From Candidatus Uhrbacteria bacterium (GTDB lineage: Bacteria; Patescibacteriota; Patescibacteriia; GWA2-47-26), in assembly GCA_016187515.1 (NCBI GenBank), contig JACPJN010000003.1, positions 1-43,236 on the forward strand: a stretch of 43,236 nt of DNA, given 5' to 3'. This document shows, in pieces, positions 1 through 43,236 of this stretch. The notes under the pieces were generated by a model, which was not told the origin of the DNA, did not search any database, and saw only the letters and a list, made by a program, of their open reading frames with translations. The translations under genes and the position numbers were made by a program. Position 1 is the stretch's first letter. Each line of letters starts with the position of its first letter.

Positions 1-117
1 AAACAAGAACTTATCCGATTCGTGAACTACTACAATACCGTTAAACCGCACAAAGGCATCAACAATCTTACCCCCATGGAACAACTAATTAATTACTTTT
101 ATCCGCAAAAACTGTGA
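1..117 (+). CDS. IS transposase C-terminal fragment, 5' part outside the window
   Basis: Reading frame 1 is open from the first base and ends with TGA at 115-117, giving 38 residues. The segment contains Y-N-x-x-x-P-H-K-G-I and L-T-P-M-E, the typical end of an rve-type (DDE integrase core) transposase of the IS3/IS481 kind. The N-terminus and catalytic core lie outside the window. The same sequence is present in inverted orientation at the right end. The family call rests on a short tail only, so the exact IS family is uncertain. Confidence 0.8.
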   Translation, partial: KQELIRFVNYYNTVKPHKGINNLTPMEQLINYFYPQKL

Positions 118-138
118 ACAACGCGACTAAATCCTACA
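1..138 (+). mobile_element. left IS end, inverted copy of 43099-43236
   Basis: Bases 1-138 are the exact reverse complement of 43099-43236; the match stops sharply after TCCTACA. The shared block holds the transposase tail and 21 noncoding bases ending ...CCTACA, so read inward from outside the IS its end is TGTAGGATTTAG. A TG...CA terminus is usual for these IS families. The sharp boundary supports position 138 as the element end. The element is incomplete in this window. Confidence 0.85.
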
Positions 139-140
139 AA

Positions 141-282
141 TGAGAGTGTTGAAGAATATACGATTGCGTAGGTTCACACGAATATCCACGAATAGACGGC
201 CGCAAAATCCTGGGTTTCCTGCGATATCTATCTCCTGCGGCCTGACGAATGATCACGAATCATCAATTGTTCAACGGTCTCG
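141..282 (+). repeat. MITE-like element, copy 1
   Basis: This is a 142 bp element starting TGAGAGTGTTGAAGAAT and ending CAATTGTTCAACGGTCTCG, so the ends form imperfect terminal inverted repeats. Three other copies are at 6622-6758, 18578-18720 and 30382-30523. All contain internal CACGAATA and GACGGCCG blocks. It begins two bases after the IS end and stops three bases before the prmC ATG. No protein is encoded. No clear target duplication is visible. Confidence 0.85.
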
Positions 283-285
283 ATT

Positions 286-1278
286 ATGACCGCCAACCAA
301 ACCCTGCAGTGGGCAATGGAAAAATTGCAAAAAGCCGGCGTGGATTCACCCGCACTTGACGCGGAGCTGCTTTTCATACACGCGCTTCATTCTGCGATTC
401 GCGCGAATCGCAGAATGGACAGAACATGGCTTTATGCGCATGGGAAAGAGCAAGTGCGTATGACGGCATTACGGCGTTATAAAAAATTAATCGCGCGGCG
501 GATTAAGCGCGAGCCCGTGGCCTATATTTTGGGCCATAAAGAATTTTATGGATTGGATTTTTTGGTGAATCGTTCTGTGTTGATCCCCAGACCGGAGACC
601 GAGATATTAGTCGAGCGAGCGCTCGACGAAATTAGAAATTGGAAATTAGATATTAGAAATTTAGCTGTGGTGGATGTGGGGACGGGGAGCGGGGCGATTG
701 CGGTGGCGGTGGCGAAAGAATGTAAAATTAAAAATGTAAAATGTAAAATTATCGCGACCGACATTTCCGTCCAGGCACTCAAGGTGGCGAAGAAAAACGC
801 GTGGCGGCATGGGGTGGACAAGAAAATCACATTTTTACGCGGAAATCTATTGGAACCGGCGTTCAATGTCATCCTGAACGAAGCGGGGCGAAGTGAAGGA
901 TCCCGCACGAATGTGTGCGCGTCCGCGCGAGATTCTTCGCCTCCGACTCAGAATGACAGATTGGTGATTGTGGCTAATCTGCCTTACCTGCCAACCGCGG
1001 AATGGCGCGGGGCACAGCCCGAAATAAAAAAATGGGAACCGCGCGCGGCGTTGGATGGCGGGAAAGATGGTCTTAAGTATTATCGGAAGTTGTTTGCGCA
1101 ACTCAAATTTCTAATTTCTAATTTCCAATATCCAATTTCCGTTTTTTGTGAACTCTGTCCTCATCAATTCTCCCCTTTTAAACGCCTGGCGCGCGAATTT
1201 TTTCCAAGCGCGAAATTTCGCGTGGAAAAGGACTTAAGCCGGCAAGAACGCGTGGTGATTGTAAATGTTGGGGAGTAA
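286..1278 (+). CDS. prmC: release factor glutamine N5-methyltransferase PrmC (HemK)
   Basis: PrmC methylates the Gln of the GGQ motif in class 1 release factors, using S-adenosylmethionine. The protein has 330 residues. The SAM-binding motif VDVGTGSGAIAVA is near residue 128, and the catalytic NLPY motif (N-x-PY, usually NPPY) is near residue 233. The N-terminal helical domain is present. At least three stretches look like repeat sequence read in frame: about 633-665, 718-753 and 860-963. The last adds roughly 30 residues just before NLPY. The 3' end at 1104-1140 is also repeat-like. The ATG follows a MITE-like element directly, and no Shine-Dalgarno is visible. Its substrate prfA lies close by on the other strand. 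Confidence 0.9.
   Translation: MTANQTLQWAMEKLQKAGVDSPALDAELLFIHALHSAIRANRRMDRTWLYAHGKEQVRMTALRRYKKLIARRIKREPVAYILGHKEFYGLDFLVNRSVLIPRPETEILVERALDEIRNWKLDIRNLAVVDVGTGSGAIAVAVAKECKIKNVKCKIIATDISVQALKVAKKNAWRHGVDKKITFLRGNLLEPAFNVILNEAGRSEGSRTNVCASARDSSPPTQNDRLVIVANLPYLPTAEWRGAQPEIKKWEPRAALDGGKDGLKYYRKLFAQLKFLISNFQYPISVFCELCPHQFSPFKRLAREFFPSAKFRVEKDLSRQERVVIVNVGE
860..963. repeat. dispersed inverted repeat inserted in frame within prmC
   Basis: The segment begins GTCATCCTGAACGAAGC and ends CTCAGAATGACAG, so its ends are complementary, with GAAGGATC and GAGATTCTTCG inside. A relative lies between genes at 26878-27011. Here the element stays in frame and encodes about 34 residues that PrmC proteins normally lack, immediately before the NLPY motif. 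Confidence 0.75.
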
Positions 1279-1310
1279 TAAAAGCCCTGCGCGAGGTTGT
1301 CGCACAGGGC
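1276..1310 (-). terminator. rho-independent terminator of the small basic gene
   Basis: On the minus strand GCCCTGTGCGA pairs with TCGCGCAGGGC around a short loop and is followed by TTTTATT. It lies downstream of the 1449-1658 gene and overlaps the 3' end of prmC, so it may also limit antisense transcription into prmC. Confidence 0.8.
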
Positions 1311-1448
1311 TGCCCTCTCCGAGGCGGCCCGGGCCAGGGATACGGGTGCATCTCTTCACGGAAGGGGGGAAGGACGTGGGCTATCGCCCCTTTCTTTGGG
1401 CCTTTATCTCACCTCCTTTTTTGCGCGGCAGTTTTGCCGCGGAAAGAG

Positions 1449-1658
1449 CTACTGGTTCGGGTGGTCGCTCTGCAGTCCCTCGGACGCGGTTTCGGCCGAG
1501 AGCGGGTCGGGGGGCTTCTCCTCGTGGTGCACCGCGCCTCGGCGCGGATTCCGGTGGCTGACCCGGGTTTCGCTCGCGGCGCGTGCCCCGCTCTTGCGCT
1601 TCTTGCGCTTGCGAAGTTCGCGCGCCTTCTGGCGGTGTTTGCTTCCTTTGCGTGCCAA
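1449..1658 (-). CDS. small highly basic protein (69 aa), unknown
   Basis: I do not recognise a family. The TTG start at 1658 is preceded by a strong Shine-Dalgarno, AGGAGGAG, five bases away. A consensus sigma70-type promoter lies 50 bases upstream and a hairpin terminator lies downstream, so this is a complete single-gene transcription unit. The first 28 residues are dense in Lys and Arg (KHRQKARELRKRKKRK), which suggests RNA or ribosome binding; the C-terminal half is hydrophilic and probably disordered. It resembles small ribosome-associated basic proteins only in composition. It sits in a cluster of translation genes. Confidence 0.62.
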   Translation of the reverse strand: MARKGSKHRQKARELRKRKKRKSGARAASETRVSHRNPRRGAVHHEEKPPDPLSAETASEGLQSDHPNQ

Positions 1659-1710
1659 GGTTACTCCTCCTGGTGATTTACCGCGCCCCTATGGCGCGAT
1701 AATGGTGTAG

Positions 1711-1739
1711 AGTATATCGGGGGCAGGGAAAGTTGTCAA
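1711..1739 (-). promoter_or_regulatory. promoter for the small basic gene
   Basis: On the minus strand TTGACA (1734-1739) and TATACT (1711-1716) are separated by exactly 17 bases. The predicted start near 1704 gives a 45-base leader before the TTG start. Confidence 0.85.
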
Positions 1740-1749
1740 GAGGGGCGGG

Positions 1750-2649
1750 CTAAGGAGGGGAGATTGTTTGCTTTTGAAGCGCCGCGGTGATTGGGTCAAG
1801 TTCGCCCTCCATAATTTTCGGCAGATTGTGGAAGTTTTGATTGATGCGGTGGTCGGTTAGGCGGTCTTGCGGAAAATTGTAAGTGCGGATTTTTTCCGCG
1901 CGCTCGCCAGTGCCGATTTGTCCGCGGCGCCTCGCTTCACGCTCGGCGCGCTGTTTCTCCTGCTCCAGCGCGAATAACCGCGAGCGCAAAACCTGCAAAG
2001 CCCGTGCCTTATTCTGCTGCTGTGAGCGTTCGTCTTGACAAGAGACGACCAGGCCGGTAGGCAGGTGAGTAACGCGGATCGCGGAATAGGTGGTATTTAC
2101 GGATTGTCCGCCATGCCCTCCGGCCGTCATGGTATCGATGCGCAAGTCCTTGGGATCAAGTTTAACATCCAATTCCTCGGCCTCGGGGAGCACGGCCACG
2201 GTTACCGTGGAGGTATGCACGCGGCCGGCTTTTTCGGTTTCCGGAATGCGCTGGACGCGGTGCACCCCGGATTCAAATTTGAGCGCACGGTACGGCCCTT
2301 TGCCTTCAATGGAAAAAATGATTTCTTTAAAGCCGCCGATGTCCGTGCGACTGGACGAGGCGACCCGTACTTTCCAGCCCTGGCGCTCGGCAAAACGCGC
2401 GTACATGCGGTAAAGCTGCGCCACAAATAAGGCGGCCTCCTCTCCGCCGGTTCCGGCGCGGATCTCCATGATTACGTTCCGCTGTCCAATATCTGTTTGT
2501 TTTCCGGCGCGCGAAAGCGCGGCTTTGACTTGTCCATACTCGCGGCTTAAGTCCTGAATTTTTTGCGGATGAGCCAAGACCTCGGGCGAGCTTAACAACT
2601 GCTCAAGTTCGGCGGCGCGGGATTGTAGGTTGGAGGATTCGTTAGTCAT
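1750..2649 (-). CDS. prfA: peptide chain release factor 1
   Basis: RF1 reads UAA and UAG and releases the nascent peptide. The GGQ loop is present as GGHGGQSVN. The codon-recognition tripeptide P-x-T is PET, within [14 protein letters not shown], which fits RF1 rather than RF2. The protein has 299 residues against about 360 for E. coli RF1; the N-terminal domain is shortened. I chose the ATG at 2649 because the promoter's -10 box lies only 9 bases upstream, so the ATG ten residues earlier would precede transcription. PrmC, encoded nearby, modifies this GGQ. Confidence 0.92.
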
Positions 2650-2658
2650 ACCTAAATC

Positions 2659-2687
2659 ATTATACAAAAACATCCCCATTTTGTCAT
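2659..2687 (-). promoter_or_regulatory. prfA promoter, near-leaderless
   Basis: On the minus strand ATGACA (2682-2687) and TATAAT (2659-2664) are 17 bases apart. Transcription should begin about two or three bases before the prfA ATG, which predicts an almost leaderless mRNA. The -35 box lies in the loop and 3' arm of the rpmE terminator hairpin. Confidence 0.75.
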
Positions 2688-2710
2688 TCCCGGATGACGA
2701 TTGGGGATGT
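2665..2710 (-). terminator. rpmE terminator
   Basis: On the minus strand ACATCCCC directly after the rpmE stop pairs with GGGGATGT and is followed by TTTTTG. The loop is large, about 25 bases, and contains a GTCATCC...GGAATGAC sub-hairpin. The structure overlaps the prfA promoter. Confidence 0.7.
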
Positions 2711-2997
2711 TACTTCTCTTCCCTTTCGATTTTTGCCGTACGCTTGGATTCTTTTTCTTTGAGTTTTGCGCGCTTGCTCTTTGTCGGGCTGGCCGATTTT
2801 TTGGACGTACGCTCGGTAAATTTTTCAACTCGTCGAGCGGTGTCCACCAGTTTTTGTTTGCCGGTATAAAAAGGATGGCAGGCGCTGCAAATTTCCACGC
2901 GGATCTCCTCGACGGTTGATCCGGTGGTATAGCTTGCCCCGCAGGCGCAAGTAATCTTGGCCTGCGGGTAGTAGGTTGGGTGAAGGTCAGTTTTCAT
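2710..2997 (-). CDS. rpmE: 50S ribosomal protein bL31
   Basis: bL31 helps bridge the ribosomal subunits. The N-terminus [10 protein letters not shown] is typical, and four zinc-ligand type cysteines are present as CACG and CSAC, with HPFYTG after them. The protein has 95 residues, longer than the usual 70 or so, because of a Lys-rich C-terminal tail. It is followed by its own terminator and then prfA. Confidence 0.93.
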
Positions 2998-3045
2998 AAC
3001 TGTGTACGAATCAACGAATTTCGTCCGAATACTACGAATTTATTG

Positions 3046-3324
3046 TTATTTTCGGGTGGTCTTTACTATATCACAGGCACTAAAACTTGACAAGCCTACG
3101 ATGGAGGCTGCGTGGCCAGGTACGGCTGGAGGTTCGATCGCGGCCAGCTTCTCCAGGGTGTCCAGCGTCGGGGACTGCTCGGCCCGCAGAAGCCGCGAAA
3201 CGTAGCCGCGGCTGAGACCGGCGAAGTCGGCCAGCCGATTGACCGATAGTCCCCTGGCCCGGGCCAGCGCGCCGATCTTCTTGGCAGCCCGCTTGGTCGT
3301 GGCCGTGACCTTGGCCCGTCGCAC
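3046..3324 (-). CDS. XRE-family HTH protein
   Basis: Residues around 18-62 form a cro/C1-type helix-turn-helix: IGALARARGLSVNRLADFAG, then LSRGYVSRLLRAEQSPTLDTL. It is probably a small DNA-binding regulator. The start used here is a GTG at 3324. No convincing Shine-Dalgarno precedes it, the frame stays open for a short distance upstream, and no alternative ATG exists, so the start is uncertain. The gene is richer in GC than its neighbours, which hints at acquisition. The promoter of rpmE lies inside its 3' end. Confidence 0.65.
   Translation of the reverse strand: MRRAKVTATTKRAAKKIGALARARGLSVNRLADFAGLSRGYVSRLLRAEQSPTLDTLEKLAAIEPPAVPGHAASIVGLSSFSACDIVKTTRK
3065..3093 (-). promoter_or_regulatory. 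rpmE promoter
   Basis: On the minus strand TTGTCA (3088-3093) and TATAGT (3065-3070) are separated by 17 bases. They lie within the 3' end of the HTH gene and point to rpmE. Confidence 0.7.
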
Positions 3325-3641
3325 CCTGCGGACCGTAGGCGGTCTGCGGACAGAACGTGCTGCTTATAGGCAGCAGATCGGGCTTGACCGCTGCCCCTCG
3401 ATGGGTCTAGCCTGCGGACGATGGACACGGCCAGGCAAAACGGTTGCCCACGGGAAGCGGCAGGCCTTCCGAGGAGCACGGCTGCGTCGGGTTGGATCGC
3501 AGACCATGTTCCCACCGCCGCGAATGAGTTATCCACAGGACGCGGGCATGGACTGGATGCGGCGGCCAGATGTATACTAAACTTTACGAACGTGTAAGCT
3601 GCGAAACGGGGCAGGGGCCAACGTGAGCACTCATCGTACGT

Positions 3642-3818
3642 ATGGACACATTACGTCTAATCACATTCTACGTTGTAATAATGGCGCCGCCGATTGTGGG
3701 GTTTCTTTCCGGTTACGTTGCCAGCCGCCGGCTCGGCGCCATACGGGGTCTTTTGGTTGGCCTTGGGGCGATGATTGTCGCCTATATGGTTGCTGGTATC
3801 TTTGTGGCAAATCGATAA
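3642..3818 (+). CDS. small membrane protein (58 aa), unknown
   Basis: The ATG at 3642 opens a 58-codon frame ending TAA. The product has two hydrophobic stretches, about residues 6-24 and 36-55, separated by a short loop with two arginines (ASRRLG), which is the pattern of a two-helix inner membrane hairpin. No good Shine-Dalgarno lies directly upstream. I infer a gene from the protein pattern alone. It is followed 51 bases later by a small lipoprotein ORF, and the two may be co-transcribed. Confidence 0.42.
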   Translation: MDTLRLITFYVVIMAPPIVGFLSGYVASRRLGAIRGLLVGLGAMIVAYMVAGIFVANR

Positions 3819-3869
3819 CCACTGACGGCATGACGGTGTCCCTATGGTAGCGAGAACTGCGGCTTGACC

Positions 3870-3998
3870 ATGCGAGACTCGCCTGCACGCGTAGCGCTTC
3901 TTTTATTGACACTTGGGGGATGTGCTTCTGAGTCAGACTCTGGCTACCAGCCCAACGATGCGAGCAGCCCTGGTCTTGACAAGGCAGGGGAGCTTTGA
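3870..3998 (+). CDS. small lipoprotein (42 aa), unknown
   Basis: The frame starts MRDSPARVALLLLTLGGC: a positive N-terminus, a hydrophobic core and a lipobox LGGC at residue 18, followed by a short polar mature part ending TGA. This fits a lipoprotein signal with a 25-residue mature peptide. The rpsB promoter overlaps its last codons. No strong Shine-Dalgarno is seen, so this is a pattern-based call. Confidence 0.45.
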   Translation: MRDSPARVALLLLTLGGCASESDSGYQPNDASSPGLDKAGEL

Positions 3999-4004
3999 TA
4001 CACT
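3976..4004 (+). promoter_or_regulatory. rpsB promoter
   Basis: TTGACA (3976-3981) and TACACT (3999-4004) are separated by 17 bases. The predicted start near 4011 gives a leader of about 70 bases before rpsB. Confidence 0.85.
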
Positions 4005-4020
4005 GCGGAAACTTAAAAAA

Positions 4021-4080
4021 CACGCTGAAAATCTAATCCTGCTCCACAGAGCTGTTTCAGCGGATGAATTAAGGATTATA
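4021..4080 (+). promoter_or_regulatory. rpsB leader with ribosome binding site sequestration
   Basis: GCTGAAA (4024-4030) pairs with TTTCAGC (4055-4061). TAATCCT (4034-4040) is fully complementary to AGGATTA (4072-4078), which contains the Shine-Dalgarno just before the ATG at 4080. The two helices cannot form fully together. This is the layout expected of autogenous control by S2; the mechanism is inferred. Confidence 0.6.
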
Positions 4081-4826
4081 TGACTAAAACCCCAGAACTT
4101 ATTGATTTACTTAAGGCCGGAGTGCATTTCGGCCATAAGACCTCGCGCTGGCACCCCAAAATGGCGCCTTTTATTTTTGGCGCCCGCGGCGGCGTGCATA
4201 TTATTGATCTGGAGAAAACTCAAGAGCAGCTGACCGCCGCGTTAAATTTTGTGAAGAACCTGGGCAAAGAAGGGAAAACCATTTTATTTGTGGGGACCAA
4301 AAAGCAGGCCGCGGCGTTTATCAAAGCGGAAGCGATCGCGGCCGGTCTGCCTTACGTGGAGAATCGGTGGCTGGGCGGCAGTATTACCAACTGGTCGGAG
4401 ATTTATAAGCTCATCAAGAGGTATCTTGATCTTAAGGGCAAGCAGGAGCGCGGACAGTTGAGTAAATATACCAAAAAAGAACAGCTGGAATTTCAAAAAG
4501 ATATTGAACGCATGCGGCAGCTGGTGGAAGGGATGGCGACCTTAACGCGGCTTCCTGACGCGCTGTTTCTAGTGGATCTTAAATACGAAGACACGGCGCT
4601 GCGCGAGGCGAATCAAAAAGGGATCCCGATTGTCGCGCTTTGCGATACCAATGTTAATCCGGAGCAAGTCCAATATCCGATTCCCGGAAACGATGACGCG
4701 CTCAAAGCCATTGAGTTGATCGTCAAGCTCGTGGCGCAGGCGTATAAAGAGGGGAAAGAGGAGGGTGCGGCGGCAAAGGTGGAGAGCGAGGAGAAGGATG
4801 TGGAGAAGGTGGAAGTAGCAGCTTAA
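4080..4826 (+). CDS. rpsB: 30S ribosomal protein uS2
   Basis: uS2 of the small subunit. The N-terminus contains the conserved block AGVHFGHKTSRWHPKMAPFI, followed by FVGTKKQA and NRWLGGSITNW; the region near residue 190 has VALCDTNVNP. Length is 248 residues, normal for the family, with a Glu/Lys/Val-rich tail. The Shine-Dalgarno is AAGGAT. tsf follows, as in most bacteria, separated by a 130-base palindromic repeat region. Confidence 0.97.
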   Translation: MTKTPELIDLLKAGVHFGHKTSRWHPKMAPFIFGARGGVHIIDLEKTQEQLTAALNFVKNLGKEGKTILFVGTKKQAAAFIKAEAIAAGLPYVENRWLGGSITNWSEIYKLIKRYLDLKGKQERGQLSKYTKKEQLEFQKDIERMRQLVEGMATLTRLPDALFLVDLKYEDTALREANQKGIPIVALCDTNVNPEQVQYPIPGNDDALKAIELIVKLVAQAYKEGKEEGAAAKVESEEKDVEKVEVAA

Positions 4827-4953
4827 TTTCTAATTGCTCTAATTATTCTAATTAACCTAAACAATGCCGAATTTCTAATGAACAATTTTGGGATTTGGAT
4901 ATTGGGGATTGTTTAGAAATTAGGTCAATTAGATCAATTAGGTCAATTTTACG
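4827..4953. repeat. large AT-rich inverted repeat between rpsB and tsf
   Basis: Runs of TTCTAATT and CTAATT lead to ACCTAAACAA; after a centre with CAATTTTGGGATTTGG the complement TTGTTTAG, AATTAGGTCAATTAG follows. The whole can fold as one long hairpin. Relatives lie at 12803-12940 and 19575-19705. It occupies the entire intergenic space and leaves no normal Shine-Dalgarno for tsf. Confidence 0.8.
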
Positions 4954-4955
4954 TT

Positions 4956-5534
4956 ATGATTGATTCAAAACTAGTCATGGAACTTCGCGCGCAGACCGGC
5001 GCCGGAGTGCTGGAAGCAAAAAAAGCGCTGGAGGAGACCGCCGGCGATATTGCCAAGGCCATTGAGCAGTTGCGCAAATCCGGCGCGCTTAAAGCCGCGA
5101 AAAAATCCGATCGCGAAACGTGCGAAGGTCTGGTGCATGCTTATATCCACGGCGGCGGAAAAGTCGGGGTGCTGGTGGAAGTTTTGTGTGAGACGGATTT
5201 TGTCGCGCGCAACCCGGAATTTGAAGCGTTGGCCCATGATCTGGCGATGCAGATCGCGGCCACGAATCCTTTGTATGTCAAGCCGGAAGATGTGCCTTCC
5301 GAGATGGTGGAAAAAGAAAAGGCGATCTATGTAGAAGAAGTGGCGGGCAAGCCGGCCAACATTGTAGAGAAAATCGTGAAAGGCAAGCTGGACAAATGGT
5401 ATTCGGATGTCTGCCTCATGCGTCAGGCATTTATCAAAGACGAGGATATCACGATTGAAGATCTGATTAAATCCAAAATCGTGAAGTTGGGTGAAAATAT
5501 CCAAGTGCGGAGGTTTGTACGGTTTGCACTCTAG
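4956..5534 (+). CDS. tsf: elongation factor Ts
   Basis: EF-Ts exchanges GDP on EF-Tu. The N-terminal UBA-like domain with LRAQTGAGVLEAKKALEE is clear, followed by KVGVLVEVLCETDFVARN, the core contact region. The C-terminal part IVKGKLDKWYSDVCLMRQAF is present. With 192 residues it is the short form, lacking much of the E. coli coiled-coil and second subdomain. No Shine-Dalgarno precedes the ATG, because the upstream space is repeat sequence. Confidence 0.95.
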   Translation: MIDSKLVMELRAQTGAGVLEAKKALEETAGDIAKAIEQLRKSGALKAAKKSDRETCEGLVHAYIHGGGKVGVLVEVLCETDFVARNPEFEALAHDLAMQIAATNPLYVKPEDVPSEMVEKEKAIYVEEVAGKPANIVEKIVKGKLDKWYSDVCLMRQAFIKDEDITIEDLIKSKIVKLGENIQVRRFVRFAL

Positions 5535-5575
5535 ACAAATAACTCGCGAATCAGAGACGAATAACTCACGAATAT

Positions 5576-5605
5576 AAAACGGGGCCGCAGGGCCCTGTTT
5601 GTGTT
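5576..5605 (+). terminator. terminator after tsf
   Basis: AAACGGGGCC pairs with GGGCCCTGTTT across a GCA loop and is followed by a T-rich stretch. It ends the rpsB-tsf unit. Confidence 0.65.
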
Positions 5606-5631
5606 AATAATGACATCTTATTATGGGACAA

Positions 5632-5660
5632 TTGACAATGTTCAAGGCATGGTCTATGAT
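5632..5660 (+). promoter_or_regulatory. promoter for the 5711 membrane gene
   Basis: TTGACA (5632-5637) and TATGAT (5655-5660) are 17 bases apart, upstream of a strong AAGGAGG ribosome binding site. Confidence 0.85.
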
Positions 5661-5710
5661 GGTCATAGGTTGTTAATTTACAAAACCCTTCACCAGTCAA
5701 GGAGGTCCCA

Positions 5711-6484
5711 ATGGATCGACACGCACAGAAGGTGTTCCTCGCCGTCGCCATCGGCGTCGGACTCGGCATTCTTGCCGGCCGAGCGCTTGGCGGGGCGTTG
5801 GCCTGGATGCTCGGCGCCGCGCTCGGCGGGGCGTCCGCGTACGTCCTGTTCGCGCCCATCGCCGCGCTGCGCGCGATTCCGCGCGCGTACCGCGCCGCGC
5901 GCGGGAAGTGGCCGAACGCGGAACGGTGGGAGATGATCCGGTGGAACGTCTGGGCGGCCCTCGCGCCCATGACGACGATCCTCGTGTTTATCGCTCTGCT
6001 CGAATGGAGCGATCCGGAGGCCATCACGGCGTTCAAGTTGTTCGGCCGGGTCGTTTTCTTCACCACGGTGTTTGGAAGCGTGTTCTGGGTCTTCATGGCC
6101 AGTATTGCAATGTACCGTTGGCCCTCCGATCTCGACAAGGATCACGAGGGTCAAATCGTCCAGCTGCGCTACAGGACGGTCCACGCGCTCCTGCCGGTCC
6201 TCGTGTTCTGGCACACCCCGCGGCTCCTCGGATGGATCGCGTTCGTGGCCATTCCGGGGATGGTGACGTTCTCCCTGCGCCTCGCCAAGCAGTGGGTCAT
6301 CCTCATCCACTCGGACATCCGCATGATCTGCCTGGCGGACGCGTTCCTGTTCGCGGGCATCGGGACGCTCGTCGGCGGCCCGATCCTGGCCTGGATGGCT
6401 GGTGGCGGTGCCTTCGGCGTGCTGAACTACCGGATCGTCTCGGTCCGCCTGCTCAAGCTGAAGCCGGTGCGCTCGGCAAAGTAG
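5711..6484 (+). CDS. polytopic membrane protein, unknown (257 aa)
   Basis: I do not recognise a family. The start is supported by AAGGAGG eight bases before the ATG and by a consensus promoter. Hydrophobic stretches occur near residues 8-28, 30-55, 82-100, 110-130, 160-185 and 210-235, so four to six membrane segments are likely. The N-terminal pair is Gly/Ala-rich. The gene is markedly richer in G+C than its neighbours, uses codons ending in C or G, and stands alone between its own promoter and terminator. This suggests acquisition by transfer. Confidence 0.8.
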   Translation: MDRHAQKVFLAVAIGVGLGILAGRALGGALAWMLGAALGGASAYVLFAPIAALRAIPRAYRAARGKWPNAERWEMIRWNVWAALAPMTTILVFIALLEWSDPEAITAFKLFGRVVFFTTVFGSVFWVFMASIAMYRWPSDLDKDHEGQIVQLRYRTVHALLPVLVFWHTPRLLGWIAFVAIPGMVTFSLRLAKQWVILIHSDIRMICLADAFLFAGIGTLVGGPILAWMAGGGAFGVLNYRIVSVRLLKLKPVRSAK

Positions 6485-6541
6485 CGGAAAGTAGAGGAGC
6501 GACCAGTCATACCGGTCAATGTTCGTTCGTACGTTCCAAGA

Positions 6542-6583
6542 TCCCCCGAAGCAGGACTGCCACTGCTCCGGGGTTGTTTTTTG
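6542..6583 (+). terminator. terminator after the 5711 membrane gene
   Basis: CCCCGAAGCAG pairs with CTGCTCCGGGG and is followed by TTGTTTTTT. Confidence 0.85.
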
Positions 6584-6588
6584 AGAAT

Positions 6589-6616
6589 TTGACACGTTGA
6601 TTAAGGGTGTTATAAT
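6589..6616 (+). promoter_or_regulatory. promoter upstream of MITE copy 2
   Basis: TTGACA (6589-6594) and TATAAT (6611-6616) are separated by 16 bases. The MITE-like element begins five bases downstream of the -10 box, so the element forms the whole 5' leader of the 6771 gene. Confidence 0.85.
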
Positions 6617-6621
6617 GAAAA

Positions 6622-6758
6622 TGCTGAAGAACTAACACCTGCGCAGGTTCACACGAATATTCACGAATAGACGGCCGCCGGAATCGCCGGTTTCCTGCGT
6701 TGTCCTGGCCAGGCGGCCTTACAAATGAACACGAATAATCAATTGTTCAACGGTCTCA
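6622..6758 (+). repeat. MITE-like element, copy 2
   Basis: A 137 bp copy in the same orientation as copy 1, with a short deletion in its left terminal repeat (TGCTGAAGAAC in place of TGAGAGTGTTGAAGAAT). It contains the palindrome CCTGCGCAGG, and ends CAACGGTCTCA 12 bases before the next start codon. Confidence 0.85.
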
Positions 6759-6770
6759 TAATAGCCAGAT

Positions 6771-7319
6771 ATGGAGAGTCAAAATAATAATAAAGAAGTG
6801 CTGGAGGCAATTCAGGAGTTGGCGACCCACATGGATCAGCGGTTTGATGCGGTTGATCAGCGTTTTGAGCAGGTTGATAAGCGTTTTGAGCAGGTGGACA
6901 AGCGGTTTGAGCAGATTGATGAGCGGTTCGATGCGGTGGATCAGCGGTTTGATCGTGTTGATTTGCGTTTTGAGCAATTGGAAAAAAGCTGGGAAACGCG
7001 ATTTTTAGAATTACGCAAAGATATCGCGATACAGGTTGAAGGTGTGTATAAGCGCATTGACAACGTCGAGACCAGTTTGGGAAAGCGCATTGACAACGTC
7101 GAAATTGGTTTGGGAAATAGAATTGACAATGTTGAAACCAGTTTGGGAAATAGAATTGATCTGGTCAACGAGCGGATTGACAAGCTGTATACCGCGGTTG
7201 ACGGATTTGTGGTTCTCCACCGTAAATTGGAACAAGAATTCACCATGCTGCGATCAAAATACCAGCGGCTGGAGGAGCGTCTGGTATTAGTTGAACAGAA
7301 AGTCGGGCTTGCGGCATAA
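6771..7319 (+). CDS. coiled-coil protein with heptad repeats (182 aa)
   Basis: Residues about 22-68 are perfect seven-residue repeats of the type DQRFEQV/DKRFEQV, and residues 95-135 are 11-residue repeats of the type RIDNVETSLGN. Both are long parallel coiled-coil patterns. No signal peptide or membrane segment is visible, so it is probably a cytoplasmic rod. The DNA repeats (21-base and 33-base units) are nearly identical, suggesting recent internal duplication. No Shine-Dalgarno is present; the leader is the MITE-like element. Specific function unknown. Confidence 0.85.
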   Translation: MESQNNNKEVLEAIQELATHMDQRFDAVDQRFEQVDKRFEQVDKRFEQIDERFDAVDQRFDRVDLRFEQLEKSWETRFLELRKDIAIQVEGVYKRIDNVETSLGKRIDNVEIGLGNRIDNVETSLGNRIDLVNERIDKLYTAVDGFVVLHRKLEQEFTMLRSKYQRLEERLVLVEQKVGLAA

Positions 7320-7333
7320 GGCCAACCCAACAC

Positions 7334-7362
7334 TTGACAGAAAAATAGGGGTAAGGTAGAGT
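7334..7362 (+). promoter_or_regulatory. rplJL promoter
   Basis: TTGACA (7334-7339) and TAGAGT (7357-7362) are 17 bases apart. Transcription from about 7369 would give a leader of nearly 180 bases. Confidence 0.8.
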
Positions 7363-7380
7363 GGGGATACAATTAAATAG

Positions 7381-7523
7381 CCACAGACCATAGGCAAACC
7401 AGTGTGTAAGTCCTATGCAGGCGATCCATGGGTGTGGGTTTCATAACCCCTCCCATCCTCCCCTTATCTTAAGGGGAGGGGAGTGTGGATGTCTGTGGCA
7501 TAACCACAGCTTATTTATTTTTA
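7381..7523 (+). promoter_or_regulatory. L10-type leader with attenuator-like hairpin
   Basis: CCACAGAC (7381-7388) pairs with GTCTGTGG (7491-7498) to close the domain, and CATAGG (7389-7394) pairs with CCTATG (7412-7417). The same CTGTGG (7493-7498) can instead pair with CCACAG (7504-7509) over a CATAA loop, followed by a U-rich run. The two states exclude each other, as in L10(L12) autoregulatory leaders that work by attenuation. A GC-rich palindromic repeat at about 7440-7487 sits inside the closed domain. Control by L10 is inferred. Confidence 0.7.
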
Positions 7524-7547
7524 TGCCCGGTAGTAGAATTTCGACGT

Positions 7548-8078
7548 ATGCCTAAAACAAAAGCTCAAAAAGAGCAGACCCTTCAAGAATTTACCGAACG
7601 GCTGGGGAAGATGAAAGGGATGGTGCTCGTGGATTACAAAGGACTCAAGGTTAAGGATGCCCAGAAAATCCGGGAGGCCTCTTGGGGCGAGGGGATTGAT
7701 TATGAAGTGGTGAAAAAGACCTTGCTTAAATTGGCCCTCAAGAATAAAGGCCTGGAAAACGCGCTTGATCCCCAGGCCTTGGAAGGAAACATTTCAACGG
7801 TGGTGGGCTATCAGGATGAGGTGGAAACCGCGAAGTTTGCCGCGAAGTTTGCCAAGGAGATTGAGGCGATTAAGATTCTGGGCGGACTCTTCGAGGGTAA
7901 GTATATTTCCGCCAGTCAAGTAAAAGCGCTTGCCGCGCTGCCAAGTCGGGTCGAACTTTTGGCACGCTTGGTGGGCACGCTTAACGCTCCGATTTCCGGA
8001 TTGGTGAATGTCTTGGCGGGAAATCTGCGCGGATTGGTGCGGGTGTTAGATGCGGTTAGAGAAAGTAAATCAAGCTAA
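7548..8078 (+). CDS. rplJ: 50S ribosomal protein uL10
   Basis: uL10 anchors the L7/L12 stalk. The ATG at 7548 gives the expected N-terminus MPKTKAQKEQTLQEF, then GMVLVDYKGLKVKDAQKIRE and the VKKTLLKLAL helix. Length is 176 residues, normal. The frame is open further upstream, but that part lies in the structured leader and is not family-like. rplL follows after a repeat region. Confidence 0.95.
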   Translation: MPKTKAQKEQTLQEFTERLGKMKGMVLVDYKGLKVKDAQKIREASWGEGIDYEVVKKTLLKLALKNKGLENALDPQALEGNISTVVGYQDEVETAKFAAKFAKEIEAIKILGGLFEGKYISASQVKALAALPSRVELLARLVGTLNAPISGLVNVLAGNLRGLVRVLDAVRESKSS

Positions 8079-8174
8079 CAAGTAAATCAGGTAAATCAGG
8101 TAAATCAGGTAAATCAGGTAAATTGCGAGCTTGATTTACTTGTCTTGCTTGCCTCGCCTGATTTACCACAACAA
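8079..8174. repeat. TAAATCAGG palindromic repeat between rplJ and rplL
   Basis: Several direct copies of GTAAATCAG are followed by their complement (CTTGATTTACTTGTCTTGCTT, then CCTGATTTAC), so the block folds as a long hairpin. A relative lies between the DUF4012 gene and mreB at 16445-16528. Confidence 0.8.
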
Positions 8175-8177
8175 TCT

Positions 8178-8594
8178 ATGTCCGATGAACAAAAAATCGT
8201 GGAGGTGCCTGAAAAATTCAAGGGCCTTGTAGGTGAGATTGAGAAAATGTCCGTGCTTGACCTTTCCGAGCTCGTCAAGGTGCTGGAGGATAAATTTGGC
8301 GTATCCGCCGCCGCGCCCATGATGGCGATGGCGGCAGCGCCTGGCGCAGGAGCTGCTGGTACGGCACCGGCCGCCGAAGAGCAAACCACCTTTAACGTGG
8401 AGCTTACGGATTCCGGATCAAATAAGATCGGGGTAATTAAAGCCCTGCGCGAAATCACCCAGCTTGGTCTTAAAGAAGCCAAGGATTTGGTGGACACCGC
8501 GCCCAAGATGGTAAAAGAAGGCGTCGGCAAAGCCGAAGCCGAGACCATGAAGAAGAAAATTGAGGCCGCCGGCGGAAAAGCGACCTTAAAATAA
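8178..8594 (+). CDS. rplL: 50S ribosomal protein bL12 (L7/L12)
   Basis: bL12 forms the factor-binding stalk. The ATG at 8178 gives 138 residues: an N-terminal dimerisation domain ([20 protein letters not shown]), an Ala/Gly/Pro-rich hinge, and the C-terminal domain with [20 protein letters not shown] and VKEGV. The longer upstream frame is repeat sequence. Confidence 0.97.
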
Positions 8595-8608
8595 GAGTTC
8601 CAGTATTC

Positions 8609-8633
8609 AAAAAGCCCTCTCCGGAGGGCTTTT
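8609..8633 (+). terminator. terminator after rplL
   Basis: AAAAGCCCTC pairs with GAGGGCTTTT over TCCG. The symmetric A and T runs mean it may also serve the convergent gene ending at 8651. Confidence 0.85.
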
Positions 8634-8650
8634 GGGTATTAGAGGGGGGA

Positions 8651-10633
8651 TTATAAATGTGATAAAGGAATTGAGAAAATGTCCGTGCCACTCGACATAT
8701 ACGCGGTTTTTACCGGCTCATCAATTTTAAAGTCCTTAAGATCGGTAAAGCTCGGGCTGGTATATTGGGTCTTAAGCAGCCCGTCTTTTTTGGCAAAGAC
8801 CGCCAGGCGTTTGGTGGATGGTTCAAGGATGTAAAGATAGGAGGAGTTTTCATGGGTCCAAATTTTAGCGGCGCCGGAAAGCGGCGGATCAATATTTTTG
8901 AGCGCGAAACTAACCCGGGCGCCTTTGCGAAACTCCAGGACATTGCCCGTGCCCTCCAGTACATATACAGATCCGTCAACCGCAAGGGCCACTCCGTCGC
9001 GCACAGCAGTCCCATCTTTGATCCAGCTTGCCCCCGCGTCAAAGCCGCTGTCTTTAGGTTCATGTTTTAGAATTTGATTTTGCTCGGGGACCAGAGTATA
9101 CAAGCGTTTTCCGTAGCGCGCGCGCAGCGGAGACCCTTCACCCAGGCGAAGCGCGGAGCGCAGCGGTTCGCTCACGGTCTGCGGTGACTCAATCGTAATC
9201 AGGTGGCGCAGGGCGGCTTTGATCGGCTCAATCGCGCCGTTTAACTCTTCAATAGTGGCGCGCGGCAAAGAAAGATCAAAGCGGCGCAGCGGGCGTATGC
9301 CCAATTCCCGCAGCCGTTCTTTCTGAAAGGCGGTTAAAGAATTGATGCGCAGCGTGACCTCGTCAATTTTCGCCTGCGCGCCGTCTTCGTCGCCATAGAT
9401 TGCCGCGGCGCTGCCCTCATTAAGCAAGGTGCGAATCGCATCTACTTCGCTTTGAAGGGCGTTTTTGAATTGCCGGGTACGCGCTTTTCCCAGCCCCAGA
9501 AACACGCTTTGCGTGAAAACGAAGAAGACGAGCAGGGTCAGCAAGAATAACACTTTACTTAACCGCGGAAGCGCGTTGAACCGTGCGATTAGCTGTTCCA
9601 AATTTAAAAGGGATAAAGCGGGAATTTTTTTTAAGCCCTTAAAAGGGGAAACGGGCGGAGGGATAGTCCGCTTTAACGCGGAAAATTTGTTATGAAAGGA
9701 GCGGGCGAATCGCGAAGAATAGCGCAATAGCGGGGGGAGGGTCGGCGTTTTATCTGGGGTACCCTCCGGCGCGGTTTTTTCCGCGGTGTCCTTTGTTTTT
9801 AGCGCGGAGAGGCCGGTTTTTACGCGATCAATTTTTTCAAAAAGTTTTTGTGCGGAGCGCCTGAACTGATTGACTAAAGGGCGCATTAAGGGCGGCGAGA
9901 GCAATTCTTCAGTTTTTGCCTCGGTATCCAGCAGTCGGGCGATGGATACTTCCGTAGTATTGGCGCTGACGGGCAGTTTTACTTTGGTCTCCAAAAGTAT
10001 GGCCTTGAGCGCGCCGCTGGTACCGCGATTACCCCAGATATGCTCCAGATAAGTTATTTTTGGGCCGGTGGAGCCGGCAAAGGTGAGTTGTTTGAGTTCA
10101 TCGGATTTAAAAAGCGTGCCCATCCGTTTGGGAATAAACAGCAAATGGGATCGCGGGGTCAGTACTCCGGAGTGAAAGGTATCAAAATGGAACGGGTGGC
10201 CGCTCCCGCTGGCCGCAATATTGATGATGGAGGAGGGACTGATCTGCAGCGCGAGTATTTCGCCGACGGTCGCGAAAAGTACGCGGGTATTGATCAGCAC
10301 TCCGATGGCTCCATGGATAGGCAATTCTTCCCGCGCCGCTCCGCGGAGCCGTTCTTCGAAGTTGATTAGTTTTTTTTCAAAGAATCCATCGAGGAGCGCG
10401 GGGTCTCTGGGGATGTATTCGAACGCGCCAAAAAGTTTAAGGGCAAACTCAATCAGTTCACTGACGTGTTCTTGAGTGGAGGGCGGGAGTTGATTTAATT
10501 CCGGCTCGGGGCACCCGAGCAGCGCGAAACACTGTGTTTCTGAAGATTCTCGACCGCGCCGTACCGCGGTCACCCAAGGTAAATAGGGTTTCCCGGAAGG
10601 GGTCGTTTCGATGCGAATGGAGAGTTTATGCAT
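8651..10633 (-). CDS. large membrane protein with PP2C-like N-terminus and propeller-like C-terminus
   Basis: The 660-residue protein has three parts. Residues about 1-240 resemble a degenerate PPM/PP2C phosphatase fold (GAIGVLINTRVLFATVGE, later LTPRSHLLFIPKRMGTLFKSD), but the usual metal-binding aspartates are not evident. A hydrophobic helix at about 362-384 (VLFLLTLLVFFVF) follows a basic, Pro-rich linker. The C-terminal third, after a helical segment, has beta-propeller-like strands such as DGVALAVDGSVYVLEGTG. I infer a membrane sensor or pseudophosphatase. In-frame repeat sequence is visible near 9620-9665. Specific function unknown. Confidence 0.8.
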   Translation of the reverse strand: MHKLSIRIETTPSGKPYLPWVTAVRRGRESSETQCFALLGCPEPELNQLPPSTQEHVSELIEFALKLFGAFEYIPRDPALLDGFFEKKLINFEERLRGAAREELPIHGAIGVLINTRVLFATVGEILALQISPSSIINIAASGSGHPFHFDTFHSGVLTPRSHLLFIPKRMGTLFKSDELKQLTFAGSTGPKITYLEHIWGNRGTSGALKAILLETKVKLPVSANTTEVSIARLLDTEAKTEELLSPPLMRPLVNQFRRSAQKLFEKIDRVKTGLSALKTKDTAEKTAPEGTPDKTPTLPPLLRYSSRFARSFHNKFSALKRTIPPPVSPFKGLKKIPALSLLNLEQLIARFNALPRLSKVLFLLTLLVFFVFTQSVFLGLGKARTRQFKNALQSEVDAIRTLLNEGSAAAIYGDEDGAQAKIDEVTLRINSLTAFQKERLRELGIRPLRRFDLSLPRATIEELNGAIEPIKAALRHLITIESPQTVSEPLRSALRLGEGSPLRARYGKRLYTLVPEQNQILKHEPKDSGFDAGASWIKDGTAVRDGVALAVDGSVYVLEGTGNVLEFRKGARVSFALKNIDPPLSGAAKIWTHENSSYLYILEPSTKRLAVFAKKDGLLKTQYTSPSFTDLKDFKIDEPVKTAYMSSGTDIFSIPLSHL

Positions 10634-10720
10634 ATTCAGGCATTAGCCGGTTCTTGCTAGATCCGCCCAGATAGTATATCATATCATTGAGTGCGAATAT
10701 TGCAAATGTCAAGGACCCGT

Positions 10721-11344
10721 ATGCGCAAAACAGTATCGCTTGAACAAATTTTTGGTTCAAAGATCAGAGTGCGTTTACTTAAGCTTTTTTTGGGACATCC
10801 CCAGGATTCTTTCTACGTGCGGGAGATTACCCGCGCGACTCGTTCGCATATTCACTCGGTGCGGCGGGAATTGTCCAATCTTTGCAAGGTTGGACTGATC
10901 CATATACATGACGATTTAAAAAGTGAGCTGCCGCAATTGGGCGGAACGAAGAGAAAATTTTACGCAACCAATCAGGAATGCGTAATTTTTAACGAGCTGC
11001 GAGCGCTGCTCGTAAAAGGACAGCTCTTTCTTCAAGAAGAACTGGCCCGGCAGTTTTCCAAGCTTGGTTCAGTCAAGTATCTCGCGCTGACCGGATTTTT
11101 CGTTGATCTGCAGGGTTCGCCTACCGACCTTTTAGCGGTTGGACGGGTTCCCAAAAACCATTGCCAGGAGTTGATTTCCCAGTTTGAAGAGGAATTCGGC
11201 CGCACGATAAATTATACCGTTTTGCCGCTCAAAGAATTTATTGAACGCAAGGAAATGATGGATCGCTTTCTTTATAATTTTCTGGAGAGCAAAAAGGTCG
11301 TGCTAATTGACAAGCTACCCAATACGGCACGGATGGGGTTATGA
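10721..11344 (+). CDS. winged-helix transcriptional regulator-like protein
   Basis: The N-terminal part (about residues 8-70) fits an ArsR-type winged helix: IFGSKIRVRLLKLFLGHP, then FYVREITRATRSHIHSVRRE as the recognition region, then a wing. The C-terminal half resembles nucleotidyltransferase-like domains found with such regulators in CPR genomes (KYLALTGFFVDLQGSPTDLL). I chose the ATG at 10721 because AAGGA lies a few bases upstream; two earlier ATGs lack a ribosome binding site. It overlaps the next gene by four bases (ATGA). The ligand is unknown. Confidence 0.75.
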   Translation: MRKTVSLEQIFGSKIRVRLLKLFLGHPQDSFYVREITRATRSHIHSVRRELSNLCKVGLIHIHDDLKSELPQLGGTKRKFYATNQECVIFNELRALLVKGQLFLQEELARQFSKLGSVKYLALTGFFVDLQGSPTDLLAVGRVPKNHCQELISQFEEEFGRTINYTVLPLKEFIERKEMMDRFLYNFLESKKVVLIDKLPNTARMGL

Positions 11345-11682
11345 GGAAAAGAATTAAGAATGAAGAATTGAGAATGAAGGAGTTGTCTATTCAGGTAGAT
11401 GGCGAGACAGCGTCAGTGCGATATGGGCGCAAAAAAACAATCGTGCAGCTTAAAAAACGCCCCCTTCTAAGGGGAATTGCGGAGGTGGTGGATAACGCAC
11501 CGAGAATTAGCAGTATCGCAGTTAGAATTGCGAGTGCGACCTTTAGCGGCACGCGGCAGGTAATTGCGACCGTCAATACGCTGGCCCGGGGACTCGGAAT
11601 AAAAGTAAACGGGAAAAAACAGATGAACGCAACTTATAGCGCCGAGCCGAATATTACAAAGCCGCCGTTTCGCGCAAAGTAG
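11341..11682 (+). CDS. hypothetical protein (113 aa)
   Basis: I do not recognise a family. The ATG overlaps the preceding stop by four bases, so translation is probably coupled. The first 11 residues (RKRIKNEELRMKE) and residues about 38-50 (KKRPLLRGIAEVV) derive from dispersed repeats read in frame; the remaining parts, LSIQVDGETASVRYGRKKT and the C-terminal half, look like ordinary protein. It has no signal peptide or membrane helix and is basic overall. Confidence 0.6.
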   Translation: MRKRIKNEELRMKELSIQVDGETASVRYGRKKTIVQLKKRPLLRGIAEVVDNAPRISSIAVRIASATFSGTRQVIATVNTLARGLGIKVNGKKQMNATYSAEPNITKPPFRAK

Positions 11683-11697
11683 CGGGTGTATGGAAAT

Positions 11698-11725
11698 TTG
11701 ACAAAGTAGCGGTTTTGATGATACT
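11698..11725 (+). promoter_or_regulatory. promoter of the VapBC-like pair
   Basis: TTGACA (11698-11703) and GATACT (11720-11725) are separated by 16 bases, 12 bases before the antitoxin ATG. Confidence 0.75.
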
Positions 11726-11736
11726 CTAAACATATT

Positions 11737-11976
11737 ATGACCCAGCATTCCACAGCACTATCTCCCAATGATATGACTACCACCGCGCTTGAGCGGGCGC
11801 TTGAGGAGTTGGATCAAGTGATCCATCGTTCCAAAGCGATTCTTCAGCATGCGCGTAAACCAGGGGTTGAAGAACGTTTGCAGGCATGGAAATCAATTAG
11901 GGGGTTGTGGAAGGGGAAGATCGTGGAGGATCCGGTAGCATATCAGAGACGGATTCGCGATGAAGAAGATGTATGA
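11737..11976 (+). CDS. VapB-like antitoxin
   Basis: A 79-residue protein immediately upstream of, and overlapping by four bases, a PIN-domain toxin. The central helix LERALEELDQVIHRSKAIL and an acidic, Trp-containing C-terminus (WKGKIVEDPVAYQRRIRDEEDV) fit an antitoxin that wraps a PIN domain. No clear DNA-binding motif is recognised. A second ATG at 11773 could be the start. The function is inferred mainly from gene order. Confidence 0.7.
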   Translation: MTQHSTALSPNDMTTTALERALEELDQVIHRSKAILQHARKPGVEERLQAWKSIRGLWKGKIVEDPVAYQRRIRDEEDV

Positions 11977-12344
11977 TTGCCGTTGATACCAATATTGTAA
12001 TTGCGTACTTGGGGGATGAACCGTCCGTAGTGAATAGAATTGAATCGGCAGTAAGCAGTGGGGAAACGGTTATCGTCCCCACTGTTGTTATTGCCGAGAC
12101 CTTTGCGTATCCGTATATTGATGAAGCACTTACCACGCGCATCCATAATTGGCTTGATACAGGTGTTATGATCAAGTCATTTGATTTACCACTTGCGGAG
12201 AGATCCGCCACGATTCGTCGAGCAACAAAAATAAAATTAACCGATTGTATAATTGCCGCAACGGCACTCGCCTATGGCGCTCCTCTTGCCACGCGCGACC
12301 AGCAATTCAAAAAAGTTCCAGACCTTACCATACTCGCGTGGTAA
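11973..12344 (+). CDS. vapC: PIN-domain ribonuclease toxin VapC
   Basis: VapC toxins cleave tRNA or rRNA. The 123-residue protein keeps the four acidic PIN residues: D5 in AVDTN, E42 in IAETF, D91 in LTDCIIAATAL and D109 in ATRDQQF. It appears intact. Translation is coupled to the antitoxin through an ATGA overlap. Confidence 0.9.
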   Translation: MIAVDTNIVIAYLGDEPSVVNRIESAVSSGETVIVPTVVIAETFAYPYIDEALTTRIHNWLDTGVMIKSFDLPLAERSATIRRATKIKLTDCIIAATALAYGAPLATRDQQFKKVPDLTILAW

Positions 12345-12579
12345 TTTTTTGTTTTAAAATCTATGCCAAGACGACCAAAAGGCGGAGGAGGGGAATCGCG
12401 ACTCCAAATTCCAAAAGACACGTGGTGTGATACTATAAGGGACCTCAAAATCCTCCTTCCAGAAGTGTAGACACCAGCAGTGCAATTTAGAGGGATGACA
12501 GCTGCCCCTCACCTCGTCCTCTCCCGCGGGGAGAGGGGATTGACTGGATTCCCGCATGCGCGGGAATGACAATGGAGTT
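12345..12579. other. intergenic region with repeats and a 35-codon ORF
   Basis: From 12363 a frame of 35 codons (starting MPRRPKGGGGESR, ending TAG at 12470) has no ribosome binding site and is not a convincing gene; it may be the start of a lost gene. From about 12500 the sequence is repeat: CCCCTCACCTCG, CTCTCCCGCGGGGAGAGGGG (a hairpin) and ATTCCCGCATGCGCGGGAAT (a perfect palindrome), ending just before acyP. Confidence 0.5.
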
Positions 12580-12807
12580 ATGAAAACGTTGCACTTGAAA
12601 ATCTACGGCCGGGTGCAGGGGGTGTTGTTTCGGCATAGCGCGCGGGAGAAAATGAAGGAGTGGGGACTGAAAGGATGGATACGGAATTGCGATGACGGCT
12701 GCGTGGAGACCGAAGTGGAAGGCGAAGAAGGCGCGGTGGAAAAATATCGGGCGTGGTGTAAGAGTGGACCGAGAGGGGCAAGAGTGGAGAGGATTGAGAA
12801 TTTCTAA
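12580..12807 (+). CDS. acyP: acylphosphatase, C-terminally shortened
   Basis: Acylphosphatase hydrolyses acyl phosphates. The phosphate-binding loop GRVQGVLFRHS with the catalytic Arg, and the Asn-containing GWIRNCDDGCVE, are both present. The protein has 75 residues against about 90 in the family. The final beta-strand is missing, and the stop lies where an AT-rich repeat begins, so the repeat probably cut the 3' end. GGAG five bases before the ATG at 12580 supports the start. Activity is uncertain without the last strand. Confidence 0.85.
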   Translation: MKTLHLKIYGRVQGVLFRHSAREKMKEWGLKGWIRNCDDGCVETEVEGEEGAVEKYRAWCKSGPRGARVERIENF

Positions 12808-12940
12808 TTAACTTAATTGACCATAGAGAATTAACCTAATTATTCTAATTAACCTAATTGACCTAAACAATGCCCAATTTTGGGATTTGGAGCTTGTTTA
12901 GAGTAATTAGAATAATTAGAGCAATTAGACTAATTACAAA
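12803..12940. repeat. large AT-rich inverted repeat before the GT2 gene
   Basis: Same family as 4827-4953: left arm of TTCTAATT/CCTAATT units, core ACCTAAACAA, centre CAATTTTGGGATTTGG, right arm TTGTTTAG and AATTAG units. It lies directly between acyP and the glycosyltransferase and supplies an in-frame ATG that is probably not the real start. Confidence 0.8.
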
Positions 12941-12941
12941 A

Positions 12942-14474
12942 ATGCTTCCCAAACCTCGTTTCTATCGTTTTCTGGAAATGATTCCCGGCACGCTGGTGTG
13001 GGGGACTTTCGCCGCCGCCATTATTTTGTCGTTTGCGGCTCCGCTTTGGGCGCTTTATTTTATCATTCTCTTTGATTTATATTGGCTATTCCGGGTGGTA
13101 TATTTCGTGTTTTATCTGACCCTGTCCTGGCGGCGTTTTCGGCAAGATGGCGCCGCCAATTGGTGGAGTATCATCCGCAAAGATAAACCGGAATGGGAGC
13201 GCTTATGGCAGCTGGTTTTTCTTCCGACCTATAAGGAGGATATTGAAGTGCTGCGCGCGACTTTTCGGGCGCTCCAGGCCGCGCATTTTCCAAAAGAGCG
13301 TTTAGTTGTGGTGCTGGCGGGGGAAGAACGGGAGGGCGGCGCGTTTATCAAGAAGGCGGAAATACTCCAGCAAGAATTTGGCGATTACTTTAAGCATTTT
13401 CTAGTGACGGTTCATCCGAGCGGGCTTCCCGATGAAATTCCCGGGAAAGGATCAAATTTGCATTTTGCCGGCCGGCAGGCAAAAAAGTACATTGATGCCC
13501 GGCAGATTCCGTATGCGGATATCATTGTTTCCGCTTTTGACGTGGACACCGCGGTGCATCCGCAATACTTTGCCTACCTTTCCTATAAATATCTCACGGT
13601 GCCGGATCCGTTGCGGGCCTCGTATCAGCCGATCGCGCTTTACAATAATAATATCTGGGAAGCGCCGGCGCTTGTGCGTCTGGCCGCGTGGGGTACGACG
13701 TTTTGGCTGATGACGGAACTGCCGCGTTCCGAACGGCTGTTTACTTTTTCCTCCCATAGTATGCCATTTGCCGCCCTCCTGGACGTTAATTTTTGGGAAA
13801 AGGATATTGTGACCGAGGATTCACGAATATTTTTGCAGTGTTTTCTCCACTACAACGGCGCTTATCGGGTCGTGCCGCTGTATCTGCCGGTTTCCATGGA
13901 TACGGTCACTACCGGAAATTATGTCAAGAGCTTGAAGGCGCTGTATCTGCAGCAGCGGCGCTGGGCCTGGGGGATTGAGCATTTTCCCTATATGGTCTGG
14001 CATTTTTTGAAAAAGCCGCAAATTCCGATTTGGAGAAAAAGTAAGTTTCTTTGGAATCTGGGCGAGGGCATGTATTCTTGGGCCACCGCCCCGATGCTGA
14101 TTTTTTTGCTTGGACAATTGCCGTTTTCCGTCGGAGAAGCGTCAATCGGTCAGAGCGTCGTGTATCAGTCCACTCCCCTTATTTTAAAGTGGATCATGCG
14201 CGCGGCGATGATCGGAGTGGTTGTCTCGGCGATTCTGACCGTCCAGCTCCTTCCGCCTCTGCCCAAAGGAGTGTCGCGGCTGCGCAAGCTGGATATGCTT
14301 TGGCAGTGGCTGCTCCTGCCGATCAGTTTGATTCTTTTTGGTTCGATTCCGGCGGCCGACGCGCAGACCCGGCTTCTTTTTGGAAAGTATCTCGGTTTTA
14401 ACGTTACCGAGAAAAAACGAACCGAGAAGTATCCGCCCAAGATTATTAGGGAGGAAGCGGCGGTTTGGAGGTAA
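12942..14474 (+). CDS. membrane-bound GT2-family glycosyltransferase
   Basis: A processive-type GT-A glycosyltransferase related to cellulose synthase-like enzymes. Residues about 15-65 hold two membrane helices. The catalytic domain has DVDTAV (DxD-like), TEDSRI (acidic base region) and QQRRW (the Q-x-x-R-W motif). About three more helices lie in the last 120 residues. The ATG at 12942 is preferred over 12870, because residues encoded upstream (VIRIIRAIRLI) come from repeat DNA. The next gene is a DUF4012 protein, suggesting a shared role in cell-surface polysaccharide. Sugar donor unknown. Confidence 0.85.
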   Translation: MLPKPRFYRFLEMIPGTLVWGTFAAAIILSFAAPLWALYFIILFDLYWLFRVVYFVFYLTLSWRRFRQDGAANWWSIIRKDKPEWERLWQLVFLPTYKEDIEVLRATFRALQAAHFPKERLVVVLAGEEREGGAFIKKAEILQQEFGDYFKHFLVTVHPSGLPDEIPGKGSNLHFAGRQAKKYIDARQIPYADIIVSAFDVDTAVHPQYFAYLSYKYLTVPDPLRASYQPIALYNNNIWEAPALVRLAAWGTTFWLMTELPRSERLFTFSSHSMPFAALLDVNFWEKDIVTEDSRIFLQCFLHYNGAYRVVPLYLPVSMDTVTTGNYVKSLKALYLQQRRWAWGIEHFPYMVWHFLKKPQIPIWRKSKFLWNLGEGMYSWATAPMLIFLLGQLPFSVGEASIGQSVVYQSTPLILKWIMRAAMIGVVVSAILTVQLLPPLPKGVSRLRKLDMLWQWLLLPISLILFGSIPAADAQTRLLFGKYLGFNVTEKKRTEKYPPKIIREEAAVWR

Positions 14475-14479
14475 TCATT

Positions 14480-16444
14480 ATGCGCTTGGTTTTAAAAGCA
14501 GCGCTGCTAATTTTGGGAGCGCTTATACTGTCAATCGGTATCGCGCTTCCCTTCGCGTTTCGCGCGGTAGACGCGCTGGAGGGAGCGCGTATTGCATTGG
14601 CAGCAGCCATAAATTCATTGTCCGCGGATCGTAATATTGGCGAAGCCGCCGCGCATCTTGAACGCGCCGCGGAAGAATTTAACCGCGTGAAGAAAAATAT
14701 TGGACGCGTTCAATACCTGCGCGCGGTCCCTTGGGTGGGCCGGCAGGTTAAAGCCGCGTATGCCGGAGGCGTGGCGGCGCATTTGGCCGTTGGCGCGTTT
14801 GGCCGGGCGATTGTTTCCGCGAAGGACGCGGCGAGCATCCTGGCCAGCATGACCAAAGTGCGCGTCGGAGACATTCCGCGTCAAGAGCGGATGGTGCTGC
14901 TGGAGTCGCTCAACAGCTCGCTTCCGGATCTTCAAGAGACGGCGCTGGATTTGGAACGCGCCAAAGAGATTCTCAAACGCGCTCCCAAAACCGCGGTTGT
15001 AAGCGCGTTGCGCAGCCGCCTGGAGGAGTTGGATAGGTATGTCGCTGTTTCCGCGCGGGTATTTTCCGATATACTGCCGCTGCTCCAGATTGGCCCGACT
15101 TTTCTCGGATATCCCGATCCGCAAACCTATCTGGTTTTGCTGCAAAACAGCGATGAAATGCGGCCCACCGGCGGATTTATCGGAACTTACGGATTGATGC
15201 GGTTTGATACCGGGCATATCACGGAATTTTTTACTGATGATGTTTATAATCTGGATCGCTTTGTTCCCGGAAGAACACGGCCGCCTGCGCCAGATCCCGT
15301 CCGCCGTTATTTGCAGCAGCCCTACTGGTATTTGCGCGACGCAAACTGGGATCCGGATTTTGAAGCGTCGGCAAAGCGGATTTTGCAATTTTATGATGAA
15401 GAAGTGAAATATCAAAAGGGTTTAGCGGCCGCCAAGAGCGATCCGGATAAATCACGAGAACCCGGCATTACGCCGATTCACTCCAGAATAGAAAACACCG
15501 CTGATCTCGCCGGTGTAATTGCCATCATGCCGGAGGCGATTCGGCCGATTTTGGAGCTGACCGGCCCCATTGACGTTCGGGGCCAGACCTTTACCGCGGA
15601 AAATCTGACTGACGCGCTGGAGTATGAAGTTGAAATCGGGTTTGAGCAAAAAGGCATCCCGCGCCCCCAGCGCAAAGAGATAATCGCGGAGCTGGGACAC
15701 GCGCTGATTGCAAAAATTTTTGAGCTGCCGGTTAACCAGTGGCCGGAGATCTTGCATAGCGCGCGGCAGGCCTTGGATGAAAAGCATTTCTTGATATATT
15801 TCACGGATCCGGAGGCGCAATCCAAAATCGAAACCTTGGGCTGGAGCGGAAAGATTGTTTCACCCGCGCAGGATTATCTTTCGGTTTTTGACGCGAATTT
15901 ATTTTCACTCAAGACGGATCCGTATGTGGCGCGTACGATTTTTTATCGCGCGACCAAAGATCAGGGCGGCCGCCTTATTGGAGAAGTGGAGATAGTTTAT
16001 GCCTATCCGAGAGCCGGACCGGCTTGGAAAACCAAGGGCTATCGCAGCTTCACTCGCGTATATGTGCCAAAAGGTTCAATACTGACTAGCGCCTCCGGCG
16101 CGCTCACGGAAGAATTTGCAAAGCCCGGGGCAGTGGAGCTGACCCAGGAATTTGACAAAACCGGGTTTGGAGCGTTTGTGGCTGTACAAGTCGGCGAGGT
16201 CAAGCGTTTGCGCTTTACCTATCGTTTACCGGATACGGTGGCCGCACCAGTACAAGCCGGAGTTTATGAGCTGCTTGTGCAGAAACAGCCCGGGACGTTG
16301 GGCCACGGTTTGACAGTAGCGCTGGATTTTGGTAAGGTGCCCCAGGTATGGAACCCGCGCGGATTGAATGTTTCGCGGCAGGGCAGTCAGCTGACCTGGC
16401 AGACGGATCTAATACAGGACCAGCAATTTCGTGTTGAATTTTGA
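14480..16444 (+). CDS. DUF4012 domain protein
   Basis: A 654-residue protein with an N-terminal membrane anchor (LVLKAALLILGALILSIGIA) and a long extracytoplasmic part. The DUF4012 region includes LVLLQNSDEMRPTGGFIGTY and YWYLRDANWDPDF. GGAGG eight bases before the ATG at 14480 decides the start. DUF4012 proteins often accompany surface polysaccharide genes, and here the upstream neighbour is a GT2 enzyme six bases away. Biochemical function unknown. Confidence 0.9.
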   Translation: MRLVLKAALLILGALILSIGIALPFAFRAVDALEGARIALAAAINSLSADRNIGEAAAHLERAAEEFNRVKKNIGRVQYLRAVPWVGRQVKAAYAGGVAAHLAVGAFGRAIVSAKDAASILASMTKVRVGDIPRQERMVLLESLNSSLPDLQETALDLERAKEILKRAPKTAVVSALRSRLEELDRYVAVSARVFSDILPLLQIGPTFLGYPDPQTYLVLLQNSDEMRPTGGFIGTYGLMRFDTGHITEFFTDDVYNLDRFVPGRTRPPAPDPVRRYLQQPYWYLRDANWDPDFEASAKRILQFYDEEVKYQKGLAAAKSDPDKSREPGITPIHSRIENTADLAGVIAIMPEAIRPILELTGPIDVRGQTFTAENLTDALEYEVEIGFEQKGIPRPQRKEIIAELGHALIAKIFELPVNQWPEILHSARQALDEKHFLIYFTDPEAQSKIETLGWSGKIVSPAQDYLSVFDANLFSLKTDPYVARTIFYRATKDQGGRLIGEVEIVYAYPRAGPAWKTKGYRSFTRVYVPKGSILTSASGALTEEFAKPGAVELTQEFDKTGFGAFVAVQVGEVKRLRFTYRLPDTVAAPVQAGVYELLVQKQPGTLGHGLTVALDFGKVPQVWNPRGLNVSRQGSQLTWQTDLIQDQQFRVEF

Positions 16445-16528
16445 GTAAATCAAGCGAGACAAGCAAGTCAAGTAAATCAAGTGCTTGACCTGCCTGATTT
16501 ACTTGCTTTACTTGATTTACTTCAAAAC
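16445..16528. repeat. TAAATCAAG palindromic repeat before mreB
   Basis: GTAAATCAAGCGAGACAAGC and AAGTAAATCAAGT are followed by ACTTGCTTTACTTGATTTAC, which is complementary. It is the same family as the block between rplJ and rplL and fills the whole intergenic space. Confidence 0.8.
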
Positions 16529-16530
16529 GT

Positions 16531-17538
16531 ATGTTTATCAAAAAAATCGGCATTGATCTCGGGACCACTAATGTCCGCGTTTACGTGCCCAAACGGGGAA
16601 TTATTATCAATGAACCGTCGGTGGTGGCCATTTCCAAAATTGATAAGAAAATTCTGGCGGTGGGGCGTGAAGCGAAAGACATGCTGGGGCGCACGCCGGA
16701 GACCATTGTCGCGCTCCGTCCGATGAAAGATGGGGTGATTGCCGAATATCGCACGACCGAGGCGATGCTGCGCTATTTTATCAATAAGGCGCTGGGCGGA
16801 ATTAAATTGTTTCGTCCGGAAGTGATGGTGGCCGTGCCGGGGGGAATTACTTCCACCGAGCGGCGCGCGGTGATTGACGCGACTATCGCGGCCGGAGCGA
16901 AGGCCGCCTACATTATTAAAGAGCCGATTGTCGCGGCCATTGGCGCGGATATCCCGATTGGCAGCCCTTCCGGACACATGATTGTGGAGATGGGCGGAGG
17001 AACGATGGAAGCCGCGGTGCTTTCTTTGGGCGGTATTGTGGCGGCGGCCTCGGTACGGGTTGGCGGAAATCGGCTTGACGCTTCCATTGCCGAGTATGTG
17101 CGGCGGCGATATAATGTGGCGGTTGGTGAGCGCACCTCCGAGGATATAAAAATCCAAATTGGTTCAGCCCTGTATCTTCCGGAACGCCTGACGCTAGAGG
17201 TTACCGGCCGAGATATGATCCAAGGGCTTCCCAAAACCATCACCGTAACCTCCCACGACGTAACCGAAGCAATTCAAAACGCGCTGGAACAGATGGTCAA
17301 CACCGTCAAAGAAGTGCTGCATAATACTCCGCCGGAGCTTTCCGCCGATGTGATGGAAAAGGGGATGGTCGTCTCCGGCGGTACGGCCCAGCTCCGCAAT
17401 CTTCCAGAGCTGTTTTCGGAAGCCACCGGCGTACCCTGCATGATGGCCGAGGAGCCCGCACTTTGCGTGGCCAAAGGCACCGGAGTGGCTTTGGAAAATC
17501 TAGAGTCATACAAGCGCAGCATTCTTGCGTCGCGATAA
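16531..17538 (+). CDS. mreB: rod shape-determining protein MreB
   Basis: A bacterial actin homologue of 335 residues, normal length. Phosphate-1 motif IGIDLGTTNVRVYV at the N-terminus, phosphate-2 motif IVEMGGGTMEAAV near residue 152, adenosine motif MVVSGGTAQLRNLP near residue 281. INEPSVVAI and KEPIVAAIGA are also typical. It directs peptidoglycan synthesis and works with the MltG and PAP2 functions encoded elsewhere in the window. There is no mreC or mreD next to it. Confidence 0.97.
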   Translation: MFIKKIGIDLGTTNVRVYVPKRGIIINEPSVVAISKIDKKILAVGREAKDMLGRTPETIVALRPMKDGVIAEYRTTEAMLRYFINKALGGIKLFRPEVMVAVPGGITSTERRAVIDATIAAGAKAAYIIKEPIVAAIGADIPIGSPSGHMIVEMGGGTMEAAVLSLGGIVAAASVRVGGNRLDASIAEYVRRRYNVAVGERTSEDIKIQIGSALYLPERLTLEVTGRDMIQGLPKTITVTSHDVTEAIQNALEQMVNTVKEVLHNTPPELSADVMEKGMVVSGGTAQLRNLPELFSEATGVPCMMAEEPALCVAKGTGVALENLESYKRSILASR

Positions 17539-17565
17539 TGGTGATATTATCGCTTTGAGGGTGAC

Positions 17566-17594
17566 AGTGCCCAAGCGGGCGCTTTTTCTTTTTT
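17566..17594 (+). terminator. terminator after mreB
   Basis: AGTGCCC pairs with GGGCGCT over AAGC and is followed by TTTTTCTTTTTT. Confidence 0.8.
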
Positions 17595-17633
17595 ACGGAA
17601 GATGTGATATAGTGCAGAACTTATTCCACACCT

Positions 17634-18515
17634 ATGGCGATTGATTTACATATTCACTCTAATCACTCGGATGGGCGTTTAACCCCCAGACAATTGGTGG
17701 CTAAGGCCGCGCGTTTGGGATTGAAAGCGATTGCCGTAGCTGACCACGACACTTGTTCTGGAGCGAGGGAGGCGGCACGGTATGCCAAGCAGTTCAAGAT
17801 CCGTGTCATTCCCGCGGTTGAGGTAAGCGCGATTCACCAAAGCAAGGTGATCCATATTTTGGGCTATTTTGTAAATACGCGTAGCCGCGCCTTGGTTGCC
17901 AAGCTCGATGCTTTGCGGCGCGATCGCATTTCTCGCGCGGTAAAAATAATTAAGCGCGTGAATGTTCTGGCCAAGAAAAGAGGCCGGCCAGCCGTAGATC
18001 CGAAAGAGTTTTTAGAATGGGCCGGTAAGAAAGAAATGATCATGCGGGGAGATCTGGCCTGGTTTTTATTTCACAAAGGATTTGGCAAAAGTCCGAACGA
18101 TGTATTTTTGAATTGGCTGGAAAGTACCAATATACCGGTGCGCGGTTTGTCAGTGCGCGAGGCGATTCGCGCAATCCACGGCGCCGGAGGCGTGGCGGTG
18201 CTCGCCCATCCGAATTCCGCCTCGCTCGGATTGCGGCGGTTTAGCCAAAGGATTCGCGATCATCAAGCCATCATCGCCGCCTTTGCGCGCTATGGACTGG
18301 ATGGTTTGGAGGTTAAGACCCCGCGCACGGCGAAGTCGGTTGCCGCCTATTACCGGAAAGTGGCGGATCGGCTGAAAATTATCCCTACTGCCGGTTCGGA
18401 TTTTCACGGGCCGCATATTCCGGGCGCCCGCGTGCTGGGAGCGGCGCGAGCTCCGGATGCCACCTATGACGAGTTAAAAAAGCGAAGCGAGCGGTATGCT
18501 CGAGATGCGCGGTAG
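17634..18515 (+). CDS. PHP-domain phosphoesterase
   Basis: A 293-residue PHP domain protein of the YciV/TrpH type (3',5'-nucleotide phosphatase or 5'-3' exonuclease activity in relatives). Metal ligand motifs appear in order: DLHIHSNHSDG, ADHDT, PAVEVSA, VLAHP near residue 185 and GSDFHG near 260. All expected His and Asp residues are present. A TATAGT-like -10 box lies about 20 bases before the ATG. Confidence 0.9.
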   Translation: MAIDLHIHSNHSDGRLTPRQLVAKAARLGLKAIAVADHDTCSGAREAARYAKQFKIRVIPAVEVSAIHQSKVIHILGYFVNTRSRALVAKLDALRRDRISRAVKIIKRVNVLAKKRGRPAVDPKEFLEWAGKKEMIMRGDLAWFLFHKGFGKSPNDVFLNWLESTNIPVRGLSVREAIRAIHGAGGVAVLAHPNSASLGLRRFSQRIRDHQAIIAAFARYGLDGLEVKTPRTAKSVAAYYRKVADRLKIIPTAGSDFHGPHIPGARVLGAARAPDATYDELKKRSERYARDAR

Positions 18516-18543
18516 GGTGGAAAAATTATCCACGATCGCGGCG

Positions 18544-18572
18544 TTGTATAAAGAGCGGTTGTGCGGTATAGT
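18544..18572 (+). promoter_or_regulatory. promoter upstream of MITE copy 3
   Basis: TTGTAT (18544-18549) and TATAGT (18567-18572) are 17 bases apart. The MITE-like element begins five bases downstream of the -10 box, the same spacing as at copy 2. Confidence 0.7.
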
Positions 18573-18577
18573 AACAA

Positions 18578-18720
18578 TGAGACCGTTGAACAATTGATTA
18601 TTCGTGTTCATTCGTAAGGCCGCCTGGCCAGGACAACGCAGGAAACCGTCTATTCCGGCGGCCGTCTATTCGTGAATATTCGTGTGAACCTGCGCAGGTG
18701 TTAATTCTTCAACATTCTCA
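18578..18720 (-). repeat. MITE-like element, copy 3 (inverted)
   Basis: A 143 bp copy in the opposite orientation to the other three, starting TGAGACCGTTGAACAATTG and ending GTTAATTCTTCAACATTCTCA. The terminal repeats are intact. It ends six bases before the ATG of the next gene. Confidence 0.87.
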
Positions 18721-18726
18721 TGATGT

Positions 18727-19239
18727 ATGTTCAAACGCTTAAAGCGGGAGGATCATGATGAAATTTCGTTTCGGGTGCTTTTAGGATTTCTTCTGGCGTT
18801 TCTGCCGATGCGGCTTTACTTGGCTCTGGAGTACGCGGGAATTTTTCCGAATGCCGCCGTTATCATTGGGGATCTGCATGTCCATCACTTCGTGTTTGGA
18901 ATCTCGACCCTCGCGATTGCCGGGTACGCCTCCTTGATCGCGCCATATTTTCGCCGGAAGATCGCCTGGTTTTATGGCATTGGACTGGCGCTCGCGTTTG
19001 ACGAGTTTAGCATGTGGCTGCACTTAAACGATACTTATTGGACGCGAACCAGCATTACGGTGGCGATACTGATCGCCGGGTTGCTTTTAAACGGTATTTA
19101 CTTTAAGCGATTTTGGGTGCGCATCTGGCGGACTACCAGATTTGTAAACCCGCTCTATCCTTTTGTCCAGTACATTGAAAAGCGCTTGGCTGCCGCGAAA
19201 GCCCGAGCATTGGAAAGGGTCTCTAAATTTAATGCCTAA
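18727..19239 (+). CDS. integral membrane protein, unknown (170 aa)
   Basis: Four likely membrane helices (about residues 16-36, 45-70, 78-98, 108-125). Conserved-looking polar residues occur at membrane edges: DLHVHHFVFG and LAFDEFSMWLHLND, with three His and two Asp that could bind a metal. The family resembles uncharacterised bacterial membrane proteins; I cannot assign a function. It overlaps the hibernation factor gene by eight bases, so the two are co-transcribed. Confidence 0.8.
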   Translation: MFKRLKREDHDEISFRVLLGFLLAFLPMRLYLALEYAGIFPNAAVIIGDLHVHHFVFGISTLAIAGYASLIAPYFRRKIAWFYGIGLALAFDEFSMWLHLNDTYWTRTSITVAILIAGLLLNGIYFKRFWVRIWRTTRFVNPLYPFVQYIEKRLAAAKARALERVSKFNA

Positions 19240-19573
19240 ACAGATTATGCAGACCAATTTTTCTTTTAAAAATTGCGCCGAGCGCGAAAAAGGATTTGCA
19301 AGAACATATTTTTCCAACGACGCGAAATTGGGCAAGATTCAAGCGATTGTCAATCGTCTTAACCCGGACGTGGCCCTGGAGGTGCGGGCCGAAAAGTTTG
19401 TCAAAAAAAGCGCCTACAAAATCTCGCTGATCTTAGGAAAGCCGATGAATCTGTTTGTTTCCGAGGATGATCATACTTTGCAGGAGGCCATTGATCTGGC
19501 TAAAGATAAGCTGCTGGAACGGCTGCGCAAGGTCTGGGCGAAGCGCAAATACGATATTGGCGGAAGGAATTAA
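19232..19573 (+). CDS. ribosome hibernation promoting factor-like protein
   Basis: A 113-residue protein of the HPF/RaiA (sigma54 modulation) fold: short beta strands and two helices with DVALEVRAEKFVKKSAYKIS, then LFVSEDDHTLQEAIDLAKDK and a basic C-terminal helix LLERLRKVWAKRKY. Such proteins bind the 30S decoding site in stationary phase. The ATG at 19232 overlaps the preceding stop; the longer upstream frame lies in the previous gene. Confidence 0.8.
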   Translation: MPKQIMQTNFSFKNCAEREKGFARTYFSNDAKLGKIQAIVNRLNPDVALEVRAEKFVKKSAYKISLILGKPMNLFVSEDDHTLQEAIDLAKDKLLERLRKVWAKRKYDIGGRN

Positions 19574-19574
19574 T

Positions 19575-19705
19575 AGAATTTCTAATTATTCTAATTGCTC
19601 TAATTGACCTAAACAAACCCCAATTTCCAATAACCAATTTTGGGATTTGGTGCTTGGTCATTGTTTAGAATAATTAGGTCAATTAGTATAATTAGAATAA
19701 TTTTA
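19575..19705. repeat. large AT-rich inverted repeat before the PAP2 gene
   Basis: Third copy of the family at 4827 and 12803, with the same ACCTAAACAA core, CAATTTTGGGATTTGG centre and TTGTTTAG right arm. Confidence 0.8.
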
Positions 19706-19734
19706 CTCTGGGCAATTATAAATTCTAGATCATT

Positions 19735-20289
19735 ATGTCTTGGGATCTCTATCTTTTTAGATTAGCTAATGGTTTTGCGAATCAGTACGGTGGTTTAGAC
19801 GTCCTCGGGGTATTTGCCGCGGTATTTTTACTTCCTCTGGTTGGGTTTTTGATCATTCCGGCCGCCTTTACTATAAAGCGTCTGAAGGAGGAGCATTGGT
19901 ATGAGCTACCGCTTAAGGCCTTTTGCGCCGGCGCGCTGGCTTACGGCGCGCGCACAATTATCGGGGCGCTTGTGGAGCGGCCGCGGCCCTTCCTGGCTTT
20001 GTCGGACATGCACTTGTTGGTGTCTCCGGAGCCCTCTCCCGCGTTTCCTTCCGGACATGCTTCGGTCGCGTTCGCGCTGGCCTTTACGGTGTTTACCCAT
20101 GATCGGGATTGGGGAATCGCGCTCTTTATCCTTGCTGGCCTGGTCGCGGTCGGCCGGGTGTTTGTAGGAGTACATTATCCACTGGACATCATTGCCGGAG
20201 CACTGCTTGGCTGCGCTTCCGGATGGGTGGTGCATTGGCTGGAGAGAAGAGAGTGGAGCAAATTGGAACGCGCCCTGCGTGTTCGGTAA
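19735..20289 (+). CDS. PAP2-family membrane phosphatase
   Basis: A 184-residue integral membrane acid phosphatase. Motif C1 region ERPRPF near residue 82, C2 PSGHAS near 104, C3 GRVFVGVHYPLDIIAG near 141, which together give the catalytic His-Asp relay. Five or six helices. The likely substrate is undecaprenyl pyrophosphate or another lipid phosphate, which would feed peptidoglycan and glycan export. The substrate is inferred. Confidence 0.9.
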   Translation: MSWDLYLFRLANGFANQYGGLDVLGVFAAVFLLPLVGFLIIPAAFTIKRLKEEHWYELPLKAFCAGALAYGARTIIGALVERPRPFLALSDMHLLVSPEPSPAFPSGHASVAFALAFTVFTHDRDWGIALFILAGLVAVGRVFVGVHYPLDIIAGALLGCASGWVVHWLERREWSKLERALRVR

Positions 20290-20412
20290 ATTCCAAATAA
20301 CAAATTCCAAATCACAAACAAATCTCAAATTCCAATACCCAAACCCCAAACTTGGCATTTGTAATTTGTAAATTGGAATTTCCTTGTAATTTGGTGGCTG
20401 TAATTTGTAATT
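20290..20412. repeat. AAATTCCAAAT palindromic repeat
   Basis: Left arm AATTCCAAATAACAAATTCC with related units, centre CCAAACTTGGC, right arm TTGTAATTTGTAAATTGG. It fills the gap before manC. Related short units occur in frame inside prmC and pepA. Confidence 0.75.
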
Positions 20413-20420
20413 TTGAGCGT

Positions 20421-21596
20421 ATGCTATATGCGATAATCATGGCCGGCGGGGTCGGAACCCGTCTATGGCCGGTCTCGACTAAGGGTAAGCCAAAACAGGT
20501 TTATCCTTTGCTTGACGATGAGACCTTGCTTCAAAAAACCTGGAAACGTTTGCGCCGCGGATTTCCCGCAAAAAATATTTTTGTGGCGACGAGTGAGGGA
20601 TTGGCCGAGGAAGTGGCGCGGCAGTTGGGTGCAGTTCATAATCCACCCCAACCCTCCCTTACCTTAAGGGAGGGGGCAAAACGCGTTCTCCCCCTTAGGG
20701 TAAGGGGGAGTGAGAGGGGGTTACGAGGTGTATTAGATCAAAACCTCATCCTTGAACCCGCTCGCCGCGGAACCGCGCCGGCGCTTGGACTCGCGCTTTT
20801 GAAAATCGCGAAACGCGATCCAAACGGAATATTTGTATTTGTAAACGCGGACAACTTCGTGCGCAAAGAGGATGAATTTGTGCGTCTGCTTCGGGTGGCG
20901 GAGCGCGTAATAAAGAAAAAGCCGGACCATACGCTGCTTATTGGCGTAAACCCCACTTATCCGGAAACCGGTTATGGGTACATTAAAATGGGCAAGCCCG
21001 TCTTGAAGTTCACAGTTCACCGCTCGCAGTTTACAGTATTTGAAGTTGAGAAATTCGTGGAAAAGCCGGATTTGCAAACCGCGCGAAAATTTTTGCGGCG
21101 TTGGGAATATCTTTGGAACCCGACACTGGTGATTGCGCGCGTTGATCATTTCCTTGGTTTGTATAAAAAGCATTTGCCGAAAATGTGGCGGCAGCTGCAA
21201 AAAGGTGAATTTAGTAAGATTAAGGCGGAAACGATTGACTACGGCATTTTGGAACATGAAACAAAGATGCTGGTGCTTCCGGGTAACTTTGGCTGGACCG
21301 ATGTGGGGCATTGGCGGGCGGTGCACGAGGTGTTGGCAGGAAACATAAGAACAAAAGAACTAAAGAACATAAGAACGAAAGGGAATATTTGTAAGGCGGG
21401 GAAGTGTGTGAGTGTGGATAGCAGCGGCAATTTAATTTACAGTTTAAGCGGGAAACTCGTGGCGCTGGCCGGAGTGCAGAATATGATTTTAATTGAGAGC
21501 GAAAACGCGCTTCTGCTTTGCCCGAAAAGTCGCGCGCAGGACGTAAAAAAACTGGTGGAGAATTTAGAGAAAAAAGGATTGAAAGAATATTTGTAG
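20421..21596 (+). CDS. manC: mannose-1-phosphate guanylyltransferase
   Basis: The enzyme makes GDP-mannose from GTP and mannose-1-phosphate. The nucleotide-binding signature IMAGGVGTRLWPVS is at residues 6-19; EPARRGTAPALGLAL, NADNFV and FVEKPD follow, and W-N-P-T marks the sugar-binding region. The ATG at 20421 starts the family sequence; upstream residues are repeat-derived. Three repeat-like insertions are read in frame: 20636-20724 (about 30 residues), 21008-21040 and 21338-21385. There is no C-terminal isomerase domain. It presumably supplies the glycosyltransferases. Confidence 0.9.
   Translation: MLYAIIMAGGVGTRLWPVSTKGKPKQVYPLLDDETLLQKTWKRLRRGFPAKNIFVATSEGLAEEVARQLGAVHNPPQPSLTLREGAKRVLPLRVRGSERGLRGVLDQNLILEPARRGTAPALGLALLKIAKRDPNGIFVFVNADNFVRKEDEFVRLLRVAERVIKKKPDHTLLIGVNPTYPETGYGYIKMGKPVLKFTVHRSQFTVFEVEKFVEKPDLQTARKFLRRWEYLWNPTLVIARVDHFLGLYKKHLPKMWRQLQKGEFSKIKAETIDYGILEHETKMLVLPGNFGWTDVGHWRAVHEVLAGNIRTKELKNIRTKGNICKAGKCVSVDSSGNLIYSLSGKLVALAGVQNMILIESENALLLCPKSRAQDVKKLVENLEKKGLKEYL
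20636..20724. repeat. GC-rich palindromic repeat inside manC
   Basis: Two palindromes in tandem, CCCTCCCTTACCTTAAGGGAG and TCCCCCTTAGGGTAAGGGGGA (adjusted to their cores), lie in frame and encode about 30 residues not found in the family. Relatives occur at about 7440, 23607 and 28138. Confidence 0.8.
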
Positions 21597-21666
21597 GACA
21601 CAAGTAACTCACGAATTGAAAACGAATAACTCACGCATGTAGTGCGCGAGGGGAGAAAATAGTGGT

Positions 21667-22683
21667 ATGGGAAAATTATTAAAGTTCGCACTGATTGCCG
21701 CGCTGGGGTATGGGATTTATGTGATTTTATTTGGCACGCCGGATTTAAAAGCGCCGGCGCAAGTGGAGATCCCCAAAGGCGCGGGAGTGTCGGATATCGC
21801 CGTTAAATTGAAAGACGCGGAGATTATTCGCTCAAAGTTGGGCTTTGAAACACTGGTGTGGCTGATGCGGGCTTCTTCAAAATTGCAGGCCGGGGAATAT
21901 AAGTTTGAACCAAAAGAGTTGGGTCTGGCCGATATTGTACGCGCGCTCACGCAAGGGCTGGGGGCGAGTAATGAACGTGAAATTACGGTGATTGAAGGAT
22001 GGGGCGTGGATGATATTGGAGCGTATCTGGAAGCGCAGGGGATTGGGACGAAGAGAGAGTTCTTCGAGGTTGTCGGAAAAGAATGTAAAATGCAAAATGA
22101 AAAATGTAAAATGGTGAATGAGTTTGATTTTTTGAAAGACAAACCGGCAAGCGTGGGATTGGAAGGGTATTTATTTCCGGACACATATCGCGTGCAAAAA
22201 GATGCGAAGGTTGAGGAGGTGGTGAAGATCATGATTGAAAATTTTGATAAGAAACTGACAGTTCATATGCGTGCGGATATCGGGGATCAGGGAAAAGATA
22301 TTTTCGATGTGGTGCGCATGGCCTCGATTATTGAGGCGGAAGTTCCGCACGAGGAAGATCGCCCGGTGATCGCCGGAATTTTATGGAAGCGGCTGGATAT
22401 TGGGATGGCGCTTCAAGTGGATTCCACGCTTAACTATGCCACCGGCGGCAAGAACCGCGCGCTTACAGCGGAGGAGTTGAAAATTGATTCGCCTTACAAT
22501 ACCTACAAACACCGCGGCCTGCCGCCCACTCCGATTGGTAATCCCGGACTCTCGGCCATTCGTGCGGCAATCTATCCGCGCCACACCGCGTATCTGTATT
22601 TCCTCTCCGACAAAGAAGGCAAAACCCACTTTGCGAAGACCCTTGACGAGCATAATGAAAATAAAGCAAGATATTTAAGGTAA
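21667..22683 (+). CDS. mltG: endolytic transglycosylase MltG
   Basis: MltG cleaves nascent peptidoglycan strands. An N-terminal membrane helix (residues 5-24), a LysM-like region, and the YceG catalytic domain with the general-acid Glu in MASIIEAEV, then LQVDSTLNYATGG and LPPTPIGNPGL. Length 338, normal. Residues about 139-155 (KECKMQNEKCKMVNEF) are repeat-derived and match a segment in prmC. It fits with MreB as a wall-elongation function. Confidence 0.94.
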   Translation: MGKLLKFALIAALGYGIYVILFGTPDLKAPAQVEIPKGAGVSDIAVKLKDAEIIRSKLGFETLVWLMRASSKLQAGEYKFEPKELGLADIVRALTQGLGASNEREITVIEGWGVDDIGAYLEAQGIGTKREFFEVVGKECKMQNEKCKMVNEFDFLKDKPASVGLEGYLFPDTYRVQKDAKVEEVVKIMIENFDKKLTVHMRADIGDQGKDIFDVVRMASIIEAEVPHEEDRPVIAGILWKRLDIGMALQVDSTLNYATGGKNRALTAEELKIDSPYNTYKHRGLPPTPIGNPGLSAIRAAIYPRHTAYLYFLSDKEGKTHFAKTLDEHNENKARYLR

Positions 22684-22701
22684 ACAAGCCGGCCCAGGGG
22701 C

Positions 22702-22730
22702 TTGCAATACGTGGTGAAATGTGATACACT
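22702..22730 (+). promoter_or_regulatory. promoter of the 22738 gene
   Basis: TTGCAA (22702-22707) and TACACT (22725-22730) are 17 bases apart. The start codon at 22738 is only eight bases downstream, so the mRNA is predicted to be leaderless. Confidence 0.7.
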
Positions 22731-22737
22731 GTTGTAT

Positions 22738-22962
22738 ATGTACAACTGGTCAGTTGACGAAGCACAAATGAAGAAAGTTGATCCGAAGGGGTACGAGATC
22801 TGGCGCCTGGAGCAGATGATTAACTATGGCGAACCAGGTGAGAAACTAAATGAACGGCTAGTGCGGAAACATTGGGGTATAGTTAAGGAGCGAATCGATC
22901 CTGAATATCGCGCGTATTTGGAATTTCTTTTATGGCCGTCCAAAAGGGACAAACTATCCTAA
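22738..22962 (+). CDS. antitoxin-like protein of an AbiEii-type pair (74 aa)
   Basis: The ATG at 22738 gives MYNWSVDEAQMKKVDPKGYE and a helical, charged protein. Its 3' end overlaps the start of a short frame (22932) that resembles the N-terminus of a nucleotidyltransferase toxin, which suggests that this is the remaining antitoxin partner. The assignment is by context; I do not recognise the family directly. A consensus-like promoter stands immediately upstream. Confidence 0.55.
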   Translation: MYNWSVDEAQMKKVDPKGYEIWRLEQMINYGEPGEKLNERLVRKHWGIVKERIDPEYRAYLEFLLWPSKRDKLS

Positions 22963-23009
22963 CGCCGCATCAGAAGGCGGTGCTGGATGCTATCGCCAGT
23001 GAATCATAA
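22932..23009 (+). pseudogene. truncated nucleotidyltransferase-toxin start
   Basis: A 25-codon frame beginning MAVQKGQTILTPHQKAVLDA, similar to the start of AbiEii/AbiGii-type toxins (LTPxQ, then a hydrophobic helix), ends abruptly at TAA. It overlaps the preceding gene by 31 bases. No continuation is visible in any frame before pepA, so the toxin appears deleted. Low certainty because the match is short. Confidence 0.35.
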
Positions 23010-23086
23010 ATGAGTGGAAAAATTTTTTTGTCGCGGAAGCCAGCAAATTAAAAAAGGAGATTTTTGAATAACAAGGCAACTCTTTT

Positions 23087-24733
23087 ATGAAAGTCAAAAT
23101 TCAGCAAGGTCGGATTGAGAAATTTGCGTGTGATCTCTTGGTGGTGAAATGGGTCATGGGGCAAAAGATGGATGGGTCAACCGGCGCGGTGGATAAAGCG
23201 CTGCGAGGCCTTATTTCAAAAGCGATGAAAGAGGATGGGCGATTTAAGGGTAAAGAAGGGGATGTGCTCGTGTTTCCTATCCATGACAAGAGAATTGCGG
23301 CAAAGAGAATTATGTTGCTTGGACTTGGCGAGCAGAAAAATGTGACGGTGGATTGCGTGCGGCGGTCGGCCGCCCGAATCGTAAAAGAAGCGCGAAAGTG
23401 CCGCGCAAAGCGTGTGGCCACGATCTTGATTGGTACCGGTACGGCCGGGATTGATCCGTTTACGGCGGCAAAAGCAATGACCGAAGGGGCGCTGCTTGGC
23501 GGGTATGTGTATCACAAATATAAATCCGAAGAAGCGCGGGAGGAGGCGGCGTTTCCCGGCGAGTTTGTGATGATGACGGCAGGGGTGCATGAGAAGGCGG
23601 TGTTTCATAACCCCTCCGCTCCCACCCCTCCTAACCTCCCCTCGGGCAGGGGAGGAAAATTGGGAGGAGAAGCGTTGAAAATCCGCGAGGCGGAGCGCGG
23701 GGTTAAAGAAGGTGAGCTGTATGCGCAGGCCACCATTTTTGCCCGTGAGCTGGTCAATGAACCGGCGTCAAACATGGTGCCAAAAACCCTTGCGGATACC
23801 GCGCGTGGCCTTGCTAAAGGAGTATCTGGTATTGCGGTCAAGATTTTGAATCGCGGGCAGTGCGAAAAACTTGGCATGGGCGCTTATTTGGGCGTGGCCA
23901 AGGGGTCGGATCATGAGCCGTACTTTATCCACTTGGTTTATAAACCAAGTGGATCAAATCACAAATCACAAATCACAAATCACAAATTGGAACGCATTGC
24001 CATTGTGGGCAAGGGGATTACGTTTGATTCCGGCGGCCTTTCGCTTAAGCCATCGCAGCACATGGAGACCATGAAACTGGATATGGCCGGATGCGCCGCG
24101 ATGCTTGGCGTATTTTCGGTCATTGCCAAACTTAAACCAAACGTGGAAGTGCATGGCATTTCGGCGGTGTGCGAAAACATGCCTTCCGGCCGCGCGCAAA
24201 AGCCGGGCGACATTGTGCGCACCGTTTCCGGAAAGACCATTGAAGTGCTCAACACTGATGCTGAAGGGCGGCTGACGCTGGCGGATGCGTTTGGCTACGT
24301 GAACAAATTCGTGAAACCGGACGCGATGGTGGATCTGGCCACGCTTACTGGCGCGTGCATGGTGGCGCTTGGGGAAGAAGTTGCCGGATACATGGGTAAT
24401 GATCGCGCGCTTTTGGATAGTGTAAAAAAAGCCGCCGAGAGTGCGGGCGAGCGCGCTTGGGAACTTCCGCTCGTGGAAGAATATAAAGAACAGACCAAAT
24501 CGCACGTGGCGGATTTTTCCAATATCACGCCGAGCCGTTATGCCGGCGCGATTACGGCCGGACTTTTCCTGGAACATTTTGTGGATAAGACGCCCTGGGT
24601 GCACGTGGACATCGCCGGTCCGGCATTTGCGGAAAAAGAAGTGATCCCATACAATCCCCGCGGCGCAACCGGGTTTGGCGTGCGGATGATGTTGGAGCTC
24701 CTAAAGCAGTGTGATTTTCAAGGCAAAAATTAA
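23087..24733 (+). CDS. pepA: leucyl aminopeptidase (M17)
   Basis: A cytosolic two-metal aminopeptidase. The C-terminal catalytic domain has GKGITFDSGGLSLKP, the metal ligands in KLDMAGCAAM, and the signature NTDAEGRLTLADA; HVDIAGPAF is near the end. The N-terminal macro-like domain is present. At 548 residues it is longer than the usual 500, partly from two in-frame repeat insertions: 23607-23668 (PSAPTPPNLPSGRGGK region) and 23955-23989 (SNHKSQITNHK region). Confidence 0.95.
   Translation: MKVKIQQGRIEKFACDLLVVKWVMGQKMDGSTGAVDKALRGLISKAMKEDGRFKGKEGDVLVFPIHDKRIAAKRIMLLGLGEQKNVTVDCVRRSAARIVKEARKCRAKRVATILIGTGTAGIDPFTAAKAMTEGALLGGYVYHKYKSEEAREEAAFPGEFVMMTAGVHEKAVFHNPSAPTPPNLPSGRGGKLGGEALKIREAERGVKEGELYAQATIFARELVNEPASNMVPKTLADTARGLAKGVSGIAVKILNRGQCEKLGMGAYLGVAKGSDHEPYFIHLVYKPSGSNHKSQITNHKLERIAIVGKGITFDSGGLSLKPSQHMETMKLDMAGCAAMLGVFSVIAKLKPNVEVHGISAVCENMPSGRAQKPGDIVRTVSGKTIEVLNTDAEGRLTLADAFGYVNKFVKPDAMVDLATLTGACMVALGEEVAGYMGNDRALLDSVKKAAESAGERAWELPLVEEYKEQTKSHVADFSNITPSRYAGAITAGLFLEHFVDKTPWVHVDIAGPAFAEKEVIPYNPRGATGFGVRMMLELLKQCDFQGKN
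23607..23668. repeat. GC-rich palindromic repeat inside pepA
   Basis: CCTAACCTCCCCTCGGGCAG is followed by GGGGAGGAAAATTGGGAGG; the arms are complementary. It encodes about 20 Pro/Gly-rich residues in frame at the join of the two PepA domains. Confidence 0.7.
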
Positions 24734-24745
24734 GAGGCAATAATT

Positions 24746-25618
24746 ATGGAAAGGGAGCAGGAAATTTTAGCAAGCCAGCGCGCTGAGGGGAAAAGCCATG
24801 ATCTTGAAGAACGAAATCGTTTGGAAAGTCAATCGCGGCGTCAATTTTTAGCGAAATTGCGCGATGGGTTTTTAGTTCTTGGCCTGGGCACTATGGAAGC
24901 GACTTTAGGTACTGGATGTGCGTTACAAAGACAGGGCATGGGGTTTGAAGATATTCAGAGAAAACTCGAAAGGTACCAGGAAAAAATTGCAGATCCCAAC
25001 GATTATTTAAGGTACCTACAAACTGGGGAGTACGTTATTAAAGAAGAGGTTTTTGAAGCTATGGTGCGCACCGTGGATAAAAGGCCGGAATGGCTGGTAC
25101 AACCAATAGGTGGTTATCAGGCAGAACCTTTTCTAGCAAGTTTATCTGCAAGGCGGGAGTTTTCGGAGCGTTTGCATGAGTTGGGTGTTGCGGAAGAAAA
25201 AATTGTATTCTATACTGGATTGTTTAGCACTGCAGACACTATCGTATTTCGGGAGACAGCGCTTCGCGACCAGGATTTCCTTAGGGCTCTTCCACATGAG
25301 CGGTTCCACCGCGAGATTAAAAAGTTGCCAAATCAAGAATACAAATCCATGAAACAAGCTGCGGAAGAGATGATGTTGCGTACCACGCCGGATGGGCTAC
25401 TTTTCGTTCGCGAGAAGATTGGTGGCGGATGGTATGCCGTCGCAGCATCCACCGAGTGGCAAGAATTTTATACCTATTTGGCGCAAGGCGAGTTTAGAGA
25501 TAATGCCGAAGATGCCCTGATGAAAGATTACCCTCAGGTTTATAAGCTTTATCTAGATATTAAGCAGAAATGTGCAATACGGGAAAAAGACGATGTTGGA
25601 GTTGTTGAAGGGGTGTAG
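24746..25618 (+). CDS. probable Tat-exported lipoprotein with HExxH motif
   Basis: A 290-residue protein 12 bases after pepA. Residues 30-38 read SRRQFLAKL, a good twin-arginine motif, followed by a moderately hydrophobic stretch and a lipobox-like LGTGC with Cys58. HERFH at 184-188 is a zinc-metallopeptidase HExxH motif, and downstream Glu residues could be the third ligand. I infer a folded metallopeptidase anchored outside the membrane. The long N-terminal extension before the RR pair is unusual. I do not recognise the family. Confidence 0.7.
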   Translation: MEREQEILASQRAEGKSHDLEERNRLESQSRRQFLAKLRDGFLVLGLGTMEATLGTGCALQRQGMGFEDIQRKLERYQEKIADPNDYLRYLQTGEYVIKEEVFEAMVRTVDKRPEWLVQPIGGYQAEPFLASLSARREFSERLHELGVAEEKIVFYTGLFSTADTIVFRETALRDQDFLRALPHERFHREIKKLPNQEYKSMKQAAEEMMLRTTPDGLLFVREKIGGGWYAVAASTEWQEFYTYLAQGEFRDNAEDALMKDYPQVYKLYLDIKQKCAIREKDDVGVVEGV

Positions 25619-25649
25619 AATGTAAAAATACAGATGATAAGCAGCCGAT

Positions 25650-25679
25650 TTGACACCGCAGATCAGGGTATAGTATATT
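25650..25679 (+). promoter_or_regulatory. promoter of the second VapBC-like locus
   Basis: TTGACA (25650-25655) and TATATT (25674-25679) are 18 bases apart, about 20 bases before the 25701 start. Confidence 0.65.
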
Positions 25680-25700
25680 TATGAAAGAAGACTATAGGTA

Positions 25701-25907
25701 ATGTGCTCCGCATATATGTCACACACTATTGTTCAGTCGCAATCAATCAAAACACAATGGGGGCAAGAGCTGTTGCCGGTGCGCAAGAATCCAAAGGCGC
25801 ATGCGCGGCTTCTTAAACTTGGGAAAAAATTGATGAAAGAAAAGGGGTGGCAAGCGCTTGCGGGCCGCGCGGTAGAGACATTTCTTCATGAACGACATCG
25901 CGGATAG
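25701..25907 (+). CDS. VapB-like antitoxin of a decayed pair
   Basis: A 68-residue protein with helical, basic centre (ARLLKLGKKLMKEKGWQALA) immediately upstream of a truncated PIN-domain frame. Gene order and size fit an antitoxin. AGGTA just before the ATG at 25701 is a weak ribosome binding site; another ATG lies at 25716. Confidence 0.6.
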   Translation: MCSAYMSHTIVQSQSIKTQWGQELLPVRKNPKAHARLLKLGKKLMKEKGWQALAGRAVETFLHERHRG

Positions 25908-25913
25908 TATTTT

Positions 25914-26072
25914 ATGCTATATCTCGACTCTTCGGTAGTTATTGCTGCATATTACCCAAGAGATCCTCATCACAAGACATGCGAGAAATTGATGCGCGAC
26001 CTCTCTTCCGGCAAGGACGAAGGGGTCATTTCGCTTTGCTATGAAAAATTATTCATCGCGTCGTACGGTTAA
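25914..26072 (+). pseudogene. truncated VapC-like PIN toxin
   Basis: The frame begins MLYLDSSVVIAAYYPRDPHH, a typical PIN start with the first acidic residue D5, but ends after 52 residues. The other three conserved acidic residues are absent. No continuation is visible in the other frames. The toxin is therefore probably inactive. Confidence 0.65.
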
Positions 26073-26184
26073 AAAAGGTGGTGTGCGGTTTCGCACCCCG
26101 AGTTTGTTTTTGGTGCGTAGAGCCGAAAGCGGAAAGCATTTTAAGCAGCCGCTCTTGATAAAAGGGCGGAGGAAAATAGGATAG
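26041..26184 (+). CDS. small basic ORF (47 aa), possible gene
   Basis: A frame of 47 codons starts at ATG 26041 inside the vapC remnant and ends TAG at 26182-26184, seven bases before the UMP kinase ATG. It is rich in Arg and Lys (SSRRTVKKGGVRFRTP). No clear Shine-Dalgarno precedes it. It may be a real small protein co-translated with the kinase or a by-product of the broken toxin gene. Confidence 0.35.
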   Translation: MKNYSSRRTVKKGGVRFRTPSLFLVRRAESGKHFKQPLLIKGRRKIG

Positions 26185-26191
26185 GTCATCT

Positions 26192-26872
26192 ATGTCGGTT
26201 TTTGTTATCTCGCTTGGCGGGTCTTTAGTTTCTCCGGAAGCCGGAAAAGTTGACGTTGCATTTTTAAGAAAATTTCGTGCGCTGATTGTGAGATATGTGA
26301 AGCGTGGACATCAGTTCGCGATTATTGTGGGCGGCGGAAAACTGGCACGGGTTTGGCAGGAATCCGCGAAGAGATTAGCGATTAAGCGAATTAGCGAATT
26401 AGATTGGGTTGGCATTCGTGCCACGCAATTGAACGCGGAGCTGGTCCGGGCGATGTTTGAAAATGCGGCGCAGGGTGCGGTGGTGTTTAATCCCAAGCAG
26501 GGGGTGGGGAAATTTAAAATCCTTATCGGCGCTGGGTATGTGCCGGGACACTCCACGGATTATGACGCCGTGGTGCGCGCCAAAACAGTAGGCACGCGCA
26601 CGGTGATCAACCTCTCAAATGTGAAATATGTGTATGATAAGGACCCCAGTAAATTTAAAGACGCGAAACCGCTTAAAAAGATTTCCTGGCCGGAGTACCA
26701 CGAGCGTTTTCACGCCCGCTGGGTCCCCGGCGTTAATGTCCCGTTTGACTCAAAAGCCGCGCATCTGGCTTGGCGCTCTGGGATCCGCGTGGTTTTTATG
26801 GATGGGCGGAATTTGAAGAATTTTGAGCGCTTTTTGCAGGGAAAGAAGTTTGATGGTACAATAATTGGGTAA
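26192..26872 (+). CDS. pyrH: UMP kinase (amino acid kinase fold)
   Basis: The 226-residue protein has the N-terminal glycine loop VISLGGSLV, GGGKLARVWQE, DWVGIRATQLNAEL and, near residue 110-125, GAGYVPGHSTDYDAVV, which includes the conserved Thr/Asp nucleotide-binding pair; VYDKDPSKFKDAKPL is typical of UMP kinases. It looks closer to archaeal-type UMP kinases than to E. coli PyrH. GGAGGAAAA lies upstream, with wide spacing. Confidence 0.8.
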   Translation: MSVFVISLGGSLVSPEAGKVDVAFLRKFRALIVRYVKRGHQFAIIVGGGKLARVWQESAKRLAIKRISELDWVGIRATQLNAELVRAMFENAAQGAVVFNPKQGVGKFKILIGAGYVPGHSTDYDAVVRAKTVGTRTVINLSNVKYVYDKDPSKFKDAKPLKKISWPEYHERFHARWVPGVNVPFDSKAAHLAWRSGIRVVFMDGRNLKNFERFLQGKKFDGTIIG

Positions 26873-26877
26873 GAAGT

Positions 26878-27011
26878 AATTGTCATCCTGAGCCCACGCA
26901 CCAGAGCATAGCTCGGTGCGGGGTTGCACTCCGCGAAGGATCTCTGGCGCATGCCAGTACACACATGCGTGTGAGATTCTTCACTACGCTTCGCTACGTT
27001 CAGAATGATAG
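26878..27011. repeat. GTCATCCTGA dispersed inverted repeat
   Basis: The block opens TGTCATCCTGAGCC and closes CGTTCAGAATGATAG, with GCGAAGGATCTC and GAGATTCTTC inside, so the arms pair. It is the intergenic relative of the element inside prmC at 860-963. It fills the gap between pyrH and gap. Confidence 0.8.
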
Positions 27012-27020
27012 AAGCAAACT

Positions 27021-28046
27021 ATGTCCAAAATTCGTGTTGCCATCAATGGTTTTGGCCGCATCGGCCGCAATACGTTTAAAGCCGGTTGGGGGCGGAAAGG
27101 TTTGGAATTTGTAGTACTTAACGATTTAACCGAGCCGAAAATTTTGGCGCATCTTTTAAAATACGATTCCGTGTTTCGGAAATGGGACCATAAAGTGGAG
27201 GCGGATGCGAAACACCTGATTGTGGATGGCGTGAAGATTCCGGTGGTCGCGGAGAAAGAACCGGCAAAACTGCCTTGGAAAGCGTATAAAGTGGATGTGG
27301 TCATCGAATCCACCGGACGATTCACGAACATGGAGGCGGCGCGCGAGCATTTGCGTGCTGGCGCCAAGCGTGTGGTAATTTCTGCACCAGCAAAAGAGGT
27401 GCCGACATATTTAATGGGGGTGAATCACGCGGCATGCCCGAAAGACGCGCAGGTGATTAATAATGCCTCCTGCACCACCAATTCCATCGCACCGGTAGTG
27501 GCCATTATGAACGAGGTTTTTGGTGTGCGTAAGGCAATGATGACTACAGTGCACTCCGTCACTGCCGAGCAAAATTTAGTGGATAGCATTCCGCCGCCGC
27601 TTCATCCGGATTTGCGCCGCGCGCGCTCGGCAATGGTCAATATCGTGCCGACCACCACCGGCGCGGCGCGCGCCACCACCGAAGCCGTGCCGGAACTTAA
27701 AGGACGTTTTGACGGGATTGCGATTCGGGTGCCGACTCTGGATGTATCGCTTTCGGATTTTACGATGCTCACCAAGCGGACAGCGACCGTGGAAGAAGTA
27801 AATAGCGTATTTAAAAAGGCCGCGGTTCAGCCGCGCTGGCGCGGGGTCGTGGGCGTAACTGAAGAGCCGCTGGTGTCTTCCGACTTTATCGGTTCGCCAT
27901 ATTCTTCCGTGGTTGATCTTTCCATGACCCGCGTGGTGGATGGTGACTTAGTCAAAGTCCTGGCTTGGTATGATAATGAGTGGGGATATTCTGTACATTT
28001 AGTAAATATGGTAGAGCACATCGGGCGTTTATTAAAAAGGAGCTGA
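27021..28046 (+). CDS. gap: glyceraldehyde-3-phosphate dehydrogenase
   Basis: A 341-residue glycolytic enzyme. The NAD-binding start INGFGRIGRNTFKA is at residues 8-21, the catalytic Cys in NNASCTTNSIAPV near residue 156, and AWYDNEWGYSVHLVNM at the C-terminus. Length and motifs are normal. Confidence 0.97.
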   Translation: MSKIRVAINGFGRIGRNTFKAGWGRKGLEFVVLNDLTEPKILAHLLKYDSVFRKWDHKVEADAKHLIVDGVKIPVVAEKEPAKLPWKAYKVDVVIESTGRFTNMEAAREHLRAGAKRVVISAPAKEVPTYLMGVNHAACPKDAQVINNASCTTNSIAPVVAIMNEVFGVRKAMMTTVHSVTAEQNLVDSIPPPLHPDLRRARSAMVNIVPTTTGAARATTEAVPELKGRFDGIAIRVPTLDVSLSDFTMLTKRTATVEEVNSVFKKAAVQPRWRGVVGVTEEPLVSSDFIGSPYSSVVDLSMTRVVDGDLVKVLAWYDNEWGYSVHLVNMVEHIGRLLKRS

Positions 28047-28137
28047 CGGAGATGCGTAGCGAAGCGGAGCCCCGTACCGAACTTGTTCTGGTGCGGGGGC
28101 GGAACATGTGGGGAAATTGTTGAGGAGATAATTTGAA

Positions 28138-28228
28138 AATTCCTCCCCTTAGGGTAAGGGGAGGTTAGGAGGGGTTACGAACCATTCATAACCCTCCCCA
28201 GCCCTCCCTTATCTTAAGGGAGGGAGAG
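28138..28228. repeat. GC-rich palindromic repeats after gap
   Basis: CCTCCCCTTAGGGTAAGGGGAGG and a second palindrome CCCTCCCTTATCTTAAGGGA with flanking GGGTTA units. It is the same family as the insertions in manC and pepA and the segment in the rplJL leader. Confidence 0.8.
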
Positions 28229-28236
28229 ATTGTAGG

Positions 28237-28264
28237 CGCGGGGTTGTTCCCCGCGTTTTTATTT
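28237..28264 (+). terminator. terminator after gap
   Basis: CGCGGGG pairs with CCCCGCG over TTGTT and is followed by TTTTTATTTG. Confidence 0.9.
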
Positions 28265-28294
28265 GTTTTAATGTCGGGGCTGATTCGCATTATC

Positions 28295-28323
28295 TTGCCC
28301 ATTTTCAAACCCTGTGTTAGCAT
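28295..28323 (+). promoter_or_regulatory. promoter of lipoprotein gene A
   Basis: TTGCCC (28295-28300) and TAGCAT (28318-28323) are 17 bases apart. The predicted RNA begins with GGAAGCAATTCC, a small hairpin also found at the start of the gene B leader. Confidence 0.6.
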
Positions 28324-28329
28324 AGAATC

Positions 28330-28448
28330 GGAAGCAATTCCAACCAAAAGGCGAAGCATAGCGGAGTCCTCCGAGCATGCGGGTGACCCAAACCCGCAGC
28401 CCGCAAGGCGAAGGTATGCCCGTCGAACCAAGAGGAGGAAGAGAGGCC
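28330..28448 (+). promoter_or_regulatory. structured leader RNA, module A1
   Basis: About 119 bases from the predicted start to the ATG. GGAAGCAATTCC forms a first hairpin. CCTCC (28368-28372) is complementary to GGAGG (28434-28438), which is the ribosome binding site. Inside lie GCATGC/GTATGC, a TGCGGGT/ACCCGCA hairpin with loop GACCCAA, and GCC/GGC. CCTCC can instead form CGGA-GTCC-TCCG with the bases just before it. I do not recognise the class. The related leader of gene B (30539-30660) is nearly identical and that of gene D (33366-33484) is divergent. Confidence 0.7.
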
Positions 28449-30257
28449 ATGCGAAACAAAGTGAAGTCCGCCGAGTATGCCGGTGCCCCAGACCCGAGCC
28501 CGAAGGGCGGAGGCATGCGCGGCGGTAACAGAGGCGGGCGTACCTTGAAAATCTACCTGGTGGCAAGCGCGTTGTGCGCCGCGCTTACCGGTTGCGGCAA
28601 GCATGACACTCAACCATCCGAATCCGACCAATCCGAGCATGCCTATACAACGGCCGAGATTGACCAGGCGTTGGATAACGCGCGGAAAGCGTTTGAAGCG
28701 CAATATGGGCGCAGTGTTGATGTCACGGTGTGGGAGGATCGCGAGTACTTTCCGCTACTGCTGGATTTGGTGATCCAAAATCTCGCCAGCGATGCTGATT
28801 CTGCCGCGCTTATTCGCCGCCACACGCATCCGAAATACGACGGGGACACCGAATATTGCGGTCCGGGCGCCGGGTTTTGGAATCCGGATCCCGGAGATTG
28901 TCTCAATCATATCTGCGCGATTCACGACGCGTGCTACGAGCAGACGAATCCGGAACTGTCTTTTTGGTGCGTTTGGAGCATTGAAACTGACAAGTGTGAT
29001 CAGGTATTTTTCAAGGAGATTGAGCAATGCCCGAGCCCGGGAGAATGTCGTTCCGGCATTGAGCAGGCCTGCAACTTCTACGCGATCTGGGGGATGGCGC
29101 GCGACCTGAAAAGGATGCAAGGGACCAAGGAAGTACAAGCCCAAGAGGGGTGCGGACTTGAAGCCGAGGCAGAGAGTGAGGCCGAAGGTGAAAGTGAAGT
29201 GGAAGGGGAGGGCGAGGCGGAGAGTGAAGCGGAACATGATGTATGGATGGCGATTTCCACCACTGACGCACCTGCGGCGCGCTACTCCCACACCGCCATC
29301 TGGACCGGGAGTGAAATGGTGGTCTGGGGAGGAGCGGGTGATAGTTCGGGTCTCAACACTGGCGGGCAGTATGATCCGGTGACCAACCGTTGGACCCCGA
29401 CTTACACTGCTGGTGCGCCTGCGGCGCGCGCCCACCACACCGCCATCTGGACCGGGAGTGAAATGCTGGTGTGGGGAGGATACAATAGTTGGACTCTCAA
29501 CACTGGCGGGCAGTATGATCCGGTGACCGGCCGTTGGACCGCGATTCCCACCACTGGCGCGCCTGCGGCGCGCATCTACCACACCGCCGTCTGGACCGGG
29601 AGTGAAATGCTGGTGTGGGGAGGAGCGGATGATAGGTTGCCCTTTCCCCTCAACACTGGCGGGCAGTATGATCCGGTGACCGGCCGTTGGACCGCGATTC
29701 CCGCGCCTGGGGCGCGCTCATTACACACCGCGATCTGGACCGGGAGTGAAATGATAGTGTGGGGAGGAAGGGAGATTGTTATTTTCAACACCGGCGAGCG
29801 ATATGATCCGATCACCAATATCTGGACTGCGATCTCCACCGCCTTTGGCGCGCCCGCGGCGCGCTACTTACACACCGCGATCTGGACCGGGAGTGAAATG
29901 ATAGTGTGGGGAGGAACGGATGATAGCGGTCGTTTCCACACCGGCGATCGATATGATCCGATCACCAATACCTGGACTGCGATTTCCACCGCTGGCGCGC
30001 CTGCAGGGCGCTACTACCACACTGCCATCTGGACCGGCAGTGAAATGCTGGTGTGGGGAGGAGAGGGTGAGGGTGGTAGTATTCTCAACACCGGCGGGCA
30101 GTATGATCCGGCAACCAATACTTGGACATCGACCTCCACTGCTGACGCGCCTGAGGCGCGCACCTACCACACTGCCATCTGGACCGGGAGTGAAATGCTG
30201 GTGTGGGGAGGATATGCTGGCCCGACTTTCAACACCGGCGGGCGGTACCGGCCCTAG
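28449..30257 (+). CDS. lipoprotein A: phospholipase A2-like domain, acidic linker and seven kelch repeats
   Basis: 602 residues. The lipobox LTGC gives Cys49 after a hydrophobic core (IYLVASALCAA). YCGPG at 136-140 and C-LNHIC-AIHDAC with His159-Asp160 match the calcium loop and catalytic C-x-x-H-D-x-C helix of secreted phospholipase A2 folds. A Glu/Ala/Ser linker covers about 237-263. Seven repeats of about 47 residues with HTAIWTGSEM and VWGG then form a likely seven-bladed kelch propeller, ending NTGGRYRP. The strong AGAGGAGG decides the ATG at 28449. However, the 32 residues before TTG 28545 are a second leader module, so 28515 or 28545 are alternative starts. Confidence 0.85.
   Translation: MRNKVKSAEYAGAPDPSPKGGGMRGGNRGGRTLKIYLVASALCAALTGCGKHDTQPSESDQSEHAYTTAEIDQALDNARKAFEAQYGRSVDVTVWEDREYFPLLLDLVIQNLASDADSAALIRRHTHPKYDGDTEYCGPGAGFWNPDPGDCLNHICAIHDACYEQTNPELSFWCVWSIETDKCDQVFFKEIEQCPSPGECRSGIEQACNFYAIWGMARDLKRMQGTKEVQAQEGCGLEAEAESEAEGESEVEGEGEAESEAEHDVWMAISTTDAPAARYSHTAIWTGSEMVVWGGAGDSSGLNTGGQYDPVTNRWTPTYTAGAPAARAHHTAIWTGSEMLVWGGYNSWTLNTGGQYDPVTGRWTAIPTTGAPAARIYHTAVWTGSEMLVWGGADDRLPFPLNTGGQYDPVTGRWTAIPAPGARSLHTAIWTGSEMIVWGGREIVIFNTGERYDPITNIWTAISTAFGAPAARYLHTAIWTGSEMIVWGGTDDSGRFHTGDRYDPITNTWTAISTAGAPAGRYYHTAIWTGSEMLVWGGEGEGGSILNTGGQYDPATNTWTSTSTADAPEARTYHTAIWTGSEMLVWGGYAGPTFNTGGRYRP
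28461..28547 (+). promoter_or_regulatory. second leader module A2, within coding sequence
   Basis: A copy of the leader fold offset by 100 bases from A1. The outer stem is CCGCC (28468-28472) with GGCGG (28533-28537) in place of CCTCC with GGAGG, a compensatory change. GCCC-GAA-GGGC and the conserved GTGCCCCAGA loop are present. It precedes a TTG at 28545 that aligns with the RTL start region of genes B and D. Confidence 0.65.
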
Positions 30258-30287
30258 TTCGTTCTTCAAAAATAGAACATGCTGTAT

Positions 30288-30317
30288 GCCGAAGTTCACC
30301 TGGACTTCGGCTTTTTT
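30288..30317 (+). terminator. terminator after gene A
   Basis: GCCGAAGT pairs with ACTTCGGC and is followed by TTTTTT. It belongs to the shared GCCGAGGTT-type terminator series of this locus. Confidence 0.85.
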
Positions 30318-30381
30318 AATTAAAAATCCCTTCTCTTTTAGTATTGTAGGGCCTGGGCTTGTCCCCGGTCGCATCCTATGA

Positions 30382-30523
30382 TGAGAGCGTTGAAGAATTA
30401 ACTCCTGCGCAGTTTACACGAATATCCACGAATAGACGGCCGCCAAAACCGCAGTATTCCGGCGAGGCGCTTACCAGGCGGCCTGACAAATGACCACGAA
30501 TAATTGATTATTCAACGGTCTCA
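30382..30523 (+). repeat. MITE-like element, copy 4
   Basis: A 142 bp copy starting TGAGAGCGTTGAAGAATTAA and ending TTATTCAACGGTCTCA, in the same orientation as copies 1 and 2. Its right end carries the -35 box of the gene B promoter. Confidence 0.87.
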
Positions 30524-30532
30524 TGCTATCAT
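30504..30532 (+). promoter_or_regulatory. promoter of lipoprotein gene B, partly within the MITE
   Basis: TTGATT (30504-30509, inside the terminal repeat of the MITE) and TATCAT (30527-30532, just outside) are 17 bases apart. The RNA would begin at GGAAGCAATTCC (30539). Confidence 0.6.
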
Positions 30533-30538
30533 TGTATC

Positions 30539-30660
30539 GGAAGCAATTCCACAACCAAAAAGGCGAAGCATAGCGGAGTCCTCCGAGCATGCGGGTGACC
30601 CAAACCCGCAGCCCGCAGGGCGAAGGTATGCCCGTCGAACCAAGAGGAGGAAGAGAGGCC
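30539..30660 (+). promoter_or_regulatory. structured leader RNA, module B
   Basis: About 122 bases, nearly identical to module A1. CCTCC (30580-30584) faces the ribosome binding site GGAGG (30646-30650). TGCGGGT/ACCCGCA and GCCC-GCA-GGGC hairpins lie between, and GGTATGC follows. Confidence 0.7.
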
Positions 30661-32610
30661 ATGATCCGTACCTTGACAACCAAATTCTTGGCCATCACGG
30701 CCATGCTTACGGCAGGTTGCGAAAAATCCGAGCCGGATTCAACGCCAATCTGCCAAGATGGTGATTACGACGAAGCAGATGTGCGCGAAGCCGTGGAGGA
30801 CGCGGTGGACGCGTTGAAAAAAAGGGGGGAGACGATTGACCCCTCGGTTTGGGACGACCCCGAACGTTTTGAAGCGCTGGTAGAGCAGACCACGGTGGAA
30901 ATGGGTTGCCATCTTGAGGGAAGCCCGTCAGCAGGACAGAGCGGATTTGGCGCGCGCCGCCAGGGCGGATCTCGGGAGTGCGCGGATACCGATGTCAGAG
31001 AGCGATACGAAGACGACAAGATTTATTGCGGTCCGGGAGTCATTGAACGGGACGATTGCGAGTGGCGCTGGCCCGGCGATTGCCTGAACCGTGTCTGCCA
31101 TACCCACGATCTTTGCTATGATCGGACCAGAATTCCGGAGCTTTCTGTCGCCGGCCGTGATCTGGATATTTGCCTTTGGAGCGATGTGACCGCCGAGTGC
31201 GATCTGGAGTTTTTTGAAGGAGAGGGCGATTGTCTTTCCGGGTTTGATTGCGGAATCCGCTGTATGATCACCGGCGCGATTGCCGCAACGCTTCAGGCAT
31301 TGAGCAGAGTGCCGATTACCAGTGGTATCTCTGTAAGCGATGCATGTGTCGTATGCGCCGAAACCGACGCGTGCGAGGTTGATGAAAAAGGGGACGGGAT
31401 GGAGGGGGAGAGCGAGGCGGAAGCCGAATCCGAGGCGGAGAGTGAAGCGGAGGGAGAAGGTGAAGCCGAGGCGGAATCAGAAGCAGAATCGGAAGCAGAG
31501 AGTGAAATGCTAGAGATATGCAATGCCCTTGATGATAATGGTGATGGGAGAATAGATGAAGATTGTTGTAAGGAACCGGGCAGTTGGATCGCGGGACAAA
31601 TTGCAACAGTTGACCGTGGGATAAGCCCCTCGTTCAGCTTTGCGTTTTCCGGTTATCCCAGATTGATTTATCCTAATGCAGGCGTAGATGCAGAATTTGT
31701 ATATACCCATCGGCAGGATCCTGCGGAATGGACCTCAGAAGTTGTGGGTTCTGGTTCTGCCTCAACGTTGAGAGGATACCGGATTGAATCAGATGAAGAT
31801 GGGGGTATCCATATTGCTTGGAAGGTGGCAAATTTGTCTCCTATAAATTATTTGCGGTCACCTGGAGAAGGAAGACCCTGGAGTGAGGAAACTATTACGC
31901 CATCGGGGGGAAGTTCAATTTACTTGAGTGACCTTGCCGTCACTTCAGAAGGTGTTCCGGCTGTAACCTATCGTAATTCATCTACCAACTTTCTGTATTA
32001 TGCAGAAAGGACTGAAGCGGGCGCTTGGGTATCGAACACAATCTCCTTGAATGCTTTGTCGGGTGGGGCCTTAACATTTGATATATCTGACAACCCGCAT
32101 GTTGCCTACTACGTACCGGAGGACGGAGACGGCAGTCTGTATTATAGGACCAGAAATTCCATGGGGGAATGGGCCAGTTCTTTGAGAGTGGCAAGTTTCG
32201 GCGATCTCCGCGGCCCCATAGACATAAAAACGTATGGGGATATCGACGTTCACATTCTCTTTTTCGATCAGCGCCCCGTTTTTGGAGGAGATGCCAATAG
32301 ATTTTATCATGTGGAAGGAAACAGCGGAGGGGCTTGGTCCACGACAGAACTTTCGGACTGGTCAGGACATGTTTGTTCGGTCAGTGCGAGGGGCTCCCTT
32401 GCATTAGATGGTGAAAATGGTGTTCATATAGTACAATCAATGTGCGGGAACATCGATTACGCGACACGCAATCCTGCAGGCGTATGGAGCGAGGAAGATT
32501 TTGAAAGTAGTGGATCGTATGCAGATATTGCAGTTAATCCGGTTACCGGGACACCCGCGATCGTCTATTTTGACGAAGGAGCCATCTGGTATGCTTACCA
32601 GTGTGAATAA
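30661..32610 (+). CDS. lipoprotein B: phospholipase A2-like domain, acidic linker and propeller-like C-terminus
   Basis: 649 residues. Lipobox LTAGC, Cys20, after MIRTLTTKFLAITAM. The phospholipase A2-like region has YCGPG at 122-126 and C-LNRVC-HTHDLCY with His149-Asp150. Residues about 240-280 are a long Glu/Ala/Ser tract. CNALDDNGDGRIDEDCC is a MopE-like calcium-type repeat. The rest consists of six or so repeats with Tyr/Trp-rich strands (NPHVAYY, LYYRTRNSMGEW), probably a propeller unlike kelch. The usual RYRP tail is not part of the frame; a remnant lies 50 bases after the stop. AGAGGAGG decides the ATG. Confidence 0.85.
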   Translation: MIRTLTTKFLAITAMLTAGCEKSEPDSTPICQDGDYDEADVREAVEDAVDALKKRGETIDPSVWDDPERFEALVEQTTVEMGCHLEGSPSAGQSGFGARRQGGSRECADTDVRERYEDDKIYCGPGVIERDDCEWRWPGDCLNRVCHTHDLCYDRTRIPELSVAGRDLDICLWSDVTAECDLEFFEGEGDCLSGFDCGIRCMITGAIAATLQALSRVPITSGISVSDACVVCAETDACEVDEKGDGMEGESEAEAESEAESEAEGEGEAEAESEAESEAESEMLEICNALDDNGDGRIDEDCCKEPGSWIAGQIATVDRGISPSFSFAFSGYPRLIYPNAGVDAEFVYTHRQDPAEWTSEVVGSGSASTLRGYRIESDEDGGIHIAWKVANLSPINYLRSPGEGRPWSEETITPSGGSSIYLSDLAVTSEGVPAVTYRNSSTNFLYYAERTEAGAWVSNTISLNALSGGALTFDISDNPHVAYYVPEDGDGSLYYRTRNSMGEWASSLRVASFGDLRGPIDIKTYGDIDVHILFFDQRPVFGGDANRFYHVEGNSGGAWSTTELSDWSGHVCSVSARGSLALDGENGVHIVQSMCGNIDYATRNPAGVWSEEDFESSGSYADIAVNPVTGTPAIVYFDEGAIWYAYQCE

Positions 32611-32659
32611 AATGGCCACAGTGCCAGGTATCGTGTTGTGTTAGCGACGATAGCAAAAG

Positions 32660-32683
32660 AGTGGCGCTCGTTACCGGCCCTAG
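32660..32683 (+). pseudogene. remnant of the family 3' end (SGARYRP) after gene B
   Basis: The bases after gene B read AGTGGCGCTCGTTACCGG then CCCTAG, which would encode S-G-A-R-Y-R-P-stop, the tail of the kelch lipoproteins. It is followed by TTCGTTCTTCAA and the family terminator. It lies beyond the real stop codon, so the central part of gene B appears to have replaced a kelch domain. Confidence 0.65.
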
Positions 32684-32706
32684 TTCGTTCGTTCTTCAAC
32701 TCAACC

Positions 32707-32743
32707 GCCGAGGTTCCCATTCGGGGAACCCCGGCCTTTTTTT
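32707..32743 (+). terminator. terminator after gene B
   Basis: GCCGAGGTTCCC pairs with GGGAACCCCGGC, followed by TTTTTTT. Confidence 0.9.
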
Positions 32744-32812
32744 ATTCTGCTTTCCGAAATAATTTTGACAGGCCTATCTATCCCTTTGGATTATAAATGC
32801 CCATTCTACAAA

Positions 32813-33046
32813 TTAACTGGGGAGTCGGCTCGCGTGCATGATGGTAAGACCAACGATGTGTTCTCCGCGCCGACGCACGAGTATATTGTTTTCAAGCAAT
32901 TCGCTATCGGTTGCCTGTTGCGGACGCTCAAACGAAACATATAAGACATCCGCTTCTTTATCATAATCAAACCACGCATGAGGATATTGCATGCGAAGAA
33001 AAATGGGAACGGCTTTTAGTGCTTCTTGAATTGCGGTTTGCGCCAT
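32813..33046 (-). CDS. DUF2283-family protein (77 aa)
   Basis: WFDYDKEADVLYVSFERPQ and ENNILVRRRGEHIVGLTIMHAS match DUF2283, a small beta-rich domain often found beside toxin-like genes. The ATG at 33046 overlaps the end of a degraded frame upstream. Its function is unknown; an antitoxin-like role is only a guess from typical context. Confidence 0.75.
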   Translation of the reverse strand: MAQTAIQEALKAVPIFLRMQYPHAWFDYDKEADVLYVSFERPQQATDSELLENNILVRRRGEHIVGLTIMHASRLPS

Positions 33047-33150
33047 ATAATTGAACGACGATTGGTAAGTTGGTCGGGTTTTGAAGTTTGAAACGCGGTG
33101 ATGATAAATCCATCCTTAATGCGGTTTACTCCGCCTAGCGAGGGAGGAAA
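33016..33150 (-). pseudogene. possible remnant of a toxin-like gene upstream of DUF2283
   Basis: On the minus strand the frame ending at 33016 reads ...GVNRIKDGFIITAFQTSKP, which resembles the C-terminal strand of DUF4258-like or RelE-like proteins that often pair with DUF2283. No start codon or intact N-terminus is found; the upstream sequence looks unrelated. A promoter faces it from 33253-33280. Confidence 0.3.
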
Positions 33151-33252
33151 GCAAATGATGACATTTGCTTTGCAACCGAGCGACGACGGCGCAAAGGTTG
33201 AATGCCGCGCGGCTTGCTTGCCACGGGGTCCTTTACAAGTGTGGGTAGTTTC

Positions 33253-33280
33253 ACTATACCATAACGATAGGATGCGTCAA
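33253..33280 (-). promoter_or_regulatory. minus-strand promoter toward the DUF2283 gene
   Basis: On the minus strand TTGACG (33275-33280) and TATAGT (33253-33258) are 16 bases apart. About 200 bases separate it from the DUF2283 start; that stretch holds the possible gene remnant and a GCAAATG/CATTTGC palindrome near 33150. Confidence 0.6.
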
Positions 33281-33285
33281 ATTAG

Positions 33286-33337
33286 TGTGGATTGTATGGC
33301 AAAAGCAAAATACGGTCTCTTTTTTAGAACTTGACAC
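33286..33337 (+). repeat. 52 bp direct repeat containing a -35 box, copy 1
   Basis: Identical to 34939-34990. It begins TGTGGATTGTATGGC, includes ATACGGTCTC and TTTTTTAGAAC, and ends in TTGACAC. It precedes gene D here and the 35064 gene in the other copy. A shortened version (TACGGTCT...AAAACTTGACAC) precedes gene F. Confidence 0.9.
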
Positions 33338-33359
33338 CATACGCCGTTATTGTTATTTT
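33331..33359 (+). promoter_or_regulatory. promoter of lipoprotein gene D
   Basis: TTGACA (33331-33336) and TATTTT (33354-33359) are 17 bases apart; the leader would be about 118 bases, as for genes A and B. Confidence 0.7.
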
Positions 33360-33365
33360 AAAAGC

Positions 33366-33484
33366 GGCTCTACCAACAACAAGGGAGGCGTAGCGTAGCG
33401 GAGTCCTCCGAGCCTGCGGGTGCCCCAGCGCCGCAGCCCGAAGGGCGAAGGTATGTGCGTCGAACCCAGAGGAGGAAAAAAGCC
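33366..33484 (+). promoter_or_regulatory. structured leader RNA, module D
   Basis: CCTCC (33405-33409) pairs with the ribosome binding site GGAGG (33471-33475). TGCGG/CCGCA with loop containing GTGCCCCAG, then GCCC-GAA-GGGC and GTATG lie between. An additional GGAGG at 33385-33389 could compete for CCTCC. The first hairpin of A and B is not conserved. Confidence 0.65.
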
Positions 33485-34684
33485 ATGCGTACCTTGACAA
33501 TGACCGCGTTTTTGCTGGCGTTCTTGACCGCCTGCGGAGGCGGCGACTCAACCACCGCCCCACAGGAAGGTGAGGATGAAGCCGAGGCCGAAGGCGAGGA
33601 AGACGAAGCCGAGACGGAGAGTGAAGTGGAACATGATGTATGGGTGGCGACTTCCACTGAAGGCGCACCGACAGCTCGCCGGCGCCACACCGCCATCTGG
33701 ACCGGGAGTGAAATGATAGTGTGGGGAGGATTGGATAATGGTCGGAATCTGATCAACACCGGCGGGCGGTATGATCCGGAAACCAATACTTGGACCACGA
33801 CTTCTACCTCTGGCGCGCCTGCGGCGCGCAGCGACTACACTGCCATCTGGACTGGGTCGGAAATGATTGTGTGGGGAGGACAAGAGGGATCCAGCCAACT
33901 TAACACCGGCGGGCGGTATGATCCCGTGACCAACTCCTGGACTGCGACCTCCACTGCTGGCGCGCCTGCGGCGCGCTGGTTCCACACCGCCATCTGGACC
34001 GGGTCTGAAATGATGGTGTGGGGCGGATGGAATGAATGGCGTGATTTCATCAACACCGGCGGTCAGTATGATCCGGAGACCAACACTTGGACTGCGACCT
34101 CCACCGCTGGCGCGCCTACCGTGCGTCGTGTACACACCGCGATCTGGACCGGGTCGGAAATGATTGTGTGGGGCGGAGACAGTGATGGTAGTGCGCTTCT
34201 CAACACCGGCGGGCGGTATGATCCGGAAACCAATACTTGGACCACGACTTCTACCTCTGGCGCCCCTGCGGCACGCGAAATCCACACCGCGGTCTGGACC
34301 GGAGAGGAGATGATTGTGTGGGGAGGATGGGATAATGATTGGAATCCGTTCAACACCGGCGGGCGGTATGATCCGGAAACCAATACTTGGACCGAGACCT
34401 CCACCACTGGCGCGCCAGCGACGCGCGTCGGCCACACCGCCATCTGGACCGGCTCCGAGATGATTGTGTGGGGAGGAGAGGCTAGATGGGATGATAGTGC
34501 TTTCAACACCGGCGGGCGGTATGATCCGCTAACCAATACTTGGACTGCGACCTCCACCGCTGGCGCGCCAGCGGCGCGCAGCGACCACACCGTCATCTGG
34601 ACTGGAGATGAGATGATTATGTGGGGAGGGGGAGGATGGGATGAAGATGATCACCTTGACACCGGCGGGCGGTATAGACCCTAG
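33485..34684 (+). CDS. lipoprotein D: acidic linker and seven kelch repeats
   Basis: 399 residues. MRTLTMTAFLLAFLTAC gives a clean lipobox with Cys17. A Glu/Ala linker covers about 28-50, directly followed by HDVWVATST, identical in style to gene A. Seven repeats of about 50 residues each carry HTAIWTGSEM and VWGG, with NTGGRYDPETNTWT between blades. The end is DTGGRYRP. The phospholipase A2-like domain of gene A is absent, so this is the short kelch form. The blade DNA is close to identical between repeats and to gene A. Confidence 0.9.
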   Translation: MRTLTMTAFLLAFLTACGGGDSTTAPQEGEDEAEAEGEEDEAETESEVEHDVWVATSTEGAPTARRRHTAIWTGSEMIVWGGLDNGRNLINTGGRYDPETNTWTTTSTSGAPAARSDYTAIWTGSEMIVWGGQEGSSQLNTGGRYDPVTNSWTATSTAGAPAARWFHTAIWTGSEMMVWGGWNEWRDFINTGGQYDPETNTWTATSTAGAPTVRRVHTAIWTGSEMIVWGGDSDGSALLNTGGRYDPETNTWTTTSTSGAPAAREIHTAVWTGEEMIVWGGWDNDWNPFNTGGRYDPETNTWTETSTTGAPATRVGHTAIWTGSEMIVWGGEARWDDSAFNTGGRYDPLTNTWTATSTAGAPAARSDHTVIWTGDEMIMWGGGGWDEDDHLDTGGRYRP

Positions 34685-34714
34685 TTCGTTCTTCAACCGT
34701 TCTTCAACCCAACC

Positions 34715-34745
34715 GCCGAGGTTTCTTCCCGAACCTCGGCTTTTT
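34715..34745 (+). terminator. terminator after gene D
   Basis: GCCGAGGTT pairs with AACCTCGGC, followed by TTTTT. Confidence 0.9.
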
Positions 34746-34899
34746 AATTTTCCGAGAATTTTAAGTCCGGGGCGCAGAAATTCTGTCGGAAAATTAACCC
34801 GCCAAGTATGCGGGTGCCCCAGGTCCGCAGCGCAGCAAAGGTATGCTCGTCGGCGGGAGCGGCGGGTAACATCTAAAGTGTGCTTCCAAGTCGTCCCGT
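34732..34899 (+). repeat. 168 bp direct repeat, copy 1
   Basis: Nearly identical to 35470-35637, 738 bases away. It spans the 3' arm of the terminator, a long stem-loop, a leader-like RNA module and a following stretch up to GTCGTCCCGT. The unit between the copies includes the 35064 gene, so the pair most likely arose by tandem duplication. Confidence 0.9.
34746..34870 (+). ncRNA. detached structured element E
   Basis: AATTTTCCGA (34746-34755) pairs with TCGGAAAATT (34786-34795), with GAATTT/AAATTC extending the stem. Then CCCGCC (34798-34803) pairs with GGCGGG (34852-34857) and encloses TATGC, TGCGG/CCGCA with loop GTGCCCCAGG, and GGTATGC. This is the leader fold without a start codon behind it. 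GGGGC in the first loop can pair with GCCCC in the module, a possible pseudoknot. Whether it is an independent RNA is unknown. Confidence 0.55.
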
Positions 34900-34938
34900 G
34901 TTTGGCTCGATCGCGCTAAATGCAAGACGTTTAGGAAA

Positions 34939-34990
34939 TGTGGATTGTATGGCAAAAGCAAAATACGGTCTCTTTTTTAGAACTTGACAC
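34939..34990 (+). repeat. 52 bp direct repeat containing a -35 box, copy 2
   Basis: Identical to 33286-33337; it carries TTGACA at 34984-34989 in front of the 35064 gene. Confidence 0.9.
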
Positions 34991-35011
34991 AGCACGCTGC
35001 ACTACTAGATG
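34984..35011 (+). promoter_or_regulatory. promoter of the 35064 gene
   Basis: TTGACA (34984-34989) with TAGATG (35006-35011) at 16 bases. A second TTGACA at 35018-35023 with TAAGTT 17 bases on is an alternative. Confidence 0.5.
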
Positions 35012-35063
35012 ATACACTTGACAAGCTCGCTCGAATATGGTAAGTTGAGTTTAGGAGGAAAAC

Positions 35064-35423
35064 ATGGAAAAACTGACCTGCCAGGCGGCACTTGCCGCAC
35101 TGTTGTTTACCGCTTCCTGCAGAAGCGGAAGCCCGCCCGGAGAGGGTGAGGATGGTGTTGATGGCGAGGCCGAGGCGAGAGCCGAAGCCGAGTCCGATGG
35201 CGACGCGATCCGGACCGGCTTCCAGGGGGTCGTGTGTAACGGAGTGGCTTGCGACTCTGCGTTTTTCAGCGACGAGTGGTACGATCCGGCCACGAACTCC
35301 TGGACTGCGACTTCCGCTGGCCGCTGGATCACCGCCATCTGGACCGGCTCGGAAATGATCGTGTGGAGCGGAAGCGGAGACGATGTCTCTGTCCTCAACA
35401 CCGGCGCTCGTTACCGGCCGTAG
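35064..35423 (+). CDS. short lipoprotein with one kelch-type blade (119 aa)
   Basis: MEKLTCQAALAALLFTASC gives Cys19. An acidic stretch (EGEDGVDGEAEARAEAESD) follows, then a single blade with WYDPATNSWTATS and TAIWTGSEMIVW, ending LNTGARYRP. It keeps both family ends but only one blade, so it looks like an internal deletion product of a kelch lipoprotein and is unlikely to form a propeller alone. AGGAGG lies eight bases upstream; there is no structured leader directly before the ATG. Confidence 0.8.
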   Translation: MEKLTCQAALAALLFTASCRSGSPPGEGEDGVDGEAEARAEAESDGDAIRTGFQGVVCNGVACDSAFFSDEWYDPATNSWTATSAGRWITAIWTGSEMIVWSGSGDDVSVLNTGARYRP

Positions 35424-35452
35424 TTCTTCCGTTCGTTCTTCACATCCTGCAT

Positions 35453-35483
35453 GCCGAGGTTCTCCGCAAACCTCGGCTTTTTT
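35453..35483 (+). terminator. terminator after the 35064 gene
   Basis: GCCGAGGTT pairs with AACCTCGGC, followed by TTTTTT. Confidence 0.9.
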
Positions 35484-35637
35484 AATTTTCCGAGAATTTT
35501 AAGTCCGGGGCGCAGAAATTCTGTCGGAAAATTAACCTGCCAAGTATGCGGGTGCCCCAGGTCCGCAGCGCAGCAAAGGTATGCTCGTCGGCGGGAGCGG
35601 CGGGTAACATCTAAAGTGTGATTTCAAGTCGTCCCGT
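35470..35637 (+). repeat. 168 bp direct repeat, copy 2
   Basis: Second copy of 34732-34899. The few differences include CCTGCC for CCCGCC in the outer stem, which keeps pairing through a G-U wobble. Confidence 0.9.
35484..35607 (+). ncRNA. detached structured element F
   Basis: Same layout as element E: AATTTTCCGA (35484-35493) with TCGGAAAATT (35524-35533), then CCTGCC (35536-35541) with GGCGGG (35590-35595). It lies before the promoter of gene F, so it is not part of that gene's leader. Confidence 0.55.
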
Positions 35638-35659
35638 CTTACGGTCTATTCTTTAAAAC

Positions 35660-35689
35660 TTGACACAATCTCTGGCACTCTGCTAGATT
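35660..35689 (+). promoter_or_regulatory. promoter of lipoprotein gene F
   Basis: TTGACA (35660-35665) and TAGATT (35684-35689) are 18 bases apart; the leader is short and unstructured, with GAGGAGG before the ATG. Confidence 0.65.
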
Positions 35690-35718
35690 TAAAGTGGCTA
35701 ACCACCGAGGAGGAAGCC

Positions 35719-37566
35719 ATGACCCTTGAAAATCTGCGATTGAAAATGTTCGGTCTGCTGCCAGCTGTTAGTTTTGCAGCGCTGCTGTATGCCGGGTGCG
35801 ATCGTTCTGATATGAGTTCTTCATCAGGCGGAAGAGAAGGGGAAGCAGAAGGAGAGCGGGACCGGATGGGAGAAAGGCATGAAGATGGCGGGGCAAATGA
35901 CGGCTGTATTCCTGCAACGTATTTTCTGGACAACGATGGAGACGGCTATGGCGCTCCCATGCAGAATTTGGAAGGTTGCATGAAGCCGAAAGGCTATGCC
36001 ACAAATGCAGATGATTGCGATGATGGAAATGAAAATATTTATCCCGGCGCAGAAGAACTCTGCGATGGGCTGGATAATGACTGCAATAGAGAAATTGATG
36101 ATGGTTTAACCGCACCTTCGCAGGAATGTTTTGCCGGCAGAGGGGAATGCCGGCGTGCCGGCCTGGAATACCAGGTTTGCGAAGGCGCAGCCGGATGGAG
36201 TACGGATTATAGAAATTGCGATGCGTCTGCCGGAGAAGCAGCAGCAGAATTGTGTGATGGATTGGATAATGACTGTGATGAAACGAATGACAATAATCTT
36301 ACCAGGCCATCAAGAGAATGTTATATTTCTGTAGCTGGGTGCAGGCGTCCGGGAATGGAGTACCGGGCCTGTGAAGGCGCAGCCGGATGGAGCGCCCAAT
36401 ACCAAAACTGTGAGGCCGATGCGCTTTCGGAAGAAGTATGTGATGCATTGGATAATGATTGCGATGGGTTTATAGATAATCATTGCGCCAGAGAGATCTC
36501 TGCCGGATATCGTGCAACCTGCATGACTTTAGGCGATACTTCTGTCCGCTGCTGGGGGTACAATGGGCTAGGACAGCTCGGAGACGGCACGAACACCGAA
36601 CGCCATACACCCACTCCCGTCTCCGGGCTAAGAGGTGCTGTTGGGATTTCTCTTGGACAACATCACGCCTGCGCTCTATTGGAAGAGGGTTCTGTCCGCT
36701 GCTGGGGCGCGAACTCGTACGGCCAACTGGGAGATGGCACAAGCACCGATAGCTCAGTGGTGCCCATAGCGGCGGTTTCCGGAGTGGGCAGCGCGGTTCA
36801 GCTTTCTGCCGGATTTCATCACACCTGCGCGGTTTTGGAAAACGGTTCTGCCCGATGCTGGGGAAAGAATGAGAACGGCCAACTGGGCAACGGCACAAAT
36901 AATGATGGTGGTCCTACCCCCCCGGTGACTGTTTCCGGACTGGCAGGCATCATTCAAATCTCCGGTGGAGAGAATCACACCTGCGCGGTATCAGCAGATG
37001 GCTCTGCCTATTGTTGGGGGCGTGACCAGTACGGCCGACTGGGTACTGGCTCCAGCGACTATCCGGACCCGCACACTCCCGCATTGATTTCCACTCTTAG
37101 TGATGTTGCTCAAATCAGCGCTGGAATGTGGCACACTTGCGCAGTATCAGCAGACGGCTCTGCCTATTGCTGGGGTGCGAACCCGTACGGCCAACTGGGC
37201 AATGGCTCAGCCTACCTATTCAGACCAAGTGACTCCACGCCAGGATTGGTTTCCGAGCTGGAAGATGCCTCCCAAATCACTGCCGGAGATGAACATACCT
37301 GCGCTTTATTGGGAGACGGCTCTGCCCGCTGCTGGGGGTACAACATAGCTGGCCGGCTCGGCGACGGGACGGTCATAGACCGCTATACACCCGTCGCGGT
37401 TTTTGGACTTAGTGATGCTGTCAGGCTTTCTACCGGAAGTGCCCACACCTGCGCAGTTTTAGAAGACGGTTCTGCCCGCTGCTGGGGGAACAACTCGTAC
37501 GGCCAACTGGGAGATGGCACGACGCAAAGTCGAACTACCCCCGTGGAAGTGGTATGGACGGAATAA
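35719..37566 (+). CDS. lipoprotein F: MopE-like repeats and RCC1-type propeller
   Basis: 615 residues. Lipobox LYAGC, Cys27, then a short acidic segment (GREGEAEGERD). Residues about 60-250 hold three CDGLDNDC-type MopE/metal-binding repeats with Cys pairs. From about 255 to the end there are six or seven RCC1-type repeats of about 50 residues (HTCAVLEDGSARCWGNNSYG, QLGDGT), a predicted seven-bladed propeller with many Cys. It shares signal, linker and terminator with the kelch lipoproteins, but the central part is unrelated. GAGGAGG decides the ATG. Confidence 0.9.
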   Translation: MTLENLRLKMFGLLPAVSFAALLYAGCDRSDMSSSSGGREGEAEGERDRMGERHEDGGANDGCIPATYFLDNDGDGYGAPMQNLEGCMKPKGYATNADDCDDGNENIYPGAEELCDGLDNDCNREIDDGLTAPSQECFAGRGECRRAGLEYQVCEGAAGWSTDYRNCDASAGEAAAELCDGLDNDCDETNDNNLTRPSRECYISVAGCRRPGMEYRACEGAAGWSAQYQNCEADALSEEVCDALDNDCDGFIDNHCAREISAGYRATCMTLGDTSVRCWGYNGLGQLGDGTNTERHTPTPVSGLRGAVGISLGQHHACALLEEGSVRCWGANSYGQLGDGTSTDSSVVPIAAVSGVGSAVQLSAGFHHTCAVLENGSARCWGKNENGQLGNGTNNDGGPTPPVTVSGLAGIIQISGGENHTCAVSADGSAYCWGRDQYGRLGTGSSDYPDPHTPALISTLSDVAQISAGMWHTCAVSADGSAYCWGANPYGQLGNGSAYLFRPSDSTPGLVSELEDASQITAGDEHTCALLGDGSARCWGYNIAGRLGDGTVIDRYTPVAVFGLSDAVRLSTGSAHTCAVLEDGSARCWGNNSYGQLGDGTTQSRTTPVEVVWTE

Positions 37567-37618
37567 GGGATAAAAAATGGAGAGGTGAAAAATCCCTCGA
37601 GATCGGGGTTTTGGTCTC

Positions 37619-37642
37619 ACCGGCGCTCGCTACCGTCCGTAG
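37619..37642 (+). pseudogene. remnant of the family 3' end (TGARYRP) after gene F
   Basis: Bases 37619-37642 read T-G-A-R-Y-R-P-stop, the tail of the kelch lipoproteins, 52 bases beyond the gene F stop and followed by TAGTTCTTTCG and the shared terminator. It marks a replaced central region, as after gene B. Confidence 0.7.
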
Positions 37643-37664
37643 TTCTTTCGATCTCAACCCAACC

Positions 37665-37694
37665 GCCGAGGTTTTCCCAACCTCGGCTTTTTTT
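37665..37694 (+). terminator. terminator after gene F
   Basis: GCCGAGGTT pairs with AACCTCGGC, followed by TTTTTTT. Confidence 0.9.
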
Positions 37695-37796
37695 ATTAAG
37701 GAGTTAAGTAAAATAATAAAAAAGCCCCGCATTTGGATGGGGGCGGGGAAAAGGGGGGGTGCCGGGATTTTAACAAAGGCGATTGAATTTCAGGTA

Positions 37797-37824
37797 TTGA
37801 CAGATCTTGCCTATATATTATAGG
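37797..37824 (+). promoter_or_regulatory. candidate promoter in the 37.7-38.2 kb gap
   Basis: TTGACA (37797-37802) and TATAGG (37819-37824) are 16 bases apart. It could drive the small ORF at 37849 or the large gene at 38175. Confidence 0.5.
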
Positions 37825-37848
37825 ATAAAAGTAGGATGCGAATAAGCT

Positions 37849-37959
37849 ATGAATAAATGTATGAACGGCAGCATTTTTACCAATTCAATGAAATTGGAAT
37901 ACCGCGAGCATCGGATTATTAAAGCGGGTATATTTGATATTCCGCGGGTTGCTGGATAA
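37849..37959 (+). CDS. small ORF (36 aa), doubtful
   Basis: MNKCMNGSIFTNSMKLEYRE begins a 36-codon frame 25 bases after the candidate promoter. No Shine-Dalgarno and no recognised family. The rest of the 37.7-38.17 kb gap holds only the hairpin at 38004. Confidence 0.25.
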   Translation: MNKCMNGSIFTNSMKLEYREHRIIKAGIFDIPRVAG

Positions 37960-38003
37960 GATGGTTGGTGTGTAAAGATCTGACAAAGTAAGTAGGCATA
38001 AAT

Positions 38004-38032
38004 AAAATCCCGCGGGAAGTCCGTGGGATTTT
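38004..38032. terminator. symmetric hairpin before the 38175 gene
   Basis: AAAATCCCGCGG pairs with CCGTGGGATTTT over GAAGT. It could terminate in either direction or act in a leader. Confidence 0.5.
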
Positions 38033-38174
38033 CGCTAAATTTGGAGATTGCAGGGTATGATTCTGGAATCGTTCAGGATTATAGCCAGCACTCTCTTCAC
38101 AAAATTGGAGGAGTGCGTGCACTTTGACAATTAAGGGCTTTACAAAGCCAAGAAATCAGTAAAGGAGGACGAGC

Positions 38175-41100
38175 ATGCATCCTAAGCTCAATTCAGCATA
38201 CCAAAGCGCGTTTGCGATACTGGTTTTTGGATACATCGGTCAACCGCGTTCGGCCGAAGCATGTTCCGTAGTGTTTCCGAGCGAAGTGCCGACTGGAGCG
38301 AGTTTTGACATAGAAGTTCACCACACTCTCCCAAGCGTGAGTTGGCACGGACAATTTGTTGCCCGCGCATCAGTAGGGGTTCCAACACGCACCGGCGATC
38401 GTCAATGCATTGACGATCGTTATGTCGGACCGTATTGTTCCGTGATTAATGTCCGCGCTCCTGCAACGGCGGGTTTGTTCGCCATTGAGGTGGAATGCGG
38501 AGTGGAAGATTGTGATGGTAGCGGTACAAGGTGGCTTGATACCGAGTGGGCGACGATCGAAGCCGGAGACAGATGGCGCGGGTCAAGTTCGCGCACCTGT
38601 CCGTCAACCGGGCGTGAGTGTTCCTGTTCAGATTGTGATCCGCACTCCGACCTGGATTACGATGCCTACAATATCGTTTCCGGTCGCGCCCGCGCCGGCG
38701 AGGAGTTCCGCTTTGAACTCCGGATCTGCAATGTCGGCGACGGTCTGTGCGAGATTGATACGGTTGATCTTAACCGTGACAGCGGGCCGAGTGTTTCGTG
38801 GGGCGACGACGAAGAGGCCAGCGATGAGGATTTGGGTCCGGGCGATTGCTCCTGGGTTGGCGATCCGTTTTGCCTAACCGCGAATTCAGACGGTCGTCTC
38901 TGGATTGAGATTGACGTTGAAAGCGATACTGACGGGGATTGGTACCGCGATGTAGATTCGTTCTACATTGACATTGAAAGATCTGATCCCTGTGCCGGCG
39001 TGGTATGTTCCGATATCTGCAGCGGCTCCTCGCTCATCACCAGTCGCACGTGTTCTGGCGGAGCATGCGGCGGCGGAGTAGGTACAAATTGCGCTTGGGG
39101 TTGTTCTACTTCCGGTGGCGCGCATTGCAATCCGGATCCGTGTGCCGGACGCGTGTGCTCCGGCGGTTGTCCGAATACCTGTAGTGGTTCTACTCTCATC
39201 ACCGGGCGCGTTTGCAATTGTGGGTCCTGTACCGGTGGTACGGGTACAAGCTGTGCTTGGGGATGTACAGGTACGGGCGCCAATACGCGGTGCCGTCCCA
39301 ATCCTTGTGCCGGGGTGGTTTGCCCCGCAGGATGTACGGGAAATACGCGGCGCTCTAACGGAAGGCCGGTGGTAAGGAGCGACACTAGCTGCGAGTGCGT
39401 GTACGATACTCTGGATTGCGCTACCCTCAACAATGTGGGTGCGAGCAGTCAGTATTGTTGCGGCGAAAATGCCTGTTCTCGCGAGTTGGAAACGAGCTAC
39501 GCTTGCTCGGCCGGTTTGTGCCAGGTTGACCAAACTCGGTGGGTGAACGAGCGCGTGGAGTTTGCCTGCGAGAACATGGACACTGCGCCGGAAACATCCT
39601 TGTACTGTTCCGGGAATGACGTGCGCGGAGTAGATCGTTTCATGGATTACTCGTGTAATCCGGAAACGATTACGTGTGTAGGGGAACCAACCGAAGCAGA
39701 CGACCGATTGGTTGAGCGCTGTCCGTACGGCTGCGCTGATTCCGGTGGCGCGCATTGTAACCCAAACCCATGCGCCGGAGTAACCTGCCCCGCAGGTTGT
39801 GTAGCCGGCAATGTGCGCCGGTATAACGGTACGCCAGTGGTCAGCGGCGGATCCTGCCGGTGTGATTACGAATCGCAGGACTGCGATGATCTGGATAATG
39901 CCGGGGTACGAGAGGAGTATTGCTCCGGCAGTGATGTTTGGTCGCATTACTGGTATACCGACTATGGATGCAGTGGTAGCGGATCGTGCGCCATCTCAAG
40001 TCAATCCTGGTCAGACAGCCGGCTGGAGGAAACTTGTGCAGGTCGCGGCTGTTTAGACCGTGGCGGCGCGCATTGTAACCGTCCCCCTACGCTGGTCGTG
40101 CGGCGAGTGGGAGAGGAGGAACCGTTGGCGGATGGATCGGTGATTGAGATGACAACCGGCGATCTGGTTGAACTTGAAACCTCGGCCAGTTTTGACCCTG
40201 ACGGAAATGCACTGACTTTTCGTTGGTTTGTGGATGAAGAGGATGTGACACCGGATGAAGCGGAGCGTTTCTCCTGGCAGACATTTTCTCCAGGTCAATT
40301 CCGGCTTCGCGTTCGGGTTACCGATGGGTTGACCGAAGTTGATCAGGAGTTTGATCTAGTTGCATATCTCGACGATATTGCGGCTCATTGGGATGGGTCA
40401 CGCAATATACGCACGTTTGAGATTACGCTACCTTCAAACGGCACGATCAATTACGGGTTTTATACACCCAGCGGACTGGATGACTTCTCAATAACCCTTG
40501 ATTTGGATGGTCTGTGGTCGCAATTCCCATTTGACGATGTCGGGATGTGGGTTGATCCTCCAGATCAAGTTCCTTGGTTCGGACATGTCAACGACTGGCC
40601 ATTGTTTGACCGGGTGCAATTCCGGCGTCAAGATACCCCGGACGGGAATTGGGGCCTAGAGGTGGTTACCGGCTTCACGCTGTCGCATAATGCCACTCTG
40701 GAGTTCGCATACGACTGGCCATACCCGGATCCGCCCGGACACTTTTTATCCTCGTGTGCATGGGGATTGGTATCCGGTAAATGCGCCGACGACCTGGATT
40801 GCATCGATTGTGCGTTGGGTGGAGTGGCCCTGGTGGTTTTGGTTCCGATAGATGAGGCGCAAGACGCGATCAACTTCGTGGTCAACGCGGTCGTGGCCTC
40901 CTGGAACACCAGCGAGGGATTGGCGGCGTACATACTCTATCGCGATCCGGATGCGTTTGATGACGCCGTGCGATATTGGATCGCGAGCGGGTTGTCGGTC
41001 GTTAACTTCGTGGTCGTTATTGATGTTGGGTTTGTTCGTTATCTTGATAACATTCCGCAGTCCGCAGAATGGTTGCGGCGGTTCGGTTTCCTTACCGACG

Positions 41101-42029
41101 ATATGGTTCGCCGATTTGGGGATGGTCTTCCGGAGATCGTTGGCAATGATCGCGGTCTTCGGAGAGTGTTTAATCGGCGCGCGGCCACGATTCCGGAAGG
41201 AATGCCGGATTGGGAAAAGGACAGCTTCATCGCACTCGTTGATGAGGTTGATCCGCTTTGGACGCGCGCTGTGCGAGACGGGAAAGATACGCTTTCTTCG
41301 GGAGAGCGCGGTATCTTCCGAGAGCGTTTTACCCAGCTTCATGCGCGCTCCCGCGGCTTGCAGCCGATTCGGATGGGGAGCGCGAGCCCAACTGGTCCGC
41401 TTACCAATCAGCGCATCACGCACATCGGCGGGCGTTCTCTCGGTACTGATATTGATTATGCACTCCAGCACGAAGATGGGACGCTTTACCTTTTTTTCGT
41501 TGCGGGTGATAACGCTGTAGCGGGAGGACGCGCCCACAATCTCGGGGAGATCGAGCAGGTGCAGAGATTCTTTAGCGCAAACTCTGACCTTGCCACGCAG
41601 TTTCCGAACCGGGTGTATGTAAGCTGGGCAGGCACGCGCCGGGCTTCGTTGGGTACGGTGGAAACTTTTGTGGAAGTAACGAGTCGCGCAGTAGAGGAGA
41701 ATGAGGAAAAACCGGATTGGCTAGATCCGTCCGATCCTCGGCTTGTTCCGGTGGGAAGCGTGGATGGCGGAGCCGCGGTATGCAGTCGTATTTGTTTCTC
41801 CGGTTCGGAGCAGGAAAGCGACTGCGGCAATTACTTCGGAGCGTGCGAAAATCTTCCGGGCAAGGTGTATTCGTGCGAGATGGTCGCGTGTGATGTGGGA
41901 CCGCCGCCGATGCCTGACGGGTGTGATTGTCGCGCGGGTCAGAATTCCGGAAACGATGTTCCTTTCGTGTTCTTTGTGTCTACGCTGGGCGTATTGTGCT
42001 GGCGAATGAGGCGTAGGCGCATTCGTTAG
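38175..42029 (+). CDS. giant Cys-rich secreted protein with C-terminal sorting signal (1284 aa)
   Basis: AAAGGAGG before the ATG decides the start. A signal peptide with AEA-C cleavage lies at about residue 30. About 40-270 is beta-rich. Cys-rich repeats starting PCAGVVC, PCAGRVC, PCAGVTC begin near residues 272, 320, 376 and 531. A PKD-like domain (SASFDPDGNALTFRWFVDEE) covers about 636-730. Near 880-960 are two hydrophobic stretches (LGGVALVVLV and LSVVNFVVVIDVGF). About 1000-1220 contains GTDIDYALQHEDGTLYLFFV, faintly like a nuclease core but without E-x-K. The end has CDC, a membrane helix and RMRRRRIR, like MYXO-CTERM signals. Function unknown; adhesion or polymorphic-toxin-like activity is speculation. 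Confidence 0.85.
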   Translation: MHPKLNSAYQSAFAILVFGYIGQPRSAEACSVVFPSEVPTGASFDIEVHHTLPSVSWHGQFVARASVGVPTRTGDRQCIDDRYVGPYCSVINVRAPATAGLFAIEVECGVEDCDGSGTRWLDTEWATIEAGDRWRGSSSRTCPSTGRECSCSDCDPHSDLDYDAYNIVSGRARAGEEFRFELRICNVGDGLCEIDTVDLNRDSGPSVSWGDDEEASDEDLGPGDCSWVGDPFCLTANSDGRLWIEIDVESDTDGDWYRDVDSFYIDIERSDPCAGVVCSDICSGSSLITSRTCSGGACGGGVGTNCAWGCSTSGGAHCNPDPCAGRVCSGGCPNTCSGSTLITGRVCNCGSCTGGTGTSCAWGCTGTGANTRCRPNPCAGVVCPAGCTGNTRRSNGRPVVRSDTSCECVYDTLDCATLNNVGASSQYCCGENACSRELETSYACSAGLCQVDQTRWVNERVEFACENMDTAPETSLYCSGNDVRGVDRFMDYSCNPETITCVGEPTEADDRLVERCPYGCADSGGAHCNPNPCAGVTCPAGCVAGNVRRYNGTPVVSGGSCRCDYESQDCDDLDNAGVREEYCSGSDVWSHYWYTDYGCSGSGSCAISSQSWSDSRLEETCAGRGCLDRGGAHCNRPPTLVVRRVGEEEPLADGSVIEMTTGDLVELETSASFDPDGNALTFRWFVDEEDVTPDEAERFSWQTFSPGQFRLRVRVTDGLTEVDQEFDLVAYLDDIAAHWDGSRNIRTFEITLPSNGTINYGFYTPSGLDDFSITLDLDGLWSQFPFDDVGMWVDPPDQVPWFGHVNDWPLFDRVQFRRQDTPDGNWGLEVVTGFTLSHNATLEFAYDWPYPDPPGHFLSSCAWGLVSGKCADDLDCIDCALGGVALVVLVPIDEAQDAINFVVNAVVASWNTSEGLAAYILYRDPDAFDDAVRYWIASGLSVVNFVVVIDVGFVRYLDNIPQSAEWLRRFGFLTDDMVRRFGDGLPEIVGNDRGLRRVFNRRAATIPEGMPDWEKDSFIALVDEVDPLWTRAVRDGKDTLSSGERGIFRERFTQLHARSRGLQPIRMGSASPTGPLTNQRITHIGGRSLGTDIDYALQHEDGTLYLFFVAGDNAVAGGRAHNLGEIEQVQRFFSANSDLATQFPNRVYVSWAGTRRASLGTVETFVEVTSRAVEENEEKPDWLDPSDPRLVPVGSVDGGAAVCSRICFSGSEQESDCGNYFGACENLPGKVYSCEMVACDVGPPPMPDGCDCRAGQNSGNDVPFVFFVSTLGVLCWRMRRRRIR

Positions 42030-42038
42030 TTAGGATGT

Positions 42039-42076
42039 CCGTAGGCGGAGGTGTCTCCTTTCGCCTACGGTTTTTT
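42039..42076 (+). terminator. terminator after the 38175 gene
   Basis: CCGTAGGCGGA pairs with TCGCCTACGG, followed by TTTTTTG. Confidence 0.9.
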
Positions 42077-42120
42077 GTTTATGATTTTGCGTACACAATT
42101 TCCTGGTGACCGTTGACCTT

Positions 42121-42158
42121 AAAAAAACACGGCAGGGGATCGGGACGATCGCCTGCCG
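42121..42158 (-). terminator. terminator of the 42190 gene
   Basis: On the minus strand CGGCAGGCGATC pairs with GATCCCCTGCCG and is followed by TGTTTTTTT. Confidence 0.85.
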
Positions 42159-42189
42159 TTTGCGTATACGCGAGGGTGAGGCGCGCTTT

Positions 42190-43089
42190 TTACGCGCGCT
42201 CCACCCAGCGCGCAAGCGCGGTATCCGGCGGGATTTGGTAATTGCGGATTGCGTGGATGATGCCGAGTTTTTCCGGATTGAGCGAAGAACGGACGTATAT
42301 TCCGCCGCGCGTGAGAATCACGCTATCTTTGACTAGCGCCGCGAAGGCCTCATCAAACAGACCAATCAGGTCTGACGGCAGATTTCGCGCGCGTTGGTCT
42401 TCCGGATTCACATTGGCGGCGCCGAATTGCCGTCCGGCCCACATTCGGCGCACAATGCGCCAAGCCACCCAGAAACGGAGTTCGCGCGGATTTTCCGGAC
42501 GGGGACGGCTGATGAGCGGCGAGGGAGGCGCGGCTTTTGGTTCCGGATCACCCGTGGCGGGAGCGTTGGCACGGTGGCTGCCTCTTTGCCTTACGGCCCA
42601 GCGTTCCAGTACCTGCGTGGTCCATTCGCCGTTTCCGCGCAAGGCGCGTTTAAGTCCGCGCCGGCGCGCTTCGTTTAGAAAGTCCGGATACGCGAGCAGA
42701 TCGCTTTCCCACAGCGCGGGCGCGCGCTTGAGCTCGCGCTCAAACCGGTAGGTTAGCGCGAGCGTTGCCGGGGTGCGCGCGCCAAGGTTGGCGTCAACCA
42801 GCCAACGGTGCGGAATGCCATAATCGCGGGCGGTCGCACAGCACAGCGCGATTCCGGCCGCGTCAAACCCGCGCTTAAGGTAATCGTGCAGAACGCGGAT
42901 CGGCGTACCCGGATGCGCGCGGCGCAGAGTATCAAGCGCGCGATAGGTTTTCACGTCCGCGGGCTTAACTCGCCGCGCGATCGCGTAGGCGCGATTTACT
43001 CCGATTTGCGAGCAGGCGCTAAAGAAAGATTCCGGATGCTCCGGATTGACTCTCATAAGCCCTCGGGTACGTTTGCCAAATTCCTGCAC
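42190..43089 (-). CDS. hypothetical protein (299 aa), possibly 5'-truncated by the IS
   Basis: I do not recognise a family. The product is helical and Arg-rich, with no signal peptide or membrane helix; a Pro-rich linker (about residues 180-200) separates two helical parts. The frame opens at a GTG (43089) only nine bases from the IS end and stays open up to the transposase stop, so the original N-terminus may have been lost. An ATG at 43056 (MRVNPEHPES) is an alternative start. No ribosome binding site is clear at either. Confidence 0.65.
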   Translation of the reverse strand: MQEFGKRTRGLMRVNPEHPESFFSACSQIGVNRAYAIARRVKPADVKTYRALDTLRRAHPGTPIRVLHDYLKRGFDAAGIALCCATARDYGIPHRWLVDANLGARTPATLALTYRFERELKRAPALWESDLLAYPDFLNEARRRGLKRALRGNGEWTTQVLERWAVRQRGSHRANAPATGDPEPKAAPPSPLISRPRPENPRELRFWVAWRIVRRMWAGRQFGAANVNPEDQRARNLPSDLIGLFDEAFAALVKDSVILTRGGIYVRSSLNPEKLGIIHAIRNYQIPPDTALARWVERA

Positions 43090-43098
43090 GGCTTTAAC

Positions 43099-43236
43099 TG
43101 TAGGATTTAGTCGCGTTGTTCACAGTTTTTGCGGATAAAAGTAATTAATTAGTTGTTCCATGGGGGTAAGATTGTTGATGCCTTTGTGCGGTTTAACGGT
43201 ATTGTAGTAGTTCACGAATCGGATAAGTTCTTGTTT
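43099..43236 (-). mobile_element. right IS end, inverted copy of 1-138
   Basis: Exact reverse complement of 1-138, starting TGTAGGATTTAG at the element end and running to the end of the window. Confidence 0.85.
43120..43236 (-). CDS. IS transposase C-terminal fragment, second copy
   Basis: Identical to the fragment at 1-117: the rve-type tail ending YFYPQKL-stop. The 5' part is outside the window. Its 3' end points into the window and toward the 42190 gene. Confidence 0.8.
   Translation of the reverse strand, partial: KQELIRFVNYYNTVKPHKGINNLTPMEQLINYFYPQKL

What the first reader, a model, noticed from the sequence alone, without database searches (positions are those of the whole stretch)
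38175..42029. Giant Cys-rich protein with MYXO-CTERM-like tail
The end combines Cys-containing CDC, a hydrophobic helix and RMRRRRIR, a tripartite signal like MYXO-CTERM, which is mainly described in Myxococcota and needs a dedicated processing protease. The body mixes Cys-rich PCAGVVC repeats, a PKD-like domain, hydrophobic segments and a distal domain with GTDIDYAL. The order resembles large adhesins or polymorphic toxins with a pretoxin membrane segment.
Basis: partly seen in the sequence, partly recalled or inferred. Interest (0 to 1): 0.62.

Follow-up and report, generated by a model that had tools for sequence, protein, structure and literature searches.

The report
Orphan cysteine-rich surface-anchored giant protein
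A tiny-genome bacterium (probably Patescibacteria) carries a real 1,284-residue, cysteine-rich, secreted protein that most likely stays on the cell surface by a plain C-terminal membrane anchor; the anchor only superficially resembles the MYXO-CTERM sorting signal of myxobacteria, and the protease that signal needs was not found in this genome.

Summary
The gene is real: 38175-42029, 1284 aa, strong ribosome-binding site, terminators on both sides, 74 Cys. The tail has the tripartite layout described (GCDCR, about 15 hydrophobic residues, RMRRRRIR). But it scores 14.3 bits against MYXO-CTERM (TIGR03901, cut-off 20). Three of 60 tails with the upstream part shuffled score at least as well, so most of the signal comes from the helix and arginines. 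The contig belongs to a 1.2-Mb genome, not a myxobacterial one. No CPBP protease (the myxosortase superfamily) was found at E up to 10, no over-cut-off sortase or second MYXO-CTERM, and no similar Cys tail in a sampled third of the genome. The 'GTDIDYAL' domain is predicted, at low confidence, to fold like a PD-(D/E)XK nuclease, with E-x-K replaced by F-V-A and no lysine in its core, so it is probably not a working nuclease; it is neither terminal nor followed by a visible immunity gene. No relative turned up in 380 genomes of the phylum, GTDB contigs, viral contigs or phages. Best reading: an orphan, disulfide-rich surface protein with a C-terminal membrane anchor. Side lead: other genomes of this phylum do carry over-cut-off MYXO-CTERM tails, each with a CPBP protease.

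The parts
37665..37687 (+). intrinsic-terminator-like stem closing the upstream MopE/RCC1 gene
38162..38168 (+). ribosome-binding site AAGGAGG, 6 nt before the ATG
   Evidence: read directly
38175..38261 (+). aa 1-29, Sec-type signal peptide ending PRSAEA|C (not a lipobox)
   Evidence: inspection; no signal-peptide predictor available
38262..38984 (+). aa 30-270, stretch with moderate Cys content, no family match
38985..40076 (+). aa 271-634, Cys-rich modules: four PCAG(V/R)(V/T)C units followed by YCSG..., W.D.RLxExC..GC.D.GGAHCN blocks
   Evidence: internal repeat, E 2.8e-4; D13
40119..40352 (+). aa 649-726, PKD-like domain, sub-threshold
   Evidence: PF18911 E=0.0013
40383..40724 (+). aa 737-850, probably beta-rich stretch (by inspection) without a family match
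   Evidence: aa 726-875: no match
40794..41045 (+). aa 874-957, two hydrophobic stretches with an acidic linker
41298..41624 (+). aa 1042-1150, predicted PD-(D/E)XK-like domain around GTDIDYAL; E-x-K replaced by F1108-V-A1110
41781..41930 (+). aa 1203-1252, Cys-rich linker, 8 Cys, ending GCDC
41919..42026 (+). aa 1249-1284, MYXO-CTERM-like tripartite tail (GCDCR / VPFVFFVSTLGVLCW / RMRRRRIR)
42039..42070 (+). intrinsic terminator: 13-bp stem, then TTTTTTGTTT

Best explanation
An orphan secreted surface protein. It is exported by Sec through an N-terminal signal, folds into a chain of disulfide-rich and beta domains outside the cell, and is held at the cytoplasmic membrane by a short C-terminal transmembrane helix with an arginine stop-transfer end. 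The membrane-proximal part holds a nuclease-fold domain that has lost its catalytic residues and may bind nucleic acid or another ligand. Shown: the gene, its layout, the Cys content, and the tail's sub-threshold score. Shown by negative searches only: no CPBP protease found, no over-cut-off sortase. Inferred: export, topology, unprocessed anchoring, the adhesin- or binding-type role, and loss of nuclease activity.
For: RBS and flanking terminators. Cys-rich repeats, and extremely low Lys (0.5%) with an acidic charge, shared with the neighbouring kelch and MopE/RCC1 proteins, three of the neighbours having lipobox-like signals, against 2-11% Lys in the housekeeping proteins of the same contig. 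PKD-like domain. Hydrophobic end plus RMRRRRIR. No CPBP match at E up to 10, none with a profile of CPBPs from tail-bearing genomes, no over-cut-off sortase. Fold searches return mainly PD-(D/E)XK enzymes; no Lys in aa 1038-1178.
Against: The terminal hydrophobic run is short for a permanent transmembrane helix, and GCDCR at the right distance is what a Cys-processed tail would look like. The structure models are of low confidence (pLDDT 50 and 62) and no fold match is significant (best E 0.035). No relative was found to test conservation. The whole genome could be searched only with tools, not scanned as a file.
Confidence: 0.66

Rival explanations
1. The tail is a divergent, functional MYXO-CTERM-type signal: Cys1250 or Cys1252 is lipidated and the helix is cut off by an unrecognised intramembrane protease, leaving the protein lipid-anchored.
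For: Full-length alignment to TIGR03901 positions 2-34 at 14.3 bits, when the validated TraA tail itself scores only 20.6. GCDC matches the generic GCGC motif of the myxosortase paper (PMC11980579). Related tails over the cut-off exist in other genomes of the phylum, together with CPBP proteases.
Against: No CPBP match in this genome or its family; below cut-off; 3 of 60 shuffles reach the score; 15% of shuffles reach it against a profile of the phylum's own tails; a solitary tail as far as tested.
Confidence: 0.1
2. Contact-dependent polymorphic toxin: aa 1010-1180 is a nuclease payload behind a pretoxin hydrophobic segment.
For: Hydrophobic segment followed by a predicted PD-(D/E)XK-like domain.
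Against: E-x-K lost and no Lys in the core; the domain is followed by a Cys-rich linker and an anchor rather than ending the protein; a strong terminator follows and the next ORF is on the opposite strand with no family match; no toxin or defence family match.
Confidence: 0.07
3. Sortase- or exosortase/rhombosortase-type processed anchor of another class.
For: Same tripartite topology.
Against: Only a sub-cut-off sortase match (12.1 bits against 26.6) and no LPXTG motif; NCBIfam reports no PEP-CTERM or other tail model for it. Exosortase and rhomboid enzymes were not searched.
Confidence: 0.09
4. The contig is mis-binned from a larger-genome (e.g. myxobacterial) organism.
For: MopE, RCC1 and kelch surface proteins are also common in Myxococcota (own knowledge).
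Against: The contig carries S2, EF-Ts, L10, RF1, PrmC, MreB, YceG and a DUF4012 protein; G+C (about 0.52) fits contig C6; the assembly is listed as 100% complete with 0.34% contamination.
Confidence: 0.04

Closest known systems
MYXO-CTERM / myxosortase (TIGR03901; TraA/MrtX of Myxococcus xanthus)
   Same: Order and spacing: G-C-x-C, about 11 residues, hydrophobic run, Arg-rich end; N-terminal export signal.
   Different: Sub-threshold score, solitary, no CPBP protease found, not in Myxococcota; processing unproven.
PD-(D/E)XK nuclease superfamily (Cas4-like ACE1, AdnAB/AddAB, NucS/EndoMS, Shedu, XisH, Hjc)
   Same: Predicted helix-strands-helix-strand order; Asp in the G-T-D-I-D strand; about 20 of the 21 best fold matches of the shorter model belong to this superfamily (family assignment from own knowledge).
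   Different: E-x-K replaced by F-V-A, no lysine in the core, extracellular context; no match individually significant.
Cys-rich, PKD-bearing surface proteins of bacteria and DPANN archaea
   Same: Repeated short Cys modules and a PKD-like domain in a secreted protein (resemblance recalled from memory, not tested).
   Different: No sequence relative found in any collection searched.

Membership tests
MYXO-CTERM (TIGR03901) | Score over the curated cut-off (20 bits) | tested here: not met
   14.3 bits for the 42-aa tail, 11.7 with 55 aa of context; not reported for the whole protein
MYXO-CTERM (TIGR03901) | Signature motif with invariant Cys (generic GCGC) | tested here: met
   GCDC at aa 1249-1252; weak, since the linker is Cys-rich anyway and 3/60 shuffles do as well
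MYXO-CTERM (TIGR03901) | Hydrophobic helix, then Arg-rich extreme C-terminus | tested here: met
   short, about 15 residues
MYXO-CTERM (TIGR03901) | N-terminal signal peptide | tested here: inconclusive
   inspection only: hydrophobic core, PRSAEA|C; no predictor available
MYXO-CTERM (TIGR03901) | Several substrates per genome | tested here: not met
   no second over-cut-off match genome-wide (the search also missed the window's own weak tail); none among ORF ends in about 456 kb, 38% of the genome
MYXO-CTERM (TIGR03901) | CPBP-family myxosortase present | tested here: not met
   PF02517: no match at E up to 10, controls ring in 12 of 14; profile of related CPBPs: none (but no positive control in that set)
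MYXO-CTERM (TIGR03901) | Cleavage and lipidation at the Cys | not testable with these tools
   needs mass spectrometry
Sortase (LPXTG) substrate | LPXTG-like motif and a sortase | tested here: not met
   no motif; best PF04203 match 12.1 bits, cut-off 26.6
PEP-CTERM or rhombosortase substrate | Tail model match and cognate exosortase/rhombosortase | tested here: inconclusive
   no PEP-CTERM or GlyGly-CTERM model reported for the tail; the enzymes were not searched
PD-(D/E)XK nuclease | Fold | tested here: inconclusive
   pLDDT 50 and 62; fold matches mainly of this superfamily, E 0.035 at best
PD-(D/E)XK nuclease | Catalytic D...(D/E)xK | tested here: not met
   D1094 present; F1108-V-A1110 where E-x-K belongs (manual mapping); no Lys in aa 1038-1178
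Polymorphic toxin | C-terminal toxin domain and a downstream immunity gene | tested here: not met
   domain ends about 130 aa before the C-terminus; terminator and opposite-strand ORF follow; no family match

The most novel reading that the evidence does not exclude
Members of this small-genome phylum (probably Patescibacteria) run their own Cys-based C-terminal sorting system related to MYXO-CTERM/myxosortase, and the giant protein is a divergent client, processed by an enzyme not recognisable as CPBP.
Probability: 0.09. Interest if true: 0.66.

Novelty: new variant of a known kind. Interest (0 to 1): 0.34.

Why it matters
If only the main reading holds, it is one more orphan surface protein of a kind expected in small-genome, probably host-dependent bacteria, notable for its disulfide-rich architecture and a probable pseudo-nuclease domain. 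The wider point is that over-cut-off MYXO-CTERM tails together with CPBP proteases occur in other genomes of the same phylum. If those pairs work, Cys-based C-terminal sorting is not confined to Myxococcota and exists in bacteria thought to lack an outer membrane, which would bear on what the signal originally did.

Tried and rejected
Homologues: whole protein in the order (3 genomes); aa 860-1180 and the Cys-rich region in 380 genomes of the phylum, GTDB contigs and viral contigs; whole protein in phages; aa 895-1222 in plasmids: nothing. An alignment of the Cys repeats was too variable to search with. A home-made profile from seven tails of the phylum did not separate this tail from shuffles (3.7 bits; 307 of 2000 tails with a shuffled upstream part do as well). 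Considered and rejected: toxin payload, sortase substrate, mis-binned contig. Co-occurrence of tails with CPBP: seven of seven tail-bearing genomes against 124 of 380 in the phylum sample. These come from only three families, so it is suggestive, not proof. Solved structures by sequence: only weak PKD-like matches.

Full report
Observation. The ORF 38175-42029 is a genuine gene: 1284 codons open from an ATG with AAGGAGG 6 nt upstream, with a terminator before it (37665-37687) and a 13-bp terminator directly after its stop codon (42039-42070). Its composition is that of a secreted protein: 74 Cys, only 6 Lys, strongly acidic. The described elements are all there: four PCAG-type Cys modules, a sub-threshold PKD-like domain, two hydrophobic stretches at aa 874-957, GTDIDYAL, and the tail.

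Setting. The window is one whole contig (C2, 43,236 bp) of a 1.2-Mb, 10-contig assembly listed as 100% complete with 0.34% contamination. Nearly all listed genomes of its phylum are between 0.5 and 1.5 Mb. With a DUF4012 protein on the contig, I infer Patescibacteria; no named record confirmed this. The contig carries S2, EF-Ts, L10, RF1, PrmC, MreB and YceG, so mis-binning is unlikely. The giant lies at the end of an island (28.4-42.0 kb) of secreted proteins: two kelch proteins (one with a clear lipobox-like signal), an uncharacterised lipobox-bearing protein, a short kelch-like ORF and a lipobox-bearing MopE/RCC1 protein, Lys-poor where measured and separated by repeated intergenic blocks.

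The tail. Against TIGR03901 the tail aligns over positions 2-34 at 14.3 bits (42-aa piece) or 11.7 (55-aa piece); the cut-off is 20 and the tail of TraA, a validated substrate, scores 20.6. Among 60 tails in which only the 20 residues before the helix were shuffled, three score as well, the best at E=0.0029. The Cys motif therefore adds little beyond helix plus arginines, and the stretch before it is Cys-rich anyway. Genome-wide, only a Cys-less tail of a 1057-aa lamin-tail-like protein rings, below cut-off. This search did not report the window's own tail, so its sensitivity for weak tails is limited. A direct scan of ORF ends in 38% of the genome found no other tail with a Cys at this place.

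The protease. Myxosortase is a CPBP-family protease (PMC11980579). PF02517 finds nothing in this genome at E up to 10, while it rings in 12 of 14 control genomes; nothing up to E 0.1 in the two family relatives; and nothing with a profile of CPBPs from tail-bearing genomes in 19 genomes, own included (without a positive control). The best sortase match is far below cut-off. Exosortase and rhomboid enzymes were not searched. The claim is 'not found', not 'proved absent'.

The GTDIDYAL domain. AlphaFold2 without an alignment gave pLDDT 50 (aa 860-1180) and 62 (aa 1010-1180). The second model runs helix, strands, helix, strand, and almost all of its 21 best PDB matches are PD-(D/E)XK enzymes (family assignment from own knowledge), although none is significant; the first search shows the same tendency. 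By hand mapping, D1094 takes the place of the first acidic residue and F1108-V-A1110 the place of E-x-K; there is no Lys between 1037 and 1179. I take it as a probable inactive nuclease fold, at moderate confidence. The domain is not C-terminal, has no immunity-like partner and matches no toxin or defence family.

Relatives. None was found. The protein is an orphan, which limits every statement about conservation.

Side lead. In the same phylum five of 380 genomes have TIGR03901 matches over the cut-off (20.8-33.4 bits); the five that were read lie at true C-termini with GGC or EGC, a helix and RRR/RRK, and two more genomes have sub-cut-off copies of the same kind. All seven genomes carry a CPBP protease of 54-82 bits; those scanned score below cut-off against the MrtJ, MrtS and Mrt_core models. 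In the phylum sample 124 of 380 genomes have a CPBP match. The seven come from three families, so the association is suggestive only. In the held library no paper has MYXO-CTERM together with Patescibacteria or CPBP together with Patescibacteria.

Verdict. Observation confirmed; MYXO-CTERM membership and toxin readings not supported; an orphan disulfide-rich surface protein with a plain C-terminal anchor is most likely.

Noticed in passing
L007, L008, L009, L010, L011 (G029, G179, G295, G157, G066); sub-cut-off L013, L015: Over-cut-off MYXO-CTERM tails in other genomes of this small-genome phylum, each genome also carrying a CPBP protease (L022-L026, L029, L031); possibly a sorting system outside Myxococcota.
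   Followed up: partly
28377-42029: Island of Lys-poor secreted proteins (kelch, MopE/RCC1, giant), Lys 0.5-1.8% against 2-11% in housekeeping genes of the contig.
   Followed up: partly
28346-28451, 30558-30663, 33383-33488; 34741-34911, 35479-35649; 33286-33344, 34939-34997: Near-identical blocks (79-99%) repeated at the starts of and between the surface-protein genes, one with a TTGACA; possible shared promoters or recombination sites.
   Followed up: no
L004:6393-9566 (-): 1057-aa lamin-tail-like surface protein ending in AVAAAAALRRRKLF..., a Cys-less C-terminal tail that weakly rings for MYXO-CTERM.
   Followed up: no
42190-43089 (-): 299-aa Arg-rich orphan ORF facing the giant gene, no family match.
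   Followed up: no
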